Shown here: piece by piece, positions 1-64,000 of the stretch
Position numbering within the stretch: the stretch's first letter is position 1
How the letters are laid out: each line of letters begins with the position of its first letter
Assembly (NCBI RefSeq): GCF_020991065.1
Contig: NZ_CP087710.1
Span: forward strand, 3,782,001 to 3,846,000
Source: Nocardioides okcheonensis
GTDB lineage: Bacteria; Actinomycetota; Actinomycetes; Propionibacteriales; Nocardioidaceae
Reading direction: 5' to 3'
Length of the DNA stretch: 64,000 nucleotides
Notes under the pieces: model-generated
The model's database searches: none
What the model saw: only the letters and a program-made list of their open reading frames with translations
What the model was told of the DNA's origin: nothing
Translations under genes and position numbers: made by a program

Positions 1-536
1 ATCGACTCCGACCAGCCGAGGATGACGGTGTGGTCGCGCTCCAGGACCAGGGAGCGCCCGCGCTGGAGCTCGGCGATCCGGGCGTCGATGCCGGCGGCGA
101 TGACGCCGATCAGCGCGCTGACGATGAACAGGCCGCCGACGGTGAGCACCAGCATGGTGAGGACGTAGCGCCACGGGCTGCCGGCGTCGCCGGCCACCGT
201 GCCCGGGTCGAGGGCGTGCAGGAGCGCGTTGAAGACCTCGTCGCCGAGGCTCCCGCCCGCGTCGCCGCGCAGGCCGAGGCCGATGGTCAGCAGCGCGAAG
301 ACGACGATGAGCACCAGGGTCAGGGCAGTGAGCCAGGCGATGAGGGCGGGCGTCCCCCGCGACATCGAGTTGTCGAAGAGGTAGCGCGCCCGGTCGCGCC
401 AGCTCGGCGCGGGGACCGCCCGTCGGCCGGTGGAGGCGGTGGCGCTGGTGGAGGCGCTGCTGGAGGAGGCGCGCTCACCCATCGCGCGGGTGGTGCGCGT
501 GCGGAGCTGGCGACCGGTCTGTCCCATGGCGCTCAT
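1..536 (-). CDS. CASTOR/POLLUX-type ion channel protein, N-terminal part (cut by window edge)
   Basis: The frame is open from an ATG at 536 to the window edge, giving 178 codons of the N-terminus. A basic, Ser/Ala-rich cytoplasmic leader (about 1-55) is followed by a hydrophobic segment around 60-85, a pore-like loop with LLHALDPGTVAGD, a second strongly hydrophobic segment, and RDHTVILGWSES. That last motif is the junction into the RCK/TrkA-N-like domain of CASTOR/POLLUX/DMI1 proteins. The family forms membrane cation channels gated through cytosolic Rossmann domains; those lie outside the window. A plain TrkA-type potassium channel is the alternative, but the ILGWS motif favours CASTOR/POLLUX. 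Confidence 0.8.
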   Translation of the reverse strand, partial: MSAMGQTGRQLRTRTTRAMGERASSSSASTSATASTGRRAVPAPSWRDRARYLFDNSMSRGTPALIAWLTALTLVLIVVFALLTIGLGLRGDAGGSLGDEVFNALLHALDPGTVAGDAGSPWRYVLTMLVLTVGGLFIVSALIGVIAAGIDARIAELQRGRSLVLERDHTVILGWSES

Positions 537-591
537 GGTGGGGCAGCGGCCCGTGCCGTGCAGGCCGTTCCGCGGAATGGGGCAGATCCGT

Positions 592-1773
592 CTAGCGCAG
601 CTCGTACGCCCCGAGGTCGGGTCGACCGCGGACGGGTCGGCGGGTCGAGCCGGCCGGGTGGACGTACTCCAGCCGCGGGCGCCAGCGGGCCGGCACGCGG
701 ACGCCCCGGTCGACGGCGGGGGAGGAGGCGACCAGGCGGTAGTCGCCCGACGCGGGGTCGACGAACGCGCCACGCCGGACGCGGCGGTTGGCCCGGGCGT
801 CCGCGCCCTCGCCCGCGGTCAGGTCACCGGGACCGACGAGCAGGTTGTTGCGCAGGACCGCCCGGCTGCCGATGGCCAGCGACAGGAAGGTGCCGCTGGA
901 GCGCCGGTTCACGAAGGTGTTGTGCACGACGACGATCCGGTGCGACGGGTTCGTCAACCCCTCGGCGCCGTAGGAGACGAGGGTGGAGTTCTCCGACCGC
1001 GGGCCCTGGACGACCACGTTGCCGGCCACGAGCGACCGGCCGCCGTTCGGCAGGTCGATGGAGTAGCTCGCGGTCGCGTCCGCGTCGTCGAAGAGGTTGC
1101 CGACGACGGTGGTGCGGGCGGCCCGCGACTTGAGCTCGTGGCCGACGTCCGCACCCCAGAACCAGCTGCCGGTGACGGTGAGCGAGCGCACGGCGCCGAC
1201 GTAGAGGTTGTGGGTGTAGCCGTCACCGCCCCCGTTGCGGAAGAAGCGCGAGCGGCGGATGACGATGTCGCTGGCCGGGTCGGCGCCGGTGAGGATGCCG
1301 TCCTGGTTGTCGTGGAACCAGCTGCGGGTGACGGTGAGGTCGGTGCCCTCCTGCCGGATCCCTGCGCCGTTCTGGTCCGGCACCTCCGCGCCGCTCATCT
1401 CGACGCGGTCGACCCGGGTGCGGTCGCCGGCGATCACCCAGATCGCCTTGCCCTGGGCGTCGTTGCCGTCGGCGCGCAGGTGGGCGCGTCCGCCGACCCC
1501 GCGCAGCGTGAGGTCGTCCTGGGTCCAGGTCGCGACGTCGCCGGAGTAGGTCCCGGCGTCGATCAGCACGGTGTCGCCGTCGCCGGCCACCGCGGCTGCG
1601 GCGCTCGGCGTGGCGAGGTCGCGGCCGGGTCCGACGTACCAGGTCCGCGGTGCCCGCTCGGCCGCCGCCGAGGGCACGGCCGCAGGGGCGGGGGAGGTGG
1701 CGAGCAGCCCCGACGTGAGGGCCAGGGCCAGGGCGGTGGTGGCGGAGGCCCGCTGTGCCCGCACCTCAGCCAC
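592..1773 (-). CDS. Secreted right-handed parallel beta-helix protein
   Basis: 393 residues. A hydrophobic signal peptide (about 10-33, ending near APAA) is followed by the N-cap WYVGPGRDLATPSAA and the phrase GDTVLIDAGTYSGDV, typical of pectate-lyase-like and DUF1565 beta-helices. Repeated coils follow (DLTVTRSWFHDNQDG, DIVIRRSRFFRNG, SLTVTGSWFWG). The C-terminus YRLVASSPAVDRG and PDLGAYE is the usual end of secreted polysaccharide-binding beta-helix proteins. The substrate is unknown; a carbohydrate-active or surface role is inferred. The GTG start at 1773 overlaps the stop of the upstream phosphosugar mutase by 8 bp, so the two are probably cotranscribed. Confidence 0.8.
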   Translation of the reverse strand: MAEVRAQRASATTALALALTSGLLATSPAPAAVPSAAAERAPRTWYVGPGRDLATPSAAAAVAGDGDTVLIDAGTYSGDVATWTQDDLTLRGVGGRAHLRADGNDAQGKAIWVIAGDRTRVDRVEMSGAEVPDQNGAGIRQEGTDLTVTRSWFHDNQDGILTGADPASDIVIRRSRFFRNGGGDGYTHNLYVGAVRSLTVTGSWFWGADVGHELKSRAARTTVVGNLFDDADATASYSIDLPNGGRSLVAGNVVVQGPRSENSTLVSYGAEGLTNPSHRIVVVHNTFVNRRSSGTFLSLAIGSRAVLRNNLLVGPGDLTAGEGADARANRRVRRGAFVDPASGDYRLVASSPAVDRGVRVPARWRPRLEYVHPAGSTRRPVRGRPDLGAYELR

Positions 1774-3430
1774 CGAGGGGCTGCCCGAACGCGACGCCGC
1801 GCAGGTCGGCCTTGATCGCGTCGAGGCGTCCCGCGGCCGAGATGCGTGCCGCGTCGACGCCGTCGTCGGCGCCGGCCTCGACCGGGACGACCACCTCGAG
1901 GTAGCACTTGACCTTGGGCTCGGTGCCGCTCGGACGGACGATGACCCGGGCGCCCTCGGCGAGCGAATACCGCAGGCCGTCGGTGGGCGGCAGCAGGTCG
2001 GTGCCCTGGGACAGGTCCTCGGCCCGCTCGACCGCCAGCCCGCCGAGCTCCTGCGGCGGCGCGGACCGGAGCCGGTCCATCGTGGCCGGGATGTCGGCGA
2101 GGTCCTCGAAGCGCACCGACAGCTGGTCGGTGGCGTGCAGGCCGTGCTCGCGGGCGATGTCGTCGAGCAGGTCGACGAGGGTCCGGCCGTCGGCCTTGGC
2201 CTGCGCGGCGAGCTCGCAGACCAGCAGCAGCGCGGACACGCCGTCCTTGTCCTTCACGTGCTCGGGGTCGCAGCAGTAGCCGAGCGCCTCCTCGTAGCCG
2301 AAGGCGAGGCCCTCGACGCGGCCGATCCACTTGAAGCCGGTGAGGGTCTCCTCGTGCGGCTGCCCGGCGGCTGCGGCCATCTTGCCCAGCAGGCTCGAGG
2401 ACACGATCGAGTTGGCGAAGGTGCCGGTGCGGCCCCGGGCGATCAGGTGGTGGGCCAGCAGCGCGCCGACCTCGTCGCCGCGCAGCATCCGCCAGCCGTG
2501 GGCGTCGGGCACCGCGACCGCGCAGCGGTCGGCGTCGGGGTCGTTGGCCACGACGAGGTCGGCCCGCTTCGCGGCGGCCAGCGCGAGGGCGAGGTCCATC
2601 GCCCCCGGCTCCTCGGGGTTGGGGAAGGAGACGGTCGAGAACTCCGGGTCCGGGTGCTCCTGCTCCTCGACCACGTGGGGCGCGTCGAAGCCGGCGGTCT
2701 CCAGCACCTGGGCGACGGTGGTGCCGCCCACGCCGTGCAGGGGGGTGTAGACCACGGACAGGTCGCGGGGGCCGTCCTCGGCCAGGCCTGCGACGGTGTC
2801 GAGGTAGCGGTCGACGATCTCCTCGGACACCAGCGTGCCGCCGTTGCCGCGCGGCAGGTCCGCGAGGGCGCCCACGGCGGCGATCCGCTCGGCGATGCCG
2901 CTGTCGGCGGGCGGCACGATCTGGCTGCCGTCGCCGAGGTAGACCTTGTAGCCGTTGTCCTGCGGCGGGTTGTGGCTGGCGGTGACCATCACGCCGGCGG
3001 CGCAGCCGAGCTCGCGGATGGCGAAGGCCAGCAGCGGGGTGGGCAGCGTCCGGGGCATGACGAGCGCCTTGAAGCCGGCGCCGGTCATGATCTCGGCGGT
3101 GTCGCGCGCGAAGACGTCGGAGTTGTGCCGGGCGTCGAAGCCGATGACGACCGAGCCGCCGGCGTGGCCGGTGTCGCGGAGGTAGGCCGCGAGGCCCGCG
3201 GCGGCGCGGGTGACCACCACGCGGTTCATCCGGTTCGGGCCGGCACCGAGCGCGCCGCGCAGGCCGGCCGTGCCGAACTCGAGGGTGCCGGCGAACCGGT
3301 CGGCGAGGTCGGTGTCCTCGCCGCGCTCGGCGGCGGCGACGACGGCCTCGAGCTCGGCTCGGGTCTGGTCGTCGGGGTCCTCGGCGGCCCATGCGCGGGC
3401 GTGCTCGATCAGCTCGGTCGGTGCGGTCAT
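1766..3430 (-). CDS. pmmB: Phosphomannomutase/phosphoglucomutase family phospho-sugar mutase
   Basis: 554 residues, the length of the long (PgcA/PmmB-type) alpha-D-phosphohexomutases. All landmarks are present: GTAGLRGALG (about 53-62), the active-site serine loop TASHNPPQDNGYKVY (phosphoserine near 152), the magnesium loop DPDADRC (297-303) and the C-terminal phosphate-binding loop RPSGTEPKVKCYLE. It interconverts hexose 1- and 6-phosphates for cell-wall and storage polysaccharide synthesis in the cytoplasm. The ATG at 3430 lies 6 nt behind a TACGGT -10 element and has no Shine-Dalgarno sequence, so the mRNA is likely leaderless. The PmmB name rests on length and neighbourhood; which sugar is preferred cannot be read from sequence. 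Confidence 0.93.
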   Translation of the reverse strand: MTAPTELIEHARAWAAEDPDDQTRAELEAVVAAAERGEDTDLADRFAGTLEFGTAGLRGALGAGPNRMNRVVVTRAAAGLAAYLRDTGHAGGSVVIGFDARHNSDVFARDTAEIMTGAGFKALVMPRTLPTPLLAFAIRELGCAAGVMVTASHNPPQDNGYKVYLGDGSQIVPPADSGIAERIAAVGALADLPRGNGGTLVSEEIVDRYLDTVAGLAEDGPRDLSVVYTPLHGVGGTTVAQVLETAGFDAPHVVEEQEHPDPEFSTVSFPNPEEPGAMDLALALAAAKRADLVVANDPDADRCAVAVPDAHGWRMLRGDEVGALLAHHLIARGRTGTFANSIVSSSLLGKMAAAAGQPHEETLTGFKWIGRVEGLAFGYEEALGYCCDPEHVKDKDGVSALLLVCELAAQAKADGRTLVDLLDDIAREHGLHATDQLSVRFEDLADIPATMDRLRSAPPQELGGLAVERAEDLSQGTDLLPPTDGLRYSLAEGARVIVRPSGTEPKVKCYLEVVVPVEAGADDGVDAARISAAGRLDAIKADLRGVAFGQPLGG

Positions 3431-3436
3431 GGCGGC

Positions 3437-3442
3437 ACCGTA
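3437..3442 (-). promoter_or_regulatory. Predicted -10 element of the phosphosugar mutase gene
   Basis: TACGGT on the minus strand ends 6 nt before the ATG, predicting transcription to start at or next to the initiator codon. Confidence 0.5.
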
Positions 3443-3480
3443 TCCCCACCGCTGTCGGTCGGTGCTGCCACGCTGTCACG

Positions 3481-3852
3481 ATGATCGATCACCTGGGCAT
3501 CAACTGCACCGACCTCGCCCGCGCGGCGACGTTCTACGACCGGGTCCTGGGCGTGCTCGGCCACCGGCGCGTGATGGACGTCGAGGTCGCCATCGGCTAC
3601 GGCACCGAGGGCCCCGACTTCTGGATCAGCACCTTCGACGGAGTCGGCCCGAACCGCGAGGTCCACGTCGCCTTCACCGCCCCCGACGCCGCGACGGTGC
3701 GGGCCTTCCACGCCGAGGCGGTCGCCGCCGGGGCGGAGTCGCTGCACGAGCCGCGCCTGTGGCCGGAGTACCACCCCGGTTACTACGGGGCGTTCGTCCG
3801 CGACACCGAGGGCAACAACGTCGAGGCCGTCTGCCACTCCGGCGACTCCTGA
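3481..3852 (+). CDS. VOC family protein (glyoxalase/bleomycin-resistance fold)
   Basis: 123 residues starting MIDHLGINCTDLARAATFY, the classic first beta-alpha unit of the vicinal oxygen chelate fold, with metal-ligand positions around His4 and the late Glu in RDTEGNNVEAVCH. The family binds a divalent metal and acts on small substrates (glyoxalase, dioxygenase or drug-binding roles); the specific reaction is unknown. The ATG at 3481 is chosen because the domain begins exactly there. An upstream in-frame ATG at 3391 would add a low-complexity leader running into the divergent mutase promoter. Its 3' end overlaps the opposite ANTAR gene by 70 bp. Confidence 0.82.
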   Translation: MIDHLGINCTDLARAATFYDRVLGVLGHRRVMDVEVAIGYGTEGPDFWISTFDGVGPNREVHVAFTAPDAATVRAFHAEAVAAGAESLHEPRLWPEYHPGYYGAFVRDTEGNNVEAVCHSGDS

Positions 3853-4097
3853 CCGCCCGGCAGGCGGGTGGGCAGCTCGCGGGTGCGGACGATGTCCGCG
3901 GCGACCAGCGCCAGCTTGCGGTTGAGCTCGTTCGACGCCCGCCTGAGGTAGTCCATGGCCTGGCGGGGATCGATGTCGAGCCGCTCCATCAGGACGCCCT
4001 GGGCCTGGCCGATGACCAGCCGGCTCTCCAGCGCGGCGCGCAGCTGCTCGATCTCCGTCTGCGCTGCACCCTGCGCGTCACTGGCGGGCGCGGTCAT
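3783..4097 (-). CDS. ANTAR domain protein (RNA-binding antiterminator type)
   Basis: 104 residues. Residues about 15-70 match the ANTAR helix bundle: a dimerisation helix EIEQLRAALESRLVIGQAQG, then LMERLDIDPRQAM and YLRRASNELNRKL with the conserved A-x3-N-R-K-L signature, ending ALVAADIV. ANTAR proteins bind paired RNA hairpins and prevent transcription termination. No receiver or GAF sensor domain is attached, so input must come from elsewhere. The ATG overlaps the stop of the upstream sigma-factor-like gene (ATGA), implying translational coupling. The last 25 or so codons are antisense to the VOC gene and have no recognisable domain. Confidence 0.85.
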   Translation of the reverse strand: MTAPASDAQGAAQTEIEQLRAALESRLVIGQAQGVLMERLDIDPRQAMDYLRRASNELNRKLALVAADIVRTRELPTRLPGGQESPEWQTASTLLPSVSRTNAP

Positions 4098-4609
4098 CGG
4101 GGACCGGCCGGTGCCAGCGTCCTCAGCGCCCCCGTGATCAGGGCAGCCGCCGGTTCCCCCGACCCCATCTCCGCCTCGATGCGCCGGTGGTCGAGTCCGT
4201 CGAACCACGCGAGGTGCACGGCGCGGGCCTGCGGGCGGGTGAGGCCGGACGCACGCAGGAACGGGTCGTGCACCTGGCTCATGACGGGCGCGCCGGGGGA
4301 GCGGTGGGCGAGCCGGCTCGCCGGCACGGCGAGCCGGCGCGCGGTGCCGAGGACCCAGGCCGCGGCGCCCGAGCTGGCGGGGTCGTAGGTCGCCGCACGG
4401 CGCCACACCTCGAGGAAGGCGTCGCAGGAGATCCGCTCCGCCTCGCCGGGGTCGCGCACCAGGCACGAGACCAGGCCGAACACGCGAGGGGCGAGCCGGT
4501 CGTAGAGATCGGTGAAGGCCGAGCGGTCCCCCCGGCCCGACCTGACGAGCAGCTCGTCGAGGGACGGGGGCCGCCCGTCACCGACGTGGGGTGTAGCTCC
4601 AACGGCCAC
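4094..4609 (-). CDS. Sigma-70 family (ECF/SigK-like) RNA polymerase sigma factor
   Basis: 171 residues. Region 2 is visible as RGDRSAFTDLYDRLAPRVFGLVSCLVRDPGEAERISCDAFLEVWRRA (about 25-75). A degenerate region 4 follows, LTRPQARAVHLAWFDGLDHRRIEAEMGSG (about 120-150), where the helix-turn-helix is shorter than in canonical ECF factors. The GTG start at 4609 has a good Shine-Dalgarno sequence (GGAGGG, 5 nt spacing). It is coupled by ATGA overlap to the ANTAR gene and faces the MarR gene across 90 bp. Weak conservation of the second helix of region 4.2 leaves open a non-canonical, possibly regulatory role. Confidence 0.75.
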   Translation of the reverse strand: MAVGATPHVGDGRPPSLDELLVRSGRGDRSAFTDLYDRLAPRVFGLVSCLVRDPGEAERISCDAFLEVWRRAATYDPASSGAAAWVLGTARRLAVPASRLAHRSPGAPVMSQVHDPFLRASGLTRPQARAVHLAWFDGLDHRRIEAEMGSGEPAAALITGALRTLAPAGPR

Positions 4610-4644
4610 AGGTGCCCTCCCAGACTTCCTGCTGCGGCATCATG

Positions 4645-4673
4645 CCTTGTGCACAAACCACTGGTGCACAAGG
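4645..4673. promoter_or_regulatory. Perfect inverted repeat, candidate MarR operator
   Basis: Arms CCTTGTGCAC and GTGCACAAGG (10 bp each, no mismatch) flank a 9-nt spacer, centred 41 bp before the MarR ATG. The right arm would overlap the -35 region belonging to a CAGACT -10 at 4688-4693. Symmetry and position suit MarR-family autoregulation; it also lies 36 bp before the divergent sigma gene, which could be co-controlled. Confidence 0.65.
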
Positions 4674-4699
4674 TATACGGCGTAGGGCAGACTGTGCGC

Positions 4700-5143
4700 A
4701 TGAGGACGACCAAGGCGCCGCCGCTGGATGACCAGCTCTGCTTCGACCTCTACGCCGCGTCCCGCGCGGTGACGGCTGCCTATCGCCCCGTCCTCGACCA
4801 GCTCGGGATCACCTACCCGCAGTACCTGGTCCTGATCGTGCTCTGGGAGCACCAGAGCCGCACGGTGCGCGACCTGGCCGCGCGACTCCGGCTGGACCAC
4901 GGGACCCTCACGCCGCTGCTCAAGCGGATGGAGGCGGCGGGCCTGGTCGAGCGTCGCCGGGACCACACCGACGAGCGCCTGGTCGTCGTGTCGCTGGCGG
5001 GCAAGGGGGAGGCGCTGCGCCGCCACGCCAAGGCGATCCACTGCGACATGGTCGACCAGCTCGGCCTCGCCCCGGCGGAGTTCGAGGAGCTGCAGGACAC
5101 CCTGCGCACCCTGACCGCCCGGGTCTCGTCCCCGACGTCGTGA
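4700..5143 (+). CDS. MarR family transcriptional regulator (OhrR-like)
   Basis: 147 residues beginning MRTTKAPPLDDQLCFDLYAASRA, with the winged helix ITYPQYLVLIVLWEHQSRTVRDLAARLRLDHGTLTPLLKRMEAAGLVERRR spanning about 35-85. The single cysteine near residue 15 in DDQLCFDLYAASR sits where OhrR proteins carry their peroxide-sensing cysteine, so organic-peroxide sensing is a reasonable inference. The ATG at 4700 is 6 nt behind CAGACT, consistent with a leaderless mRNA. It overlaps the MOSC gene by GTGA and is preceded by a perfect operator-like palindrome. Confidence 0.88.
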   Translation: MRTTKAPPLDDQLCFDLYAASRAVTAAYRPVLDQLGITYPQYLVLIVLWEHQSRTVRDLAARLRLDHGTLTPLLKRMEAAGLVERRRDHTDERLVVVSLAGKGEALRRHAKAIHCDMVDQLGLAPAEFEELQDTLRTLTARVSSPTS

Positions 5144-5784
5144 GCGCCACCGTCCTGTCGGTCAACGCCGGGGCGCTGGCCCCGGTCGCCGGCCTGCGCC
5201 GACCCAGCGGCATCCGCAAGCACCCCGTCGACCGGATCACCGTGCGCGACCCCGGGCCGAAGCACGGCGGCCTCGGCAGCGGGGTCGTCGGGGACGAGAT
5301 CGGCAGCCGCAAGCACCACGGCGGCGAGACGCAGGCGGTCTACGCCGTCGCCCGCGAGGAGCTCGACTGGTGGGGCCGTGCGACCGGCCGGGACCTCGCC
5401 GACGGGATGTTCGGCGAGAACCTGACGACCAGCGGCCACGAGGTCGACGACGCCGAGATCGGCGAGCGGTGGCGCGTCGGGGCCGTGCTGCTCGAGGTGT
5501 GCGGCCCGCGCATCCCGTGCGCGACCTTCGCCGCCCACATGGCCGAGCCGCGGTGGGTGCGGCGCTTCACCGAGCGTGGCCGCACCGGCGCCTACCTCGC
5601 CGTCCGCGAGGCGGGGGTCGTCGAGCGCGACGACCCGATCGAGGTCGTGCACCGACCCGGCCACGGGCTCACGGTGCCGATGTTCTTCCGGGCCAGCATG
5701 GGCGACCGCGACCTGGCGCGGGTGCTGCTGGAGGCCGGCGTGCTGCCGCAGGTCGAGCACGACTGGCTCGCCTCGCGGGTGTGA
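5140..5784 (+). CDS. MOSC domain-containing protein (YiiM-like)
   Basis: 214 residues with the MOSC core: KHGGETQAVYAVAREELDWW, MFGENLTTSGHEVDDAEIGERW and the conserved cysteine in CGPRIPCATFAAHM, which in the family handles sulfur or binds the molybdenum cofactor. MOSC proteins of the YiiM group reduce N-hydroxylated bases and related compounds; the substrate here is not evident. The GTG start overlaps the MarR stop by 4 bp, so it is cotranscribed with, and probably controlled by, that regulator. It converges on tpx across a bidirectional hairpin. Confidence 0.87.
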   Translation: MSATVLSVNAGALAPVAGLRRPSGIRKHPVDRITVRDPGPKHGGLGSGVVGDEIGSRKHHGGETQAVYAVAREELDWWGRATGRDLADGMFGENLTTSGHEVDDAEIGERWRVGAVLLEVCGPRIPCATFAAHMAEPRWVRRFTERGRTGAYLAVREAGVVERDDPIEVVHRPGHGLTVPMFFRASMGDRDLARVLLEAGVLPQVEHDWLASRV

Positions 5785-5791
5785 GGCCCGC

Positions 5792-5809
5792 CCCCGGCCG
5801 GAGCCGGGG
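5792..5809. terminator. Bidirectional hairpin between MOSC and tpx
   Basis: CCCCGGC, loop CGGA, GCCGGGG: a perfect 7-bp GC stem in the 40-bp gap between two convergent genes. It has no T tract, as usual for actinobacterial terminators. Confidence 0.5.
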
Positions 5810-5824
5810 ACGGACCGCCGTGGA

Positions 5825-6322
5825 TCAGGACAGCGCGGCGACCGCGGCGTCGTAGTCGGGCTCGTGCCCGATCGCGTCGGTGAGCTGCGCGTGCAGCACC
5901 GTGCCGTCGGTGTCGAGGACGACGACCGCGCGGGCGAAGAGCTGGTCCCAGCCGCCGCCGTCGATGGCGACGCCGTAGTCCTGGCCGAACGAGGAGCGGA
6001 ACGCCGAGCCGACGAGGACGTCCTCGATGCCCTCGGCGCCGCAGAAGCGGGCCTGGGCGAAGGGCAGGTCTCGCGAGACGCAGACGACGGCCGTGTTGTC
6101 GAGGCCGGCGGCGAGCTCGTTGAACTTCTTCACGCTCGCCTGGCACACGCCGGTGTCGATGCTCGGGAAGATGTTGAGCACGACGCGCTTGCCGGCCACC
6201 GAGGAGTCGGTGAGCGGCTGGAACTTCGCGTCGACCAGCTCGAAGCCCGGCGCCTTGGCGCCGACCGCGGGCAGCTCGCCGACGGTGCTGACGGTGGTGT
6301 CACCCAGTTGTGTGGTTGCCAT
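5825..6322 (-). CDS. tpx: Thiol peroxidase (atypical 2-Cys peroxiredoxin)
   Basis: 165 residues, full Tpx length. The peroxidatic cysteine lies in FPSIDTGVCQAS (Cys60), with Thr57 of the catalytic triad, and the resolving cysteine in ARFCGAEG (Cys94), the spacing of Escherichia coli Tpx (61/95). It reduces hydrogen and alkyl peroxides in the cytoplasm using thioredoxin. The ATG at 6322 has CAGGAT 6 nt upstream, suggesting a leaderless transcript. With the OhrR-like MarR regulator nearby on the opposite strand, this stretch looks like a small peroxide-response neighbourhood. Confidence 0.96.
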   Translation of the reverse strand: MATTQLGDTTVSTVGELPAVGAKAPGFELVDAKFQPLTDSSVAGKRVVLNIFPSIDTGVCQASVKKFNELAAGLDNTAVVCVSRDLPFAQARFCGAEGIEDVLVGSAFRSSFGQDYGVAIDGGGWDQLFARAVVVLDTDGTVLHAQLTDAIGHEPDYDAAVAALS

Positions 6323-6366
6323 GGGCCCATCCTGCCGCAGCAGTGCACGGCTCTTGCGCGCCGCCC

Positions 6367-6372
6367 TACAGT
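6367..6372 (+). promoter_or_regulatory. Predicted -10 element of the DUF2252 gene
   Basis: TACAGT ends 6 nt before the GTG at 6379; there is no purine-rich ribosome-binding site between them. Confidence 0.5.
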
Positions 6373-6378
6373 GCGGAC

Positions 6379-7698
6379 GTGACCCGTGACGAGAAGCAGG
6401 ACCGCACCGCCGTCATCGTCGAGGTGCTCCGCGACGCCTTCGCCCCGCTCATGCGGGCCGACCCCGCGGCGTTCCGCGCGAAGTACCGCAAGATGGCGCG
6501 CGACCCGCACGCCTTCTACCGCGGCACCGCCTGCCTGTTCTACAACGACGTCACCGCCGAGCCCGACGACTGGTCGCGCCACGGCGCGGAGCGGATCTGG
6601 ATCCACGGCGACCTGCACGTGGAGAACTTCGGGACCTACCTCAACTCCGACGGCCGGCTCGTCTTCGACATCAACGACTTCGACGAGGCCTACCTCGGGC
6701 GCTTCACCTGGGACCTCCAGCGCTTCGCGGCGAGCCTGGCGCTGCTGGCGTGGCAGAAGGCGCTGCCGGAGGACGCGATCCGCAAGCTGATCGCCCACTA
6801 CGCCCGCTCCTACCTCGCCCAGGTCAACCACTACGTCGAGTCCGACACCGACGACGACTTCGAGATCACCCTCGGCACCGCCCACGGGCCGGTGCTCATC
6901 GCGCTCGAGGAGGCCCGGGCGATGCGCCGGGCCGAGCTGCTCGACGGCATGACGGTGATGACGAAGGGCGTCCGGCGCTTCGCCGAGGACGCCTCGGTGC
7001 GCCGGCTCGGCCGCGAGGAGCGCAGCAAGGTCGTGGCCGCGTTCAAGGCCTACCTGGAGACGATCCCGCAGTCCAAGCGCTTCGACCGGGCGCTCTTCTA
7101 CGAGCTGCGCGACGTCGTCGGCAAGTCCGGCTTCGGCATCGGCAGCGCGGGGCTGCCGGCCTACAACGTGCTCGTCGAGGGCTACAGCCAGGCCCTCGAC
7201 AACGACGTGGTGCTGAGCATGAAGCAGGCCAACGTCCCCGCGGTGAGCCGGTTCGTCGACACCGGGGAGGTGGAGTCGTACTTCGGCCACGAGGGCCACC
7301 GCACGGTCGTGAGCCAGCGGGCCCTCCAGGTCCACACCGACCCGCTGCTCGGGCACACCAGCATCGACGGGGTCGGCTTCGTCGTCGCGGAGGTCTCGCC
7401 CTACGAGGTCGACCTCGACTGGGACGAGATCAACGAGCCCGCCGACATGCGCGCCGTCGTCGAGCTGCTCGGACGCGCGACCGCGAAGATCCACTGCGCC
7501 TCCGACGAGGACAGCCAGCAGGACCTGGTCGACTTCCAGGTCGAGGAGGCGATCGCGAAGTCGCTCGAGGGTCGCCGCAAGGACTACGTCAGCTGGCTGT
7601 GCGACTGGGGCATCGCCTACGCCGAGCGGGTCCGCGAGGACCACGCGCTGTTCGTCGACGCCTTCCGCGAGGGCCGGGTCGGGATCGCCGCGACCTGA
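6379..7698 (+). CDS. DUF2252 family protein (kinase-fold, function unknown)
   Basis: 439 residues, the usual length of DUF2252. The motif IWIHGDLHVENFG (about 75-87) followed by FDINDFDEAYLG (about 99-110) resembles the catalytic loop HGDxHxxN and the metal-binding DFD of aminoglycoside phosphotransferase/HipA-like kinases. A small-molecule or protein kinase activity is therefore plausible but unproven. GTG at 6379 is preferred over an ATG 69 bp upstream because that one sits inside the divergent tpx promoter and the conserved domain starts with VTRDEKQDRTAVIVEVLRDAF. It converges on the aldo/keto reductase gene with a 21-bp gap. Confidence 0.85.
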   Translation: MTRDEKQDRTAVIVEVLRDAFAPLMRADPAAFRAKYRKMARDPHAFYRGTACLFYNDVTAEPDDWSRHGAERIWIHGDLHVENFGTYLNSDGRLVFDINDFDEAYLGRFTWDLQRFAASLALLAWQKALPEDAIRKLIAHYARSYLAQVNHYVESDTDDDFEITLGTAHGPVLIALEEARAMRRAELLDGMTVMTKGVRRFAEDASVRRLGREERSKVVAAFKAYLETIPQSKRFDRALFYELRDVVGKSGFGIGSAGLPAYNVLVEGYSQALDNDVVLSMKQANVPAVSRFVDTGEVESYFGHEGHRTVVSQRALQVHTDPLLGHTSIDGVGFVVAEVSPYEVDLDWDEINEPADMRAVVELLGRATAKIHCASDEDSQQDLVDFQVEEAIAKSLEGRRKDYVSWLCDWGIAYAERVREDHALFVDAFREGRVGIAAT

Positions 7699-7719
7699 CC
7701 CCCGCGGGGCGGTCCCTCG

Positions 7720-8712
<993 letters not shown>

Positions 8713-8719
8713 GTCCTCC

Positions 8720-8750
8720 ACCCAACGCCTTCGAGCGCGCTCCAAGTCAA
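8720..8750 (-). promoter_or_regulatory. MerR-type promoter/operator of the aldo/keto reductase
   Basis: On the minus strand TTGACT (8750-8745) is followed by a dyad-containing 19-nt spacer and TTGGGT (8725-8720). The dyad TTGGAGCGCGCTCGAAG lies between -35 and -10. The long 19-nt spacer is diagnostic of MerR-activated promoters. Transcription would begin at about 8712, the ATG itself. The motif matches the one in front of merR at 9151-9181. Confidence 0.72.
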
Positions 8751-8769
8751 CCCCCGTCGGCGGCGTGCG

Positions 8770-9144
8770 TCACGCCGACGGGCGCACCGCGTTCTCGTAG
8801 ATCGCGATCTTGTGGTCGATCGCGCGCAGGTGCGACGTCACCTCGGCGAGCTGCTGCTCGACGGTCTCGCGGTGCGCGAGCAGGAGGGCCAGGCGTTCGT
8901 CCTCGTTGCCGGCCCCCTCGCGGACCAGCGCGGCGTAGCGCCGCACGTCGCGGATCGGCATGCCGGTCGAGCGCAGCCGGGTGACCATCTGGATCCAGCG
9001 CAGGTCCTCGTCGGTGTAGCGCCGGTGGCCCGACGGCGCACGGTCGACGGAGTGCAGGAGCAGGCCGTCGCGCTCGTAGTAGCGCAGGGTGTGGGCGGTC
9101 AGCCCGGTCTGCTCGGCGGCCTCGGCGATGCTCAGGCTGGTCAC
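8770..9144 (-). CDS. MerR family transcriptional regulator
   Basis: 124 residues. The N-terminal winged helix SLSIAEAAEQTGLTAHTLRYYERDGLL with GHRRYTDEDLRWIQMVTRLRSTGMPI (3-70) is textbook MerR. A coiled-coil dimerisation helix follows (LLLAHRETVEQQLAEVTSHLRAIDHKI), and there is no separate effector domain or metal-binding cysteine. This is the layout of small oxidative- or aldehyde-responsive MerR proteins. The GTG start coincides with the predicted transcription start of its own 19-nt-spacer promoter. It probably autoregulates and activates the adjacent aldo/keto reductase. Confidence 0.9.
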   Translation of the reverse strand: MTSLSIAEAAEQTGLTAHTLRYYERDGLLLHSVDRAPSGHRRYTDEDLRWIQMVTRLRSTGMPIRDVRRYAALVREGAGNEDERLALLLAHRETVEQQLAEVTSHLRAIDHKIAIYENAVRPSA

Positions 9145-9150
9145 CGCACC

Positions 9151-9181
9151 AGTGTCCGACCTGGAGTGCGCTCCAAGTCAA
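9151..9181 (-). promoter_or_regulatory. MerR autoregulatory promoter/operator
   Basis: Minus strand: TTGACT (9181-9176), 19-nt spacer, GACACT (9156-9151). The 20-bp dyad ACTTGGAGCGCACTCCAGGT (9178-9159) has 8 of 10 symmetric pairs and shares TTGACTTGGAGCGC with the aldo/keto reductase promoter. The GTG of merR is 6 nt past the -10. Confidence 0.72.
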
Positions 9182-9200
9182 GCGTGCCGGTGCGGGACGG

Positions 9201-9998
9201 TCAGCCGCCGAGCGCGGGGCGGTGGAACCGCTCGAGCGCGAACGGCCCTCCGACGAAGCGAGCCTCGTCCTCGTCCTCGGCGCGCGCGACCACCTCGGCG
9301 GCGTACGCCTCGGCGTCGTCCTGCGGCTCGTAGCCGAGCCGGCGCCCCGGCTCGAGGTCCCACCAGCCGCGCGTGTTGGCACTGATGCCGTGGAGGACCG
9401 CATAGCCGGGGGAGGGGGCCGTGAGCGCCGCGAGCACCATCCGCACGGCGTCGCCGGGCGAGAGCCAGGTCGACAGGGCGCGCACCGTGCCGGGCTGCTC
9501 GAGGAACGAGCCGATCCGGCAGGCCACCGCGTCGATGCCGTGGCGGTCGACGAACAGCTGCAGCAGCGCCTCCGCGGCCACCTTGGCGACGCCGTAGTAG
9601 GTGTCGGGGCGGGGCAGGGCGTGCTCGGTGAGCTCGCCGTCGGCGCGCGGGGTGCGGCCCACGGCGTGGTTGGAGGAGGCGTAGACCATGCGCGGGACGC
9701 GGTGCGCGAGCATCGCGTCGAGCAGCGCCGCGGTGGTCACCACGTGGGAGGTGAGCTCGGTCGGCAGCGACGCCTCGTCGGGGAACCCGGCGAGGTGGAC
9801 CACGGCGTCGAGGTGCTCGGCGGCGAGCACGGCCTCGACCGCGTCGGCGTCGGCGCAGTCGGCCTCGTGCCACGCGAAGGTGGTGCCGTCGGGCGCCGGC
9901 ACCAGGTCGAGGCCGACGACCTCGTGCCCGGCCGCGACGAGGCCGGGGCAGACGGTGCGGCCGAGGCTGCCGGCGGCGCCGGTGACGAGGACGCGCAC
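9201..9998 (-). CDS. NAD-dependent epimerase/dehydratase (uronate dehydrogenase-like SDR)
   Basis: 265 residues, extended short-chain dehydrogenase. The nucleotide-binding motif VTGAAGSLGRTV is at 5-16, the catalytic Ser in VYASSNHAVG and the YxxxK pair in TYYGVAKVAAE. The phrase RIGSF followed by LSTWLSPGDAVRM is characteristic of uronate dehydrogenases and their actinobacterial relatives, which oxidise hexuronates to aldarolactones. The substrate is inferred from family resemblance only. Its GTG begins 1 bp after the stop of the purine nucleoside phosphorylase gene, so the two form an operon although their functions have no obvious link. Confidence 0.86.
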   Translation of the reverse strand: MRVLVTGAAGSLGRTVCPGLVAAGHEVVGLDLVPAPDGTTFAWHEADCADADAVEAVLAAEHLDAVVHLAGFPDEASLPTELTSHVVTTAALLDAMLAHRVPRMVYASSNHAVGRTPRADGELTEHALPRPDTYYGVAKVAAEALLQLFVDRHGIDAVACRIGSFLEQPGTVRALSTWLSPGDAVRMVLAALTAPSPGYAVLHGISANTRGWWDLEPGRRLGYEPQDDAEAYAAEVVARAEDEDEARFVGGPFALERFHRPALGG

Positions 9999-9999
9999 G

Positions 10000-10809
10000 T
10001 CAGATCCGGGTGACGACCTGGCTGAGCAGGCCGCCCATCCGGCTCGCGGCGGCCTTGCCGGCCTCGAGGACCTCCTCGTGGTTGAGCGGCTCGCCGCTCA
10101 GGCCCGCGGCGAGGTTGGTGACCAGGCTGATGCCGAGGACCTCCATGCCGGCCTCGCGGGCCGCGATCGCCTCGAGGGTGGTGCTCATGCCGACCAGGTG
10201 GCCGCCCAGGATCCCGGCCATCCGGACCTCCGCGGGGGTCTCGTAGTGCGGGCCGGGGAACTGCACGTAGACGCCCTCGTCGAGCGAGGAGTCGACCTCC
10301 CGGCACATCGCCCGCAGGCGCGGGCTGTAGAGGTCGGTGAGGTCGACGAAGTTCGCGCCGACGATCGGGCTGGTGCCGGTGAGGTTGATGTGGTCGGAGA
10401 TCAGCACCGGCTGGCCGGGCTGCCACCCCTGCTTGAGCCCGCCGCACCCGTTGGTGAGGACGATCGTCGAGCAGCCCGCGGCCGCGGCCGTGCGGATCGG
10501 GTGGACGACCGCCGCGACGCCCTTGCCCTCGTAGAAGTGGGTGCGCGAGAGGAAGACCAGCAGGTTCTTGTCGCCGTTGCGGATCGAGCGGATCTTGCCG
10601 CTGTGGCCGGCGACGGCCGCGGCGCTGAAGCCGGGCAGGTCGGTGGTGTCGATCTCGGCGGTGGCCTCGCCGAGCGCGTCGACGGCCGGCAGCCACCCGG
10701 AGCCCAGCACGAGGGCGATGTCGTGGCGCTCGACGCCGGTCAGCTCGGCGAGCTTCACGGCGGCGTCGGAGGCGAGGTCGTACGGGGAGCGGGCGTCAGC
10801 GCTGTTCAC
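10000..10809 (-). CDS. punA: Purine nucleoside phosphorylase (trimeric, PunA type)
   Basis: 269 residues from the GTG at 10809. Motifs: LVLGSGWLPAVDAL, phosphate-binding GHSGKIRSI and RTHFYEGKG, LTNGCGGL, FPGPHYETPAEVRM, VGMSTTLEAIAARE and the base-binding Asn in GISLVTNLAAG. It splits purine (deoxy)nucleosides with phosphate into base and pentose 1-phosphate (purine salvage). A longer frame to 10899 would add a low-complexity leader; the GTG at 10809 is 7 nt behind TAGAGT and matches the family's N-terminus. Mycobacterium tuberculosis encodes the orthologue (Rv3307) beside pmmB, as here. Confidence 0.94.
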   Translation of the reverse strand: MNSADARSPYDLASDAAVKLAELTGVERHDIALVLGSGWLPAVDALGEATAEIDTTDLPGFSAAAVAGHSGKIRSIRNGDKNLLVFLSRTHFYEGKGVAAVVHPIRTAAAAGCSTIVLTNGCGGLKQGWQPGQPVLISDHINLTGTSPIVGANFVDLTDLYSPRLRAMCREVDSSLDEGVYVQFPGPHYETPAEVRMAGILGGHLVGMSTTLEAIAAREAGMEVLGISLVTNLAAGLSGEPLNHEEVLEAGKAAASRMGGLLSQVVTRI

Positions 10810-10816
10810 GCGGCGA

Positions 10817-10822
10817 ACTCTA
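10817..10822 (-). promoter_or_regulatory. Predicted -10 element of the punA operon
   Basis: TAGAGT on the minus strand, 7 nt before the GTG at 10809. The rest of the 147-bp gap up to the GGCT gene is GC-rich with no recognisable element. Confidence 0.5.
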
Positions 10823-10956
10823 GACGGTGCGACGGCGCCCGCCGCCGTCCCCTGCACGGCAGCGGGCGCCGCCGGCACACGGTGCCCCTGCAGGTCCAAC
10901 GCGGGACCGCGCGGAAGGTCACACGGGGGCGGGCGCGGCGCCGCGTCCGGGCCGGG

Positions 10957-11409
10957 TCAGAGGCCGGTCGAGCGGCACGCGCGGCGGCGCAGCGCCGCGA
11001 CGTAGTCCTCGGGCGCCCCGGCGGCCTCGGCGGAGTCGGCGAGCACGCCGAGGTAGGACGCGGAGGGCAGGCCGCCCTCGTAGGCGTCGAGGACGTAGGC
11101 CCAGACCACGAGCGGGCCGGTCATCGTCTGCACCCGCACCTTGGTCTTGCGGTAGAGGCCGGTGTCGGCCGCCTCCCAGCCGTCGAGGGCCTTCTCGTCC
11201 TCGGGCGTGACGTCGTAGACGGCCACGAAGACCTGCTCGAACGGGTCCTGGACGATCGTGGACAGGGCGCCGTCCCAGCCGTGCTCCTCGCCCCCGAAGG
11301 TCAGTCGCCAGCCGGTCAGCCAGCCGGTGGAGTGGAGGATCGAGTGCGGGCAGCGCTCGCCCATCCGGGCGGGATCGAGGTTCGTCCCGTAGGCGGCGTA
11401 GAGCGTCAC
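10957..11409 (-). CDS. Gamma-glutamylcyclotransferase-like protein
   Basis: 150 residues opening MTLYAAYGTNLDPARMGERCP, the glycine-rich YGxNL substrate loop of the GGCT/AIG2 fold, followed by WRLTFGG, VAVYDVTPEDEKALDGWE (with the presumptive catalytic Glu) and TGLYRKTKVRV. Family members release 5-oxoproline from gamma-glutamyl peptides or amines; the physiological substrate here is unknown. The GTG at 11409 is 7 nt behind TAGCCT. It is divergent from lpd, an arrangement shared with the mycobacterial lpdA locus. Confidence 0.85.
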   Translation of the reverse strand: MTLYAAYGTNLDPARMGERCPHSILHSTGWLTGWRLTFGGEEHGWDGALSTIVQDPFEQVFVAVYDVTPEDEKALDGWEAADTGLYRKTKVRVQTMTGPLVVWAYVLDAYEGGLPSASYLGVLADSAEAAGAPEDYVAALRRRACRSTGL

Positions 11410-11416
11410 GGGATGA

Positions 11417-11422
11417 AGGCTA
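11417..11422 (-). promoter_or_regulatory. Predicted -10 element of the GGCT gene
   Basis: TAGCCT on the minus strand ends 7 nt before the GTG at 11409. Confidence 0.45.
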
Positions 11423-11465
11423 CCGAGCCGTCGCCTCCCGGTGTGCCGTCGCGGGGGCGGACAAC

Positions 11466-11471
11466 TAGGCT
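11466..11471 (+). promoter_or_regulatory. Predicted -10 element of the lpd operon
   Basis: TAGGCT ends 6 nt before the GTG at 11478 with only a run of G between them. Confidence 0.5.
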
Positions 11472-11477
11472 GGGGGT

Positions 11478-12878
11478 GTGACCGACACGCACTTCGACAC
11501 CCTCGTCCTCGGCGCCGGCCCCGGTGGCTACGTCGCCGCGATCCGCGCAGCCCAGCTCGGCCAGAAGGTGGCCGTGGTGGAGGAGAAGTACTGGGGAGGT
11601 GTCTGCCTCAACGTCGGCTGCATCCCCTCCAAGGCGCTGCTGAAGAACGCCGAGCTCGCGCACACGCTCCAGCACGAGAAGGCGAAGTTCGGCATCGAGG
11701 GCGACGCCACCATGGCGTTCGGGCCGACCCACAAGCGCAGCCGCGACGTGAGCGCCGGCATCGTCAAGGGCGTCCACTTCCTGATGAAGAAGAACAAGAT
11801 CACCGAGATCGACGGCTGGGGCACGCTGACCAGCGCGACCGGGATCGACGTGGAGAAGGACGGCCAGAAGACCGGTTACACCTTCGACAACCTGATCATC
11901 GCCGCGGGCGCGACCGTGCGCCTGGTGCCGGGCGTCGAGCTCAGCGAGAACGTCGTCACCTACGAGGAGCAGATCCTCACCGACCAGCTCCCCGAGTCGA
12001 TCATCATCGGCGGTTCCGGCGCGATCGGCGTCGAGTTCGCCTACGTCATGGCCAACTTCGGCGTCGACGTGACGATCGTGGAGTTCCTCGACCGGATGGT
12101 GCCGACCGAGGACGCCGACATCTCCAAGGAGCTCGCCAAGCACTACAAGAAGCTCGGCGTGAAGGTGCTGACCTCCACCGCCGTCAAGAACGTCGAGGAC
12201 ACCGGCTCCGGCGTGAAGGTCACCGTCGCCCCGGCCGCGGGCGGCGACGAGCAGGTGCTCGAGGCCGGCAAGTTCCTCGCGGCCTTCGGCTTCGCGCCGC
12301 GGGTCAAGGGCTACGGCCTGGAGAACACCGGCGTCACCGTCACCGAGCGCGGCGCGATCGAGATCGACGACTTCGGCCGCACCAACGTCGAGAACGTCTA
12401 CGCGATCGGCGACTGCACCGGCAAGATGATGCTGGCCCACGTCGCCGAGGCGATGGGCATCGTGGCCGCCGAGACGATCAACGGCGCCGAGACCATGCCG
12501 GTCGCCTTCGACTTCGTCCCGCGCGCGACCTACTGCAACCCGCAGATCGCGTCCTTCGGCTACAGCGAGGCGCAGGCCAAGGAGAAGGGCTACGACGTCA
12601 AGACCGCGTCCTTCCCCTTCACCGCCAACGGCAAGGCCATGGGCCTCGGCGAGCCGATCGGCTTCGTCAAGGTCGTCGCCGACGCCGAGCACAACGAGAT
12701 CATCGGCGCCCACATGATCGGCCCCAACGTGACCGAGCTGCTCCCGGTGCTCACCATGGCCCAGCAGTGGGACCTCACGGCCGACGAGGTGGCCCGCAAC
12801 GTCTTCGCGCACCCGACCCTGGGCGAGGCCGTCAAGGAGGCCGTCCACGGCATCGCCGGCCACATGATCAACTTCTGA
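11478..12878 (+). CDS. lpdA: Dihydrolipoyl dehydrogenase
   Basis: 466 residues. FAD-binding [17 protein letters not shown] (13-29), redox disulfide [13 protein letters not shown] (Cys43/Cys48), NAD-binding [11 protein letters not shown] (about 175-185), the second FAD motif YAIGDCTG, and the catalytic His-Glu pair in [13 protein letters not shown] (about 445/450). As E3 it reoxidises dihydrolipoamide of the pyruvate, 2-oxoglutarate or branched-chain dehydrogenase complexes. The gene is probably transcribed without a leader and shares one base with the next flavoprotein gene (TGATG), forming an operon. Confidence 0.96.
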
Positions 12879-14269
12879 TGGCCGACCACATCGTCATCGT
12901 CGGTGGCGGTCCGGGCGGCTACGAGGCCGCCCACGTCGCCGCCCAGCTCGGCGCCGAGGTGACCGTCGTCGACACCGACGGCGTCGGCGGCTCCGCGGTC
13001 CTCACCGACTGCGTGCCGAGCAAGACGCTGATCGCCACCTCCGAGCTCATGGCCGACCTGGCCGGGGCGCGGGAGCTGGGGGTGAACTTCCGCGACCACG
13101 AGGGTGACGCGGCGACGTCGATCGCGGTCGACCTCGGCCGGGTCAACGCCCGCGTCAAGCAGCTCGCCGCCGACCAGTCGGCCGACATCGCCGCGCGCCT
13201 CGAGCGCGACGGCGTACGCGTCGTGACCGGTCGCGGCCGGCTCGGTCCCGACCTCACCGTCACCGCGACGACCGCGGACGGCGAGGAGGTGCTGCGGGCC
13301 GACGCGATCATCGTCGCGACGGGCGCGGCGCCGCGCACGCTGCCCAGCGCGCAGCCCGACGGCGAGCGGATCCTCACCTGGGAGCAGGTCTACGACCTGA
13401 CCGAGGTCCCGGAGAAGCTGATCGTGGTCGGCTCCGGCGTCACGGGCGCGGAGTTCGCCAGCGCCTACCTCTCCCTCGGCATCGACGTCACCCTCGTCAG
13501 CAGCCGCGACCGGGTCCTGCCCGGCGAGGACGCGGACGCCTCCCTCGTGCTGGAGGAGGTGCTGACCCGGCGCGGGATGAACGTGCTCGGGAAGTCCCGC
13601 ATGCAGTCGGTGACCCGCGACGGCGACGAGGTCACCGTCACCCTCACCGACGGCCGCACGGTGACCGGCAGCCACTGCATCCTGGCCCTCGGCTCGGTCC
13701 CGAACACGGCCGACCTCGGGCTCGAGGAGGCGGGCGTCGCCACCGACGAGGGCGGCTTCATCACCGTCGACCGGGTCTCGCGCACCACTGCCCGCGGGGT
13801 CTACGCCGCCGGTGACTGCACCGGCGTGCTGATGCTCGCCTCGGTGGCCGCGATGCAGGGCCGGATCGCGATGTGGCACTTCCTCGGCGACGCGGTCGCG
13901 CCGCTGGACCTCAAGAAGGTCTCCAGCAACGTCTTCACCTCGCCCGAGATCGCCACCGTCGGCTGGTCGCAGCAGGCGGTCGACGCCGGCGAGATCACCG
14001 CCGAGGTGGTCACCCTGCCGCTCGCGGGCAACGCCCGGGCCAAGATGCAGGGCGTGCGCGACGGCTTCGTCAAGCTGTTCTGCCGCCCCGGCACGGGCAT
14101 CGTGGTGGGCGGCGTCGTGGTCGGCCCGCGAGCCTCCGAGCTGATCCACCCGGTCTCCATCGCGGTCGCCGAGTCGCTGACCGCCGACCAGCTGGCGCAG
14201 GCCTTCACCGTCTACCCCTCGATGAGCGGGTCGATCGCCGAGGCCGCGCGCCGGCTGCACCGGGTCTGA
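12878..14269 (+). CDS. NAD(P)H-quinone dehydrogenase, one-cysteine Lpd paralogue
   Basis: 463 residues with the pyridine nucleotide-disulfide oxidoreductase architecture (GGGPGGYEAAHVAAQLG at 9-25, GSGVTGAEFA, YAAGDCTG). The active-site stretch reads GGSAVLTDCVPSK, so the first redox cysteine is replaced by alanine and only Cys45 remains. This is the hallmark of the mycobacterial LpdA Rv3303c group, which lacks lipoamide activity and reduces quinones with NAD(P)H. It starts within the TGATG overlap with lpd; its 3' end overlaps the opposite nei gene by 65 bp. Confidence 0.92.
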   Translation: MADHIVIVGGGPGGYEAAHVAAQLGAEVTVVDTDGVGGSAVLTDCVPSKTLIATSELMADLAGARELGVNFRDHEGDAATSIAVDLGRVNARVKQLAADQSADIAARLERDGVRVVTGRGRLGPDLTVTATTADGEEVLRADAIIVATGAAPRTLPSAQPDGERILTWEQVYDLTEVPEKLIVVGSGVTGAEFASAYLSLGIDVTLVSSRDRVLPGEDADASLVLEEVLTRRGMNVLGKSRMQSVTRDGDEVTVTLTDGRTVTGSHCILALGSVPNTADLGLEEAGVATDEGGFITVDRVSRTTARGVYAAGDCTGVLMLASVAAMQGRIAMWHFLGDAVAPLDLKKVSSNVFTSPEIATVGWSQQAVDAGEITAEVVTLPLAGNARAKMQGVRDGFVKLFCRPGTGIVVGGVVVGPRASELIHPVSIAVAESLTADQLAQAFTVYPSMSGSIAEAARRLHRV

Positions 14270-15113
14270 CACCGGAGCCGGACCGGACCCGGGCCTCGGG
14301 GCCCGGACCGGGCTGGCAGGCCGGGCACCACCACGACCAGCGGTTGGCGGCGTCGCCGGCGACCTCCTCGGCCGTGCTGACCGGCCCGCCGCACCGGCGG
14401 CAGCCGCGCCGCTGCCGCCCGACGACCCAGTGGTCGTCGCCCTTCGCCGAGGACCCGGTCGTCACCTGGTAGGCACCCTCGACGGTGGCCGAGTGGCGCA
14501 GCATGGTCGCGGCGCGCCCCACCAGCCGCTCGACGTCGACGTCGCCCACCGGCGTCCAGGGGCTGACACCGGTGAGGAACGCCAGCTCGTTGGCCCACAG
14601 GTTGCCGAGGCCGGCCATCCGGCGCTGGTCGAGCAGCGCGCTCACCAGCGGCAGGGCCGGGTCGGACCCGACGCGGCGCACCGCCTCCTCGGCGTCCCAG
14701 TCCTCCCGCAGCGGGTCGGGACCGAGGTGTCCGACGAGGTCGTGCTCGCGGTCGGTCGGCACCAGGTCGAGGTCGTGGAGCCGCACGCCGTGGACGGTGC
14801 GGTCGTCGTCGAGGGTCAGCACCAGCCGCACGTGAGGCTGGACCCGACCGGGCAGGCGCTTGCCGGCGGCGAGCGTCGACCAGGAGCCGTCCATCCGGAG
14901 GTGGCTGTGGAGCGTGGCCGCGGGGGAGCCGTCCGTGGCCGACAGGCGGGTCAGCAGGTGCTTGCCGTGGGTGTCGTGGCCCAGCACCGTGCGGCCGGCG
15001 ACGTCGCGGGTGGCCAGGCGGGGAGTGCGGAAGTCCGAGCGCACGACCGTGCGACCGGCGAGCTGGCGGTCCAGCCGGCGGGCGAGCTTCCAGACGCTGT
15101 CTCCCTCGGGCAC
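14205..15113 (-). CDS. nei: Fpg/Nei family DNA glycosylase (endonuclease VIII-like)
   Basis: 302 residues starting with the invariant catalytic MPEGDSVW, in which the processed N-terminal proline opens oxidised bases and Glu3 assists. The helix-two-turn-helix segment MAGLGNLWANELAFLTGVSPW (about 165-185) follows, then a C-terminal zinc finger with CRRC and CPAC pairs. This is the Nei2-type layout; it excises oxidised pyrimidines and nicks the abasic strand. The last 35 or so residues after CPACQ are low-complexity and antisense to the end of the quinone dehydrogenase gene. The GTG at 15113 is 6 nt behind GACACT. Confidence 0.92.
   Translation of the reverse strand: MPEGDSVWKLARRLDRQLAGRTVVRSDFRTPRLATRDVAGRTVLGHDTHGKHLLTRLSATDGSPAATLHSHLRMDGSWSTLAAGKRLPGRVQPHVRLVLTLDDDRTVHGVRLHDLDLVPTDREHDLVGHLGPDPLREDWDAEEAVRRVGSDPALPLVSALLDQRRMAGLGNLWANELAFLTGVSPWTPVGDVDVERLVGRAATMLRHSATVEGAYQVTTGSSAKGDDHWVVGRQRRGCRRCGGPVSTAEEVAGDAANRWSWWCPACQPGPGPEARVRSGSGVRPGAAGARPRRSTRSSRGRR
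14289..14306 (+). terminator. GC hairpin after the lpd operon
   Basis: CCGGGCC, loop TCGG, GGCCCGG, 20 bp past the quinone dehydrogenase stop and inside the antisense tail of nei. The position fits termination of the lpd operon. Confidence 0.4.
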
Positions 15114-15137
15114 CCGTCCAGTGTCACAGGCGGGAGG

Positions 15138-15791
15138 TCAGGTCCCGAAGCCGCCGCCGCCGGCGCTGCGCGCGCTGATCTCCACGGCGGCCTGGTCGAC
15201 GACGCGGCGTGCTCCGTCGCCGTGCCGGCCGCGACCGACCGCGGTGAGCGCGCGGCGCGACACCTCGGCGACGCCGCCCGACTCGTGCCACGGCACCCAG
15301 CGGTCGCCGACGCGGACCATCCGGACCTCGGGCTGCTCGTCGCCGGCGAGGCGTCGGGCGTCGGCGGCGCACACGGCGACGGTGCGGGCGACACCGCCCG
15401 GCGGCGCCCACTCGACGTCCTGCACGGCGGGTCCGTGGCGCGGGTCGAAGAAGCAGGGCTCGCGGCGCTGGGGGAGCGGCTCGCCGTCGCGCAGCGCGAG
15501 CACGGCGGCGCGGTGGAAGCGCGCGTCCGCGGCGAGCTGCTCGACGGCGACGACGTCCTCGACCGTGGTGCTGGCGGCGAGCCGGGCCTTGGCCTGGTCG
15601 TAGTGCTCGAGCGCGCGGCGGTAGTGGTCGCGCGCGGCGGGGTCGAGGTCGTCGGCGAGGGTGTCGACGTGGAGCCCGGCGACCTGCTCGCCCAGCACCG
15701 TGACGTCCTCGTCCATGATCCGCCGCGCCACCCGCCAGCGATCCGTGGCGGCCAGCTCCTCCTCGCGCCTGCGGCGCCGTCCCCCGAACAT
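15138..15791 (-). CDS. Uncharacterised protein, tandem paralogue B
   Basis: 217 residues from the ATG at 15791 (CAGACT 7 nt upstream). It begins with a basic patch GGRRRRREEEL, then an alpha-helical stretch (about 20-110) with DEDVTVLGEQVAGLHVDTL. A conserved block follows, CFFDPRHGPAVQDVEWAPPGGVARTVAVC, then VRVGDRWVPWHE. No transmembrane segment or known domain is recognised. It is about half identical over its length to the gene immediately upstream at 15829-16629, so the pair arose by duplication. The CFFDPxHGPA and VEWAPxGG motifs suggest a metal- or ligand-binding beta module; this is inference only. Confidence 0.7.
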   Translation of the reverse strand: MFGGRRRRREEELAATDRWRVARRIMDEDVTVLGEQVAGLHVDTLADDLDPAARDHYRRALEHYDQAKARLAASTTVEDVVAVEQLAADARFHRAAVLALRDGEPLPQRREPCFFDPRHGPAVQDVEWAPPGGVARTVAVCAADARRLAGDEQPEVRMVRVGDRWVPWHESGGVAEVSRRALTAVGRGRHGDGARRVVDQAAVEISARSAGGGGFGT

Positions 15792-15828
15792 GACCGGCAG
15801 TCTGCCACGGGCGGCAGCCGGCGCCCGG

Positions 15829-16629
15829 TCAGTCGCCGCCTCCACCGCCTCCGCCGTCACCCCCGCCTCCGTCGAAGCCGCCGTCGCCACCGACCCCGCC
15901 GCCGTCACCCCAGCCCGAGTAGTCGTGGCCGCCGATCATCCCGCCGTCGGTCCAGGCGCCGGGGTCGCTCCACGCCGCCGCGGCAGGCAGCTGCGCACCG
16001 GCCTGCCCGGGGGCCCTGCCGACGTACGCCATGGTGAGCCGCTCGGCCTCGAACCGGCCCTCGGCGACCAGCTCGGCGTACCACCCGCCGGCCCACGCGG
16101 CGTAGCGAGGACCGGAGGCGAACCACGCCACGCGGCGGTCGCCGAGGCGGACCAGGCGGACGTCCGGCTGCTCGCCCGCGACCAGCCTCTCGGCGTCGCG
16201 GAAGCACACCGGGATGCTGCGGGCGACCCCTCCGGTCGGAGCCCACTCGACGTCCCGGGCTGCCGGGCCGTGGGCGGGGTCGAAGAAGCACGGCGGTCGA
16301 CGGGTCGGTCGCGGGTCGCCCGCCTGCGCCGCGAGCACGCAGGCGTGGTGGAACCGTCCGTCGGCCAGGGTGCTGGTCACTCCCGCGACGTCGGCGGTCG
16401 AGGAGGCGCGGGCGAGCACGGCCTTGGCCTGCTCGTAGTCGTCGAGGGCGTGCTGGTAGTCGGCCCTGGCCCGGTCGTCCAGGTCGGCGCCGAGGGTGTC
16501 GAGGTGGAGGCCGGTGAGCTCCTCGCCGAAGCGGGTGACGTCCTCGTCCGCGGCCCGGCGCACCAGGCGGAACGCGTCCAGCTCGGCGAGCTCGCGCTCG
16601 CGCCTGTCCCGACGGCGCCGACCCATCAT
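15829..16629 (-). CDS. Uncharacterised protein, tandem paralogue A with glycine-rich tail
   Basis: 266 residues. The N-terminal basic patch MMGRRRRDRRERELAELDAF and helical region are followed by the same signature as its neighbour (CFFDPAHGPAARDVEWAPTG, then VRLGDRRVAWF). From about residue 205 on it is Gly/Asp-rich, with a terminal run of Gly broken by Asp, resembling the flexible GGG-D tails of some surface or TPM-type proteins. There is no signal peptide, so a cytoplasmic protein with a disordered tail is more likely. The first ATG is 6 nt behind GAGACT. The paralogues and nei are co-directional and may be one transcript. Confidence 0.7.
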   Translation of the reverse strand: MMGRRRRDRRERELAELDAFRLVRRAADEDVTRFGEELTGLHLDTLGADLDDRARADYQHALDDYEQAKAVLARASSTADVAGVTSTLADGRFHHACVLAAQAGDPRPTRRPPCFFDPAHGPAARDVEWAPTGGVARSIPVCFRDAERLVAGEQPDVRLVRLGDRRVAWFASGPRYAAWAGGWYAELVAEGRFEAERLTMAYVGRAPGQAGAQLPAAAAWSDPGAWTDGGMIGGHDYSGWGDGGGVGGDGGFDGGGGDGGGGGGGD

Positions 16630-16726
16630 CGGCCCAGTCTCCCACCTCCGCCGACCCCCTGCGGGCTCTCAGCAACCGCCTGTACGCTCGGTGGTTCTGT
16701 TGCCGACCCCCGGGGGAGGAGCCGAC

Positions 16727-17953
16727 ATGACGCTCACCCGCACCGCACTGGCGTTCGCCACGAGCGCGCTGCTCCTGCCCGCGCTCGCCACCCCGGCCGC
16801 CGCCGGCGAGCAGCAGCGCCGTCAGGTCGAGACCTGGACGACCCCGGGCAGCACGGCGATCACGATCACCGGGCACGGCTACGGCCACGGCCACGGGCTC
16901 TCGCAGTACGGCGCGCAGGGCGCCGCCCTCCAGGGGCTGACCTGGCAGCAGATCGTCGAGTTCTACTACCCCGGCACGACGTGGGGCGAGGTGCGCGGCA
17001 AGGTGCGGGTGCTGATCACCGCCGACACCGGTCGCGACGTGCAGGTCGTCGCACGCCCCGGCATCAAGGTGACCAGCCTCGCCCGCGACCGCTCCTGGCG
17101 GCTCCCGTCGCTCCCGGCACGCAAGTGGCGCCTGGTCGCGAAGGGCGGTGACACCCTCGTCCAGCGCACCACCGGCTCGCGCTGGCGGACCTGGAAGCGG
17201 GTCCCCGGCGAGGCCGAGCTCTCCTCGCGCAGCGGGCCGCTGACCCTCGTCACGCCCACCGGGCGCCGCGACTACCGGGGCTCGCTGCAGTCGGTCGCGC
17301 CGCGGCAGGGCAAGCGGCAGACCGTCAACCGGCTCGGCATGGAGGCCTACCTGCGCGGCGTGGTCCCGCAGGAGGTGCCGGCGCTGTGGCAGCCCGCCGC
17401 GGTGAGCGCCCAGTCGGTCGCAGCCCGGACCTACGCCGCGTTCGAGCGCTCGCACCCGTCGGCCGGGCACTACGACCTGTGCGACACCTCGCAGTGCCAG
17501 GTCTACGGCGGCGTCGACGTCGAGCACCCCGCCGCCACCGCGGCGATCCAGGCCACGGCGAAGCAGGGGCTGACCTACGAGGGACGGCCGGCGTTCACCC
17601 AGTTCTCCGCCAGCAACGGTGGCTTCTCCTCGGCCGGCTCGATGCCCTACCTGGTGGCCCAGCCCGACCCCTACGACGGCGTCGACAACCCGAAGTGGTC
17701 CACGTGGACCACGACGATCGACGACACGCAGGTCGAGGCGCAGTGGCCCGCGATCGGCGACCTGACCGGCATCGAGGTCACCACCCGCGACGGCAACGGC
17801 GACTGGGGCGGCCGGGTGGGTGACATGGCGTTCGTCGGCACCACCGGCACCGTCCGGGTCGACGGTGACACGGTGCGCACGGCGTTCGGCCTGGCCTCGG
17901 ACTGGTTCACCTTCGCGGTGACGCCGCGGCAGAGCGGCCGGGCGCGCCCGTGA
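16727..17953 (+). CDS. SpoIID/LytB domain secreted protein
   Basis: 408 residues. Signal peptide 1-27 (LLLPALATPAAAG). The SpoIID core starts with GHGYGHGHGLSQYGAQG (about 50-66) and continues with GMEAYLRGVVPQEVPALW (the domain's conserved Glu), AQSVAARTYA, CDTSQCQVYGGV and FSASNGGFS. SpoIID cleaves denuded peptidoglycan glycan strands during sporulation; in non-sporulating actinobacteria such proteins are thought to remodel the wall. A GGGAGGAG ribosome-binding site lies 6 nt before the ATG, one of the few clear leaders here. It overlaps the following lipoprotein gene (GTGA). Confidence 0.9.
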   Translation: MTLTRTALAFATSALLLPALATPAAAGEQQRRQVETWTTPGSTAITITGHGYGHGHGLSQYGAQGAALQGLTWQQIVEFYYPGTTWGEVRGKVRVLITADTGRDVQVVARPGIKVTSLARDRSWRLPSLPARKWRLVAKGGDTLVQRTTGSRWRTWKRVPGEAELSSRSGPLTLVTPTGRRDYRGSLQSVAPRQGKRQTVNRLGMEAYLRGVVPQEVPALWQPAAVSAQSVAARTYAAFERSHPSAGHYDLCDTSQCQVYGGVDVEHPAATAAIQATAKQGLTYEGRPAFTQFSASNGGFSSAGSMPYLVAQPDPYDGVDNPKWSTWTTTIDDTQVEAQWPAIGDLTGIEVTTRDGNGDWGGRVGDMAFVGTTGTVRVDGDTVRTAFGLASDWFTFAVTPRQSGRARP

Positions 17954-18894
17954 GGCGGGTGCGCCGGGTCGCCGCACTGCTCGCCGTCCTCGTCCTCGGC
18001 ACCGCCGGGTGCCAGGCGGGGGAGGCCGCGGGGGACGACGACCCGCTGCCCGACCCCGTGGTCGACACCGAGGTGACCTCCGACGTCGACTACGTCGCCC
18101 TCGGCGACTCGTTCTCGGCCGGACCGTTCATCGGCACCATGCGCACCGACCCGACCGGGTGCGCGCGCTCGCACGACAACTACCCCGCGTTCCTCGCCGA
18201 CTGGCTCGACGTCGCCTCCTACACCGACGTCACCTGCTCCGCCGCCACCACGGCCGACCTCACCGGCACGATGACGATGTTCGACGGCAACACCACCGGC
18301 CCGCAGCTCGACGCGGTGACCCGCGGGACGGACCTGGTCACCCTGGGAATGGGTGGCAACGACTTCGGCATCTACGACGCGCTCATCGGCTGCCAGGAGG
18401 GTCCGGCCGCCGCGTGCCCCGTCGACCGGCTCCGGGCCGACACCGCGAAGGTCGCCGACAACGTCCAGCAGGCGGTCCGCCGGATCGGCCGCCGGGCGCC
18501 CGACGCGACCGTCTACGTCGTCGGCTACCCCGACATCCTGCCGACCGAGGGCACGTGCGGCGCCGTGGGCGTCGACGCCGCGACGCTCGGCCCGGTCGCC
18601 GAGGTGGCCGGCCTGCTCAACGACGCCCTCGCGCGCGGCGCGCGCCGCGGAGGGGCGCAGTACGTCGACATGGAGGCGGTCTCCGAGGGACACGACGTGT
18701 GCGCCAAGGGGCGCGCCTGGGTCAACGGCCCGCGCTTCCGCGCCGGGGTCGCCGCGCCGTTCCACCCCAAGATCAACGGGATGCGGGCCGTCGCGACCGA
18801 GGTCTACCGCGCGGTCACCGGCGAGGAGCCGGAGGTCACCGAGTACGCCGAGCCCGACCCCGACGTGGTCGTGCTCAACGAGCCCGAGGGCTGA
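17950..18894 (+). CDS. SGNH/GDSL hydrolase lipoprotein
   Basis: 314 residues. A lipoprotein-like signal peptide ends LVLGTAGC (Cys21). The SGNH blocks are in order: DYVALGDSFSAG with nucleophile Ser54, CSAATTADLTG, VTLGMGGND (oxyanion Asn), and the C-terminal FHPKINGM with the catalytic His. Related actinobacterial enzymes are extracellular lipases/esterases; the conserved cysteines around 72, 97 and 147 suggest disulfides as in Streptomyces lipases. It is translationally coupled to the SpoIID gene, so the two act outside the membrane together. Confidence 0.9.
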   Translation: MRRVRRVAALLAVLVLGTAGCQAGEAAGDDDPLPDPVVDTEVTSDVDYVALGDSFSAGPFIGTMRTDPTGCARSHDNYPAFLADWLDVASYTDVTCSAATTADLTGTMTMFDGNTTGPQLDAVTRGTDLVTLGMGGNDFGIYDALIGCQEGPAAACPVDRLRADTAKVADNVQQAVRRIGRRAPDATVYVVGYPDILPTEGTCGAVGVDAATLGPVAEVAGLLNDALARGARRGGAQYVDMEAVSEGHDVCAKGRAWVNGPRFRAGVAAPFHPKINGMRAVATEVYRAVTGEEPEVTEYAEPDPDVVVLNEPEG

Positions 18895-19300
18895 GCGCCC
18901 GGAGGCTCCTGACCAGCACCGGCACCATCACGGCCGCGGCCAGCAGGTGCAGCCCCACCAGGGCGGCCCCGGTGGCGACGTCGTCCGCCCACACGACCGG
19001 TGGGACGAGCGAGAGCGCGGTCAGGGCCGTCGCCACCTGGAGGAACCGGTCGGCCGGCCGCGACACCCACCGCGACAGGAGGCCGGCCAGGGCGAGCCCG
19101 GCGAGGCACGACACCCCGGTGACGACGGCGATGCCGGAGACGGGGACGACCTCGCCGCCCTGCACCACGTAGTCGGTCCCCGCTGCCCGCAGCAGCGCGG
19201 CAGCAGCCGCGGTGACGGTGCTCGCCGCGGCCGCGGCGAGGAGGCCCGGGAGGAGCAGCCGGCTCGGTGCGCGGACCGGGGCGCGGGTCGACGCGCTCAC
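18875..19300 (-). CDS. DUF6069-like small membrane protein
   Basis: 141 residues with four hydrophobic segments (LLLPGLLAAAAASTVTAAAA, SGIAVVTGVSCLAGLALAG, a segment around VATALTALSLV and LVGLHLLAAAVMVPVLV). This is the four-helix pattern of DUF6069 proteins, which commonly sit beside ECF sigma factors. The GTG at 19300 overlaps the sigma gene stop (GTGA), so it is translated with it and may modulate it or be its membrane output. Its 3' end overlaps the SGNH gene by 20 bp on the other strand. Function unknown. Confidence 0.75.
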   Translation of the reverse strand: MSASTRAPVRAPSRLLLPGLLAAAAASTVTAAAAALLRAAGTDYVVQGGEVVPVSGIAVVTGVSCLAGLALAGLLSRWVSRPADRFLQVATALTALSLVPPVVWADDVATGAALVGLHLLAAAVMVPVLVRSLRALSPRAR

Positions 19301-20304
19301 GGGGTCACCGCGCCGTCGGTGAGGCGCTCGGGGAGCCCGAGGTGGGGGAACTGCTCGGCCCCGAAGGTGGTCACCTCGGTGACGGCACCGCCGGAGACCC
19401 GCAGCACGTCGAGGGTGAGCGGCAGCCACGCGTCGGCGGCGTCGTCGCGCAGGTAGTACGCGACGGCGGGCTGCCGGTTGACCGCGGTGGGCAGCGGCCG
19501 GAGCCCGGTCATGCCCTCGTAGCCGTCCGCGACCCAGGTCGCGACGACCGCCTCGCGGCCGACGACCAGGCCCTCGGTGGGCGGCATCGCGAACCTCACG
19601 TCCTCGCGCAGCATGGTGGCGATCGTGGCGACGTCGGCGGCCACGCTCGCGTCGGTGAACCGGCGGACCAGGTCGACGGTGGCCCCGTCGGTGGCGGCCC
19701 CGGCCCAGTCCTGGCGCTCGCGCGGGAGGCGCTCGCGCATCGCGGCGCGCGCCCGCTGCAGCGCGCTGTTGACCGACGCCACGGAGTCGCCGAGCAGGTC
19801 GGACACGTCCTTCGCGGGCCAGCCCAGCACGTCGCGGAGCAGCAGCGCGGCGCGCTGGCGCGGGGCGAGGTGCTGCAGGGCGACCAGGTAGGCGAGCTCG
19901 ACGGTCTCGCGGGCGAGCGCGCTGGCCTCCGGTCCGTCCGCGTCGTGCGCGGGAAGCTCGTCGAGCAGGCGGTCGGGGTAGGGCTGCAGCCACGGCACCT
20001 CGCCGCCGGTCGCGGGGGCGGGCCGACGCGCGGCCAGGGCATCGAGGCAGGTGTTGGTCGCGATCCGGTAGAGCCACGCCCGGAAGGTCGAGCGCCCGGC
20101 GTAGGTGTCGCGGCGTCGCCATCCCCGCAGGAACGTCTCCTGCACGGCGTCCTCGGCATCCTCGAACGACCCGAGCATGCGGTAGCAGTGCACGTGCAGC
20201 TCGCGGCGGTGCCGCATCGCGTGCGCGGTGAAGGCCTCCTCGTCGATCTCCGTCAGGTCGTCCACGACCGGCTCCCGTTCCAGTGTCTCCACGGCTCTCG
20301 CCAT
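19297..20304 (-). CDS. ECF sigma factor, SigG-like, with C-terminal SnoaL domain
   Basis: 335 residues. Region 2 (HRRELHVHCYRMLGSFEDAEDAVQETFLRGWRRR, about 30-65) and region 4 (LAPRQRAALLLRDVLGWPAKDVSDLLGDSVASVNSALQRARAAM, about 145-190) are followed by a 130-residue SnoaL/NTF2-like domain. This is the layout of mycobacterial SigG and other SnoaL-tailed ECF groups, in which the C-terminal fold replaces an anti-sigma factor. Shine-Dalgarno GAGAGG precedes the ATG. An 18-bp dyad CGTGAC-N6-GTCACG at 20310-20327 lies just upstream and could be a regulatory site. Confidence 0.9.
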   Translation of the reverse strand: MARAVETLEREPVVDDLTEIDEEAFTAHAMRHRRELHVHCYRMLGSFEDAEDAVQETFLRGWRRRDTYAGRSTFRAWLYRIATNTCLDALAARRPAPATGGEVPWLQPYPDRLLDELPAHDADGPEASALARETVELAYLVALQHLAPRQRAALLLRDVLGWPAKDVSDLLGDSVASVNSALQRARAAMRERLPRERQDWAGAATDGATVDLVRRFTDASVAADVATIATMLREDVRFAMPPTEGLVVGREAVVATWVADGYEGMTGLRPLPTAVNRQPAVAYYLRDDAADAWLPLTLDVLRVSGGAVTEVTTFGAEQFPHLGLPERLTDGAVTP

Positions 20305-20371
20305 CCTCTCGTGACGTCGGTGTCACGGGTATGACGGTCCGGGGCGCCGGAACTCATCGCCTGGGGGTGGA

Positions 20372-23300
20372 TCAGCCGATCACCAGCACCAGGTCGCCGC
20401 CCTCGGCGGCCTTGGTGGCAGCGATCACCACCCGCTGGACGGTGCCGGCGACGGGGGCGGTGATGGAGGCCTCCATCTTCATCGCCTCGATGGTCGCGAC
20501 GGTCTGGCCGGCCTCGACGGTGTCGCCCTCGGCGACCGTCACCGTGACGGCGCCGTCGTAGGGGGCCGCGACCTGGCCCGCCGAGCCGTCGGCCCGCTCC
20601 GCGGAGGCGACGTCGGCCGAGACGCTCCGGTCGCGCACCTGCACGGGCCGCAGCTGGCCGTCGACGGTGGCCATCACCGTGCGCAGGCCGCGCTCGTCGG
20701 CCTCGCTGATCGCCTCGAGGCCGAACAGCATCTCGCGGCCCTCGCGGACCCGGACGCGGTGCTCCTCGCCGCGGCGCAGGCCGTAGAGGTAGTCGATGGT
20801 CGAGACGCCGCCGAGGTCGCCGTAGGTCTCGCGCGACTCGTGGAAGGCCGCCGTCGGACCGGGGAAGAGCAGCTCGTTGAGCGTCGCGCGGCGCTCGGAC
20901 GACAGGCTGGCGCGCTGCTCGTCGGTGAGCGTCTCGGCGGGCTGCTTCCAGGTCCGGCCGGCCAGCGCCTTGCTCCGGAACGGCTCCGGCCAGCCGCCGG
21001 GCGGGTCGCCCAGCTCGCCGCTGAGGAAGCCGACCACCGAGTCCGGGACGTCGTAGGACGCCGGGTCGGCCTCGAACTCCGCCGGGTCCGCGCCCGCGGC
21101 GACGAGGGCGAGGGCGAGGTCGCCGACGACCTTGGACGACGGGGTCACCTTGACCACGTTGCCGAGGATGTCGTTGGCGGCGGCGTACATGTCCTCGACC
21201 TGCTCGAACTTCTCGCCGAGGCCCAGCGCGATCGCCTGCTGGCGCAGGTTGGAGAGCTGGCCGCCGGGGATCTCGTGGCGGTAGACACGTCCGGTCGGGG
21301 CGGGCAGCCCGGACTCGAACGGCGCGTAGACGCGGCGCACGGCCTCCCAGTAGGGCTCCATCGCGTTGACCGCCGCGAGCGAGAGGCCGGTCTCGCGGGG
21401 GGAGTGGTCGGTCGCGGAGACGAGCGCGGACAGGGCGGGCTGGGAGGTGCCGCCGGCCATCGAGGCCGCGGCGCCGTCGACGGCGTCGACGCCGGCGTCG
21501 ATCGCGGCGAGCAGCGTGGCGAGCTGGCCGCCGGGGGTGTCGTGGGTGTGCAGGTGCACGGGCAGGTCGAACCGCTCGCGCAGCGCCGTCACCAGGGTCC
21601 GTGCGGCGGGCGCGCGGAGCAGGCCGGCCATGTCCTTGATCGCCAGCACGTGGGCGCCCGCCTCGACGATCGACTCGGCGAGCCGGAGGTAGTAGTCGAG
21701 CGTGTAGAGCTTCTCGTCCGGGGAGGAGAGGTCGCCGGTGTAGCACAGCGCGACCTCGGCGACCGAGGTGCCGGTGGCCCGGACGGCGTCGATCGCCGGG
21801 CGCATCTGGGACACGTCGTTGAGGGCGTCGAAGATCCGGAACACGTCGATCCCGGTCTCCGCCGCCTCCTGGACGAAGGCCTCGGTGACCTCGGTGGGGT
21901 ACGGCGTGTAGCCGACCGTGTTGCGTCCGCGCAGCAGCATCTGCAGGCCGATGTTGGGGATCGCCTCGCGCAGCGCGGCGAGCCGCTCCCACGGGTCCTC
22001 GTTGAGGAAGCGCAGTGCGACGTCGTAGGTCGCGCCGCCCCAGCACTCGACCGACCACAGCTGCGGCGTGGTGCGGGCGACGTGGTCGGCGACGGCGAGC
22101 AGGTCGCGGGTGCGGACGCGGGTCGCGAGCAGCGACTGGTGGGCGTCGCGGAAGGTGGTGTCGGTGACCGCGACGGTGGTCTGCGCGCGCAGCCGTCGGG
22201 CGAACTCCTCCGGGCCGACCGCGCGCAGCAGCTGGCGGGTGCCGTCCGGCACCGGCTGCGACCGGTCGAGCCGGGCGAGCTTGCTGACCGGGTCGACGGT
22301 GACCGGGGCCGCGCCGTGGGGCTGGTTGACGGTGACGTCGGCGAGGAACTCCAGCAGCCGGGTGGCGCGGTCGCCGCCGACCTGGGCCTTGAGCAGCTGC
22401 GGGTGGTCCTCGATGAAGGAGGTGGTGACGCCGCCGGCGGCGAAGTCGGGGTCGGCGAGGACGGCCTGCAGGAAGCCGACGTTGGTCGAGACGCCGCGGA
22501 TGCGGAACTCCAGCAGGGCGCGCCGGGCCTTCTGCACGGCGGCCTCGAAGGTGCGGCCGCGGCAGGTGAGCTTGGCGAGCATCGAGTCGAAGTGGGGGCT
22601 GACCTCGGCGCCGGTGTAGGTCGTGCCGCCGTCGAGGCGTACGCCGGGGCCGCCGGGGGAGCGGTACATCGTGATCCGGCCGGTGTCGGGGCGGAAGCCG
22701 TTGGCCGGGTCCTCGGTCGTGATCCGGCACTGCAGCGCGAAGCCCCGGGGCGCGACCGAGTCCTGGGTGAGGCCGAGGTCCGCGAGCGTGGCGCCGGCGG
22801 CGATCCGCATCTGCGCCTGCACGAGGTCCACGCCGGTGACCTCCTCGGTCACGGTGTGCTCGACCTGGATGCGGGGGTTCATCTCGATGAAGACGTACTT
22901 CCCGGACGGGTCGAGGAGGAACTCGACGGTGCCGGCGTTCCGGTAGCCGATCTCGCGGGCGAAGCGGACCGCGTCGGCGCAGATCCGGTCCCGGAGGTCG
23001 GGGTCGAGGCTCGGGGCCGGGGCGATCTCGACGACCTTCTGGTGGCGGCGCTGCACCGAGCAGTCCCGCTCGTAGAGGTGGATCACGCCGCCCTCGGAGC
23101 CGGTCCCGTCGGAGAGGATCTGCACCTCGATGTGGCGCGGGTCGACGACCGCCTGCTCGATGAAGACGGTCGGGTCGCCGAAGGCGCCCTCGGCCTCGCG
23201 CATGCAGGTCTCGATCGCCTCGCGCAGGTCGGCACGGTCGTCGACGCGGCGCATGCCACGCCCGCCGCCGCCGGCGACGGCCTTGACGAAGAGCGGGGCC

Positions 23301-23755
23301 TCGATCCGCTCGGCCGCCGCGACCAGCGCGTCGACGTCGGTCGACGGAGGCACCGACTCCAGCACCGGGACGCCCGCGGCCTTCGCCGCGGCGATGGCGC
23401 GGGCCTTGTTGCCGGTGAGGGTCAGGACCTCGGCGCTGGGGCCGATGAAGGTGATGCCGGCGGCCGCGCACGCCTCGGCCAGGGCGGGGTTCTCCGACAG
23501 GAAGCCGTAGCCGGGGTAGACCGCGTCGGCGCCGCAGTCGACGGCGACCCGCACGATGGCCTCGGGGTCGAGGTAGGCGCGGACGGGGTGGCCGACCTCG
23601 CCGATCTGGTAGGCCTCCTCCGCGCGCATCCGGTGCTCGGAGCCCCGGTCCTCGTGCGGGAAGACGGCCACCGTGCGCACGCCGATCTCGCGCGCCGCTC
23701 GGAAGGCCCGGACTGCGATCTCGCCACGGTTGGCGACGAGCACCTTGGAGAACAT
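20372..23755 (-). CDS. pyc: Pyruvate carboxylase
   Basis: 1127 residues, full single-chain PYC. Biotin carboxylase comes first ([20 protein letters not shown], glycine-rich KAVAGGGGRGMRRV, and FIEMNPRIQVEHTVTEEVTG; about 1-460). The carboxyltransferase barrel follows (TTFRDAHQSLLATRVRT, WGGATYDVALRFLNEDPW, HLHTHDTPGGQ; about 530-800), then the allosteric/linker PYC_OADA region, and a biotinyl domain with the lysine in IEAMKMEAS near the C-terminus. It carboxylates pyruvate to oxaloacetate with ATP and bicarbonate. The ATG at 23755 (MFSKVL) is used rather than a TTG three codons earlier. Biotin would be attached by the birA product. Confidence 0.97.
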   Translation of the reverse strand: MFSKVLVANRGEIAVRAFRAAREIGVRTVAVFPHEDRGSEHRMRAEEAYQIGEVGHPVRAYLDPEAIVRVAVDCGADAVYPGYGFLSENPALAEACAAAGITFIGPSAEVLTLTGNKARAIAAAKAAGVPVLESVPPSTDVDALVAAAERIEAPLFVKAVAGGGGRGMRRVDDRADLREAIETCMREAEGAFGDPTVFIEQAVVDPRHIEVQILSDGTGSEGGVIHLYERDCSVQRRHQKVVEIAPAPSLDPDLRDRICADAVRFAREIGYRNAGTVEFLLDPSGKYVFIEMNPRIQVEHTVTEEVTGVDLVQAQMRIAAGATLADLGLTQDSVAPRGFALQCRITTEDPANGFRPDTGRITMYRSPGGPGVRLDGGTTYTGAEVSPHFDSMLAKLTCRGRTFEAAVQKARRALLEFRIRGVSTNVGFLQAVLADPDFAAGGVTTSFIEDHPQLLKAQVGGDRATRLLEFLADVTVNQPHGAAPVTVDPVSKLARLDRSQPVPDGTRQLLRAVGPEEFARRLRAQTTVAVTDTTFRDAHQSLLATRVRTRDLLAVADHVARTTPQLWSVECWGGATYDVALRFLNEDPWERLAALREAIPNIGLQMLLRGRNTVGYTPYPTEVTEAFVQEAAETGIDVFRIFDALNDVSQMRPAIDAVRATGTSVAEVALCYTGDLSSPDEKLYTLDYYLRLAESIVEAGAHVLAIKDMAGLLRAPAARTLVTALRERFDLPVHLHTHDTPGGQLATLLAAIDAGVDAVDGAAASMAGGTSQPALSALVSATDHSPRETGLSLAAVNAMEPYWEAVRRVYAPFESGLPAPTGRVYRHEIPGGQLSNLRQQAIALGLGEKFEQVEDMYAAANDILGNVVKVTPSSKVVGDLALALVAAGADPAEFEADPASYDVPDSVVGFLSGELGDPPGGWPEPFRSKALAGRTWKQPAETLTDEQRASLSSERRATLNELLFPGPTAAFHESRETYGDLGGVSTIDYLYGLRRGEEHRVRVREGREMLFGLEAISEADERGLRTVMATVDGQLRPVQVRDRSVSADVASAERADGSAGQVAAPYDGAVTVTVAEGDTVEAGQTVATIEAMKMEASITAPVAGTVQRVVIAATKAAEGGDLVLVIG

Positions 23756-23818
23756 GGGGCGCAACCTACCGAGGTACGCGTGTGACGTGGGTTACTCGTC
23801 CGTACCGTGGCTGGCCGC

Positions 23819-24757
23819 TCAGGCCGCCGCCGGCACCTGGGCGCGCCACCACGCGACGGTCGCCGCGAGCCCGTCGGCGAGCGGGGTGGGCGCGAGGCCG
23901 AGCCGCTCCTCGCTGCGGCTGGAGTCGAGCACGAACGGCGCGGTGAACATGTACGACGTCTCCGCCAGCTCGCGCATGTCGCGCGAGACCAGGCCGACCG
24001 CCGTCATCAGCGCGCCCGGGATCGAGGACGTCCGCGGGACCGGGACGCCCCCGGCGGCCGCGACCATCTCCACGAGCTGCTGCTGGGTGAGCGCCGGCGC
24101 GGTCGGGGCGTGCAGGAACGAGTTCCACAGGTCCTCGCGGGCCGCCGCGCGGACCATCGCGGCGGCGAGGTCGGGCACGAAGGTGAACGAGTGGGGCTGG
24201 TGCAGGCTGCCGGCCACGCGCATCGTGCGCCCGGCCAGGACGGTCGGCACCATGCGCTCGCCCGCGTGGGCGTTGCGGACCAGCGGGCCGTAGAAGTCGG
24301 ACGCCGCGACGCTGACGGTGGGCGTGGGGGAGGCGTCGCGCTGGGCGAGCAGGTCGGTACGGACGCCGAGCTTGCCGCCGGACGCCGCGCGGGGGAGGTC
24401 CTCGGTGATCGGCCCGTCCACCGGGCCGTAGGAGTAGAGGCTCTCCGGGAACACCACGACGGCGCCCGCGCGGCCGGCGGCCTCGAGGACGACCTTCTCG
24501 GCCAGCGGCAGCTCGGCGCGCCAGGTGCGGGCGTCGTAGCGCGAGCCGTGGATGCAGTGGTGCACCGCGACCGCGCCGGCGAGGGCCTCGTCGAGGTGGT
24601 CGGGACGCGACACGTCGACCCTCCTCCGCTCGATGCCCGCGTGCTCGGGCCCGGAGCCCGAGCGGGTCAGCAGGCGGACCTGCTCGCCGGCCTCGGCGAG
24701 CTGGAGGGCGACGGTCGAGCCGACGGGACCGGCTCCGGTGACGACGTGGACGGACAT
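23819..24757 (-). CDS. NAD(P)-binding SDR/NmrA-like oxidoreductase
   Basis: 312 residues from the ATG at 24757, which has GAGGAGC 5 nt upstream. The N-terminal Rossmann motif VTGAGPVGSTVALQLAEAG (6-24) is followed by LYSYGP and a TFVPDLAAAMVRAA segment, typical of atypical/extended SDRs of the NAD-epimerase class. No clear YxxxK pair is seen, so it may bind NAD(P) for sensing or isomerisation rather than dehydrogenation. It is divergent from a TetR gene, and two identical operator-like repeats lie between them, so it is the likely regulatory target. Confidence 0.82.
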   Translation of the reverse strand: MSVHVVTGAGPVGSTVALQLAEAGEQVRLLTRSGSGPEHAGIERRRVDVSRPDHLDEALAGAVAVHHCIHGSRYDARTWRAELPLAEKVVLEAAGRAGAVVVFPESLYSYGPVDGPITEDLPRAASGGKLGVRTDLLAQRDASPTPTVSVAASDFYGPLVRNAHAGERMVPTVLAGRTMRVAGSLHQPHSFTFVPDLAAAMVRAAAREDLWNSFLHAPTAPALTQQQLVEMVAAAGGVPVPRTSSIPGALMTAVGLVSRDMRELAETSYMFTAPFVLDSSRSEERLGLAPTPLADGLAATVAWWRAQVPAAA

Positions 24758-24780
24758 GGGTGCTCCTCGGGATCCAAAGA

Positions 24781-24795
24781 GAGAGCGGTGCTCTC
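24781..24795. promoter_or_regulatory. Candidate TetR operator 1
   Basis: GAGAGCGGTGCTCTC, 6-bp arms around GGT, 23 bp before the oxidoreductase ATG. The 14-bp core AGAGCGGTGCTCTC recurs exactly at 24833-24846. Confidence 0.6.
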
Positions 24796-24831
24796 GGTGA
24801 AGCAAGCATGCATCGATGGAAGGGCGAAAGC

Positions 24832-24848
24832 AAGAGCGGTGCTCTCTT
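24832..24848. promoter_or_regulatory. Candidate TetR operator 2
   Basis: AAGAGCGGTGCTCTCTT, second copy of the same core, 51 bp (about five helical turns) from copy 1 and 38 bp before the TetR ATG. Confidence 0.6.
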
Positions 24849-24886
24849 CAGATAACACCGCTCGCTCCTGTGGCACACTGGGCGGC

Positions 24887-25585
24887 ATGTCGGAGACCTC
24901 GCCCCGCGCCCGGGCGCGCGAGCAGACCATGCGCGACATCGTCCGGATCGGCCGGGCCCACCTCGCCACGGACGGCGCAGCCGCCCTGTCCCTGCGGGCG
25001 GTGGCGCGTGACCTCGGCATCGTGTCGTCCGCGGTCTACCGCTACGTCGCGAGCCGGGACGAGCTGCTGACCCTGCTCGTCGTCGACGGCTACGACGAGC
25101 TCGGCGACGCCGTCGACGCCGCCGAGGCGAAGGTCGCCCGCGCCGACCACGCCGGCCGGATGCGGGCGATCGGCCGCGCCGTGCGCGCGTGGGCCGTCGC
25201 CGAGCCGGCGACGTACGCCCTGCTCTTCGGCAGCCCGGTCCCGGGCTACGAGGCGCCGGCCGAGCGCACCGTGGTGCCGGGCACGCGGGTGATCCTCCGG
25301 CTCGTCGCGGTGTGGGAGGACGCCTGGGCGGCCGGAGTCGCACCCGCTCCCGGGGCCGGGGTGGCGCCGCGGCGGCTCGCGCGCGACCTCGCCCGGCTCC
25401 GCCGGGACCTCGCCCTCACCGCCCCCGACGAGCTGGTCGCGCGGGGCATGCTGGCGTGGGCGGCGCTGTTCGGCTGCGTGAGCTTCGAGGTCTTCGGGCA
25501 GTACGGCGCGGACACCTTCACCGACCCGAAGGACATCTTCGAGCACCACCTCGACGTGCTGGTGGCGACGGTCGGCCTCGGCTAG
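24887..25585 (+). CDS. TetR/AcrR family transcriptional regulator
   Basis: 232 residues. The helix-turn-helix is AALSLRAVARDLGIVSSAVYRYVASRDELLTLLVVDGYDELG (about 30-70). The C-terminal domain has the WHG/TetR_C pattern (YALLFGSPVPGYEAP, followed by AWAALFGCVSFEVFGQY) common in actinobacterial TetR proteins. CACACT lies 7 nt before the ATG. Divergence from the SDR gene and two matching palindromes in the shared promoter region argue that it represses both that gene and itself. Confidence 0.92.
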   Translation: MSETSPRARAREQTMRDIVRIGRAHLATDGAAALSLRAVARDLGIVSSAVYRYVASRDELLTLLVVDGYDELGDAVDAAEAKVARADHAGRMRAIGRAVRAWAVAEPATYALLFGSPVPGYEAPAERTVVPGTRVILRLVAVWEDAWAAGVAPAPGAGVAPRRLARDLARLRRDLALTAPDELVARGMLAWAALFGCVSFEVFGQYGADTFTDPKDIFEHHLDVLVATVGLG

Positions 25586-25616
25586 CGGCGCCAGGTCGGG
25601 CGAGGCGAAGTCGCGC

Positions 25617-25659
25617 CAACCTCTACGGGGCGCTGGAGCGTTCTCCCTGTGAGAGGTTG
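25617..25659 (+). promoter_or_regulatory. Inverted repeat and possible ECF promoter before the SigE-type gene
   Basis: CAACCTCT (25617-25624) and AGAGGTTG (25652-25659) form perfect 8-bp arms. Between them, CAACC followed 18 nt after AAC by CGTT resembles an ECF -35/-10 pair, so sigma autoregulation is possible. Confidence 0.3.
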
Positions 25660-25691
25660 CAGCACGACATCACCAGCGGGGGGACCGGGGA

Positions 25692-26186
25692 GTGGACGAC
25701 GAGGGGTTCACCGACTGGGCAGCGGGCTGCCAGCAGTCCCTGCTGCGGTCGGCCTACCTGCTCACCGGCGACCTGCACCGTGCGCAGGACCTGGTGCAGG
25801 AGGCGCTCGTCAAGGTCGCGCTGCGCTGGCACCGGCTCCGCGACCAGGACCCCACCTCGTACGCCCGCCGGATCGTCGTGCGCGACAACGTGAGCTGGTG
25901 GAGGCGTCGTCGGGAGACCGTCGGCACCGACGCCGACCTCGCCGTGGGCGACGGAGCGAGCAGCGATCCCGCCGCCGCGCTGGTGGTGCGGCAGGCCCTG
26001 ATGCGGCTCACCGCCGCCCAGCGGGCGGTCGTCGTCCTGAGGCACCTCGACGACCTCTCCGAGCGCGAGACCGCCGAGATCCTCGGCGTCAGCATCGGGA
26101 CGGTCAAGAGCCAGAACGCCGCCGCCCTCGCGCGGCTGCGGACCGGCGCCCCGGAACTGCTCGACCTCACCGGAGGGCACCCATGA
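25692..26186 (+). CDS. SigE-family ECF RNA polymerase sigma factor
   Basis: 164 residues, GTG start. Region 2: LLRSAYLLTGDLHRAQDLVQEALVKVALRWHRL (about 17-50). Region 4: LTAAQRAVVVLRHLDDLSERETAEILGVSIGTVKSQNAAALARLR (about 105-150). This is the SigE-family subgroup widespread in Streptomyces and Nocardioides. The stop overlaps the ATG of the following membrane-anchored protein (ATGA), the usual arrangement of a sigma factor and its regulator. Confidence 0.92.
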   Translation: MDDEGFTDWAAGCQQSLLRSAYLLTGDLHRAQDLVQEALVKVALRWHRLRDQDPTSYARRIVVRDNVSWWRRRRETVGTDADLAVGDGASSDPAAALVVRQALMRLTAAQRAVVVLRHLDDLSERETAEILGVSIGTVKSQNAAALARLRTGAPELLDLTGGHP

Positions 26187-27418
26187 ACGAGCTGCACGAC
26201 CTGCTGGCCGGCGCGACCGATCGCGTCGAGAACCCTCGCCTCGAGCACGCGGCGCTCCGGGTCGCGCGGCGTCGGCGCACGCGCCGGCGAGGTGCCGCCG
26301 CGGCGGCGGCCGCGTCCGCCCTGGCCGTGGCGGTCGTCGTCGGCGTCCAGGGCGTGGGTCGCGTCGGCTCGCCCCAGCCGGCCGCCCCCCACGCGCACGG
26401 CGCCCACACCGACCCCACCCCCGCGCCGAGCCCGTCCGTCCGTGACGACGACGTCGCGAAGGTCTGGCCGGAGTGGGATCCCCGCGAGGTCGACCGGCTG
26501 CCGGCCGCACCCGACCGGGTGGCCCCCGCGCTCCCGCGCACGATCGCGCCCCCCGCGTCGTCCCCGCCGCTCGCCGACGCCCCGATCGACGCCGCGGTCG
26601 TCGCGGTGGAGCAGGACGGCGTCGCGCAGGTGCTCGGCAGCGGGGGTGAGTGGCGGACCGTGCCGGTCGCCGGCCGGCACCCCGTCCTCGCGCTCAGCCC
26701 GAGCGGCACCCGGCTGGCGATCTCCTACTACCCCGACGGGGACCCGTCCGGCCACGACTACGGCGTCACGACCTACGACCTCGCCAGCGGCAGTGCTGCG
26801 TACGTCCCCGTCCCGGACGGCTTCGTCCCGCGCGACGACACCGGCTGGTCGTTCCGCGACGACGACACCCTGCTGCTGGTCACCGGCGCCCGGGCGTACG
26901 CCGTCGACGCCGCCTCCGGGGAGACCTCGGAGACGTTCGCCCCGAGCGGGATCGAGTCGACCCTGGACCCCGACGGCGCCTGGCTGACCAGCGCCGACTT
27001 CGACCAGCCCAACGTCCTCACCGACTACGCGGGAGGCGCCCCGCGCGAGGTGAGCATGGACCTCACCGGACGGCTGTCGCGCCTGCAGGCCAACGCGGAC
27101 ACGGTGGTGGGGACGACCTACGACGACCAGCAGTACAGCGTGGTGGTCGCGGACCGCGAGACCCTGACCCCACAGCACCGGTTGCCCGTGCTCGACCCGG
27201 AGGCCAACTACAGCAACTGGGGCCTCAGCACCCTCGCCCTCACCGACGACGGCACCGTCCTGCTGCGCGTGGCGAAGATCGACCGGTCCGGCGGGCACGG
27301 TTCGCGCGTGGTCGCCTGGCGACCCAGCACCGGCGAGCTGTCGGTCGTGAGCACCACCGACCTGACGGTGGAGGCGCTCCTCGTCTACGCCACCGGCGCG
27401 CTCCGCGCGTCCGGCTAG
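26183..27418 (+). CDS. Membrane-anchored extracytoplasmic protein coupled to the sigma gene (possible anti-sigma)
   Basis: 411 residues. A short cytoplasmic head (1-40, MNELHDLLAGATDRVENPRL followed by Arg-rich VARRRRTRRRG) leads to one transmembrane helix (about 41-60, Ala/Val-rich). A Pro-rich linker and about 300 residues of beta-propeller-like repeats follow (VLALSPSGTRLAISYYPDG, WSFRDDDTLLLVTGA, LSTLALTDDGTVLLRVA). The topology (short N-terminal cytoplasmic segment, single helix, large outer domain) and the ATGA coupling fit a sensor or anti-sigma partner of the SigE-type factor. The head lacks a recognisable zinc-binding anti-sigma motif, so the assignment is inferential. Confidence 0.75.
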   Translation: MNELHDLLAGATDRVENPRLEHAALRVARRRRTRRRGAAAAAAASALAVAVVVGVQGVGRVGSPQPAAPHAHGAHTDPTPAPSPSVRDDDVAKVWPEWDPREVDRLPAAPDRVAPALPRTIAPPASSPPLADAPIDAAVVAVEQDGVAQVLGSGGEWRTVPVAGRHPVLALSPSGTRLAISYYPDGDPSGHDYGVTTYDLASGSAAYVPVPDGFVPRDDTGWSFRDDDTLLLVTGARAYAVDAASGETSETFAPSGIESTLDPDGAWLTSADFDQPNVLTDYAGGAPREVSMDLTGRLSRLQANADTVVGTTYDDQQYSVVVADRETLTPQHRLPVLDPEANYSNWGLSTLALTDDGTVLLRVAKIDRSGGHGSRVVAWRPSTGELSVVSTTDLTVEALLVYATGALRASG

Positions 27419-29112
27419 GCCCGGGACCCGCCCAGCGCCCGCCCGACCGCCCGCCCCGAGAAGATGCAGCCGCCGAGAAAGGTGCCCTCGAGCGCGTTGT
27501 AGCCGTGCACCCCGCCGCCGCCGAACCCGGCGACCTCGCCCGCCGCGTACAGCCCCGGGACGGGGGTGCCGTCGGCGGCCAGGCAGCGGCCGTCGAGGTC
27601 GGTCTCCAGGCCGCCGAGGGTCTTGCGGGACAGGATGTTGAGGCGCACGGCGATGAGCGGGCCGTGGGCGGGGTCGAGGATCCGGTGGGGCTTCGCCACC
27701 CGGATCAGCTTGTCGGTGCGGCTGCGGCGGGCGTTGTGGATCGCCATCACCTGCACGTCCTTGCTGAAGTCGTTGGCCACCTCGCGGTCCCGGGCGACGA
27801 TCTCGCGCTCCAGGGACTCGGCGTCGAGCTTCGGCCCCCGCGCCAGCTCGTTCATGCCGGTCACCAGCTCGTCCAGCGAGTCGGCCACGACGAAGTCGAC
27901 GCCGTGCTCCTTGAACGCCTCGACCGGTCCGGGCGCGCCCTTGGCGAGCCGGCTCTGCGCGAGGAACCTGAGGTCCTTGCCGGTGATGTCGGGGTTCTGC
28001 TCCGAGCCCGACAGGGCGAACTCCTTCTCGATGATCGACTGGGTCAGCACGAACCACGAGTAGTCGTGACCGGCGGCGAGGATCTGCTTCATCGCGCCGA
28101 TCGAGTCCGCGCCCGGCACACCGGACATCCCCTCGAGCCGCCTGCCGGTGGCGTCGAACCACATCGACGACGGGCCGGGCAGGATGCGGATCGCGTGGTC
28201 GGGCCAGACCGGGTCCCAGTTGTGGATGCCCTCGACGTAGGCCCACATCCGGTCCTTGTTGACCATCGTCGCGCCGGCCGCCTCCGCGATGCCCTGCATC
28301 CGTCCGTCGACGTGGGCCGGGACGCCGGAGATCAGGTGGTCGGGGGCCGGGCCGACGCGGTCGGTGGGCCAGTTGCGGCGCATCAGCTCGTGGTTGTGGC
28401 CGATGCCGCCGGAGGTCACCACGACGGCGGGGGCACGGAGGTCGAAGTCGCCCACCACGTCGCGGTTCGACCGTACGCCGCGGGCCGCGTCGTCCTCGGC
28501 CAGCACCGCGCCGCGGACGCCGACGACCGCGCCGTCCTCCACCACCAGCTCGTCGGCGCGGTGGCGGAACGCGAAGCGCACCAGCCCGGCCTCCTCGGCG
28601 CGCTGCACCGGCTCGGCGAAGATCCGCACCACCTCGGGGCCGGTGCCCCAGGTGAGGTGGAAGCGCGGCACGGAGTTGCCGTGGCCGAGCGCCCGGCCGT
28701 CCCCGCGCTCGGCCCAGCCGACGAACGGGAGCGAGCGCAGGCCGAGGGCGCGGAGATAGTCGCGCTTCTCCTCGTGGGCGAACCGGACGTACGCCTCGGC
28801 CCACCGCTGCGGCCAGAGGTCCTCGCCGCGGCCGGGGCCGTCGGTGCCGTCGCCGAGCCGGTCGAACTGCGCCGAGCCCTGCCAGTCCTGCCAGGCCAGC
28901 TCGGGGGAGTCCGTGATGCCCATCCGGCGCTGCTCGGGGCTGTCGACGAAGAACAGCCCGCCGAGCGACCACCACGCCTGCCCGCCGAGGTTGGCGCGGT
29001 TCTCCTGGTCGAGCACCAGGACCCGCTTGCCGGCCAGCGCCAGCTCGTGGGTGGCGACGAGGCCGGCCAGCCCGGCGCCGACGACGATCGCGTCGGGGGT
29101 GAAGTCGTTCAT
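27415..29112 (-). CDS. FAD-binding dehydrogenase (KsdD/flavocytochrome c-type)
   Basis: 565 residues. FAD-binding VVGAGLAGLVATHELALAGKRVL (9-31), an FAD_binding_2 core including VTSGGIGHNHELMRRNWP and MVNKDRMWAYVEGIHNW, and the C-terminal GLYAAGEVAGFGGGGVHGYNALEGTFLGG that closes the isoalloxazine site in 3-ketosteroid dehydrogenase/fumarate reductase relatives. The family introduces or reduces C=C bonds; a steroid or other ring substrate is possible but not shown. It overlaps the TetR gene stop (ATGA), so it is the second gene of a TetR-led operon and its likely target. The 3' end overlaps the opposite gene by 4 bp. Confidence 0.9.
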   Translation of the reverse strand: MNDFTPDAIVVGAGLAGLVATHELALAGKRVLVLDQENRANLGGQAWWSLGGLFFVDSPEQRRMGITDSPELAWQDWQGSAQFDRLGDGTDGPGRGEDLWPQRWAEAYVRFAHEEKRDYLRALGLRSLPFVGWAERGDGRALGHGNSVPRFHLTWGTGPEVVRIFAEPVQRAEEAGLVRFAFRHRADELVVEDGAVVGVRGAVLAEDDAARGVRSNRDVVGDFDLRAPAVVVTSGGIGHNHELMRRNWPTDRVGPAPDHLISGVPAHVDGRMQGIAEAAGATMVNKDRMWAYVEGIHNWDPVWPDHAIRILPGPSSMWFDATGRRLEGMSGVPGADSIGAMKQILAAGHDYSWFVLTQSIIEKEFALSGSEQNPDITGKDLRFLAQSRLAKGAPGPVEAFKEHGVDFVVADSLDELVTGMNELARGPKLDAESLEREIVARDREVANDFSKDVQVMAIHNARRSRTDKLIRVAKPHRILDPAHGPLIAVRLNILSRKTLGGLETDLDGRCLAADGTPVPGLYAAGEVAGFGGGGVHGYNALEGTFLGGCIFSGRAVGRALGGSRA

Positions 29113-29735
29113 CGGGTCTCCTGCTCGTAGCGGCTGACGATCATCTCGGCGAGCAGGCGCAGCGCCCGCTCCACCGTGCGGCCCGGTGGTGCCGCGGGGT
29201 CGGGGTCCAGGGCGGAGAAGGCCAGCCCGTCGAGGAAGTTGACGACGATGCTCAGCACCGGGGCGAGGTCGTCGGCCGGCAGCCGGGCGGCCCAGAGGTC
29301 GCCGGCGACGGCGAGCATCCGCTCCTGCAGCGACTCGCGCGCCGGGACCAGCGCGTCGCGGAGGTCGGCGTCGGCGCGGGCGGCCACCAGCAGCTCGCGC
29401 CAGGTCTGGTTGGCGGGGGAGAGCACGGCGGTGCGCAGGTGGGCGAGGACGTCCGTGACCGCGTCGACGCTCGCCACGTCGGAGCCGACCGTCGTGCGGA
29501 ACTCCTCGACGTTGCGCCGCGCGACGTGCTCGGCGGTCGCCACCAGCAGCGCCTGGCGGGTGGGGAAGTGGCGGAACAGCGCGCCCTGGCTGACTCCGGC
29601 GCGCGCGCAGACGGCCGCGGTGGACGTGGCGGCGTACCCGCTCTCGGCCAGGCACGCCGCCGTCGCGTCGAGGAGCGCGGCGATGGTGCCGGCGCGGCGC
29701 TCGGCCTGCGTACGACGGACGGGCGCGGTGGTCAT
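29109..29735 (-). CDS. TetR/AcrR family transcriptional regulator
   Basis: 208 residues with the HTH SGYAATSTAAVCARAGVSQGALFRHFPTRQALLVATAEHV (about 32-70) and an all-helical ligand domain ending RLLAEMIVSRYEQETR. It is the first gene of a two-gene unit with the FAD-dependent dehydrogenase, coupled by ATGA overlap. A 24-bp near-palindrome 16 bp upstream of the ATG is the probable autoregulatory operator, so the effector is likely a substrate of the dehydrogenase. Confidence 0.92.
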   Translation of the reverse strand: MTTAPVRRTQAERRAGTIAALLDATAACLAESGYAATSTAAVCARAGVSQGALFRHFPTRQALLVATAEHVARRNVEEFRTTVGSDVASVDAVTDVLAHLRTAVLSPANQTWRELLVAARADADLRDALVPARESLQERMLAVAGDLWAARLPADDLAPVLSIVVNFLDGLAFSALDPDPAAPPGRTVERALRLLAEMIVSRYEQETR

Positions 29736-29750
29736 GCGCCCAGTGTCACA

Positions 29751-29774
29751 TAGAAAGCGAGTGCTCGCTATCTA
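29751..29774. promoter_or_regulatory. TetR operator palindrome
   Basis: TAGA-A-AGCGAG/TG/CTCGCT-A-TCTA: 10 of 12 positions symmetric, with an inner 6-bp perfect arm pair around TG. It lies in the promoter region of the TetR/FAD-dehydrogenase operon. Confidence 0.65.
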
Positions 29775-29786
29775 ATGTTTGCCGGG

Positions 29787-29836
29787 GCGGTGTCCCAGCC
29801 ACCTTTTCGGGCAACGGAATGTCGGTGGCACACCGC
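29787..29836. repeat. Palindromic repeat unit 1 (50-bp family)
   Basis: Stem arms GCGGTGTCCCAGCCAC and GTCGGTGGCACACCGC pair at 13 of 16 positions around TCGGGCAACG. About 41 of 50 positions match unit 2 at 29869-29918. Confidence 0.7.
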
Positions 29837-29866
29837 TCGGGGGTGCGCCACGGTCAGGTACGCCAC

Positions 29867-29920
29867 GAGCGGTGCCCCAGCCACACTCTCGGACGACGGA
29901 GTGTGGGTGGGACACCGCTC
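29867..29920. repeat. Palindromic repeat unit 2 (50-bp family), possible terminator
   Basis: 22-nt arms (29867-29888 and 29899-29920) pair at 20 of 22 positions around the loop TCGGACGACG. It lies 28 bp after the stop of the acyl-CoA carboxylase alpha gene on that gene's strand, so it may also terminate its transcript. Confidence 0.7.
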
Positions 29921-29948
29921 GGCGGGGAGAACAGGCGGGCGGCGGACG

Positions 29949-31727
29949 TCAGTCCTTGATCTCGCAGATGACCGCGCCGTTGGTGACGGTGGCGCCGACC
30001 TCGGCCTGGAGGCCGGTGACGGTGCCGGCCTTGTGGGCCTTGAGGGGCTGCTCCATCTTCATCGCCTCCATGACCACGATGACGTCGCCCTCGGCGACGG
30101 TGGCGCCCTCGTCGACCGCGACCTTGACGATGGTGCCCTGCATGGGGGAGGTGACGGCGTCGCCGGAGGCCGCGGCGCCGGCCTTCTTCGCCGAGCGCTT
30201 GCCGGCCTTCTTCGCACCGCCGCCGGCGCCGCCGACCGCCAGTCCGCCGAGCCCGGCCGGGAGGACGACCTCGAGGCGGCGGCCGCCGACCTCGACGGTG
30301 ACCTTCTGCCGCTCGCCGGCCTCCTCGCCCTCGGCGACGTCGCCGGAGTAGGGCTCGAGCTGGTTGTCGAACTCGGTCTCGATCCACTGCGTGTAGACGG
30401 TGAACTCGCCCTCGCCGGACGGGGTCGACGCGCCGACGTAGGCCGGGTCGGAGACCACGGCTCGGTGGAACGGGATCACGGTCGGCATGCCGTCGACGAC
30501 GAACTCGTCGAGGGCGCGGCGCGAGCGCTCGAGCGCCTGGGTGCGGGTGGTGCCGGTGACGATGAGTTTGGCGATGAGGGAGTCGAACGAGCCGGGGACG
30601 GTCTCGCCGTTCTCGTAGCCGCCGTCGAGGCGTACGCCCGGACCCGACGGCGGCGACCACGCCGAGAGGGTGCCGGGTGCGGGCATGAAGTTGCGGCCGC
30701 CGTCCTCGGCGTTGATGCGGAACTCGATGGAGTGGCCGCGGATCTCGGGGTCGTCGTAGCCGAGCTCCTCGCCGGCCGCGATGCGGAACATCTCGCGGAC
30801 CAGGTCGATGCCGGTGACCTCCTCGGAGACGCAGTGCTCGACCTGGAGGCGGGTGTTGACCTCGAGGAACGAGATGGTGCCGTCCTGCGCGACGAGGAAC
30901 TCGCACGTGCCGGCGCCGTGGTAGCCGGCCTCCTTGAGGATCCGCTTGGAGGAGTCGTAGAGCTCGGCGAGCTGGGCGTCGGTGAGGAACGGCGCGGGCG
31001 CCTCCTCGACCAGCTTCTGGTTGCGCCGCTGCAGGGAGCAGTCGCGGGTGGAGACGACGACGACGTTGCCGTGCTGGTCGGCCAGGCACTGGGTCTCGAC
31101 GTGGCGCGGCTTGTCGAGGAACTTCTCGACCAGGCACTCGCCGCGACCGAACGCCGTCACGGCCTCGCGGACCGCGGACTCGTAGGCGTCGGGGATCTCC
31201 TCGAGCGTGCGGGCGACCTTGAGGCCGCGCCCGCCGCCGCCGAAGACGGCCTTGATCGCCACCGGCAGGCCGTTGGCCTTCGCGAACTCGACGACCTCGT
31301 CGGCGTCGGCGACGGGGTCCTTGGTGCCGGGGGCGAGCGGGGCGTTGGCGCGGTCGGCGATGTGCTTGGCCTTCGCCTTGTCGCCCAGCGCCTCGATCGC
31401 GGCGGGCGGAGGGCCGATCCAGACGAGCCCGGCGTCGATGACGGCCTGGGCGAAGTCGGCGTTCTCGGCGAGGAAGCCGTAGCCGGGGTGCACAGAATCA
31501 GCGCCGGAGTCGGTGGCGACCTTGATGATCTTGGCGATGTCGAGGTAGGAGTCGGCCGGCGTCGCGCCGCCGAGGGAGTGGGCCTCGTCGGCGAGCCGCA
31601 CGTGGAGCGCGTCGCGGTCGGGCTCGGCGTAGACCGCCACGGAGCCGATGCCGGCGTCCTTGCAGGCGCGGATGACGCGGACGGCGATCTCGCCGCGGTT
31701 GGCGATGAGGACCTTCTTCAAGCTCAC
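29949..31727 (-). CDS. accA3: Acyl-CoA carboxylase alpha chain (biotin carboxylase plus BCCP)
   Basis: 592 residues. Biotin carboxylase domain (1-450): [56 protein letters not shown] linker follows (about 450-520, with the Lys/Ala-rich [12 protein letters not shown]), then a C-terminal biotinyl domain with [12 protein letters not shown]. This is the actinobacterial AccA3 layout, shared by acetyl- and propionyl-CoA carboxylases, which pairs with separate beta and epsilon subunits; both are encoded at 48.2-50.2 kb. The GTG at 31727 has AGGAG 8 nt upstream; a longer frame would add an unrelated leader. Two palindromic repeats follow the stop. Confidence 0.95.
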
Positions 31728-31794
31728 GCGGGACTCCTGGCGGTGACACGGGATGGGGCGGCCGGGTGGCCGGGGTGGCGTACCGCTGGGCAGG

Positions 31795-32735
31795 CTACCG
31801 CGACCCGAGCACGGCCCGACCGACAGCATGGTGCAACGGACGTACGACGCGTCCGAAGGCGATGCCGACGGCCAGCGAGGCCCCCAGCGCGAGCCACGGG
31901 TGGCCGGCGTCCTCGAGTGCGGGGTAGACCTGCCAGTGGGTGAGGTAGATGAACAGGCTCGCGCCCGCGAGCACGCCCGCAGCCCGCGCCAGCCGCGCGG
32001 GCACCGGCACGTGCGGCAGCCACAGCATCAGCAGGAAGCCGCCCAGCACGATCGCCTCGCGGTGCGGCTGGCCGAAGAACCCGACGGTCAGCGCGGTCGC
32101 CAGCGCGGACACGAGCAGGCGGCGCCGGGTGCTGTCAGCCCGGGCGCCCGCCCAGCCGAGCGCGAAGAAGAAGGCCACCACGAGCGTGGTGTAGCGCTCG
32201 GTGTGGCCCGCGCGCAGGCCGACCTCGGCGAATCGCGCGAGCGCGGCGAGCGCGAGCACGGCGAGCGCGAAGCGGAACGGGTCGCGCCGCTCGAGGCGGT
32301 GCAGGGCCGGCACGCAGGTGAGCGCGAGCGCGCCGACGGTGAGCCAGACGAGCGACTCGAGGAACCACAGCTGCCACCGGTCGTCCCACTCCGAGGAGCT
32401 CACCAGCTCGCGCACGAAGAACGTGGTGGCCCAGTCATAGCTGCCGAGGACGAGCGCGACGGTCCCGACCCACAGCACCGACGGCACGACCAGCTGCGAC
32501 AGCCCGGCGAGGCCGTGGCGCAGCCGGACGCCGGCGCCACCGGCGGCGGAGAGCTGGAAGCGGGCGAAGTTGAAGCCGGCGAGGGCCAGCAGCAGGTGGG
32601 CGCCGCCCTCGAGGCGGACCAGGTCGACGTGGCTGGCGACCACGAAGAGGATCGCCAGTGCCCGCAGGGCGACCGTCGTGTCGAGGCGGGCCCAGCGCCG
32701 GCGGGAGCGGACCCGGCCGCGCCCGCCTCGTCGGC
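31795..32735 (-). pseudogene. Acyltransferase-3-type membrane domain, frameshifted continuation of the adenylation/carrier gene
   Basis: About 310 codons in a different frame from the upstream adenylation/carrier gene, with no ATG, GTG or TTG near their beginning. The segment starts RRRWARLDTTVALRALAILFVVASH, the first helix and catalytic-His region of acyltransferase-3 (OafA/NodX-like) proteins. About ten hydrophobic helices follow ([35 protein letters not shown]). The family transfers acyl groups to surface sugars or lipids. It reads naturally as the C-terminal domain of the protein encoded at 32400-34334. Joining them needs a net -1 shift (one base missing) within about 32690-32730, in the linker. 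A true single gene would run 31795-34334. Confidence 0.65.
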
Positions 32736-34334
32736 CAGCCGCTGGAGCTCGCCCACGGTGCGGGTGTGCCAGCCGGCCGGGAGGCCGCCGGGGAGGTGGT
32801 CGGCGAGGCGCGTGGCGAGCTCGACGTAGGACAGCGAGTCGCCGCCGAGGGCGACGAACGAGTCGTCGGGGCCGGCGTCCGGGCGGCCCAGCACGCGCGC
32901 GAAGTCGGCCCGTACGTCCCGGGTCGCGCGGTCCGCGGCCGGCCCGCGGGTCGCGGCCTCCTCGGTCGCGGCGAGCCCGAGCAGCGCGGCGCGGTCGACC
33001 TTGCCGCTGGCGGTGAGCGGATCCTCGGCGAGCAGGTGCACGACGACGGCGTGGGCCGGCACGCCGCACTGGTCGGTGACGAGGGTGCGGGCGGCGCCGC
33101 GGTGCCGCCCGTGGCGCAGGAACACGTGCACGGCGCGGTCGGTCGCGACCACCCGGGCGTGGCGGTCGACCTCGGCGGCGAGGTGGCGCTCGACGGCGTC
33201 GAGGTCGAGGCGCAGGCCGAAGACCTTGCCGTAGCGGTTGCGCCGGCCGACGACCTCGAACAGCCCGTCGACCTCGCGCGCGAGGTCCCCGGTGCGCAGG
33301 TCCTCGACCTCGCGGCCGCGGGCCAGGTCGGCGGGGGCGTGCGCGTAGCCGAGCATCACGTTGGGCCCGGAGTAGCAGAGCTCGCCGACCCCGGGGCGCT
33401 CGTCGACCGACTCGTCGAGCCAGAGCCGGCCGCCGGGCACGGCGACGCCGATCGCGCCGGGGTGGTCCTCGGCCAGGTCGGGCGGCAGCCACGCCATCCG
33501 GGCGGTCGCCTCGGTGGCGCCGTACATCACGACGAGGTCCCAGCCGCGCTCGCGGCCGGTGCGGCTCCAGTGGCGTACGGCCTCGGGCGCGAGCCGTCCG
33601 CCCGCCTGGGTGACCTGCCGCAGCGTCGGGAGGTCGCGGTCGGCGAACCCGCTCGCGTCGAGCAGGTCGAAGGTGTGCGGGACGCCGGCGAGGCTGGTGG
33701 CACCGCTGCGGGCGAAGAGGTCCCAGAAGCACTCGTCGACCACGCTCAGGTCGGTCAGCACCACGCTGGCGCCGGCGACGAGGTGGGAGTGCAGGACCGA
33801 GAGGCCGTAGCAGTAGTGCAGCGGGAGCGCGGTGATCGCGCGGTCGTCGGGGCCGAGACGGAGGTAGTCGGCGATCGCGGCGGCGTTGCTGGCGACGTTG
33901 TCGCGCGAGAGCCGCACCAGCTTGGGCGAGCCGGTGGTGCCGGACGTGCTGAGCAGCAGCGCGAGGTCGGGGTGCAGGTCGTGCGCGCTGGTCGCGCGGC
34001 GCACGTCGTCGGGCTCCCCGGACACGCAGACCACGTCGGGGTCGTAGGCCGCGACCACCGCGTCGCGCTGGGCGGGGCGGGCGTCGGGCACGACGAGGGC
34101 GACGTGGCCGTGCTGGAGCGCGGCGAGGTAGGCGACCAGGGCGTCGAGCCGGTTGGCGCCCTCCACCAGCACGAGCCGTCGCGCCGGACCCCAGGCCCGC
34201 GCGCGGTCGGCGACCCGTCGGGCCAGGTCTGCGTGGCTGAGGGTGCGGTCGCCGACGACCACCGCCGGTGCGTTGCCGGCGGGGGCGTGGTCGAGCACCG
34301 GCCGCGCCGACGGCCGGGTGGGCGTGAGCGTCAC
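32400..34334 (-). CDS. AMP-dependent adenylation domain plus acyl/peptidyl carrier domain (NRPS-like)
   Basis: Residues 1-470 are an ANL-superfamily adenylation domain: LLLSTSGTTGSPKLVRLS (A3, about 127-144), VVMYGATEATARMAW (A5), LRTGDLAREVDGLFEVVGRR (A7/A8) and the A10 lysine in LTASGKVDRAALL. A carrier domain follows (about 455-540) with the phosphopantetheine serine in FVALGGDSLSYVELA. It activates a carboxylic or amino acid as an adenylate and loads it on the carrier. The last 100 or so codons after the carrier are out of frame with the acyltransferase and are probably not native. The GTG at 34334 overlaps the fbpC stop, placing the gene in the iron-regulated operon. The substrate cannot be read reliably. 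Confidence 0.8.
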   Translation of the reverse strand: MTLTPTRPSARPVLDHAPAGNAPAVVVGDRTLSHADLARRVADRARAWGPARRLVLVEGANRLDALVAYLAALQHGHVALVVPDARPAQRDAVVAAYDPDVVCVSGEPDDVRRATSAHDLHPDLALLLSTSGTTGSPKLVRLSRDNVASNAAAIADYLRLGPDDRAITALPLHYCYGLSVLHSHLVAGASVVLTDLSVVDECFWDLFARSGATSLAGVPHTFDLLDASGFADRDLPTLRQVTQAGGRLAPEAVRHWSRTGRERGWDLVVMYGATEATARMAWLPPDLAEDHPGAIGVAVPGGRLWLDESVDERPGVGELCYSGPNVMLGYAHAPADLARGREVEDLRTGDLAREVDGLFEVVGRRNRYGKVFGLRLDLDAVERHLAAEVDRHARVVATDRAVHVFLRHGRHRGAARTLVTDQCGVPAHAVVVHLLAEDPLTASGKVDRAALLGLAATEEAATRGPAADRATRDVRADFARVLGRPDAGPDDSFVALGGDSLSYVELATRLADHLPGGLPAGWHTRTVGELQRLADEAGAAGSAPAGAGPASTRRSPCGHWRSSSWSPATSTWSASRAAPTCCWPSPASTSPASSSPPPVAPASGCATASPGCRSWSCRRCCGSGPSRSSSAAMTGPPRSSCASW

Positions 34335-35410
34335 GTCAGCGCGGGGGGAGCGGCGGGGCGGTAGGCGCGGACCAGGCCGGTCACGCGGAGGTGCACGGTG
34401 TCGCCGGTGGCCGGGTGGCGTACGCCCGCCATGCGGGCGAGGACCGACGTGCCGTCGTCGAGACGGACCTGCACGGCGCAGTCGTGGCCGTAGTAGCTGA
34501 GCTCCTCGACCGTGCCGCGGACGCCCTCGGCGTGGGCGAGGTCGACGTAGATCTGCTCGGGGCGGATCATCAGCGACACCGGTCCGGAGCCGGGCTCGGT
34601 GAGGACCACCTCGCCGAGCGCGCACTGCGCGCGGCTCGCGGTGGCGGTGCCGGGGAGGACCACGGCGCGGCCGACGAACTCCGCGACCTGCGGGTCGGAG
34701 GGGGAGAGGTAGACCTCGCTCGGGCTCGCCGACTGCACCAGCCGGCCCGAGCGCATCACCGCGACCTGGTCGGCGAGGGACAGCGCCTCGTTCTGGTCGT
34801 GGGTGACGAGCAGCGCGGTCGTGTTGCTCGCCGCGAGGGCGCGGCGCACGGCCAGGGAGGTGGTGCCGCGCAGGCTGGCGTCGAGGGAGGAGAACGGTTC
34901 GTCCAGCAGCACCACCGCGGGCTTGGGGGCGAGCGACCGGGCGAGGGCGACCCGCTGCTGCTGGCCTCCGGAGAGCTCGTCGGGGCGACGGTGCCGGAAG
35001 TCGGCGGGGAGCTCGACGAGGTCGAGCATCTCCGCGACGCGGTCGTCGCGCTCGCGCCCGCGCTCCTCGCGCGGCAGGCCGAAGGCGATGTTGGCGGCGA
35101 CGTCGAGGTGGGGGAACAGCGCGCCCTCCTGCGGGACGTAGCCCACCCGGCGCACCTGCGGCGGCATCGGCTTCACGCCGTCGCCGGCGACGACGGTGTC
35201 GCCGAACGCGATGGTGCCGGCGTCGGGCAGCAGGAAGCCCGCGATCAGGCGCAGCAGGGTCGTCTTGCCGCAGCCGGACGGGCCGAGGACGGTCGTGAAC
35301 GACCCGTGCGGGACCTGCAGCGACACCTCGTCGACGGCACGCGTGGACGTACGGCCGGGGCCGCCCGCCGCGAACGTCTTGGTGACGCCGGTGATCGTCA
35401 GGGAGCTCAT
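34331..35410 (-). CDS. fbpC: Ferric iron ABC transporter ATP-binding protein
   Basis: 359 residues. Walker A GPSGCGKTT (about 43-51), Q-loop VPQEGALFPHLDVAANIAFG, signature LSGGQQQRVALARSLA, Walker B VVLLDEPFSSLD, switch His in LLVTHDQNEA, and a C-terminal TOBE domain (MIRPEQIYVDLA). It powers import by the FbpB permease. It is coupled by ATGA overlap to fbpB and by GTGA overlap to the adenylation gene. Confidence 0.92.
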   Translation of the reverse strand: MSSLTITGVTKTFAAGGPGRTSTRAVDEVSLQVPHGSFTTVLGPSGCGKTTLLRLIAGFLLPDAGTIAFGDTVVAGDGVKPMPPQVRRVGYVPQEGALFPHLDVAANIAFGLPREERGRERDDRVAEMLDLVELPADFRHRRPDELSGGQQQRVALARSLAPKPAVVLLDEPFSSLDASLRGTTSLAVRRALAASNTTALLVTHDQNEALSLADQVAVMRSGRLVQSASPSEVYLSPSDPQVAEFVGRAVVLPGTATASRAQCALGEVVLTEPGSGPVSLMIRPEQIYVDLAHAEGVRGTVEELSYYGHDCAVQVRLDDGTSVLARMAGVRHPATGDTVHLRVTGLVRAYRPAAPPALT

Positions 35411-36948
35411 GGGGTGGCCTCCTGGAGGGAGAGTCGCTCCTGCCGCATGAGCAGCACCGTCGCGGGGATCGAGACGAGCACCAGCAGGAGGGCGTAGGGG
35501 GCGGCTGCTCCGTAGCGGAGCTCGGAGGACGCCGACCAGAACTCGGTGGCCAGGGTCCGGGTGCCGATCGGGGAAAGCATCAGCGTGGCGGTCAGCTCGG
35601 TGGAGATGGCGAGGAACACCAGTGCGGCGCCGGCGCCGAGGCTGGGGGCGATGAGCGGCAGGGTGACCCGGCGCGCGGTGGCGAGCGGCCCGGTGCCGAG
35701 GCTGTGGGCGACGTCGTCGAGCACCGCCGGGGCCTGCTCCAGCCCGGCGCGGACGGTGACGACCGCACGTGGGAGGAAGAGGATGACGTAGGCCGCCACG
35801 AGCAGCGCGGCGGTCTGGTAGACCGGCGGCACGAGGCGCAGCGACGCGACCACGAGGGCCAGGCCTACGACGATGCCGGGCAGGGCGTTGGCGACGTAGG
35901 TGCTGCGCTCGATCAGGGTGGAGACCCGTCCGCGGTGGCGCACCGCGAGCCAGACGACCGGCACGGCGGCCACGGTCGCCGCGATCGCGCCGGCGAGCGC
36001 GAGGACGACGGTGGCGACCAGGGCCTCGGTGAGGTCGGCGAGCGGGAACTCGGTCGAGGTGCCCACCACGAGCCAGCGCACGAGGGACCAGGCCGGGACG
36101 CCGACCGCCAGCGCCACCACGCCGGCGAGGACCCCGAGCGTCGGCCAGCGCCACGCCCCGAGGGACAGCGGCACGCTGCTCCGGGCCGCGCCGCGTCCGA
36201 CCCGGGCGTACCGACGGTCGCCGCGCAGCCGCAGCTCGGCGAGCAGCAGGACGAGGCAGAGCAGGACCAGCACGCCGGCCATCGCGGTCGCGGCGGCGCC
36301 GTTGAAGGTCGAGCCGTACTGGTCGTAGATCGCGGTCGTGAAGGTCGGGAAGCGCAGCAGCGACAGCGCACCGAACTCCGCCAGGAGGTGGAGGCCGACC
36401 AGCAGCGCACCGCCCAGCAGCGCCGGGCGCAGCTGAGGCAGCACGACGGTCGCCAGCGTGCGGGCGCGGGAGTGCCCGAGCGACCACGCCGACTCCTCCA
36501 GCGCCGGGTCGAGCCGGCGCAGCATCGCGACCACGGGCAGGTAGACGAGCGGGTAGTAGGACAGCGTCACGACCAGGAACGCCCCGCCGAAGCCGTGGAC
36601 GCTGCGGTCGAGCGAGACCCAGGCGTAGCCGTTGACGAACGCCGGGACCGCGAGCGGTGCGACGAGCAGGCCGTGCCAGGCGCGCCGCCCCGGCAGGTCG
36701 GTGCGCTCGACGAGGACCGCCAGCACGACGCCGAGGGCGGCGGTCGCGGCCATGCAGGCCCCGGCGAGGGTGAGGGTGTTGCGCAGCAGCTCGCCGATCC
36801 GCGGGCGGGCCAGGAGCTGCCAGAGGTCGACGGGGCCGATCACCACGACGTAGGTCGCGACGTAGCCCAGCGGGACGAGCGCGAGCAGCGCGACGACCGC
36901 CCCCGCTGCCAGCAGCAGGGGCGGTGTGCGGCGCTCGGTGGCGCTCAG
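35407..36948 (-). CDS. fbpB: Ferric iron ABC transporter permease (two fused halves)
   Basis: 513 residues if started at 36948. Two homologous halves of about six helices each carry the EAA-type loops LEESAWSLGHSRARTLATVVLPQLRPALLGG and LDDVAHSLGTGPLATARRVTLPLIAPSLGAG that contact the ATPase, as in FbpB/SfuB. The start is odd: no ATG, GTG or TTG occurs in frame between the preceding gene and the first transmembrane helix. The best candidate is a CTG overlapping the fbpA stop (CTGA), the same overlap geometry as its neighbours. An internal GTG near 36845 would remove most of helix 1. Located in the cytoplasmic membrane. Confidence 0.9.
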   Translation of the reverse strand: MSATERRTPPLLLAAGAVVALLALVPLGYVATYVVVIGPVDLWQLLARPRIGELLRNTLTLAGACMAATAALGVVLAVLVERTDLPGRRAWHGLLVAPLAVPAFVNGYAWVSLDRSVHGFGGAFLVVTLSYYPLVYLPVVAMLRRLDPALEESAWSLGHSRARTLATVVLPQLRPALLGGALLVGLHLLAEFGALSLLRFPTFTTAIYDQYGSTFNGAAATAMAGVLVLLCLVLLLAELRLRGDRRYARVGRGAARSSVPLSLGAWRWPTLGVLAGVVALAVGVPAWSLVRWLVVGTSTEFPLADLTEALVATVVLALAGAIAATVAAVPVVWLAVRHRGRVSTLIERSTYVANALPGIVVGLALVVASLRLVPPVYQTAALLVAAYVILFLPRAVVTVRAGLEQAPAVLDDVAHSLGTGPLATARRVTLPLIAPSLGAGAALVFLAISTELTATLMLSPIGTRTLATEFWSASSELRYGAAAPYALLLVLVSIPATVLLMRQERLSLQEATP

Positions 36949-37973
36949 AGCAGTCCGGCCTCGGTCATCAGGTCGGTGACCTGCGGGCCGTTGAGGCTCG
37001 CCACGTCGACCTGCGGCGGGTCGAGCTCGTCGAACGGCTTCACGTCGGGGTTGAGGCTCGCGTCGGGGTTGAGCGGGTACTCCAGGGCGTACGACTCGGC
37101 CATCGCCTGCTGGGCCTCGGTGCCGGTGAGCCAGGTGATGAACTCCTCGGCGGCGTCCTGGTGCTCGCTGCTGGCGAGCATGCCGGCGCCGGAGATGCTC
37201 ACGAACGCGCCGGGGTCCTGGTTGCCGAAGAAGTGGAGCGCGGAGCTGTCGGAGTCCGAGCCGTTCTCCTCTCGGTCGCGGTACCAGTAGTAGTGGTAGG
37301 CGATGCCGGCGTCGACCTCGCCGGAGTCGACGGACTGCATGACGACGAGGTTGTTCTGGACGATCTCGCCGTTCTCCTTCAGCCCGGCCAGCCAGTCGGC
37401 CGTGGCCTGCTCGCCCTCGAGCTCGAGGACGGCGGAGACGATCGCCTGGAAGTCGGCACCCGTCGGCGAGAAGGCGACGCGGCCCTTCCACTCGGGCTTC
37501 GCGAAGTCCAGGATCGAGGCGGGCATGTCGGCCTCGGTCATCGAGTCCGTGTTGTACATCGCGACGGTCGAGCGGGCGAGGAAGCCGGTCCACGTCCGGT
37601 CGGCCGGGACGTACTGGTCGGGGATCGTCGCGGTCGCGCTGTCGGGCAGCTCGGCGAACAGGCCGGCGTTGTCGACGATGCTCATGGCCGGGGAGTTCTC
37701 GGTGAGGAACACGTCGGCGGGGGAGTCCTCGCCCTCCTCGACGATCTGGTTGGCCATCTCGAGGTCCTTGCCGTTGCGCAGCTCGACGTCGAGGCCCGAC
37801 TCCTCCTCGAACAGCGGCACCAGCTCGTCGAGCAGCTGCTCGTGCTGGGCGTTGTAGACGACCAGATCGGGGGAGCTGAACAGGCCGCACCCGGTCAGGG
37901 TGGAGGCGGTCAGGGTGACCGCGGCCAGCGAGACGGCGGCGCGGCGCAGGGTCGGACGCGAGGAAGACGACAC
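36945..37973 (-). CDS. fbpA: Iron ABC transporter substrate-binding lipoprotein
   Basis: 342 residues. A lipoprotein signal ends TLTGC (Cys29), then LVVYNAQHEQLLDELVPLFEEESG, the start of family-1 ferric-binding proteins. DADVFLTENSPAM-like and GIAYHYYWYRDREENG segments follow; the paired tyrosines of the latter (YHYYWY) are the usual Fe(III) ligands. It captures ferric iron outside the membrane and delivers it to FbpB. The GTG start has AGGA 8 nt upstream, and an IdeR/DtxR-like iron box sits 14 bp beyond, so expression should be repressed by iron. Confidence 0.92.
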   Translation of the reverse strand: MSSSSRPTLRRAAVSLAAVTLTASTLTGCGLFSSPDLVVYNAQHEQLLDELVPLFEEESGLDVELRNGKDLEMANQIVEEGEDSPADVFLTENSPAMSIVDNAGLFAELPDSATATIPDQYVPADRTWTGFLARSTVAMYNTDSMTEADMPASILDFAKPEWKGRVAFSPTGADFQAIVSAVLELEGEQATADWLAGLKENGEIVQNNLVVMQSVDSGEVDAGIAYHYYWYRDREENGSDSDSSALHFFGNQDPGAFVSISGAGMLASSEHQDAAEEFITWLTGTEAQQAMAESYALEYPLNPDASLNPDVKPFDELDPPQVDVASLNGPQVTDLMTEAGLL

Positions 37974-37987
37974 GAGGGATCCTTTTG

Positions 37988-38006
37988 TTTGCTTAGGCTC
38001 ACCTAA
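37988..38006 (-). promoter_or_regulatory. IdeR/DtxR iron box of the fbp operon
   Basis: TTAGGTGAGCCTAAGCAAA on the minus strand matches the consensus TTAGGTTAGGCTAACCTAA at 15 of 19 positions, including both conserved half-site cores, 14 bp before the fbpA start. Confidence 0.78.
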
Positions 38007-38085
38007 CTCTAGCGCCGCGCACCGTGCGGGACGGAATCGGGCCCGCCCGCCCGGACGGCCACGGCATGGGCTGGGTCACACCGAG

Positions 38086-38103
38086 GGTTAGCGATCGCTA
38101 ACC
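38086..38103. promoter_or_regulatory. Perfect 18-bp palindrome before the acyl-CoA dehydrogenase
   Basis: GGTTAGCGATCGCTAACC is perfectly self-complementary and, allowing a 1-nt bulge, extends to CCGAG/CTCGG. It ends 8 bp before the -10 at 38112, in the -35/spacer region, a repressor position typical of TetR-family lipid regulators. Confidence 0.7.
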
Positions 38104-38111
38104 TCGGCCGG

Positions 38112-38117
38112 TATCCT
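38112..38117 (+). promoter_or_regulatory. Predicted -10 element of the acyl-CoA dehydrogenase gene
   Basis: TATCCT, 7 nt before the ATG at 38125, directly downstream of the 18-bp palindrome. Confidence 0.5.
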
Positions 38118-38124
38118 CGCGGTC

Positions 38125-39321
38125 ATGACCTTCGAGCTGTCCCCCGAGCACGAGCAGTTCCGCCGCAGCGTCCGCGACTTCGCCGAGGCCGAGATCGCCC
38201 CGCACGCCGCCCAGTGGGACCGCGACCACCACTTCCCGACCGACGTCGTGCAGAAGATGGGCGCGCTCGGGCTGATGGGCCTCACCGCGCCGGAGGAGTT
38301 CGGCGGCGCCGGGATGGCCGGGGAGGACGGCGGCTTCACCTCGCTGTGCCTGGCGATCGAGGAGATCGGGCGGGTCGACCAGTCGATGGGCATCACGCTC
38401 GAGGCCGCGGTCGGGCTGGGCATCAACCCGATCCTCACCTACGGCACCGACGAGCAGAAGAAGACCTGGCTGCCCGACCTCGTCGCCGGCGAGAAGCTGG
38501 CCGGCTTCGGCCTCACCGAGCCCGGTGCCGGCTCCGACGCCGGGGCGACCCGCACCAAGGCGGTCCTCGAGGACGGCGAGTGGGTCGTCAACGGGGCCAA
38601 GCAGTTCATCACCAACTCCGGCTCCTCGATCACGTCGGTCGTGACGGTCACCGCCCGCACCGGCGAGCGCGCCGACGGCCGCCCGGAGATCTCGACGATC
38701 ATCGTCCCGTCCGGGACGCCCGGCTTCACCGCCGAGAAGGCCTACGACAAGCTCGGCTGGCACGCCTCCGACACCCACCCGCTGTCCTTCTCCGACGCCC
38801 GCGTGCCGGAGTCGAACCTGCTCGGCGAGCGCGGTCGCGGCTACGCCCAGTTCCTCGCCACCCTCGACGACGGCCGCGTCGCGATCGCCGCGCTCGCGGT
38901 CGGCTGCATCCAGGCCTGCCTCGACCTGTCGCTGCAGTACGCCGGCGAGCGGCAGACCTTCGGCGGCCCGATCGGTCGCAAGCAGGGCCTCGCCTTCCAG
39001 GTCTCCGACCTGCAGGTCATGCTCGACGCCTCGCGCCTGCTGACCTACAAGGCGGCTGCCATGAAGGACGCGATGGACGCCGGCAAGGACGTCTCGATGG
39101 CCGCCTTCAAGCAGGCTGCCGCCGTCGCCAAGCTCTACACCACCGAGTCGGCCGTGACCGCGACCCGCATCGCCACCCAGGTCTTCGGCGGCTACGGCTT
39201 CATGGAGGAGTACCCGGTCGTCCGGTTCTACCGCGACGCCAAGGTGCTCGAGATCGGCGAGGGCACCTCCGAGGTCCAGCGGATGCTCATCGCCCGGGGG
39301 CTCGGCCTGCCGGTCGAGTGA
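38125..39321 (+). CDS. Acyl-CoA dehydrogenase
   Basis: 398 residues. FAD/substrate motifs FGLTEPGAGSDAGATRT (about 128-144) and AKQFITNS, the C-terminal helical domain with RQTFGGPIGRKQGLAFQVSDLQ, FGGYGFMEEYPV, and the end segment EIGEGTSEVQRMLIARGL carrying the presumptive catalytic Glu (LEIGEG). It introduces the alpha-beta double bond in acyl-CoA thioesters and passes electrons to ETF. A perfect operator-like palindrome upstream suggests fatty-acid-responsive repression. It is transcribed alone; a 49-bp palindromic repeat follows 12 bp after the stop. Confidence 0.95.
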   Translation: MTFELSPEHEQFRRSVRDFAEAEIAPHAAQWDRDHHFPTDVVQKMGALGLMGLTAPEEFGGAGMAGEDGGFTSLCLAIEEIGRVDQSMGITLEAAVGLGINPILTYGTDEQKKTWLPDLVAGEKLAGFGLTEPGAGSDAGATRTKAVLEDGEWVVNGAKQFITNSGSSITSVVTVTARTGERADGRPEISTIIVPSGTPGFTAEKAYDKLGWHASDTHPLSFSDARVPESNLLGERGRGYAQFLATLDDGRVAIAALAVGCIQACLDLSLQYAGERQTFGGPIGRKQGLAFQVSDLQVMLDASRLLTYKAAAMKDAMDAGKDVSMAAFKQAAAVAKLYTTESAVTATRIATQVFGGYGFMEEYPVVRFYRDAKVLEIGEGTSEVQRMLIARGLGLPVE

Positions 39322-39333
39322 GGGGACTCCCCG

Positions 39334-39382
39334 CGACGGTGGAGCACCCGGCCGGACCTAGCGGCCGCGGGCTCCACTGATC
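39334..39382 (-). repeat. 49-bp palindromic repeat, copy C (inverted, diverged)
   Basis: CGACGGTGGAGC, a 25-nt centre containing GACC-TAGCGGCCGC, then a decayed right arm GCTCCACTGATC. It has the same length as copies A and B in inverse orientation; the arm CGACGGTGGAGC is identical. It may serve as terminator for the acyl-CoA dehydrogenase. Confidence 0.75.
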
Positions 39383-39420
39383 TCCCCCTCCCGACGGATC
39401 CCGGCGGGGCGCGGGCGTCG

Positions 39421-39426
39421 TACCCT
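39421..39426 (+). promoter_or_regulatory. Predicted -10 element of the histidine kinase operon
   Basis: TACCCT, 7 nt before the ATG at 39434. Confidence 0.45.
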
Positions 39427-39433
39427 CGCCCCC

Positions 39434-40780
39434 ATGCCCCGCCTGAGCCAGCGCCTGAGCCAGCGCCTGCTCGACTGGTTCGGCGTGGACGACGCGTGGG
39501 AGCGACCGCGCCCGCCGGTCGGGCGCCCGGACGCGGTGCTCGCCCTCACGGTGGAGTCGGTGAGCCTGCTCGCGCTCGAGCTGGTCCGCAGCTCCGGCGG
39601 CTTCGAGCACACCGACGTCCCGGTCTGGGCGCAGTGGCTGGCGGTCTCCAGCGGCGCCGCGCTGCTGCTCGGTCGCCGGCGCTGGCCGCTCACGGTGGCG
39701 CTCCTGGCGGCCGCGCACATGTTCGTCGCGGGCGTCACGATGCCCGAGGTGATGGGTCAGCTCTCGCTGCAGATCGTCTACTTCGTCGCCCTGCTGTCCG
39801 GGGTCGCGTGGGCCCGCGACCGCCGGGCGATGGTGGTCGTCGTCGGCACCATCGTGCTGTTCATGTTCGCCTGGATCGGGTGGCAGTTCGCCCTCGGCTC
39901 CTCGATCCAGGAGTGGCTCGACGACGAGGACCTGAGCGAGCAGATCGGGGTGTTCCCCCCGATCCCGGCCGCGATCGCCATCACCTTGCTGATCAACGTC
40001 ATCTACTTCGGCGGCGCGATCGTCGGCGGCGGCGTGTCCTGGCGGGCCGCGCGCCAGCGCCACCGGCTCCAGGAGCAGGCCAGCACCATCGCCGCCCAGG
40101 CCGGACGGCTGCGCGAGCAGGCCGTCGTCGACGAGCGGCTCAGGATCGCCCGCGAGCTCCACGACGTGGTCGCGCACGGGGTGTCCGCGATGGGCATCCA
40201 GGCCGGCGCCGCCCGCCGCGTCCTCGACCGCGACCCCGACGCCGCTCGCCGGGCGCTCGCGAACGTCGAGGACGCCTCCCGGGACGCCGTGACCCAGATG
40301 CGGCTGCTGCTCGGCACGCTGCGCGAGGGCGTCGGTGACCGGGCCGACGCCCCCGCCGACGACGCCGCGCGGGCGCCCGGGGCGACCGTCGCCGACCTCC
40401 CGTCGCTGGTCGCCGCCGTATCGGGGGAGGGCCTGTCGGTCAGCCTCGACGTGGTGCCCGACTGCGAGGTCGTCGCCGAACGCGTGCCGCGCGGCGTCGG
40501 GCTCGCGGTCTACCGCACCGTGCAGGAGGCGCTCGCCAACGTGCGCCGTCACTCCACCGCCGACGCCGTCTCGGTGGTGGTGCGGGTCGACGCGGAGGGC
40601 TCCTACGCCGAGGTGGAGGTGGTCGACAACGGGCGCTCGCGACACGGCACCTCGGGCAGCGGCCTGGGGCAGCTCGGCATCCGCGAGCGCGCCGCGACCC
40701 ACGGGGGGCACGTCGAGATCGGGCCGCGCGTCACCGGCGGCTACCGCGTCCGGGTGCGCTACCCGCTGGAGGGCCGGTGA
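39434..40780 (+). CDS. Sensor histidine kinase (NarL/DesK-type, HisKA_3)
   Basis: 448 residues. Five or six transmembrane helices (about 33-52, 67-80, 86-103, 112-125, 133-150, 180-200), then the HisKA_3 dimerisation box DERLRIARELHDVVAHGVS with the phospho-acceptor His243. The HATPase domain follows (YRTVQEALANVRRHS for the N box; GSGLGQLGIRERAATHGG for the G box). The integral sensor has no large outer loop, suggesting detection within the membrane as in DesK and LiaS-like kinases. The stop overlaps the response-regulator start (GTGA). Confidence 0.93.
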   Translation: MPRLSQRLSQRLLDWFGVDDAWERPRPPVGRPDAVLALTVESVSLLALELVRSSGGFEHTDVPVWAQWLAVSSGAALLLGRRRWPLTVALLAAAHMFVAGVTMPEVMGQLSLQIVYFVALLSGVAWARDRRAMVVVVGTIVLFMFAWIGWQFALGSSIQEWLDDEDLSEQIGVFPPIPAAIAITLLINVIYFGGAIVGGGVSWRAARQRHRLQEQASTIAAQAGRLREQAVVDERLRIARELHDVVAHGVSAMGIQAGAARRVLDRDPDAARRALANVEDASRDAVTQMRLLLGTLREGVGDRADAPADDAARAPGATVADLPSLVAAVSGEGLSVSLDVVPDCEVVAERVPRGVGLAVYRTVQEALANVRRHSTADAVSVVVRVDAEGSYAEVEVVDNGRSRHGTSGSGLGQLGIRERAATHGGHVEIGPRVTGGYRVRVRYPLEGR

Positions 40781-41448
40781 CCGAGCCGCTGAAGGTCCTG
40801 CTCGTCGACGACCACGCCATGGTGCGCTCCGGCTTCGCGATGGTGCTGTCGGTCGAGGACGACATCGAGGTGGTGGGCGAGGCGGCCGACGGGCTCCAGG
40901 CGCTGGAGCGGGCCCGTGAGGCACGACCCGACGTGGTGCTCATGGACGTCCAGATGCCGCGGATGGACGGGATCGAGGCCACCGGTCACCTGGTCGCCGA
41001 GGACCTCGGCCGCGTCGTCATCGTCACCACCTTCGACCGCGACGACTACCTCTTCGCAGCCCTCGAGGCGGGCGCGAGCGGGTTCCTGCTCAAGAACGCC
41101 GGCCCGGAGCAGCTGCTCGACGCCGTCCGCGCGGCCGGGCGCGGCCACGCGCTCCTCGCGCCGGAGGTGACCCGTCGGGTGATCGGCAAGATGGCCGCCG
41201 CGCGGTCGGGGACCGGCGCGGAGCGCCCCGAGCCGGCGGAGCTCGCCCGGCTCACCGCGCGCGAGCGGGAGGTGCTCGTGCTCCTCGGCCGCGGGCTGTC
41301 CAACGGCGAGGTGGCGGCCGAGCTCGTGCTGGGCGAGGCGACGGTCAAGACGCACGTGTCGAACGTGCTCGCCAAGCTGCACCTGCGCGACCGGGTGCAG
41401 GCCGTCGTCTTCGCCTACGAGGCCGGCCTCATCCACCCGACGGACTGA
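40777..41448 (+). CDS. LuxR-type (NarL family) response regulator
   Basis: 223 residues. Receiver domain 1-120 with acidic pair Asp11/Asp12, phospho-acceptor Asp57 in VVLMDVQMPRMDG and Lys in FLLKNAGP. The C-terminal GerE HTH is LTAREREVLVLLGRGLSNGEVAAELVLGEATVKTHVSNVLAKL (about 154-196). It is the cognate partner of the kinase just upstream, and the ABC exporter 55 bp downstream is its most likely target. Confidence 0.94.
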   Translation: MTEPLKVLLVDDHAMVRSGFAMVLSVEDDIEVVGEAADGLQALERAREARPDVVLMDVQMPRMDGIEATGHLVAEDLGRVVIVTTFDRDDYLFAALEAGASGFLLKNAGPEQLLDAVRAAGRGHALLAPEVTRRVIGKMAAARSGTGAERPEPAELARLTAREREVLVLLGRGLSNGEVAAELVLGEATVKTHVSNVLAKLHLRDRVQAVVFAYEAGLIHPTD

Positions 41449-41490
41449 CGGTTCCGTCGCGCGGGGGATCCCGCGGACGGCGCGCGCGCC

Positions 41491-41496
41491 TAGCGT
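41491..41496 (+). promoter_or_regulatory. Predicted -10 element of the ABC exporter genes
   Basis: TAGCGT, 7 nt before the ATG at 41504. This suggests the exporter has its own promoter, open to control by the adjacent response regulator. Confidence 0.45.
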
Positions 41497-41503
41497 CGTC
41501 GTC

Positions 41504-42385
41504 ATGTTGGAGATCAGGGAGCTCACCAGGCGGTTCGGCGACGCCACGGCAGTCGACCACGTGTCCTTCGAGGTGCCGGCCGGTCAGATGACCGGCTTCG
41601 TCGGCGCCAACGGCGCGGGCAAGACCACGACCATGCGGATGGTCATGGGCGTGCTCGGCATCGACGAGGGCGAGGTGCTGTGGCAGGGCCGTCCGATCAC
41701 GCGGCTCGACCGCCGCTCGATCGGCTACATGCCGGAGGAGCGCGGCCTCTACCCCAAGCAACCGATCCTCGACCAGCTCGTCTACGTCGCCCAGCTCAAG
41801 GGCATGGCGCGCACCGCCGCCCGCGCGGAGGTCACCGACCTGCTCGAGCGGTTCGGCCTGGGCGAGCGCGCCAAGGACCACCTGGAGAAGCTGTCGCTGG
41901 GCAACCAGCAGCGGGTCCAGATCATCGCGTCGGTGCTGCCGCGCCCCGCGGCGCTGGTGCTCGACGAGCCGTTCTCCGGCCTCGACCCGGTGGCCGTCGA
42001 CTCGATGGTCGACCTGCTGCGCGAGTACACCCGCGACGGCGTGCCCGTGCTGTTCTCCAGCCACCAGCTCGACCTCGTCGAGCGCCTGTGCGACCGGCTG
42101 GTCGTGCTGGCCCAGGGACGCCGGGTCGCCGCCGGGACGGTGTCGGAGCTGCGCGACGCGGGGGTGCCGCGCTTCCGGCTCGTCCTCGGCGGCGACGCCG
42201 GTTGGGTCCGCGACCACACCGGCCTCGACGTCCTCGACCTCGACGGCAGCACCGCGCTGGTCGAGGTCCACCACGAGGGCGCCGAGCAGCAGCTGATCAC
42301 CGAGGCGACCCGCAGGGGCGCCGTCCACGAGTTCGTCCGGGTCCGCCCGGCGCTCAGCGAGATCTACCGGGAGGCCACCGCATGA
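41504..42385 (+). CDS. ABC-2 type exporter ATP-binding protein
   Basis: 293 residues. Walker A GANGAGKTTTM (about 33-43), YMPEERGLYPKQPILDQLVY Q-loop region, signature LSLGNQQRVQII, Walker B ALVLDEPFSGLDP and switch SSHQLDLVERLC. The C-terminal DUF4162-like tail is typical of NatA-type ATPases (Na+ or drug export). It is coupled to the permease by ATGA overlap. Confidence 0.93.
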   Translation: MLEIRELTRRFGDATAVDHVSFEVPAGQMTGFVGANGAGKTTTMRMVMGVLGIDEGEVLWQGRPITRLDRRSIGYMPEERGLYPKQPILDQLVYVAQLKGMARTAARAEVTDLLERFGLGERAKDHLEKLSLGNQQRVQIIASVLPRPAALVLDEPFSGLDPVAVDSMVDLLREYTRDGVPVLFSSHQLDLVERLCDRLVVLAQGRRVAAGTVSELRDAGVPRFRLVLGGDAGWVRDHTGLDVLDLDGSTALVEVHHEGAEQQLITEATRRGAVHEFVRVRPALSEIYREATA

Positions 42386-43599
42386 GCACCGCACCGCACG
42401 ACCAGCACGAGGCACGTCCGGCCGCCGCACGCAGCGACGAGCCCGCCTGGCTCCTCGTCACCAAGCGCGAGGTCGTCTCGCGCATCACCGACAAGTCGTT
42501 CGTCATCGGCACCGTCCTCATGGTCGCGATGATCGTCGGCGTCCTCGGGTTCACCGCCTGGCAGGACGGGCGCACCAACGAGGTCACCCTCGCGGTCACC
42601 CCCGACGCCGTCGCGATGGGCGAGGCCGTGGTCGACCTCGGCCCTGACGTCGACGAGAAGGTCGACGTGACCCTCGTCGACGTCGACGACGCGGACGCCG
42701 CCGAGGCGCTGCTCACCGAGGGCGAGGCCGACGCCTGGCTGCACCCCGTCGACGACGGGTGGGAGCTGACCACCGAGTCGAGCGAGGACGGCTCGCTCAC
42801 CGACGTGGTGACCGCCGTGGTGCGCCAGCAGGTGCTGGCCGACAACGCCGCCGGGACCGGCGTGACCCTCGACCAGCTCGAGGCGGGCAGCACCGTCAGC
42901 ACCGACTTCGTGCGCGGCGACGCGGAGAAGGCGGCGGTGGCCGAGGTGGTCGGCTTCGTCTTCGTCTTCCTCTTCTACTTCGCCGCGCTCGTCTTCGGCA
43001 TGCAGCTGGCCAACTCGGTGATCGAGGAGAAGCAGAGCCGGATCGTGGAGATCATCGCCGCCGCCATCCCGCTGCGGCAGCTGCTCGCCGGCAAGGTGCT
43101 CGGCAACACCGCCCTGGCCCTGATCCAGGTCCTCGTCTACGCCGTCGTCGGACTGATCGGCATGTCGTTCACGTCCTACAAGTCCTTCGTCCCCGACCTC
43201 TCCGGGCCGGCCGCGTGGTTCATCGCGTTCTTCCTGGCCGGGTTCGTGGCGCTGGCCTGCCTCTGGGCGGTCGCCGGGTCGCTGGCCTCGCGCACCGAGG
43301 ACCTGCAGGCGACCTCGACGCCCCTGACGATGCTGATGCTGGTGATGTTCTTCGGCGGCCTGTCGCTGGAGGGCCGCGCCCAGGTGATCGCGTCGTACGT
43401 CCCGCCGGTGTCCGCGGTCGTGATGCCCAAGCGGATCCTCGCCGGTGGCGTCGAGTGGTGGGAGCCGCTGCTCGCGCTGGGGCTGCTGGCCGCGTTCGCG
43501 GCGGTCACCGTCTGGGCGGGCGAGCGGCTCTACCGCCGGGCGCTGCTGCAGACCGGTGGCCGGGTCACCCTGCGCCAGGCGTGGTCCGCCGCGGAGTGA
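42382..43599 (+). CDS. ABC-2 type exporter permease (NatB-like)
   Basis: 405 residues. The first helix (about 33-53, SFVIGTVLMVAMIVGVLGF) is followed by a soluble outer domain of about 140 residues, then five or more helices (VVGFVFVFLFYFAALVFGM, ALALIQVLVYAVVGLIGM, WFIAFFLAGFVALACLWAV and others). The motif VIEEKQSRIVEIIAAAIPLRQLLAGKVLGN is diagnostic of NatB/YhaP-type ABC-2 permeases. With the upstream ATPase it should form a sodium, antibiotic or lipid exporter; the substrate is unknown. Confidence 0.9.
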   Translation: MSTAPHDQHEARPAAARSDEPAWLLVTKREVVSRITDKSFVIGTVLMVAMIVGVLGFTAWQDGRTNEVTLAVTPDAVAMGEAVVDLGPDVDEKVDVTLVDVDDADAAEALLTEGEADAWLHPVDDGWELTTESSEDGSLTDVVTAVVRQQVLADNAAGTGVTLDQLEAGSTVSTDFVRGDAEKAAVAEVVGFVFVFLFYFAALVFGMQLANSVIEEKQSRIVEIIAAAIPLRQLLAGKVLGNTALALIQVLVYAVVGLIGMSFTSYKSFVPDLSGPAAWFIAFFLAGFVALACLWAVAGSLASRTEDLQATSTPLTMLMLVMFFGGLSLEGRAQVIASYVPPVSAVVMPKRILAGGVEWWEPLLALGLLAAFAAVTVWAGERLYRRALLQTGGRVTLRQAWSAAE

Positions 43600-43609
43600 C
43601 CCGCGCACC

Positions 43610-44068
43610 TCACCAGAGGTGCAGCAGCGACGAGGTCCCGGCCACGACGGCCCAGAACCGCACGCCCCGACCGATCAGGCCGGTGGCGATGAAGATCCAG
43701 AAGTTGACCCGCAGGGTCCCGGCGAGGACCGCGGTGACGGCGTAGGGCGGGAAGCCCGTCGCCGCCGAGAACAGCAGAAGGCCGGCCGTGAACCACGGCC
43801 GGCCTTCTGCGCGTGCGTGCCACTTGTCCAGGGACGCCTGCGCCTTCGGCTTCTGCAGCTGGCGGTGCACCCACGGGGCGCGGTCGACGTGCATGCCGCC
43901 CCAGTACCAGAGGATCTTCCCGATCATCTGCCCGATCGTCGCCGCGACGACGAGCCCCCAGAAGTGGGTCGGAGCCTGGGTGATCGCACCACCGAGGAAC
44001 AGCTCGATGTTGATCAGGGGAACGAGGGCGGAGGCGATGGAGACGCCCAGCACGCTCCAGAAGAGCAT
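43610..44068 (-). CDS. VTT/SNARE-associated (DedA/YqaA-like) membrane protein
   Basis: 152 residues with about four membrane segments. LVPLINIELFLGGAI is the re-entrant first segment of VTT/DedA proteins; GQMIGKILWYWGG and the glycine/proline-rich FSAATGFPPYAVTAVLAG are its conserved motifs. DedA proteins are linked to undecaprenyl-phosphate or phospholipid translocation, which suits the upstream CDP-alcohol phosphatidyltransferase (TGATG overlap, same operon). The coding sequence contains a perfect 17-bp inverted repeat. Confidence 0.85.
   Translation of the reverse strand: MLFWSVLGVSIASALVPLINIELFLGGAITQAPTHFWGLVVAATIGQMIGKILWYWGGMHVDRAPWVHRQLQKPKAQASLDKWHARAEGRPWFTAGLLLFSAATGFPPYAVTAVLAGTLRVNFWIFIATGLIGRGVRFWAVVAGTSSLLHLW
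43774..43810. repeat. Perfect 17-bp inverted repeat inside the VTT gene
   Basis: Left arm GCAGAAGGCCGGCCGTG, 3-nt spacer AAC, right arm CACGGCCGGCCTTCTGC, no mismatch. It lies in codons for AEGRPWFTAGLL, in the loop before a membrane segment. Confidence 0.85.
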
Positions 44069-44709
44069 CAGGCCGGGGTCCCCGGGACCGGGAGCCCGAT
44101 GCGGACCAGGCGGTGCAGCGAGACGCACTTGAGCACCAGCAGGGCCGAGGCGATCACCAGGCCGACCCACATCCAGCCGGTGACCAGCAGCAGCACCGCG
44201 AAGAGCGCGCTGTTGACGGCCTTGGCGGGCTTCGACCAGTTCCACAGCCAGGTCGGACGGTCGACCACGAAGAAGTAGTTGGGGCTGCGCACCGGCCAGG
44301 CCAGGAAGGCGATCGACAGGAAGCAGTCGACGACCATGAACTCGGCGAGGTAGACGAAGATCGCGGGGGAGAGGTCCGGCTGGAGCCACGCGAGGCCGAC
44401 GTAGAAGGCAGCGGCGTTGAGCCGGTCGCACATGATGTCGAGGACGGCGCCGATGCGGGTCTCGCAGTCGCGCACCCGTGCGTAGAAGCCGTCCAGCATG
44501 TCGCCGACCCAGTAGACGACCAGCGCCACGACGAGCAGCGTCAGGCTCTGCTGGTGGGCGGCGACGGCGGCCAGCACGACGGAGGCGACGGTGCGGACCG
44601 CCGTGATCACGGTGGCGCCGGTCAGCAGTCGCTCCTCGCGGACGCCGTACCGGTCGTCGGGGTCGCTGACAGGCTGCGCCTGCACCCCTCCCAGCAGCAC
44701 GTTCCCCAC
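44068..44709 (-). CDS. CDP-alcohol phosphatidyltransferase family membrane protein
   Basis: 213 residues, about six helices. The catalytic signature D-x2-D-G-x2-A-R-x8-G-x3-D-x3-D is intact: Asp70, Asp73-Gly74, Ala77-Arg78, Gly87, Asp91, Asp95 (in DMLDGFYARVRDCETRIGAV). It swaps CMP of a CDP-alcohol for an acceptor alcohol in phospholipid synthesis. The acceptor is not evident, and the sequence diverges from PgsA and phosphatidylinositol-phosphate synthase. The GTG start is 7 nt behind TAGCAT. Confidence 0.88.
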   Translation of the reverse strand: MGNVLLGGVQAQPVSDPDDRYGVREERLLTGATVITAVRTVASVVLAAVAAHQQSLTLLVVALVVYWVGDMLDGFYARVRDCETRIGAVLDIMCDRLNAAAFYVGLAWLQPDLSPAIFVYLAEFMVVDCFLSIAFLAWPVRSPNYFFVVDRPTWLWNWSKPAKAVNSALFAVLLLVTGWMWVGLVIASALLVLKCVSLHRLVRIGLPVPGTPA

Positions 44710-44716
44710 GTCCGTG

Positions 44717-44722
44717 ATGCTA
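44717..44722 (-). promoter_or_regulatory. Predicted -10 element of the CDP-alcohol transferase operon
   Basis: TAGCAT on the minus strand, 7 nt before the GTG at 44709. It overlaps the maf stop region by a few bases, so the promoter lies inside the maf 3' end. Confidence 0.45.
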
Positions 44723-45346
44723 TCGGGTGGCGCTGGCCGACCCGCTCCACAGGTCGGGCCAGGCGTGCCCCAGCTCCTGCACGAGCTCGCGCAGGAGGGG
44801 CAGGCTGACGCCGACGACGTTGCTGTGGTCGCCGTCGATGCCCGTCACGAAGGCCGCTCCCAGGCCGTCGATCGTGAAGGCACCGGCGACCTGCAGCGGC
44901 TCGCCGGTGGCGACGTAGGCGTCGATCTCGTCGTCGGTGACGTCGGCGAAGCGGACCACGGTGGACCCGGTGGCCGCTGCCACGCGCCCCGAGGACGCCT
45001 CGCGGAGGCAGTGCCCGGTGTGGAGCACGCCGGACCGGCCACGCATGGTGCGCCAGCGCGCTCGTGCCTCGTCGGGCTCGTAGGGCTTGCCGAGCGCCTC
45101 GCCGTCGAGCTCGAGCACCGAGTCGCAGCCCAGCACCAGGGCGTCGACGGGCACGTCCGGCCGCGCCGCGACCGCCGCGCACTTCAGCTCCGCGAGCTGG
45201 AGCGCGAGCTCGGCCGGCGGCAGGCCGGCGACCTGCGTCTCGTCGACGCCGCTGACCACGACGGTCGGGTCGACCCCGGCCGCCCGCAGCGTGGCGAGCC
45301 GGGCGGGGGAGGCGGAGGCGAGGACCAGGGGCACCCGAGCCGTCAC
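44720..45346 (-). CDS. maf: Maf-type nucleoside triphosphate pyrophosphatase
   Basis: 208 residues. N-terminal LVLASASPARLATLRAAGVDP (the SxSxxR substrate loop), DETQ, the catalytic Asp in VLGCDSVLELDGEALGKP, then MRGRSGVLHTGHCL and the C-terminal VAGAFTIDGLGAAFVTGIDGD. Maf proteins hydrolyse dTTP, UTP and modified nucleotides, limiting their incorporation. The GTG at 45346 overlaps the DUF885 stop. Mycobacterium tuberculosis keeps maf beside accE5/accD5, as here. Confidence 0.94.
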   Translation of the reverse strand: MTARVPLVLASASPARLATLRAAGVDPTVVVSGVDETQVAGLPPAELALQLAELKCAAVAARPDVPVDALVLGCDSVLELDGEALGKPYEPDEARARWRTMRGRSGVLHTGHCLREASSGRVAAATGSTVVRFADVTDDEIDAYVATGEPLQVAGAFTIDGLGAAFVTGIDGDHSNVVGVSLPLLRELVQELGHAWPDLWSGSASATR

Positions 45347-47028
45347 AGCCGCTCCAGCGCGGTGCGCAGCGGGTCGAGGCCCAGCGAGCCGAGGTCGAGG
45401 GCGGCGCGGTGGAACGCCTTGAGGTCGAAGTCGTCGCCCTGGCGCCGCCGGACCTCGTCGCGGGCCTCGAGCCAGATCCGCTCGCCGACCTTGTAGGACG
45501 GGGCCTGACCGGGGAGGCCGAGGTAGCGCTTGACCTCGAACTGGATGAACTCGTCGTCCATCCGGCAGTGCAGCCGCATGAACTCCAGGCCCAGCTCCGG
45601 GGTCCAGGTCTCGCCGGGGTGGAAGGCCGTGCCGCCGGCGCCGAGCCGGTTGTCCTCGGGGATGGTGAGCTCGAGGTGCATGCCGATGTCGACGATGACC
45701 CGCGCCGCGCGCAGCGACTGGCCGTCGAGCATGCCGAGCAGGTCGGCCGGGTCGTCGAGGAAGCCGAGGTCCTCCATCAGCCGCTCGGCGTAGAGGGCCC
45801 AGCCCTCGCCGTGGCCGCTGCACCAGCACATCAGCCGCTGCCAGCGGTTGAGGGTGTCGCTGCGGTAGGCGGTCTGGGCGACCTGGAGGTGGTGGCCCGG
45901 GACGCCCTCGTGGTAGACGGTCGTCACCTCGCGCCAGGGGTGGAAGTCCTCGATGCCGTCGGGCACTGACCACCACATCCGGCCAGGCCGCTCGAAGTCC
46001 TCCGAGGGGCCGGTGTAGTAGATGCCGCCGTCGTTGGTGGGCGCCAGCATGCACTCGATCCGGCGGACCGGCTCGGGGATGTCGAAGTGGACCCCCGCCA
46101 TCTCCTCGAGGGTCCGGTCGGCGAGCCGCTGCATCCACTGGCGGAACTCCTCGCGGCCGTGGACGACCCGCGCGGGGTCGGCGTCGAGGTGGGCCACCGC
46201 ACCGTCGACGTCGGCGCCCGGCAGGATCCGGTCGGCGGTCGCGTGCATCAGGTCGGACAGGCGCTGCAGCTCGGTCCAGCCCCAGGCGTAGGTCTCGTCG
46301 AGGTCGACCTCGGCGCCGAGGAAGTAGCGGCTGGCCAGCGCGTACGCCTCGCGGCCGACGCCCTCCTTCTCGCGCCCCTGCGGCTCGAGCTCGTCGCTGA
46401 GGAAGAGGCCGAACGCGGCGGTGGCGGCGCTCGCCGCACCCGCGGCGGCGCGCAGCGCGCTGTCGTCGGCGCGGCCGAGGCGCTCGACGAGTCCGAGGTA
46501 GAAGTCGCCGGCGTCGCCGGCCTGGCCGGTCCAGCGGCGCACCTGCTCGGCCACCTCTGCGTACTGCCGGGCGGCGACGACGTTGCCCTTGCGGGCCTCG
46601 TCGGACAGCGTCACCCGCAGCCCCTCCAGCGCGGCGGGGACCGCCTCCAGCCTGGCCGCGATGGCGGCGACGGCCTCGTCGCCCTCGGTCGGCATCAGGT
46701 CGAACACGCCGCGGATCTCGTGCAGCGGGCTCCACAGCACCGACATCCGCGACCGGTTGACGCCCGCCTCCTCGAGCTCGATCTCGAGCCGGGTGCGCTC
46801 GAGGAACGCGTCCTGGGCCGCCGCCTCGCGGTCGTCGACCGGGGTGGCCGCCTCCACGGCGGCGACCACGCGGCGCGCCAGCTTCAGGCGGGCGTCGAAG
46901 CCGGCGGGCGAGAAGTCGGTCATCTCGTGCTCGTGGCCGGCGACCCCGATGGAGGTCGCGGTCAGCGGGTCGAGGGCGCAGTAGTCCTCGACGAAGGCGT
47001 CACAGAGGGCATCGATGGTCCGGGTCAC
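45343..47028 (-). CDS. DUF885 family protein (predicted metallopeptidase)
   Basis: 561 residues, normal DUF885 length. The zinc-binding HEGVPGHHLQ (about 375-384) contains HExxxGH, a variant of the HExxH motif, with a downstream Glu-rich segment in LPGQAPSYKVGERIWLEARDE. There is no signal peptide, so it is cytoplasmic. The peptidase role comes from fold and motif; no substrate is known. The GTG at 47028 is 6 nt behind TAGGGT and the gene is coupled to maf. Confidence 0.9.
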   Translation of the reverse strand: MTRTIDALCDAFVEDYCALDPLTATSIGVAGHEHEMTDFSPAGFDARLKLARRVVAAVEAATPVDDREAAAQDAFLERTRLEIELEEAGVNRSRMSVLWSPLHEIRGVFDLMPTEGDEAVAAIAARLEAVPAALEGLRVTLSDEARKGNVVAARQYAEVAEQVRRWTGQAGDAGDFYLGLVERLGRADDSALRAAAGAASAATAAFGLFLSDELEPQGREKEGVGREAYALASRYFLGAEVDLDETYAWGWTELQRLSDLMHATADRILPGADVDGAVAHLDADPARVVHGREEFRQWMQRLADRTLEEMAGVHFDIPEPVRRIECMLAPTNDGGIYYTGPSEDFERPGRMWWSVPDGIEDFHPWREVTTVYHEGVPGHHLQVAQTAYRSDTLNRWQRLMCWCSGHGEGWALYAERLMEDLGFLDDPADLLGMLDGQSLRAARVIVDIGMHLELTIPEDNRLGAGGTAFHPGETWTPELGLEFMRLHCRMDDEFIQFEVKRYLGLPGQAPSYKVGERIWLEARDEVRRRQGDDFDLKAFHRAALDLGSLGLDPLRTALERL

Positions 47029-47034
47029 GGGGCG

Positions 47035-47040
47035 ACCCTA
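47035..47040 (-). promoter_or_regulatory. Predicted -10 element of the DUF885-maf operon
   Basis: TAGGGT on the minus strand ends 6 nt before the GTG at 47028. Confidence 0.5.
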
Positions 47041-47077
47041 TGCCGAGGCTCGGACGTCGGTCAGCCGGTTTCGTCGC

Positions 47078-47126
47078 CGACGGTGGAGCCGACGGCCGCT
47101 AGGTCGGGCCCGTCGCTCCACCGTCG
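47078..47126 (+). repeat. 49-bp palindromic repeat, copy A
   Basis: Perfect 12-bp arms CGACGGTGGAGC and GCTCCACCGTCG flank a 25-nt centre with GGCCGCTAGGTCGGGCCCG. 46 of 49 positions match copy B at 48171-48219 in the same orientation. Confidence 0.85.
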
Positions 47127-48103
47127 CCGAGCGCGCAGGCCGGGCCGCACGGTCGAGGCACACCGACCCACCCTCGTCGCCGGAGCACCTGCGCGACGAT
47201 CGCGGCCAGGCGGCACGGCTCGAGGACCTGCGCCCAGCCGGGGCGCAGGGTGAGGTGGTCGTCGACCGACGCGTCGAGGTCGCGCTGCAGGTCGGACCAC
47301 CGGTCCACCGCATCACGGTGCCCGAAGGCCCCGTCGAGCTCGACGAGGACCCGCTCGGGTGCGTACCGCACGTCGCGGTGCACGACGCCGGACGCGGTGT
47401 CCTGCCGCAGCTGGCGCTCACCGAGCGGCAGGCCGTGGGCGCGCTCGACGTCGCGCAGGTAGCGCTGCTCCAGCACGGACCTGGCGCCCGAGGCCACGTC
47501 CGCCAGGACCTCGCCCAGGAACGCCCGCCGTGGCAGTCGGGGCAGCCGGCCGACGGTCTGCGCCAGCCGCTCGGCCGTCGTCAGTCCTTGGTGGACCGCG
47601 TCGGAGAGCAGCGCGACGGCGCCGGCCGGGTCCCGGTCGGCCGCGGCCTTGAGGAGGGCGAGCTCGACGGCCACGCGCGGTGGGCGCCGGTTCGGCTGCA
47701 CCCACTGCTCGTGCTCCGCCACCCGCTCGACCACGACGCCCTCGGGCGGACGGATCCGTCGGTCGTGACCCACGACCAGCCGGACCGGTTCGGTCCCCGT
47801 GCCGCCGGCCCGCCGGTCGCGGGTCATGCCGTGCGCGTCGAGGGCCGACTCCCGGTGGAGTGCGGCCGGCGCACACGCGAGCACGGCCGCCCAGCGGCGC
47901 TGGGCGCGGGTGGGGCGTGCGCCGTGGTCGACGTAGACGCCCGGGTGGACGACGAACAGCTCGCGCCGCGCGACCAGGCGGCGTACGTCCGCGCGCGAGG
48001 CACCCAGCTCGACGAGCTGCGACCGGGAGACCACGCCGTCCTGCGCCCGGAGCAGGCGTGCGAGGCGGTCCTGGTCCAGGGAGCTCGTCGAGCGCTTCGG
48101 CAT
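47099..48103 (-). CDS. AbiEi-type winged-helix plus DUF559-like nuclease-fold protein
   Basis: 334 residues. The N-terminal AbiEi-antitoxin-like winged helix LARLLRAQDGVVSRSQLVELGASRADVRRLV (about 13-45) is followed by HPGVYVD. The C-terminal DUF559/Vsr-like segment LEQRYLRDVERAHGLPLGE, then VHRDVRYAPERVLVELDGAFGH and RDLDASVDDHLTLRPGW, has an acidic E...D...E pattern consistent with a PD-(D/E)XK fold. No toxin partner is adjacent; such solo fusions are common in Nocardioides and of unknown function. The last nine codons and the TAG stop come from repeat copy A; copy B lies 68 bp upstream of the ATG. Confidence 0.8.
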   Translation of the reverse strand: MPKRSTSSLDQDRLARLLRAQDGVVSRSQLVELGASRADVRRLVARRELFVVHPGVYVDHGARPTRAQRRWAAVLACAPAALHRESALDAHGMTRDRRAGGTGTEPVRLVVGHDRRIRPPEGVVVERVAEHEQWVQPNRRPPRVAVELALLKAAADRDPAGAVALLSDAVHQGLTTAERLAQTVGRLPRLPRRAFLGEVLADVASGARSVLEQRYLRDVERAHGLPLGERQLRQDTASGVVHRDVRYAPERVLVELDGAFGHRDAVDRWSDLQRDLDASVDDHLTLRPGWAQVLEPCRLAAIVAQVLRRRGWVGVPRPCGPACALGDGGATGPT

Positions 48104-48170
48104 CCTCCGACGATCGCCCCGGCGGCGCCCCGGACACCACGGGGCGCGACCGATCTGTGGACGGTCCCGG

Positions 48171-48219
48171 CGACGGTGGAGCGTGCGGCCGCTAGGTCGG
48201 GCCCGTCGCTCCACCGTCG
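48171..48219 (+). repeat. 49-bp palindromic repeat, copy B
   Basis: Same 12-bp arms and centre as copy A, differing at three positions next to the left arm. It sits between the divergent-side start of the AbiEi/DUF559 gene and the accE stop, where it could end the accD-accE transcript. Confidence 0.85.
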
Positions 48220-48232
48220 GTCAGGTCGTCCC

Positions 48233-48460
48233 TCAGTGCGGCAGGCCGCTCGCGCGCCAGGCGCCCGCTCCGGGGCGGTGGGTCTGGCGTACGCCGCGGG
48301 CGGGGAGGTTCCACGACGGGCGCGGCTTCCTCGGCGGCTCGCCGCCCGCCGACCCCAGCGCCGAGAAGACCGCGACCAGCGCGGCGACCTCCTCCGGTGT
48401 GGCGTCGGGGTTGACGACGCGGAGGAGGGGTGGCTGGTTCTGGTCGATGTCTGCGTTCAT
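48233..48460 (-). CDS. accE: Acyl-CoA carboxylase epsilon subunit
   Basis: 75 residues. LLRVVNPDATPEEVAALVAVFSAL is the conserved helix-forming core of the AccE/PccE epsilon peptides found only in actinobacteria, where it tightens the alpha-beta complex. The basic tail PRKPRPSWNLPARGVRQTH is also typical. The ATG at 48460 has GAGGTGA 3-5 nt upstream; a GTG two codons earlier lies within that ribosome-binding site. It follows accD by 117 bp on the same strand with no gene between. Confidence 0.88.
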   Translation of the reverse strand: MNADIDQNQPPLLRVVNPDATPEEVAALVAVFSALGSAGGEPPRKPRPSWNLPARGVRQTHRPGAGAWRASGLPH

Positions 48461-48577
48461 GCTCACCTCGTGGGTTTCGTCGCGCGGGCCCGGCTTCGCA
48501 GGCTCAGCCGGGGCCGCTTGCTCAACCTCGTCTCCGTTCGGTGCTCGCTCCTGCGTCGCGAGCCCCGAGTCGCTTGA

Positions 48578-50206
48578 TCACAGCGGGATGTTCCCGTGCT
48601 TCTTGGGCGGGAGGGTCTCCCGCTTGGTGCGCAGCAGGCGCAGCGCGCGGACGATCTCGAGGCGGGTCTCGTGGGGGGAGATCACGGCGTCGACGTAGCC
48701 GCGCTCGGCCGCGATGTAGGGGTTGGCGAGGGTGGTCTCGTACTCCTCGATGAGCTCGGCCCGCTTCGCCTCGACGTCGCCGCCGGCGTCCGCGACCTTC
48801 TTCAGGGTCTTGCGGTGCAGGATGTTGGCCGCGCCCTGGGCGCCCATCACGGCGATCTGGGCGGTGGGCCAGGCGATGTTGATGTCGGCGCCGAGGTGCT
48901 TGGAGCCCATCACGTCGTAGGCGCCGCCGTAGGCCTTGCGGGTGATGGTGGTGACCAGCGGGACGGTGGCCTCGGCGTAGGCGTAGATCAGCTTGGCGCC
49001 GCGGCGGATGATGCCGTCCCACTCCTGGTCGGTGCCGGGCAGGAAGCCGGGGACGTCGACGAAGGTCAGGACCGGCAGGTTGAAGGCGTCGCAGAACCGC
49101 ACGAAGCGGGCGGCCTTCTCGCTGGCGTCGATGTCGAGGGTGCCGGCGAACTGCATCGGCTGGTTGGCGACCACGCCGACCGACTGGCCCTCGACGCGGC
49201 CGAAGCCGATGAGGATGTTGGGCGCGAACAGCTCCTGGACCTCGAGGAACTCCTCGTCGTCGAGCACGGCGGTGATGACGTCGTGCATGTCGTAGGGCTG
49301 GTTCGGGGAGTCCGGGATCAGCGCGTCGAGCGTGCGGTCGAGGTCGGTGACCTCCATGTCCGGCGCCTCGTCGTAGGTCGGCGCCGGGTCCAGGTTGTTC
49401 TGGGGAAGGAACGACAGCATCGACTTGACGTACTCGATCGCGTCCTCCTCGTCGCTGGCCATGTAGTGGGCGTTGCCGGACTTGGTGTTGTGGGTGCGCG
49501 CGCCGCCGAGGTCCTCCATCGTGACGTCCTCGCCGGTGACGGTCTTGATCACGTCGGGGCCGGTGATGAACATCGCGGAGGTCTGGTCGACCATCACGGT
49601 GAAGTCGGTGACGGCGGGGGAGTAGACGTGGCCGCCGGCGCAGTTGCCCATGATCAGGCTGATCTGCGGGATCACGCCGGAGGCGTGGACGTTGCGGCGG
49701 AAGATCTCGCCGTAGAGGCCGAGGGAGACCACGCCCTCCTGGATGCGGGCGCCGGCGCCCTCGTTGATGCCGATGATCGGGCAGCCGGTCTTGATCGCGA
49801 GGTCCATGACCTTGGTGATCTTCTCGCCGTAGACCTCGCCCAGCGAGCCGCCGAAGACGGTGAAGTCCTGGCTGAACACGCAGACCATCCGGCCGTTGAC
49901 CTCGCCGTAGCCGGTCACCACGCCGTCGCCGTAGGGGCGGTTCTTCTCCAGCCCGAACGCGGTGGAGCGGTGCCGGGCGAGCTCGTCGAGCTCGACGAAG
50001 GTGCCCTCGTCGAACAGCATCTCGATCCGCTCCCGGGCGGTGCGGCGGCCCTTGGCGTGCTGCTTCTCGATCGCCTTCTCGGAGCCCGCGTGCACGGCCT
50101 CGTCCAGCCGGCGCTCGAGGTCGGCGAGCTTGCCGGCGGTCGTGCGGATGTCGATGCCTGTGTCCTGCGAGGGGACGTCGGTGCCCTCACCCGGCTGTGC
50201 ACTCAC
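48578..50206 (-). CDS. accD: Acyl-CoA carboxylase beta subunit (carboxyltransferase)
   Basis: 542 residues. N-terminal carboxyltransferase half with [28 protein letters not shown] and the acyl-CoA/biotin site [21 protein letters not shown]-terminal half with FADTPGF-equivalent [26 protein letters not shown] and [21 protein letters not shown] motifs. This is the AccD5/PccB class acting on acetyl- or propionyl-CoA. AGGAGG precedes the GTG by 7 nt. It partners with AccA3 and AccE and is divergent from birA. Confidence 0.96.
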
Positions 50207-50257
50207 GCGGTGGCCTCCTGGTCGGTCGAATCTGGTCCGTCCGGCAATCTAGTGCCC

Positions 50258-51058
50258 ATGACCGCCGCGCTCCCACCTCGCCCACCCCTCGACGTCGACC
50301 GGATCACCGCCCCGGCGGGCTGGCGGGTCGAGGTCGAGGAGGCCACGCCCTCGACCAACGCGGCGCTCGCCGCGCGCGCCCGGGCGGGCGAGGAGCCCGG
50401 CCTGGTGCTGGTCACCGAGCACCAGACGTCGGGCCGCGGCCGCCTCGACCGGGTGTGGGAGACGCCGCCGCGCTCGTCGCTGACCTTCTCGGTGCTGCTG
50501 CGCCCCGACCTGCCGGCCGACGCGTGGCCGTGGCTGCCGCTGCTCACCGGCTACGCCGTCCAGGCCGCGCTCGCCGACCGGCTCCCCGACATCGGGCTCA
50601 AGTGGCCCAACGACGTCCTGGTCGACGTCGGCGAGACCGGCGCCGGGCGCAAGGTCGCCGGCATCCTGGTCGAGCGGATCGAGACCGACCTCGGGCCGGT
50701 CGCGGTCGTCGGGGTCGGCATCAACGTCGACCAGACCCTCGACGAGCTGCCGGTCGCGCTCGCCACCTCGGTGTCGCTGGAGACCGGCGAGCCGGTCGAG
50801 CGCACCGGCCTGCTCAGCCAGGTGCTGGGCTCGCTGCACGGGTTGATGGGCCTGCTCGACGACACCGAGGCGCTGCGCCGGGCGTACGCCGACGTGTGCG
50901 TGACGGTCGGACGCACGGTCGACGTGCACCTGCCCGGCGGCGAGGTGCGGCGCGGCGAGGCCCTCGACGTCGACGCCTCGGGCGCGCTGGTCGTCGGCAC
51001 CGCCGACGGCGCCTTCTCCGTCGCCGCGGGCGATGTCGTGCACGTGCGGCCCGCGTAG
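50258..51058 (+). CDS. birA: Biotin-[acetyl-CoA-carboxylase] ligase (no HTH domain)
   Basis: 266 residues. Biotin-adenylating core: STNAALAARARAG, EHQTSGRGRLDRVWETPP (with the GRGR loop, about 58-75), LKWPNDVLVD (Lys near 112), RKVAGILVE and VVGVGINVDQ; a C-terminal SH3-like cap ends GDVVHVRPA. The N-terminal DNA-binding domain of E. coli BirA is absent, so it is a monofunctional ligase. It would biotinylate the PYC and AccA3 carriers encoded in this window. It is divergent from accD across 51 bp. Confidence 0.95.
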   Translation: MTAALPPRPPLDVDRITAPAGWRVEVEEATPSTNAALAARARAGEEPGLVLVTEHQTSGRGRLDRVWETPPRSSLTFSVLLRPDLPADAWPWLPLLTGYAVQAALADRLPDIGLKWPNDVLVDVGETGAGRKVAGILVERIETDLGPVAVVGVGINVDQTLDELPVALATSVSLETGEPVERTGLLSQVLGSLHGLMGLLDDTEALRRAYADVCVTVGRTVDVHLPGGEVRRGEALDVDASGALVVGTADGAFSVAAGDVVHVRPA

Positions 51059-51073
51059 TGACATGATCGGCGC

Positions 51074-51577
51074 GTGGCGTTCCCCAGCAAGCTCCTCAAC
51101 GAGGGTGAGCACGTCGTCGTCTCCACCCGGACGCACCCCAAGGCGCTGATCCTGCCCGGCCTGGTGCTGGTCGTCGTCGCGGCCGCGGTCATCGCGCTGA
51201 GCACGACGACCGACTCGACGGCCCTCGGCGTCGTCTGCGGCGTGGTCGCCGCGCTCGCGGTGGTGTGGTTCCTCGCCGGACCGTTCCTGCGCTGGTTCAC
51301 CACGACCTACACGTTCACCAACCGCCGCTTCATCAAGCGCTCGGGGTTCATCGCGAAGGAGGGCCGCACGATCCCGCTCAACCGGATCAGCGGCGTCGAC
51401 TTCGAGATCGGCGTGATCGACCGGATCTTCGGCTGCGGCACCCTCGTGGTCTCCGACGCCAGCACCGAGGGACGGGTCGAGCTCTCCGACATCCCCGCCG
51501 TGGAGCAGGTCCAGCTCAAGGTGTCGGACGAGCTGCACCGGCTCTCCGGCGGTGACCGCCACGACGATGGCTCCTGA
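51074..51577 (+). CDS. PH (bPH2/YdbS-like) domain membrane protein
   Basis: 167 residues. Two transmembrane helices (about 25-42 and 47-66: PGLVLVVVAAAVIAL and LGVVCGVVAALAVVWFLAG) are followed by the bacterial PH domain YTFTNRRFIKRSGFIAKEGRTIPLNRISGVDFEIGVIDRIFGCGTLVV. It corresponds in position and make-up to mycobacterial Rv3278c next to birA. Function unknown. GTG start, 6 nt after CATGAT. Confidence 0.88.
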   Translation: MAFPSKLLNEGEHVVVSTRTHPKALILPGLVLVVVAAAVIALSTTTDSTALGVVCGVVAALAVVWFLAGPFLRWFTTTYTFTNRRFIKRSGFIAKEGRTIPLNRISGVDFEIGVIDRIFGCGTLVVSDASTEGRVELSDIPAVEQVQLKVSDELHRLSGGDRHDDGS

Positions 51578-52571
51578 CCGCGCCGCGCGCGGCTCGTCAG
51601 GTCGCGCGCCCGGCGAACGGCTCGACGACGCGATCCTGCGCGCCGCACCGGAGTTCAACGCCCTCGAGGTGGCCGCCGAGACCGGCCTGACCGTCGAGCA
51701 GACCCGACGCCTGTGGCGCGCGCTCGGGTTCCCCGAGTTCGTGGGGGAGAAGGCCTACACCGCGGCCGACGTCGAGGCCGTCGCGACGCTCATGGGCTTC
51801 GTCGACGCCGGCGCCGTCGACTTCGACATGGCCGTCAACCTGACCCGCGGCGTGGGGCAGACGATGGCGCGCCTGGCCGACTGGGAGGTCTCGACCCTGG
51901 TGAGCCGGGTCGAGGAGCTCGAGTCCGGCGACGAGGCGACCGGGTCCCGGATCGGCTCGGCGATGCGCCTCATCAACGAGGTCAACCCGCCCTTCGAGCG
52001 CCTCCTGGTCTACGCCTGGCGCCGCCACCTCGCCGCCGCCGTCGGCCGGATCGAGGCGATGGGCGCCAAGGACGAGGACCTGCACACCATCGACGTGTCG
52101 GTGGGCTTCGCCGACCTGGTGTCCTTCACCGCCCTGTCCAACACCCTCGACCGCGACGAGATCGGCGACCTCGTCGAGGTCTTCGAGAGCCGCTGCCAGG
52201 ACGTCGTCGCCCGCTACGGAGGCCGGATCATCAAGAGCCTCGGCGACTCCGTCCTCTTCGTCACCAACACCGCCGAGGAGGCGGTGGGGGTGGCCGAGGG
52301 GATCATCAACGTGATCGGTCGGGACGCGAAGATGCCCGACGTACGCCTCGGGCTCGCGAGCGGGCCGGTGGTCCAGCGCCTCGGCGACATCTTCGGCCCG
52401 CCGGTCAACCTGGCCGCCCGGCTCACCCAGGTGGCCCGGCGCAACCGCCTGATCGTCGACCAGAACACCGCCGACCTGCTGCCCGCCGACGAGTGGGAGC
52501 ACCGCCGGCTGCCGGCCCGCCCGGTGCGGGGCTTCGGGCTCGTCGAGCCGGTGGCGGTCCGGCGACGCTGA
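51567..52571 (+). CDS. Class III adenylate cyclase (Rv1264/Rv2212-like)
   Basis: About 334 residues. An N-terminal regulatory domain (LDDAILRAAPEFNALEVAAETGLTVEQTRRLWRALGFP and on to about 160) resembles the pH-sensing autoinhibitory module of Rv1264. The cyclase domain has VGFADLVSFTALS (first metal Asp), IIKSLGDSVLFV (substrate Lys region and second metal Asp), and DIFGPPVNLAARLTQVA with the transition-state Asn and Arg. All catalytic positions appear intact, so it should make cAMP. A GTG at 51552 is an alternative start five codons earlier; either overlaps the PH gene. Confidence 0.9.
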   Translation: MAPDRAARGSSGRAPGERLDDAILRAAPEFNALEVAAETGLTVEQTRRLWRALGFPEFVGEKAYTAADVEAVATLMGFVDAGAVDFDMAVNLTRGVGQTMARLADWEVSTLVSRVEELESGDEATGSRIGSAMRLINEVNPPFERLLVYAWRRHLAAAVGRIEAMGAKDEDLHTIDVSVGFADLVSFTALSNTLDRDEIGDLVEVFESRCQDVVARYGGRIIKSLGDSVLFVTNTAEEAVGVAEGIINVIGRDAKMPDVRLGLASGPVVQRLGDIFGPPVNLAARLTQVARRNRLIVDQNTADLLPADEWEHRRLPARPVRGFGLVEPVAVRRR

Positions 52572-52577
52572 GCCGGC

Positions 52578-52931
52578 TCAGGGTGCGATCACGAGCTCGT
52601 CCACCAGGTCGTCGACGAGCCGGAACCGGTAGCGGAGCTCGGCCACGCGACCGGGGAAGTCGCCCTCGAGGCGGTTGACCGCGACCCAGCGGGCCCCGTC
52701 GGCGCGTCCGGCCCCGACGAGCGTCGTCGTGTAGGTGAACTGCGATCCGGCCGAGCCGAGGAACTCCAGCACCTCGGAGGTCCCGCGGTAGGTGCGTCCC
52801 TCGTCGGTGACCGTGGCGTCGGCGGTGAAGGCCCCGATCGCCTCGCCCACCTCCCGCGCGGCGTGCGCGGTCAGGAAGTCGAGGACGACGGCGGGGAGCT
52901 GGTCGGGTGCGACGGTGGTGTAGGTGTCCAT
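52578..52931 (-). CDS. SnoaL/NTF2-like fold protein
   Basis: 117 residues beginning MDTYTTVAPDQLPAVVLDFLTAH. The core AIGAFTADATVTDEGRTYRGTSEVLEFLG is followed by beta strands FTYTTTLVGAGR, ARWVAVNRLEGDFPG and ELRYRFRLVDDLVDELVIAP, the cone-shaped NTF2-like fold used for polyketide cyclases, isomerases and small-ligand binding. Function unknown. It is divergent from a MerR gene and shares its 78-bp regulatory region, so it is the probable MerR target. Confidence 0.84.
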   Translation of the reverse strand: MDTYTTVAPDQLPAVVLDFLTAHAAREVGEAIGAFTADATVTDEGRTYRGTSEVLEFLGSAGSQFTYTTTLVGAGRADGARWVAVNRLEGDFPGRVAELRYRFRLVDDLVDELVIAP

Positions 52932-52972
52932 GGACCGACAGTGGGGCATCCCGCGGGGAGAGGGTCAAGCAC

Positions 52973-53003
52973 TCGACCTTCCCCCGGGGGGAGGGTGCAT
53001 GCT
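52973..53003 (+). promoter_or_regulatory. MerR-type promoter with 21-bp dyad
   Basis: TCGACC (52973-52978), 19-nt spacer, CATGCT (52998-53003). The dyad from 52976 to 52996 (ACCTTCCCCC and GGGGGGAGGGT) has one mismatch. It predicts transcription from about 53010, exactly the merR ATG. On the other strand CTTGACC at about 52964-52970 may serve the SnoaL gene. Confidence 0.62.
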
Positions 53004-53009
53004 GCGGGC

Positions 53010-53807
53010 ATGCTCTCCATCGGCGAGTTCTCCCGCCTGACGCACCTGAGCGTGCGGACGCTGCGCCGTCACCACGACGCGGGCCTGCTCGTGCCCGAGC
53101 ACGTCGACCCCGCCACCGGCTACCGCTCCTACGGGGCGTCCCAGATCCCGACGGCGCAGGTCATCCACCGCCTGCGCGAGCTCGACGTGCCGCTGGCGGA
53201 GGTCCGTCGGATCATCGACGCACGCGACCACCGCGACCGTGCCGAGCTCGTCAGCGGGCACCTCGAGCAGCTCGAGGCGCAGCTCGAGCGGACCCGCTCG
53301 GCGGTCGCCTCGCTGCGGCGGCTGCTGGCCCCCGAACCACCCGCGCTCGCCGTGGAGCTGCGGTCGCTGGCGGCGCGCGACGTCGCGGCCGTGCAGGACG
53401 AGGTGGGGCTCGACGACGTGCTGTCGTGGTTCGCCGGGGCCGTGTCCGAGCTCGACGCGGTGGTCCCGGAGCCGGCCGGACCGGTCGGCGGCGTCTACGG
53501 CAACGAGCTGTTCGAGTCCGGCCGGGGCAGTGCCCTGGTGCACGTCCCGGCGCCCGCGTCCCTGACGCCGCGCGGACGCGTCCGCAGGGCCACGCTCCCG
53601 GCCGTCGAGCTCGCGGTCACGGTCCACGTCGGCGCCCACGACGACATCGACGTCACCTACGGCGAGCTCGGGAGGTGGGTCGTCGACAACGCCCTGGCGG
53701 TCGACGGACCGGTCCACGAGCGCTACCTCGTGGGGCCGCGCGACGACCCGGACGAACGGCGCTGGCGCACCGAGATCGGGTGGCCGGTGTTCCGGGTCGG
53801 CGCGTGA
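53010..53807 (+). CDS. MerR family regulator with GyrI-like effector domain
   Basis: 265 residues. HTH SIGEFSRLTHLSVRTLRRHHDAGLLVPEHVDPATGYRSYG (3-42), then a linker helix LVSGHLEQLEAQLERTRSAVASLRRL. A C-terminal GyrI/BmrR-like ligand domain (about 130-265) includes GGVYGNELFESGRGSALVHVP and ERYLVGPRDDPDERRWRTEIGWPV. This is the BmrR-type plan sensing a hydrophobic compound. The ATG is at the predicted transcription start. Confidence 0.9.
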   Translation: MLSIGEFSRLTHLSVRTLRRHHDAGLLVPEHVDPATGYRSYGASQIPTAQVIHRLRELDVPLAEVRRIIDARDHRDRAELVSGHLEQLEAQLERTRSAVASLRRLLAPEPPALAVELRSLAARDVAAVQDEVGLDDVLSWFAGAVSELDAVVPEPAGPVGGVYGNELFESGRGSALVHVPAPASLTPRGRVRRATLPAVELAVTVHVGAHDDIDVTYGELGRWVVDNALAVDGPVHERYLVGPRDDPDERRWRTEIGWPVFRVGA

Positions 53808-53882
53808 GCACCACGGTCGCGGTGGACCAGACCAGTTCGCCACAATTCGCCCATACGGGCCTCCGCGCCGCCCGCTCGTCCC

Positions 53883-53888
53883 TACCGT
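53883..53888 (+). promoter_or_regulatory. Predicted -10 element of the winged-helix gene
   Basis: TACCGT, 7 nt before the GTG at 53896. Confidence 0.45.
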
Positions 53889-53895
53889 CGGGCCC

Positions 53896-54213
53896 GTGCT
53901 GGCAGTGCAGGACGTCCGTCTCGACCCCGAGACCGGTCAGGTGTGGCGTGGTGACGACGAGATCAGGCTCGCGCGCAAGGAGCTCCAGCTCCTGCGCGCG
54001 CTGATGGCACGTCCGGGTGACATCGTCACCCGCGGCGAGCTGATGTCGGAGGTCTGGCAGACGTCGTTCTACACCAGCTCCAAGACCATCGACGTGCACC
54101 TGGGCTGGTTGCGCCGCAAGCTCGGCGACGACCCGCGCAACCCGACGCTCATCACCACCCACCGTGGTCGCGGGCTGCGCTTCGAGACCCACGCGGCCGG
54201 TCGCGGAGCCTGA
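53896..54213 (+). CDS. Stand-alone OmpR/PhoB-type winged-helix DNA-binding protein
   Basis: 105 residues consisting of only the Trans_reg_C domain: beta platform LAVQDVRLDPETGQVWRGDDEIRLARKELQLLRALMARPG, recognition helix SKTIDVHLGWLRRKLGD and wing PTLITTHRGRGLRFE. The receiver domain of two-component regulators is missing and no frame remnant of one precedes it. It is therefore either a minimal regulator or controlled by abundance. Its stop is 16 bp before the purK start. Confidence 0.86.
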   Translation: MLAVQDVRLDPETGQVWRGDDEIRLARKELQLLRALMARPGDIVTRGELMSEVWQTSFYTSSKTIDVHLGWLRRKLGDDPRNPTLITTHRGRGLRFETHAAGRGA

Positions 54214-54216
54214 CCC

Positions 54217-54222
54217 TAGACT
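54217..54222 (+). promoter_or_regulatory. Predicted -10 element of purK
   Basis: TAGACT, 7 nt before the GTG at 54230, immediately behind the stop of the winged-helix gene. Confidence 0.5.
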
Positions 54223-54229
54223 CCCTCGC

Positions 54230-55399
54230 GTGTCCTCGACCGGCTCGCACCGTGCCCCCACGCTCGCCGTCATCGGAGGTGGGCAGCTCGCCCGGATGAT
54301 GGCCCAGCCGGCCATCGGCCTGGGCCTGCCGCTGCGCCTGCTCGCCGAGGCCGAGGGCGTCTCCGCGGCCCAGGTGATCCCCGACCACCTCGTCGGCGAC
54401 CACCGCGACCTCGCGGCCCTGCGCGCCGTCACCGCGGGGGCCGCCGTGGTGACCTTCGACCACGAGCACGTCCCCACCGACCACCTCCACGCCCTCGAGG
54501 CCGACGGGGTCGCCGTGCGCCCCGGGCCGGACGCGCTCGTCCACGCCCAGGACAAGGCCGTCATGCGCCGCCGCCTCGCCGAGCTCGACGTGCCGTGCCC
54601 GCGCAACGCCGTCGTCACCACCACCGCCGAGGTCGAGGCGTTCGGCCTGCCGTGCGTGCTCAAGACGACCCGCGGCGGCTACGACGGCAAGGGCGTGTGG
54701 GTCGTCCGGGCGCTCGGCGAGGCGCAGGTCGCCTTCGACGCGGCCGCCGCTGCCGGGGTCGAGGTGCTGGCCGAGGAGCTCGTCGACTTCCGGCGCGAGC
54801 TGTCCGCGCTGGTCGCCCGGTCGCCCAGCGGCCAGGCCGCGGCGTACCCGGTCGTGGCCTCCACCCAGCTCGACGGGATCTGCCACGAGGTCGTCGCCCC
54901 CGCGCCCGACCTCGACCCCGGCCTCGCCGGGCAGGCGCAGGAGATCGCGCTGCGGATCGCCGGCGAGCTCGACGTGACGGGCATCCTCGCCGTCGAGCTC
55001 TTCGAGACCACCGACGGCCGGATCCTCGTCAACGAGCTCGCCATGCGTCCGCACAACACGGGCCACTGGACCCAGGACGGCGCGGTCACGTCACAGTTCG
55101 AGAACCACCTCCGGGCGGTGATGGACCTGCCGCTCGGCTCGCCGGCGCCGCGCGCCGCCTGGACCGTGATGGTCAACATCCTCGGCGGACCCACCGACGC
55201 GGGGCACCTCTACGACGGGCTGCCGCACGCGATGGCGCGCGACCCGCGGCTGCGGGTGCACCTCTACGGCAAGGACCTGCGGCCGGGCCGCAAGGTCGGT
55301 CACGTCAACGCCTACGGCGACGACCTCGAGGACTGCCTCGAGCGCGCCCGGCACGCCGCCGCGTGGTTCCGCGGCGACCTGGGCAACGAGAGCGAGTGA
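54230..55399 (+). CDS. purK: N5-carboxyaminoimidazole ribonucleotide synthase
   Basis: 389 residues, ATP-grasp. N-terminal [21 protein letters not shown] (11-31), [16 protein letters not shown], the ATP-binding loop [13 protein letters not shown] (about 145-157), and metal ligands in [25 protein letters not shown]. It makes N5-CAIR from AIR, ATP and bicarbonate in purine synthesis. The GTG at 54230 is 7 nt behind a -10. It is followed at once by purE, the enzyme that uses its product. Confidence 0.96.
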
Positions 55400-55407
55400 G
55401 GACGGCC

Positions 55408-55947
55408 ATGGACGAGCAGCAGCAGCACGCGGGCGCGCGGGTCGGCATCGTGATGGGGTCGGACTCCGACTGGCCGGTCATGCAGGCCGCCGGCGAGGTG
55501 CTCACCGAGCTCGGCGTCACCTGGGAGGCCGACGTCGTCTCCGCCCACCGGATGCCGACCGAGATGGTGGCGTGGGGCCAGCAGGCCCACACCCGCGGGC
55601 TGTCGGTCGTGATCGCGGGTGCCGGCGGCGCCGCACACCTGCCGGGGATGCTGGCGTCGCTCACGCCGCTCCCGGTGATCGGGGTGCCGGTGCCGCTCAA
55701 GTACCTCGACGGCATGGACTCGCTGCTCTCGATCGTGCAGATGCCCGGCGGGATCCCGGTCGCGACCGTGGCGATCGGCAACGCCAAGAACGCCGGCATC
55801 CTGGCGGCGCGCATCCTCGGCACCAGCGACCCGGACCTGCAGCAGCGGCTCGTCGACTACCAGGCCGCGCTGGCCGAGACCGCCCACGCCAAGGGCGAGG
55901 TCGTCCGCCGGGCCGCGGCGGGGGAGACCCGCCGGGTGGGCTTCTAG
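55408..55947 (+). CDS. purE: N5-carboxyaminoimidazole ribonucleotide mutase
   Basis: 179 residues. [20 protein letters not shown] (13-32), [11 protein letters not shown] with the catalytic His, [20 protein letters not shown] and [21 protein letters not shown] are the invariant PurE class I motifs. It shifts the carboxylate of N5-CAIR to CAIR. The ATG at 55408 has GAGG 8 nt upstream; a GTG at 55396 overlapping the purK stop is a possible alternative. It converges on arfB with a 4-bp overlap. Confidence 0.96.
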
Positions 55948-56372
55948 TCCCGGACCCGCCCGCGCAGCGCCTTGGTCGCGCCGCGCTCCTTCTTCGCCTT
56001 CAGCCGCCGCTCCTTCGCGCCGCGGCTCGGCCGGGTCGGCCGGCGCGGCGGCGGGGGCGGGGCGAGGGCCTCGCGCAGCAGGTCCGCGAGCCGCTCGCGC
56101 GCCGCGACGCGGTTGCGGTGCTGGGAGCGGTGCTCGGACGCGGCGATCGACACCACGCCGGCCGGCCACCGGCGCAGGGCGCGCCGCCGCTGGGTGTCGG
56201 TGAGCGCCGTCGAGGACGCGACGTCGTAGTCCAGCTCGACCCGGGAGTCGGTGGTGTTGACCGACTGGCCGCCGGGCCCGGGGGAGCGGGAGAACCGCTC
56301 GACCAGCTCGGCGGCAGGCACGACCAGGCCCTCGGGGAGCCCGGGGCCGGCCTGGACGTGGAGGTCGCGCAC
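55944..56372 (-). CDS. arfB: Alternative ribosome-rescue factor ArfB (GGQ peptidyl-tRNA hydrolase)
   Basis: 142 residues. The catalytic loop [18 protein letters not shown] (GGQ at 34-36) is followed by a linker and a highly basic C-terminal tail ([19 protein letters not shown]) that occupies the empty mRNA channel of stalled ribosomes. It releases nascent chains on non-stop ribosomes. GTG start, 6 nt behind GACAAT. Confidence 0.94.
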
Positions 56373-56386
56373 GCCCCCATTGTCCC

Positions 56387-56392
56387 TAGGGT
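56387..56392 (+). promoter_or_regulatory. Predicted -10 element of the Gfo/Idh/MocA gene
   Basis: TAGGGT, 6 nt before the ATG at 56399, in the 26-bp gap to the divergent arfB. Confidence 0.5.
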
Positions 56393-56398
56393 GGCCCC

Positions 56399-57382
56399 AT
56401 GACCGTACGTTGGGGAATCGCCGCCACCGGCCGGATGGCCGCCGCCTTCGCCGAGGACCTCGCCCTGGTGCCGGACGCCGAGATCGCCTTCGTCGGCAGT
56501 CGCGACGCCGATCGCGCCGCGGAGTTCGCCAGCCGGGTCGGTGCCGCCGGGTCCGGCACCTACGGCGACCTGCTCGACGCCGAGCTCGACGTGCTCTACG
56601 TCGCCACCCCGCACCCGCAGCACCACGCGATCGCCCTCGCCGCGATCGAGCGCGGGACGCCGCTGCTGGTCGAGAAGGCCTTCACCGCGACCCTCGCCGG
56701 TGCGCGCGAGGTGGTCGCGGCGGCCCGCGACGCCGGGGTCTTCTGCATGGAGGCGATGTGGACCCGCTTCCAGCCGGCCGTGGTCGCGGCCCGCGAGCTC
56801 GTCGCGGCGGGCGAGATCGGTGACCCGGTCCTCGTGCAGGCCGACTTCGGGGCCCACCGCGCGTACGACCCTTCCAGCCGGCTCTTCGACCTCGCGCTCG
56901 GCGGCGGCTCGGTCCTCGACCTCGGCGTCTACCCGATCTCGCTCGCCCAGCACGTCCTCGGGCGCCCCGACCGGGTCGTGGCCACCGGCACCCGCTTCCC
57001 CAACGGGGCCGACGCGACCGCCGCGATCCACCTCGCCCACGACGACGGGCGGGCGGCCGCCCTGTCCTGCTCGCTGGCGTCGGCCACACCCGGGTCGGCG
57101 GTCGTCGTCGGCACCGAGGGCTCGATCGAGCTGTGCCCGCCGTTCCACCACCCCGAGCGCCTCGTCGTGCGCCGCGGCGACGACGAGCCGCGCACGCTCG
57201 AGCACCCCGCCACCGGGCGTGGCTACACCCACCAGGCCGACGAGGTGCACCGGTGCCTCGCGGCCGGGCTCACCGAGAGCCCGGTGATGCCGCTCGACGA
57301 CACCCTCGACGTGATGTGGGTGCTGGAGGAGTGCCTCGCCCAGCTCGGCATCCCGATGGCCGAGGCAGCGGTCGAGCTGTGA
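56399..57382 (+). CDS. Gfo/Idh/MocA family NAD(P)-dependent oxidoreductase
   Basis: 327 residues. Rossmann domain WGIAATGRMAAAFAEDLALVP (5-25), DVLYVATPHPQHHAIALAAIERG, and the conserved LLVEKAFTATLAGA with the catalytic EK pair (about 95). The C-terminal alpha/beta domain carries GGGSVLDLGVYPISLAQHVLG. It resembles dihydrodiol dehydrogenase/sugar oxidoreductases; the substrate is unknown. It converges on the CoA-binding protein gene with a 1-bp gap. Confidence 0.9.
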   Translation: MTVRWGIAATGRMAAAFAEDLALVPDAEIAFVGSRDADRAAEFASRVGAAGSGTYGDLLDAELDVLYVATPHPQHHAIALAAIERGTPLLVEKAFTATLAGAREVVAAARDAGVFCMEAMWTRFQPAVVAARELVAAGEIGDPVLVQADFGAHRAYDPSSRLFDLALGGGSVLDLGVYPISLAQHVLGRPDRVVATGTRFPNGADATAAIHLAHDDGRAAALSCSLASATPGSAVVVGTEGSIELCPPFHHPERLVVRRGDDEPRTLEHPATGRGYTHQADEVHRCLAAGLTESPVMPLDDTLDVMWVLEECLAQLGIPMAEAAVEL

Positions 57383-57383
57383 G

Positions 57384-57815
57384 TCAGGCGCCCCGGCGGC
57401 GCCACTCGATCGCGGGGCAGGTGTCCATCACCATCGGGACGCCCGCGGCGAGGGTGCGGGCGAACGCGTCCTCGTCGACCACGCCGAGCTGGAACCACAC
57501 CCCGCCCGCGCCGATCCCGACCGCCTCGTCGGCGAACTGCCCGGCGGCCTCGGAGCGGCGGAACACGTCGACCACGTCGACCGCGAACGGGATGTCGGCC
57601 AGCGTCGCGTAGCCCTGCTCGCCGAGGACGGGCGGCGTCGCCGGGTCGGCGAACGACGGGTGCACCGGCACGATGCGCTTGCCGCGCTGCTGGAGCAGCG
57701 AGGCGATGCTGTACGCGGTGCGCGTCGGGTCGCCGGACAGGCCGACGACCGCCCAGGTCTGCTGCTCGTCGAGCATCCGGTCGACGGTCGCTGGGTCCTG
57801 CCATGACGTGGCCAT
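57384..57815 (-). CDS. CoA-binding domain protein (YccU/HI1349-like)
   Basis: 143 residues from the ATG at 57815, 6 nt behind TACGGT. The CoA_binding_2 fold is evident: TWAVVGLSGDPTRTAYSIASLLQQRGKRIVPVHPSF, DVVDVFRRSEAAGQFADEAV and GAGGVWFQLGVVDEDAF. Similar single-domain proteins bind CoA in a Rossmann-like fold and have no assigned pathway. It is divergent from the acyl-CoA dehydrogenase gene. Confidence 0.88.
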   Translation of the reverse strand: MATSWQDPATVDRMLDEQQTWAVVGLSGDPTRTAYSIASLLQQRGKRIVPVHPSFADPATPPVLGEQGYATLADIPFAVDVVDVFRRSEAAGQFADEAVGIGAGGVWFQLGVVDEDAFARTLAAGVPMVMDTCPAIEWRRRGA

Positions 57816-57821
57816 GACCAC

Positions 57822-57827
57822 ACCGTA
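57822..57827 (-). promoter_or_regulatory. Predicted -10 element of the CoA-binding protein gene
   Basis: TACGGT on the minus strand, 6 nt before the ATG at 57815. Confidence 0.45.
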
Positions 57828-57856
57828 GACGCCTCCTCGTAGATGCATGGACGTCC

Positions 57857-57862
57857 TAGAAT
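57857..57862 (+). promoter_or_regulatory. Predicted -10 element of the second acyl-CoA dehydrogenase
   Basis: TAGAAT, 8 nt before the ATG at 57871, preceded by the 8-bp palindrome GGACGTCC. Confidence 0.5.
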
Positions 57863-57870
57863 CTGTCGTC

Positions 57871-59043
57871 ATGAGCGAGTTCCCCCTCTACGCCCTCTCC
57901 GAGGAGCACCAGGCGGTCCGCGAGGCCGTCCGTGCGCTCTGCGACGCCAAGATCGCGCCGTTCGCGGCCGCCGTCGACGAGGAGGCGCGCTACCCCCACG
58001 AGGCCGCCGAGGCGCTGCTCGCCTCGGACTTCCACGCCCCCCACGTGCCCGAGCAGTACGGCGGCGCCGGCGCCGACGCGCTTGCCACCGTGCTGGTGAT
58101 CGAGGAGGTCGCCCGCGCGTGCGTGTCGTCCTCGCTGATCCCCGCGGTCAACAAGCTGGGCTCGCTGCCGGTGCAGATCGCCGGCTCGGAGGAGCTCAAG
58201 CAGACCTACCTCACGAAGCTCGCCAAGGGCGAGGGCGGCTTCTCCTACTGCCTCTCCGAGCCCGACGCCGGGTCCGACGCCGGCGGCATGAAGACCCGCG
58301 CGGTCCGCGACGGCGACGAGTGGGTGCTCGACGGCGTGAAGCGCTGGATCACCAACGCCGGCGAGTCGGAGTACTACACCGTCATGGCCGTCACCGACCC
58401 CGAGAAGAAGACCCGCGGCGGCATCTCGGCGTTCGTCGTCGAGAAGTCCGACGAGGGCGTCTCCTTCGGTGCCCCCGAGAAGAAGCTCGGCATCAAGGGC
58501 AGCCCGACCCGCGAGGTCTACCTCGACAACGTCCGCATCCCCGCCAGCCGCATGATCGGCGAGGAGGGCTCGGGCTTCGCGACGGCGATGAAGACCCTCG
58601 ACCACACCCGGGTCACCATCGCCGCTCAGGCCGTCGGCGTCGCCCAGGGTGCGCTCGACTACGCGCTCGACTACGCGAAGGAGCGCCAGCAGTTCGGGAA
58701 GTCGGTCAGCGACTTCCAGGGCATGCAGTTCATGCTCGCCGACATGGGCATGAAGGTCGAGGCGGCCCGCCAGATGACCTACGCCGCCGCCGGCCGCTCC
58801 GAGCGCGGCGACGACGACCTCACCTTCTTCGGCGCCGCGGCCAAGTGCTTCGCCTCCGACGTCGCCATGGAGGTCACCGTCAACGCGGTCCAGGTGCTCG
58901 GCGGCTACGGCTTCACCCGCGACTACCCGGTCGAGCGGATGATGCGCGACGCCAAGATCACCCAGATCTACGAGGGCACCAACCAGGTCCAGCGGATCGT
59001 GATGGCACGGCAGCTCCTCGCAGGGGTGCAGTCAGAGCTCTGA
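57871..59043 (+). CDS. Acyl-CoA dehydrogenase (FadE25-like)
   Basis: 390 residues. CLSEPDAGSDAGGMKTRAV (about 125-143), KRWITNAGESEYYTVMAVTD, RQQFGKSVSDFQGMQFMLADM, LGGYGFTRDYPVERMMRDAK and the catalytic Glu in QIYEGTNQVQRIVMARQLL. This is the short/branched-chain class. Its place next to purE/purK mirrors mycobacterial fadE25 (Rv3274c). The ATG at 57871 is chosen over one 24 bp upstream because the -10 element lies between them. Confidence 0.95.
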   Translation: MSEFPLYALSEEHQAVREAVRALCDAKIAPFAAAVDEEARYPHEAAEALLASDFHAPHVPEQYGGAGADALATVLVIEEVARACVSSSLIPAVNKLGSLPVQIAGSEELKQTYLTKLAKGEGGFSYCLSEPDAGSDAGGMKTRAVRDGDEWVLDGVKRWITNAGESEYYTVMAVTDPEKKTRGGISAFVVEKSDEGVSFGAPEKKLGIKGSPTREVYLDNVRIPASRMIGEEGSGFATAMKTLDHTRVTIAAQAVGVAQGALDYALDYAKERQQFGKSVSDFQGMQFMLADMGMKVEAARQMTYAAAGRSERGDDDLTFFGAAAKCFASDVAMEVTVNAVQVLGGYGFTRDYPVERMMRDAKITQIYEGTNQVQRIVMARQLLAGVQSEL

Positions 59044-59311
59044 CCTGCGGTTTCTCCGCCGTCGCACTCCGAAGATGGGGCCATTGTGCCCTCGTTGTGG
59101 CGTCGTGCAGTGGGCCTGCTGCGGCCTGAATCGGCACTGTCAGGAACCACGCAGCACCGGTTTGTGTGTCGCCTGTGTGACACCAGCGGCCTGCTGGGCG
59201 CGTGCCCGCGCGGAGACCACGGCGCCATGCAGGTCGGGGAGTCTCTACCGGTCTGGTTCTTGAAGCCGGACTGGCCCGCAGCTGCAAGTCGGCGGCGCAG
59301 CGACTGCCCTG
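59044..59311. other. Gene-free boundary region of lower GC content
   Basis: 268 bp between an acyl-CoA dehydrogenase and the monooxygenase gene. By eye it has less G+C than its flanks (stretches such as TTTGTGTGTCGCCTGTGTG) and no credible coding frame: short open frames on both strands are Cys/Arg-rich and end arbitrarily. A hairpin at 59248-59274 has an 11-bp stem around CTTGA, three of the pairs being G-U if read as plus-strand RNA. It could be the scar of an insertion or an untranslated leader; nothing in it is recognisable. Confidence 0.5.
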
Positions 59312-60448
59312 CTACCGGCTGGTGAGCTCGGCCGCGGTGGCCCGGGCGGACGGGCCCACCCCGGACAGCGTGGCCGACGCCGGGCCGGTCCAGTCCCCGT
59401 AGCCGACGAGGTGCAACCGCGGCTCCCCGACGGACCGGGTGCCGGACGGGCCACCGACGGGGATGTGACCGTCACGCGTACGCAGTCCCAACGCACGCAG
59501 GTGACCCAATGCGGGCCGGAAGCCGGTGCACCAGATGACGGCATCGCACGCCAGGGTCGTCCCGTCGGCCCAGGCGATGCCGCCTGCGGTCAGCCTGGTG
59601 AACATGGGGTTGGCGCGGAGAACGCCCCGGTCACGGGCGTGCTTCACGCTGGCGACCATCACGATGTCACCCAGGCCAGCCACGCCGGCGTGCTCCCGGC
59701 CTTGCTCGAGCGCCTCGATGCGGGCCCGGGCGGTCGTGAACAAGACCCGGCCGTCGACGTCATCGGGCAGGAACCGAGGCGGACGGGTCGTCACCCACGT
59801 CGCCTGCGCGACCGTGGAGACCTCAGCGAGGATCTGTGCAGCCGAGTTCCCGCCACCGACGACGACGACTCGCTGGCCGGCGAACTCCTCTGGCTGTCGG
59901 TAGTCGCTCGCGTGCAGCTGCCGCCCCGCGAACGTCCGCATTCCCGGATACGCCGGCCAGAAGGGCCTGTCCCACGTCCCCGTCGCCGAGACCACCGCAC
60001 GAGCCGACAGGGCGAGCCCGTCAGCTGTGACGAGCAGTCGGCCGCCGGGGTCCTCGTCGGCGCGACGTACCGACTCAACCCGGTGCGGACGCAGCACGTG
60101 CAGGTCGTACTTCTCCTCGTAGCGGGTCAGGTACTCCACCACGTGGTCCCGCGGCGGAAAGCCGCGGGTGGCGTCGTCCCACGGCGGCATCATCCACCCT
60201 GGTAGCGAGGAGAAGCCGGCCGGGGAGAACAGCCGCAACCCGTGCCACATGCGTGGCCATGACCCGCCCGGGCGGTCTGCCGCGTCCACGATGACGAGCT
60301 CGCGACCCGGTACGAGCCCGGCTCGTCGTAGGTAGAACGCGGTCGCGAGACCTGCTTGGCCCCCGCCGATGACCACGACGTCGACCTCGAACTCCTGCCT
60401 TGCTTCGGAGTACCTGGAGGGGACTGGTGCCGCCTGCTCGTCGCTCAC
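59312..60448 (-). CDS. NAD(P)H-dependent flavin monooxygenase (ArsO-like)
   Basis: 378 residues. FAD site VVVIGGGQAGLATAFYLRRAG (24-44) and NADPH site VVVVGGGNSAAQILAEV (about 193-209). Between them are MWHGLRLFSPAGFSSLPGWMMP and ATGTWDRPFWPAYPG, as in ArsO and related class B flavin monooxygenases of actinobacterial arsenic islands. No arsenic resistance genes are visible here, so a sulfur- or thiol-oxidising role is equally possible. The GTG has AAGGAG 7 nt upstream, a leadered start unlike most of the window. Confidence 0.87.
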   Translation of the reverse strand: MSDEQAAPVPSRYSEARQEFEVDVVVIGGGQAGLATAFYLRRAGLVPGRELVIVDAADRPGGSWPRMWHGLRLFSPAGFSSLPGWMMPPWDDATRGFPPRDHVVEYLTRYEEKYDLHVLRPHRVESVRRADEDPGGRLLVTADGLALSARAVVSATGTWDRPFWPAYPGMRTFAGRQLHASDYRQPEEFAGQRVVVVGGGNSAAQILAEVSTVAQATWVTTRPPRFLPDDVDGRVLFTTARARIEALEQGREHAGVAGLGDIVMVASVKHARDRGVLRANPMFTRLTAGGIAWADGTTLACDAVIWCTGFRPALGHLRALGLRTRDGHIPVGGPSGTRSVGEPRLHLVGYGDWTGPASATLSGVGPSARATAAELTSR

Positions 60449-60523
60449 CGTCTACTCCTTCCTGGTCACGGCTACGACATCACACTGTTGAGATGCAGTT
60501 GGCCGCGCCCGGTCAGGCGGGTC

Positions 60524-60727
60524 TCAGCGAAACGCGCAACCTGCGTCGACCCCCATGTGGCGAAACACCGCCGCGGCTGGGCAGACGCCGGTGCTGGCGG
60601 ACTGCGGCAGGTTGAGGCCGACGAAGCCGGTGAGGAGGAGCCGCCACGGGGAGATGAGGGCGGCGAACAGGGCGCTGGTAAGGGTGATGGTGCCGGCCAA
60701 GGCCAGTACGGCACGGTCGAGGTTCAC
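60524..60727 (-). CDS. DUF2892 (YgaP-type) small membrane protein
   Basis: 67 residues. Two hydrophobic helices (about 5-23 VLALAGTITLTSALFAALI and 25-40 WRLLLTGFVGLNLPQSA), then TGVCPAAAVFRHMGV. The NLPQS...CPAAAVF phrase is the signature of the membrane tail normally found behind rhodanese domains (YgaP) or as free DUF2892 proteins in sulfur-handling operons. GTG start. Confidence 0.8.
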   Translation of the reverse strand: MNLDRAVLALAGTITLTSALFAALISPWRLLLTGFVGLNLPQSASTGVCPAAAVFRHMGVDAGCAFR

Positions 60728-60754
60728 GGGTTTCGTTCCGTTCGAGGGGTAGGG

Positions 60755-60783
60755 GTGGGGAACGCCGGGGGAACGTCCCCCAC
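60755..60783 (-). terminator. Hairpin between the Cys-rich gene and the DUF2892 gene
   Basis: GTGGGGAACG and CGTCCCCCAC pair at 9 of 10 positions around a 9-nt loop. It lies 14 bp past the stop of the Cys-rich gene, so it could end or attenuate that transcript. Confidence 0.4.
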
Positions 60784-60796
60784 CCGGTTCAGGGGG

Positions 60797-61006
60797 TCAG
60801 CGGCCGAAGAGCCGCGAGAGGAAGCCGCCGCTGGGGTTGCCGGTCGTGTCGGATCGGGCAGCCTTCGCGGCGGCGACCTCGGCTGGGGTGTGCTGTCCGT
60901 TGCACCACTGACCGCTGGGCACGCGCGCCTTGACGTCGGCGACGTGCTGGCCGCAACCGGCCCAGGTGGTCTTGCTGCAGGTCTTGCAGGTGGTGGGTCG
61001 ACACAT
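60797..61006 (-). CDS. Small cysteine-rich protein (putative zinc-binding)
   Basis: 69 residues starting MCRPTTCKTCSKTTWAGCGQH, with four Cys and one His in the first 21 residues, as in a compact zinc ribbon, followed by VPSGQWCNGQHT with another Cys/His pair. The C-terminus GGFLSRLFGR is basic and amphipathic. I recall similar short CRxxTCxxC proteins beside rhodanese and DUF2892 genes in actinobacteria, without an assigned function. GGAGT precedes the ATG at 61006. It lies in the same block as MMPL and TauE. Confidence 0.72.
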   Translation of the reverse strand: MCRPTTCKTCSKTTWAGCGQHVADVKARVPSGQWCNGQHTPAEVAAAKAARSDTTGNPSGGFLSRLFGR

Positions 61007-61068
61007 GAGGGTGACTCCGTTCTGTGGGGTGAGCTGGGCTGGTTGATCAGGCAGTGAGCGGGTGCGGC

Positions 61069-63270
61069 TCAGCCGTGGGAGAAGGTGATGTTGGGCAGGA
61101 CGCGGGCGAGCCAGCGTGGGGTCCACCAGGCGGCGTCGCCGGTGAGGCGGAGCATCACGGGCAGTAGGACGAGGCGGACGAGGAACGCGTCGAGGAGGAC
61201 GGCGACGCCGAGGACGATGCCCATCTCCTTCGGGGGCAGCGGTCCGGAGAGAGCGAAGGTGAAGAACACCGCGACCATGACGGCGCCGGCGGCGAAGATC
61301 ACGCGTCCGGAGTGGGCGAGAGAGCCGACCATGGCCTCTCGGGGGTCACCGGACTTCTCGTAGTGCTCCTTGGCGGAGGCGAGGAGGAAGACGGTGTAGT
61401 CCATGGCGATGGCGAAGATCATCGCGAAGAAGAACACAGGCGCCCACGCGTCGAGGAAGCCCTGGTGCTCGAAGCCCATGAGGTCGGCGCCGACGCCGTC
61501 CTGGAACACCAGTCGTGCGACACCGAACGCAGCGGCGGTCGAGAGCAGGCTGGCGAGCGTGCCGAGCAGCGAGATGAGCGGCGCCTGCAGGGCGATGAGC
61601 AGGAGTAGGAACCCGAGGGCGAGGACGACGCCGATGACGAACGGGGTGGACTCGTCGAGCTGTGCCTTGAGGTCGAGGTTCTCCACGGCCGCGCCACCGA
61701 CGAGGGCGGAGGACGGGAGGTCGCCGCGGAGCCGGTCGACGGTGTCGGACAGCTCGGGGTCGGACGGGTCGACGGTGGGGATGGCCTGGATGAGCACCAG
61801 GTCAGAGCCCGCACCGGTGTCGCTGGCTGAGGGCTGCGCGGGCATGGCGCCGGCGATGCCCGGGTCGCTGCTGAGGGCCTTGGCGGTGGCGTCGGCGTCG
61901 GCGGCGTCGGCGATGACCTGGAGGGTGCCGGGGGCTCCGTCGCCGAAGGCGTCCTTGACCTGGTTGTAGCCGATGCGGGCGCTGGCGTCGTCGGGAAGGA
62001 CCTGGATGGACGGCATCGCGGTCTTCAGGCCGAGGACGGGCGCGGCGAGGGCGAGCAGGACGACGAGGGACGCGAGCCCGAACGCGACGGGGCGCTTCCA
62101 GAGGCGCTCGCCCCAGGCGGCGAACTTCGCGGACCGGTGCTCGCCGGTGTGGACCCACGTGAGCGCACCCTTGTTGATGCGGTCGTCGAGCTTGAACAGC
62201 ACGAGCGGGAGCAGGGTGAGGGTGGCCAGGAGAACGAAGACGACGGCGAGCATGATGCCGCCGGCCATGGACCGGAACGCGGGTGAGGGCACGAGCATGA
62301 CGGCGGTCAGCGAGACGAGGACGGTGGCGCCGGAGAGGAGGACGGCCTTGCCGGCGGTGTCCATGGTCTCGGCGATGGCCTGGCGTGGGGTCTCGTGGTG
62401 GCCCATGCGGGCGGCTCGGAACCGGACGACGAGGAAGAGCGCGTAGTCGATGCCGAGCGCGAGGGCGAACATCATCGCGAAGTTCATCGCCCAGATGGAC
62501 ACGGGGATGAGCTCGTTGATGAGCACCAGTGAGCCGGCGGAGGCGACGAGCCCGGCGAGGGTGAGGATGAGCGGCAGCCCGGCGGCGACGAGGGCGCCGA
62601 AGGCGAGGACGAGGATGGCCAGGGTGACGGGCCACGACATCATCTCGGACGTGAGCATGGCGTCGAGGTTGGCTTCGTTGAAGTCCGACCACAGTAGCGA
62701 GGCGCCGGTCGGGTTGACCTCGATGCCGTCACCGGAGAGGCCCTCGAGCTGACCCTTGAGGTCGTCGGCGACGCGGACCATCTCGTTGGTGTCGGCACCG
62801 GCGCCAGCGAGGATGACTGCGGTCTTGCCGTCCTGGCTGAGCGTGGCGCCGGGCTGGGGGGCGATGACGTCGGCGATGCGGGGCTCGGCCTCGAGGATGC
62901 GAGTGGCCTCGTCGATGACGTTCGCGCCCGCGCCCTGGATGACGGGTCCGTCGGTCGAGTGGATGACGACCTGGATGGCGGAGCTGGCGTTGCCGCCGAA
63001 GCTCTCGGTGGCGAGCTCGCGCACGGCGACGGACTCGGAACCGTCGGCCTGCCAGCCGGCGCCGGACAGGTTGGCTTCGACCTTGGGCGCGAACGCGCCG
63101 AGGCCGATGACGAGGAGCAGCCACACGAGGGCGGTGGCCTTGCGGTGGTGGGTGACCCAGAGGCCGAGGCGACCGAGGGGGCCGGGGCGGTAGCCGATGC
63201 CGTAGGGGTCCGCGTCGGAGGGGCCGTGGGGCGGGGTCTGGGCGTGGCGGCGGGTGGCCGTCGACGTCAT
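61069..63270 (-). CDS. MMPL family RND-type transporter
   Basis: 733 residues. Twelve predicted helices in two halves, each with a large outer domain (about 60-190 and 395-520). The MMPL/YdfJ motifs are visible: GIDYALFLVVRFRAARMGH with the second-half counterpart AMDYTVFLLASAKEHYEKSGDP, providing the membrane Asp-Tyr relay for protons. Family members export lipids, siderophores or drugs; the short C-terminus suggests the YdfJ-like class rather than MmpL3. ATG at 63270 with an AGGA leader. Confidence 0.92.
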   Translation of the reverse strand: MTSTATRRHAQTPPHGPSDADPYGIGYRPGPLGRLGLWVTHHRKATALVWLLLVIGLGAFAPKVEANLSGAGWQADGSESVAVRELATESFGGNASSAIQVVIHSTDGPVIQGAGANVIDEATRILEAEPRIADVIAPQPGATLSQDGKTAVILAGAGADTNEMVRVADDLKGQLEGLSGDGIEVNPTGASLLWSDFNEANLDAMLTSEMMSWPVTLAILVLAFGALVAAGLPLILTLAGLVASAGSLVLINELIPVSIWAMNFAMMFALALGIDYALFLVVRFRAARMGHHETPRQAIAETMDTAGKAVLLSGATVLVSLTAVMLVPSPAFRSMAGGIMLAVVFVLLATLTLLPLVLFKLDDRINKGALTWVHTGEHRSAKFAAWGERLWKRPVAFGLASLVVLLALAAPVLGLKTAMPSIQVLPDDASARIGYNQVKDAFGDGAPGTLQVIADAADADATAKALSSDPGIAGAMPAQPSASDTGAGSDLVLIQAIPTVDPSDPELSDTVDRLRGDLPSSALVGGAAVENLDLKAQLDESTPFVIGVVLALGFLLLLIALQAPLISLLGTLASLLSTAAAFGVARLVFQDGVGADLMGFEHQGFLDAWAPVFFFAMIFAIAMDYTVFLLASAKEHYEKSGDPREAMVGSLAHSGRVIFAAGAVMVAVFFTFALSGPLPPKEMGIVLGVAVLLDAFLVRLVLLPVMLRLTGDAAWWTPRWLARVLPNITFSHG

Positions 63271-63337
63271 GAGCGGAACTCGTTCCTGTGTCGGGGTGAG
63301 ACGGTCTGGCGTACGTGGACGAAGTGGGGTGAGCGGG

Positions 63338-64000
63338 TCAGATGAGGGCGGGTAGGGCGGTTGCGGCGGTGTAGGCGGCGACGAGGAGCACCAGGGCGGT
63401 GAAGACGGCGGATAGCCGTCGTGTGTCGGTGTGGGCGGCGAGGCGGGCGCCGGCGATGGAGCCGGCGACGGCGGTGACGGTGAGGGCGGCGACGAGCCAC
63501 CAGTCGGGGGCGATGCCGGTGCCGGCGCGGGTGGCGAGCGCCGACGCGCTGGTGATGGTGATGACGACCAGCGACGTGCCGGCGGCGTAGCCCATGGGCA
63601 GCGCGAGCGCGAGGGTGAGGGCGGGGACGACGAGGAGCCCGCCGCCGACGCCGAGGAACCCTGTGAGCAGCCCGACCGCGGTCGCGGTGACGAGGACCTT
63701 CAGCGCGCGCGGGCACTGGCACATGAAGGTGGGGCTGAACGTGATGATCGGGTCGTCGAGCTGCGGCTTGGCGGCGTGGGTTCCCGCGCTGTTTCCGCGT
63801 CGGCTGCGGACCTGGCGGCTGACCATCAGCCCGGCCACGACGAGCATGAGCCCGGCGAACGCGGCCAGCAGGACGGGCTCGGGCACGGCAGCTGACGCGC
63901 GAGCGCCTGCGACGGCACCGGCGATGGCGACGGCCCCGAATGCGATGCCGCGCGCGAGCAGGACATTTCCAGCCCGCCGGGCGGTGACGGCGCCGGCCAG
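63338..64000 (-). CDS. TauE/SafE family sulfite exporter-type protein (5' end beyond window)
   Basis: 221 codons, open at the right edge. The visible part starts in LAGAVTARRAGNVLLARGIAFGAVAIAGAVAGARAS, the end of the first TauE repeat. A hydrophobic segment, a cytoplasmic loop (SRRGNSAGTHAAKPQLDDP) and the second repeat follow (LVTATAVGLLTGFLGVGGGLLVVPALTLALALP). Four or five more helices end ATALPALI. TauE/SafE proteins move sulfite, sulfoacetate or other organosulfur anions. A GTG at 63886 is not the start, because the fold continues upstream of it to the edge. Confidence 0.88.
   Translation of the reverse strand: MAGAVTARRAGNVLLARGIAFGAVAIAGAVAGARASAAVPEPVLLAAFAGLMLVVAGLMVSRQVRSRRGNSAGTHAAKPQLDDPIITFSPTFMCQCPRALKVLVTATAVGLLTGFLGVGGGLLVVPALTLALALPMGYAAGTSLVVITITSASALATRAGTGIAPDWWLVAALTVTAVAGSIAGARLAAHTDTRRLSAVFTALVLLVAAYTAATALPALI

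Follow-up and report, generated by a model that had tools for sequence, protein, structure and literature searches.

A putative DtxR/IdeR-controlled ferric module combining FbpABC with an adenylation-carrier-acyltransferase enzyme in Actinomycetes

A 64,000-nucleotide stretch of Nocardioides okcheonensis DNA (called the window below) contains a locus in which the genes of the ferric-iron importer FbpABC are followed by coding sequence for an enzyme with adenylation (A), carrier and acyltransferase-3 (AT3) domains. We see about even chances that these genes constitute a DtxR/IdeR-controlled ferric module, with the dedicated A-carrier-AT3 enzyme supplying a putative extracytoplasmic Fe(III) ligand. 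Judged from genome comparisons, the tie between the enzyme and ferric uptake is conserved within the class Actinomycetes and weak outside it, and both importer and enzyme are, from their promoter motifs, apparently under DtxR/IdeR iron-starvation control. To our knowledge, it is unclear for Gram-positive bacteria what supplies the FbpABC binding protein with Fe(III), which is insoluble.

The locus in the window

All parts of the locus are on the minus strand. A putative DtxR/IdeR-type operator, identified by motif match in the fbpA promoter (37988..38006), is followed in order by fbpA, fbpB, fbpC, the A-carrier gene and then the AT3 domain. The first gene, fbpA (36945..37973, GTG start), encodes a ferric-iron-binding protein that matches Pfam SBP_bac_6/8 and is probably a lipoprotein, with a lipobox LTGC read by eye. 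The permease gene fbpB (35407..36948) contains two BPD_transp_1 stretches (Pfam), and its CTG start, also read by eye, is the sole fitting one. Next comes fbpC (34331..35410, ATG start), coding for an ABC ATPase with a TOBE domain (Pfam ABC_tran and TOBE_2). The A-carrier gene starts at GTG 34334 with an ANL adenylation domain (32970..34334, the 3' limit being approximate; Pfam AMP-binding), and continues with a carrier match that includes the phosphopantetheine serine (Pfam PP-binding, 32778..32918; score 35.3 bits, cut-off 20.8). The AT3 membrane domain occupies 31795..32700 (Pfam Acyl_transf_3; score 43.3 bits, cut-off 31). The 4-bp overlaps listed in the original prediction for this DNA are found in the sequence as given there, namely CTGA between fbpA and fbpB, ATGA between fbpB and fbpC, and GTGA between fbpC and the A-carrier gene.

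The best PDB matches of FbpA are 8k7n, YfuA (1xvx) and SfuA (1xvy), with E-values of about 1e-104 to 1e-102. The protein has H44, E92, Y228 and Y229, which we take to be the iron ligands. The tyrosine pair is present in 82/82 FbpAs, while the histidine and the glutamate are each present in 28 of the 38 FbpAs linked to the enzyme, which means that the His/Glu pair is not universal.

The original prediction also had the last frame leading into the AT3 domain. The domains are indeed present, but the A-carrier and AT3 parts are in different frames here: the former stops at 32400 and the latter at 31795, and the only ATG, GTG or TTG near the domain start in the AT3 frame, GTG 32643, sits past the conserved arginine. 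A single-frame protein of 848 residues (P0003) has an A-carrier part 99% identical to that of the window, and AMP-binding and Acyl_transf_3 are found in one protein in 115 of the best 120 of 7801 matches. On this comparison, the one-frame enzyme is the rule outside the N. okcheonensis genome, and the enzyme of the window looks as if a frameshift had broken it in two, through a true lesion or through an error in the sequence. A programmed frameshift is not supported, because the relatives are read through in a single frame.

Iron box and association with FbpABC

The box at 37988-38006 reads TTAGGTGAGCCTAAGCAAA in the orientation towards fbpA. It agrees with the better of two consensus variants at 16 of 19 positions and with the other, counted by hand, at 15, so that the IdeR box proposed before fbpA is present at 15-16/19 depending on the variant. 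In a scan of the 4.47-Mb genome, four sites with at most three mismatches were found, compared to none for the reversed-pattern control, and all four, the fbpA box being one of them, are near iron genes. The fbpA box is thus more than a chance match. An iron-dependent DtxR regulator is encoded in the same genome (NF053665; score 347.5 bits, cut-off 290).

In the class sample, which comprises 296 genomes of Actinomycetes, boxes of at least 13/19 are found at 35 of the 38 promoters of linked FbpA genes. An iron box is also present at 26/29 enzyme genes that have their own promoter, and at 7/8 of those unlinked to fbp, compared to a background of 135 in 5340 random 400-bp windows from the same loci. 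Of the suggested envelope or metallophore modification, made when iron is scarce and tied to ferric uptake, the iron control and the tie to uptake hold to the extent that the boxes and the conserved association can speak for them.

The A-carrier and AT3 combination occurs in 46 of the 296 genomes (ca 1 in 6), which come from 15 family codes. Its carriers include Nocardioides, Lentzea, Actinoplanes, Couchioplanes, Mycolicibacterium and others. FbpA is encoded in 46/46 of these genomes versus 37/250 of the others (Fisher p 2.4e-31), and counting by genus code gives 19/19 with the enzyme versus 22/95 without it (p 1.2e-10). In 38 of the 46, FbpABC is nearby, at no more than about 8 kb and in several orientations; in the other eight it is in every case complete elsewhere in the genome. 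FbpA, FbpB and FbpC are the only widely recurring neighbours at the enzyme loci, and no exporter family was found to recur widely there. A search for fusions without fbp genes gave a divided outcome: within the class FbpA always accompanies the enzyme, unlinked in eight genomes, whereas outside it the enzyme is linked to fbp in only 2/8, and in one enzyme-bearing genome (G600) FbpA was not found at E<=1e-20.

The linked FbpAs sit in separate deep clades of the tree, and FbpAs that are merely 37-39% identical accompany enzymes that are 55-63% identical. At one conserved site the identities to the window are 36% for FbpA, 42% for FbpB and 46% for FbpC, compared to 65% for the A-carrier part and 83-91% for the flanks. 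By these identities, the link between enzyme and importer is one that outlasts a swap of the FbpABC lineage. The enzyme is not required for import as such, because 37 genomes have FbpA without it.

Enzyme chemistry and possible function

In 66 chosen sequences, the core catalytic residues are invariant, and the carrier serine and the AT3 motif R549-X10-H560 are likewise kept in 66/66. In the material drawn on from PMC9558356, the AT3 family is described by an R/K-X10-H motif and about ten transmembrane helices, and its members move acyl groups across the membrane. The model of an orthologue (P0004), whose mean pLDDT is 92, has about ten long helices in the AT3 part. The AT3 piece found no sequence match in the PDB, with E-values of up to 5 allowed. 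Used alone as a query, this piece returned 105 proteins in the allowed length range, a range that leaves out 850-aa fusions; 30 of the 105 have PP-binding, and several of the 105 are labelled partial, so that the remainder may be pieces at contig ends, split genes or genuine stand-alone AT3 proteins.

The closest sequence relative of the A and carrier domains is, by best score in the PDB, linear gramicidin synthetase. When P0004 is aligned to it, the position of the aspartate that binds the amino group falls on C166 or G168, the mapping being ambiguous by two residues, and neither is an aspartate. By this alignment, the A-domain pocket is without the aspartate typical for alpha-amino acids, and this was the only usable outcome when the substrate was sought from the A-domain code through PDB alignments. 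In the structure comparison with the whole P0004 model, NRPS A domains, DltA and the CoA ligases that act on ferulate, oxalate, succinylbenzoate, benzoate, coumarate and malonate differ by no more than about 3 Z units, so that it names no acid. The rows of this comparison are confined to residues 1-450, and the absence of AT3 structures among them excludes nothing.

In the mechanism that we favour, iron starvation would lead to adenylation by the A domain of a carboxylic acid other than an ordinary alpha-amino acid, and the acid would then be loaded onto the enzyme's own carrier domain. The AT3 domain would take the acyl group, which we infer to be non-amino, from the carrier and not from CoA, and transfer it onto an acceptor situated at the membrane or beyond it. 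In the most speculative step, the product would be a ligand for Fe(III) outside the cytoplasm, either secreted or kept at the surface, and would capture ferric iron or present it to FbpA. More tentatively, one can suggest a hitherto undescribed iron-capture strategy in which a carrier-fed AT3 exporter-transferase puts Fe(III)-binding groups on the surface or on a small secreted ligand, thereby feeding FbpABC. If the proposal is true, the AT3 here receives acyl groups from a carrier arm instead of CoA, and it would be the first AT3 known to us that is supplied by a carrier fused to it. Since FbpA is always present alongside the enzyme in the Actinomycetes sample, with the same type of iron box, the question of delivery could be addressed through the product of the enzyme, and a new metallophore or surface modification could emerge in the carrier genera.

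A somewhat less probable option is that no ligand is made, and that acylation of a wall or membrane glycan at low iron alters charge or permeability near FbpA, with a Dlt-like purpose. Proteins consisting of AT3 only acylate surface glycans, succinylation included, according to the portion of PMC9558356 used here. A relative of the A domain without AT3 (L152) lies within a cluster for sugar biosynthesis that includes genes for Polysacc_synt_2, DegT/DnrJ and short-chain reductase proteins, and a glycosyltransferase-like gene, recognized by eye, follows the enzyme gene in three unlinked loci (L035, L064, L144). However, no glycan gene is widely recurrent at the enzyme loci, and glycan acylation by itself leaves the co-occurrence with FbpA unexplained. 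That FbpA or another Fbp protein is the acylation target is improbable: FbpA is lipoprotein-like (lipobox-like motif in 72/81) and a constant partner within the class, but the exchange of partners and the 37 genomes with FbpA alone argue against it. An acyl enzyme of unrelated function lying beside fbpABC by chance would fit the weak linkage outside the class, but is hardly credible given the linkage in several orientations, the origin of the 46 genomes from 15 family codes, the iron boxes retained by 7/8 unlinked copies and the co-occurrence statistics.

Relation to known systems

The original prediction compared the locus to the Dlt system, in which a D-alanine-type adenylation domain works with an MBOAT transferase (DltB) and DltD. 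The resemblance stands as logic only. The enzyme has AT3 and not MBOAT, for which Pfam gave no match in the operon; in its one-frame form it is a single chain, its pocket appears to be without the amino-acid aspartate, and no partner besides fbpABC recurs widely at its loci. Queries of the open-licence literature, several of them so narrow that they gave no paper, brought up no description of such a composition.

To the AT3 family (PF01757; OafA/OafB, ExoH and MdoC/OpgC are named in PMC9558356) the likeness consists of the Pfam match and the R-X10-H motif, the difference being that AT3 is here fused behind adenylation and carrier domains. In the same source, as far as it was drawn on, the most common AT3 fusion is to SGNH, and the supported donor is acyl-CoA rather than a carrier protein.

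The A and carrier domains of the enzyme are similar to NRPS modules, and with NRPS and NIS siderophore synthetases it shares the apparent iron regulation. Pfam detects neither a Condensation nor an IucA/IucC domain in the operon. IucA/IucC is encoded elsewhere in the genome, and it occurs in 29/46 genomes with the enzyme versus 88/250 without it. A general role as a replacement of classical siderophores is rejected on this coexistence, and the enzyme is thus not a simple substitute for NIS synthetases.

Finally, the importer resembles FbpABC/SfuABC/HitABC in its YfuA/SfuA-class binding protein, its two-stretch permease and its ATPase with TOBE, and differs from them in being coupled to a dedicated A-carrier-AT3 enzyme.

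The operon and its frame break

In the window's genome (4.47 Mb, one contig), which has Nocardioides as its closest named relatives, the minus strand carries fbpA (36945-37973, a solute-binding protein by Pfam), fbpB (35407-36948, a permease with two BPD_transp_1 stretches) and fbpC (34331-35410, an ABC ATPase with TOBE). These are followed by the gene of the enzyme, whose adenylation (A) and carrier part (AMP-binding and PP-binding) starts with GTG at 34334 and whose acyltransferase-3 membrane part (AT3, Acyl_transf_3) ends its frame at 31795. The predicted gene order is borne out by reading the minus strand, as are the successive 4-bp overlaps CTGA, ATGA and GTGA that join fbpA, fbpB, fbpC and the A-carrier gene. 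By eye, the CTG in the overlap 36945-36948 is the only fitting start for fbpB, and ATG, GTG and TTG are absent well ahead of its first membrane helix. The closest solved structures to FbpA in the PDB are the ferric-binding proteins 8k7n, YfuA and SfuA (E ~1e-104 to 1e-102), and the window's protein has H44, E92, Y228 and Y229, which we take to be the iron ligands. Elsewhere in the window (27415-29735), a gene resembling, by eye, an FAD-dependent dehydrogenase overlaps a TetR-like gene (29109-29735) by 4 bp.

The original prediction had the last frame of the operon lead into the AT3 domain. That domain does follow, but in a different frame, the A-carrier part meeting a stop at 32400 and the AT3 part at 31795. 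The only ATG, GTG or TTG near the domain start in the AT3 frame, GTG 32643, falls between the conserved Arg (before it) and the conserved His (after it) of AT3. Since the near-identical protein P0003 (a single 848-aa chain, 99% identical to the window over the A-carrier part) and most relatives are one chain, the break in the window strain (32400-32700, minus) is either a lesion or a sequence error. Both domains, AMP-binding and Acyl_transf_3, occur in one protein in 115 of the best 120 of 7801 matches, and 44 of the 46 enzyme-bearing genomes of the class sample have an open frame of at least 845 aa with the match free of stops; the two that do not are G282, with a single TGA, and the window's own. 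In Nocardioides daphniae (G022, locus L071), too, frame changes interrupt the enzyme, there within the A domain, and the database entry (P0251) is an acyltransferase of 494 aa. For the searches below, the window's A-carrier and AT3 pieces were used as separate queries, with the sequence left unmended.

Association with FbpA

Among 58 relatives, 30 have an orthologue of the A-carrier part (E <1e-70), and FbpA lies in the fetched flank in 28 of these; the other two are G030, a 3-kb contig where fbpC adjoins the gene, and G005, with FbpA elsewhere. In the sample of 296 Actinomycetes genomes, A-carrier matches at E<=1e-60 were found in 50; AT3 was not found in the fetched flank of four (G137, G152, G188, G218), and the A-carrier part together with AT3 is present in 46, whose codes stand for 19 genera and 15 families. 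At E<=1e-30, FbpA was found in 83 of the 296 genomes, in 46/46 with the enzyme versus 37/250 without it (Fisher p 2.4e-31), and by genus, genera not being fully independent, in 19/19 versus 22/95 (p 1.2e-10). A looser re-search of 15 of these 37 genomes gave a best match of E 5e-25. All three fbp genes lie within ~8 kb of the enzyme gene in 38 of the 46, and the remaining eight (one of them, G209, on a short contig) have a complete fbpABC elsewhere in the genome.

Clustering of the neighbours in 102 loci and the window placed the enzyme in 92, FbpA in 81, FbpB in 77 and FbpC-like proteins in 76; the next clusters (at most 27 loci) look by eye like scattered families or like flanks that close relatives have in common. 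In one genus (L112, L114, L115, L118, L120, L121, L122, L125, L126) the module adjoins genes that resemble, by eye, the zinc-uptake gene znuA and a Fur/Zur-type regulator, as if metal-uptake genes gather around it.

We have also considered a phylum draw of 296 genomes, of which nine matching ones lay outside the class. In G523, AT3 was not found in the flank, nor FbpA at E<=1e-20. Eight genomes have the A-carrier part with AT3: two are fbp-linked (G453, G378), five have FbpA elsewhere (among them G549, on a 6-kb contig where linkage is not visible), and in G600 FbpA was not found at E<=1e-20. A box, that is, a 19-bp DtxR/IdeR-type operator site, with at least 13/19 agreement to consensus precedes the enzyme gene in four of the eight (L202, L204, L205, L206), and L207 begins at a contig edge. 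The tie to fbp is clearly weaker outside the class than within it. A scattering of the fusion without fbp genes, named with the original prediction as counter-evidence, is not what the class displays, its eight unlinked cases included, and is found in part outside it.

The importer itself seems to be exchangeable. In an FbpA tree (quick method, n=82: 38 linked, 8 unlinked and 36 of the 37 without the enzyme, G137 being left out), the linked label has to change 11 times, in 7 cases because well-supported branches demand it, and the FbpAs of linked loci are spread over separate deep clades. At the same site in Nocardioides solisilvae (L034, L106), identity to the window is 36% for FbpA, 42% for FbpB and 46% for FbpC versus 65% for the A-carrier part and 91 and 83% for the flanking genes; here a distant lineage has taken the place of fbpABC at the site, with the enzyme gene and both flanks kept. 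The same contrast is seen between L129 and L112 (enzyme 63%, FbpA 38%), and L055, L069 and L070 have a distant FbpA (30-31% identity) nearby. Because of the separate FbpA clades and the swapped FbpABC beside a kept enzyme, the latter seems to track the function and not one FbpA sequence.

Iron boxes

In a first scan at a threshold of at least 13/19, with some genomes present twice and divergent neighbours sharing promoters, boxes were found at 72/81 FbpA promoters, 0/77 FbpB, 0/92 FbpC-like and 36/833 other genes, and at 44/95 genes of the enzyme cluster, which includes genes behind fbp and some NRPS genes. A second scan gave, for the class sample, 35/38 at FbpA, 26/29 at enzyme genes with their own promoter, 7/8 at those unlinked to fbp and 3/17 at those behind an fbp gene; for all 89 loci (one genome twice) the values are 60/72, 49/58, 13/17 and 5/31. 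For randomly placed 400-bp stretches from these loci, the value is 135/5340. The enzyme gene thus usually retains an iron box on leaving the fbp operon.

The window's box (37988-38006) is one of four sites in the 4.47 Mb with at most three mismatches to TTAGGTTAGSCTAACCTAA, and the reversed pattern gave 0 sites in the same genome. Of the other three (L213, L214, L216), one immediately precedes a Peripla_BP_2/FecCD gene pair, and another immediately precedes a pyridoxal decarboxylase gene, with an IucA/IucC match ~3.7 kb from that gene. The third is separated from a downstream ferritin gene by ~290 bp that include an open frame of 74 aa. One DtxR-family protein is above the Pfam cut-off in this genome, and with 347.5 bits it also exceeds the cut-off of 290 for DtxR, the iron-dependent repressor of actinobacteria. 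At 38086-38103, just upstream of the acyl-CoA dehydrogenase gene that runs divergently (38125-39321), there is a perfect 18-bp palindrome, GGTTAGCGATCGCTAACC, which resembles an operator for a regulator other than DtxR.

Proposed reaction and relation to known systems

At the level of sequence, comparison between genomes shows that the importer and the enzyme form a module with iron boxes. From the enzyme's domains, the A domain would convert an acid and ATP to acyl-AMP, the acyl group would pass to the carrier, and AT3 would transfer it to an acceptor that lies at the membrane or outside it. More speculatively, the product, a surface-held or secreted ligand, could aid the delivery of Fe(III) to FbpA.

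A simple siderophore substitute is disfavoured because NIS synthetases, the siderophore type with an IucA/IucC domain, coexist in 29 of the 46 enzyme genomes. A surface glycan as the acyl target is kept open on account of two observations. The A domain has a relative (44%) at L152 (6909-9311) that lacks AT3. This relative belongs to a cluster for sugar biosynthesis, where genes for a short-chain reductase and for nucleotide sugars are also present, and a short acyl-carrier-like protein adjoins it (by eye; no Pfam hit). In three Nocardioides-like loci with the enzyme gene and without fbp genes (L035, L064, L144), a glycosyltransferase-like gene follows directly (by eye).

A literature search, partly very narrow, found no description of the enzyme/importer combination. 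The literature found describes neither this combination nor its tie to FbpA in the class, nor an AT3 that is fed by a carrier; the parts themselves belong to known families.
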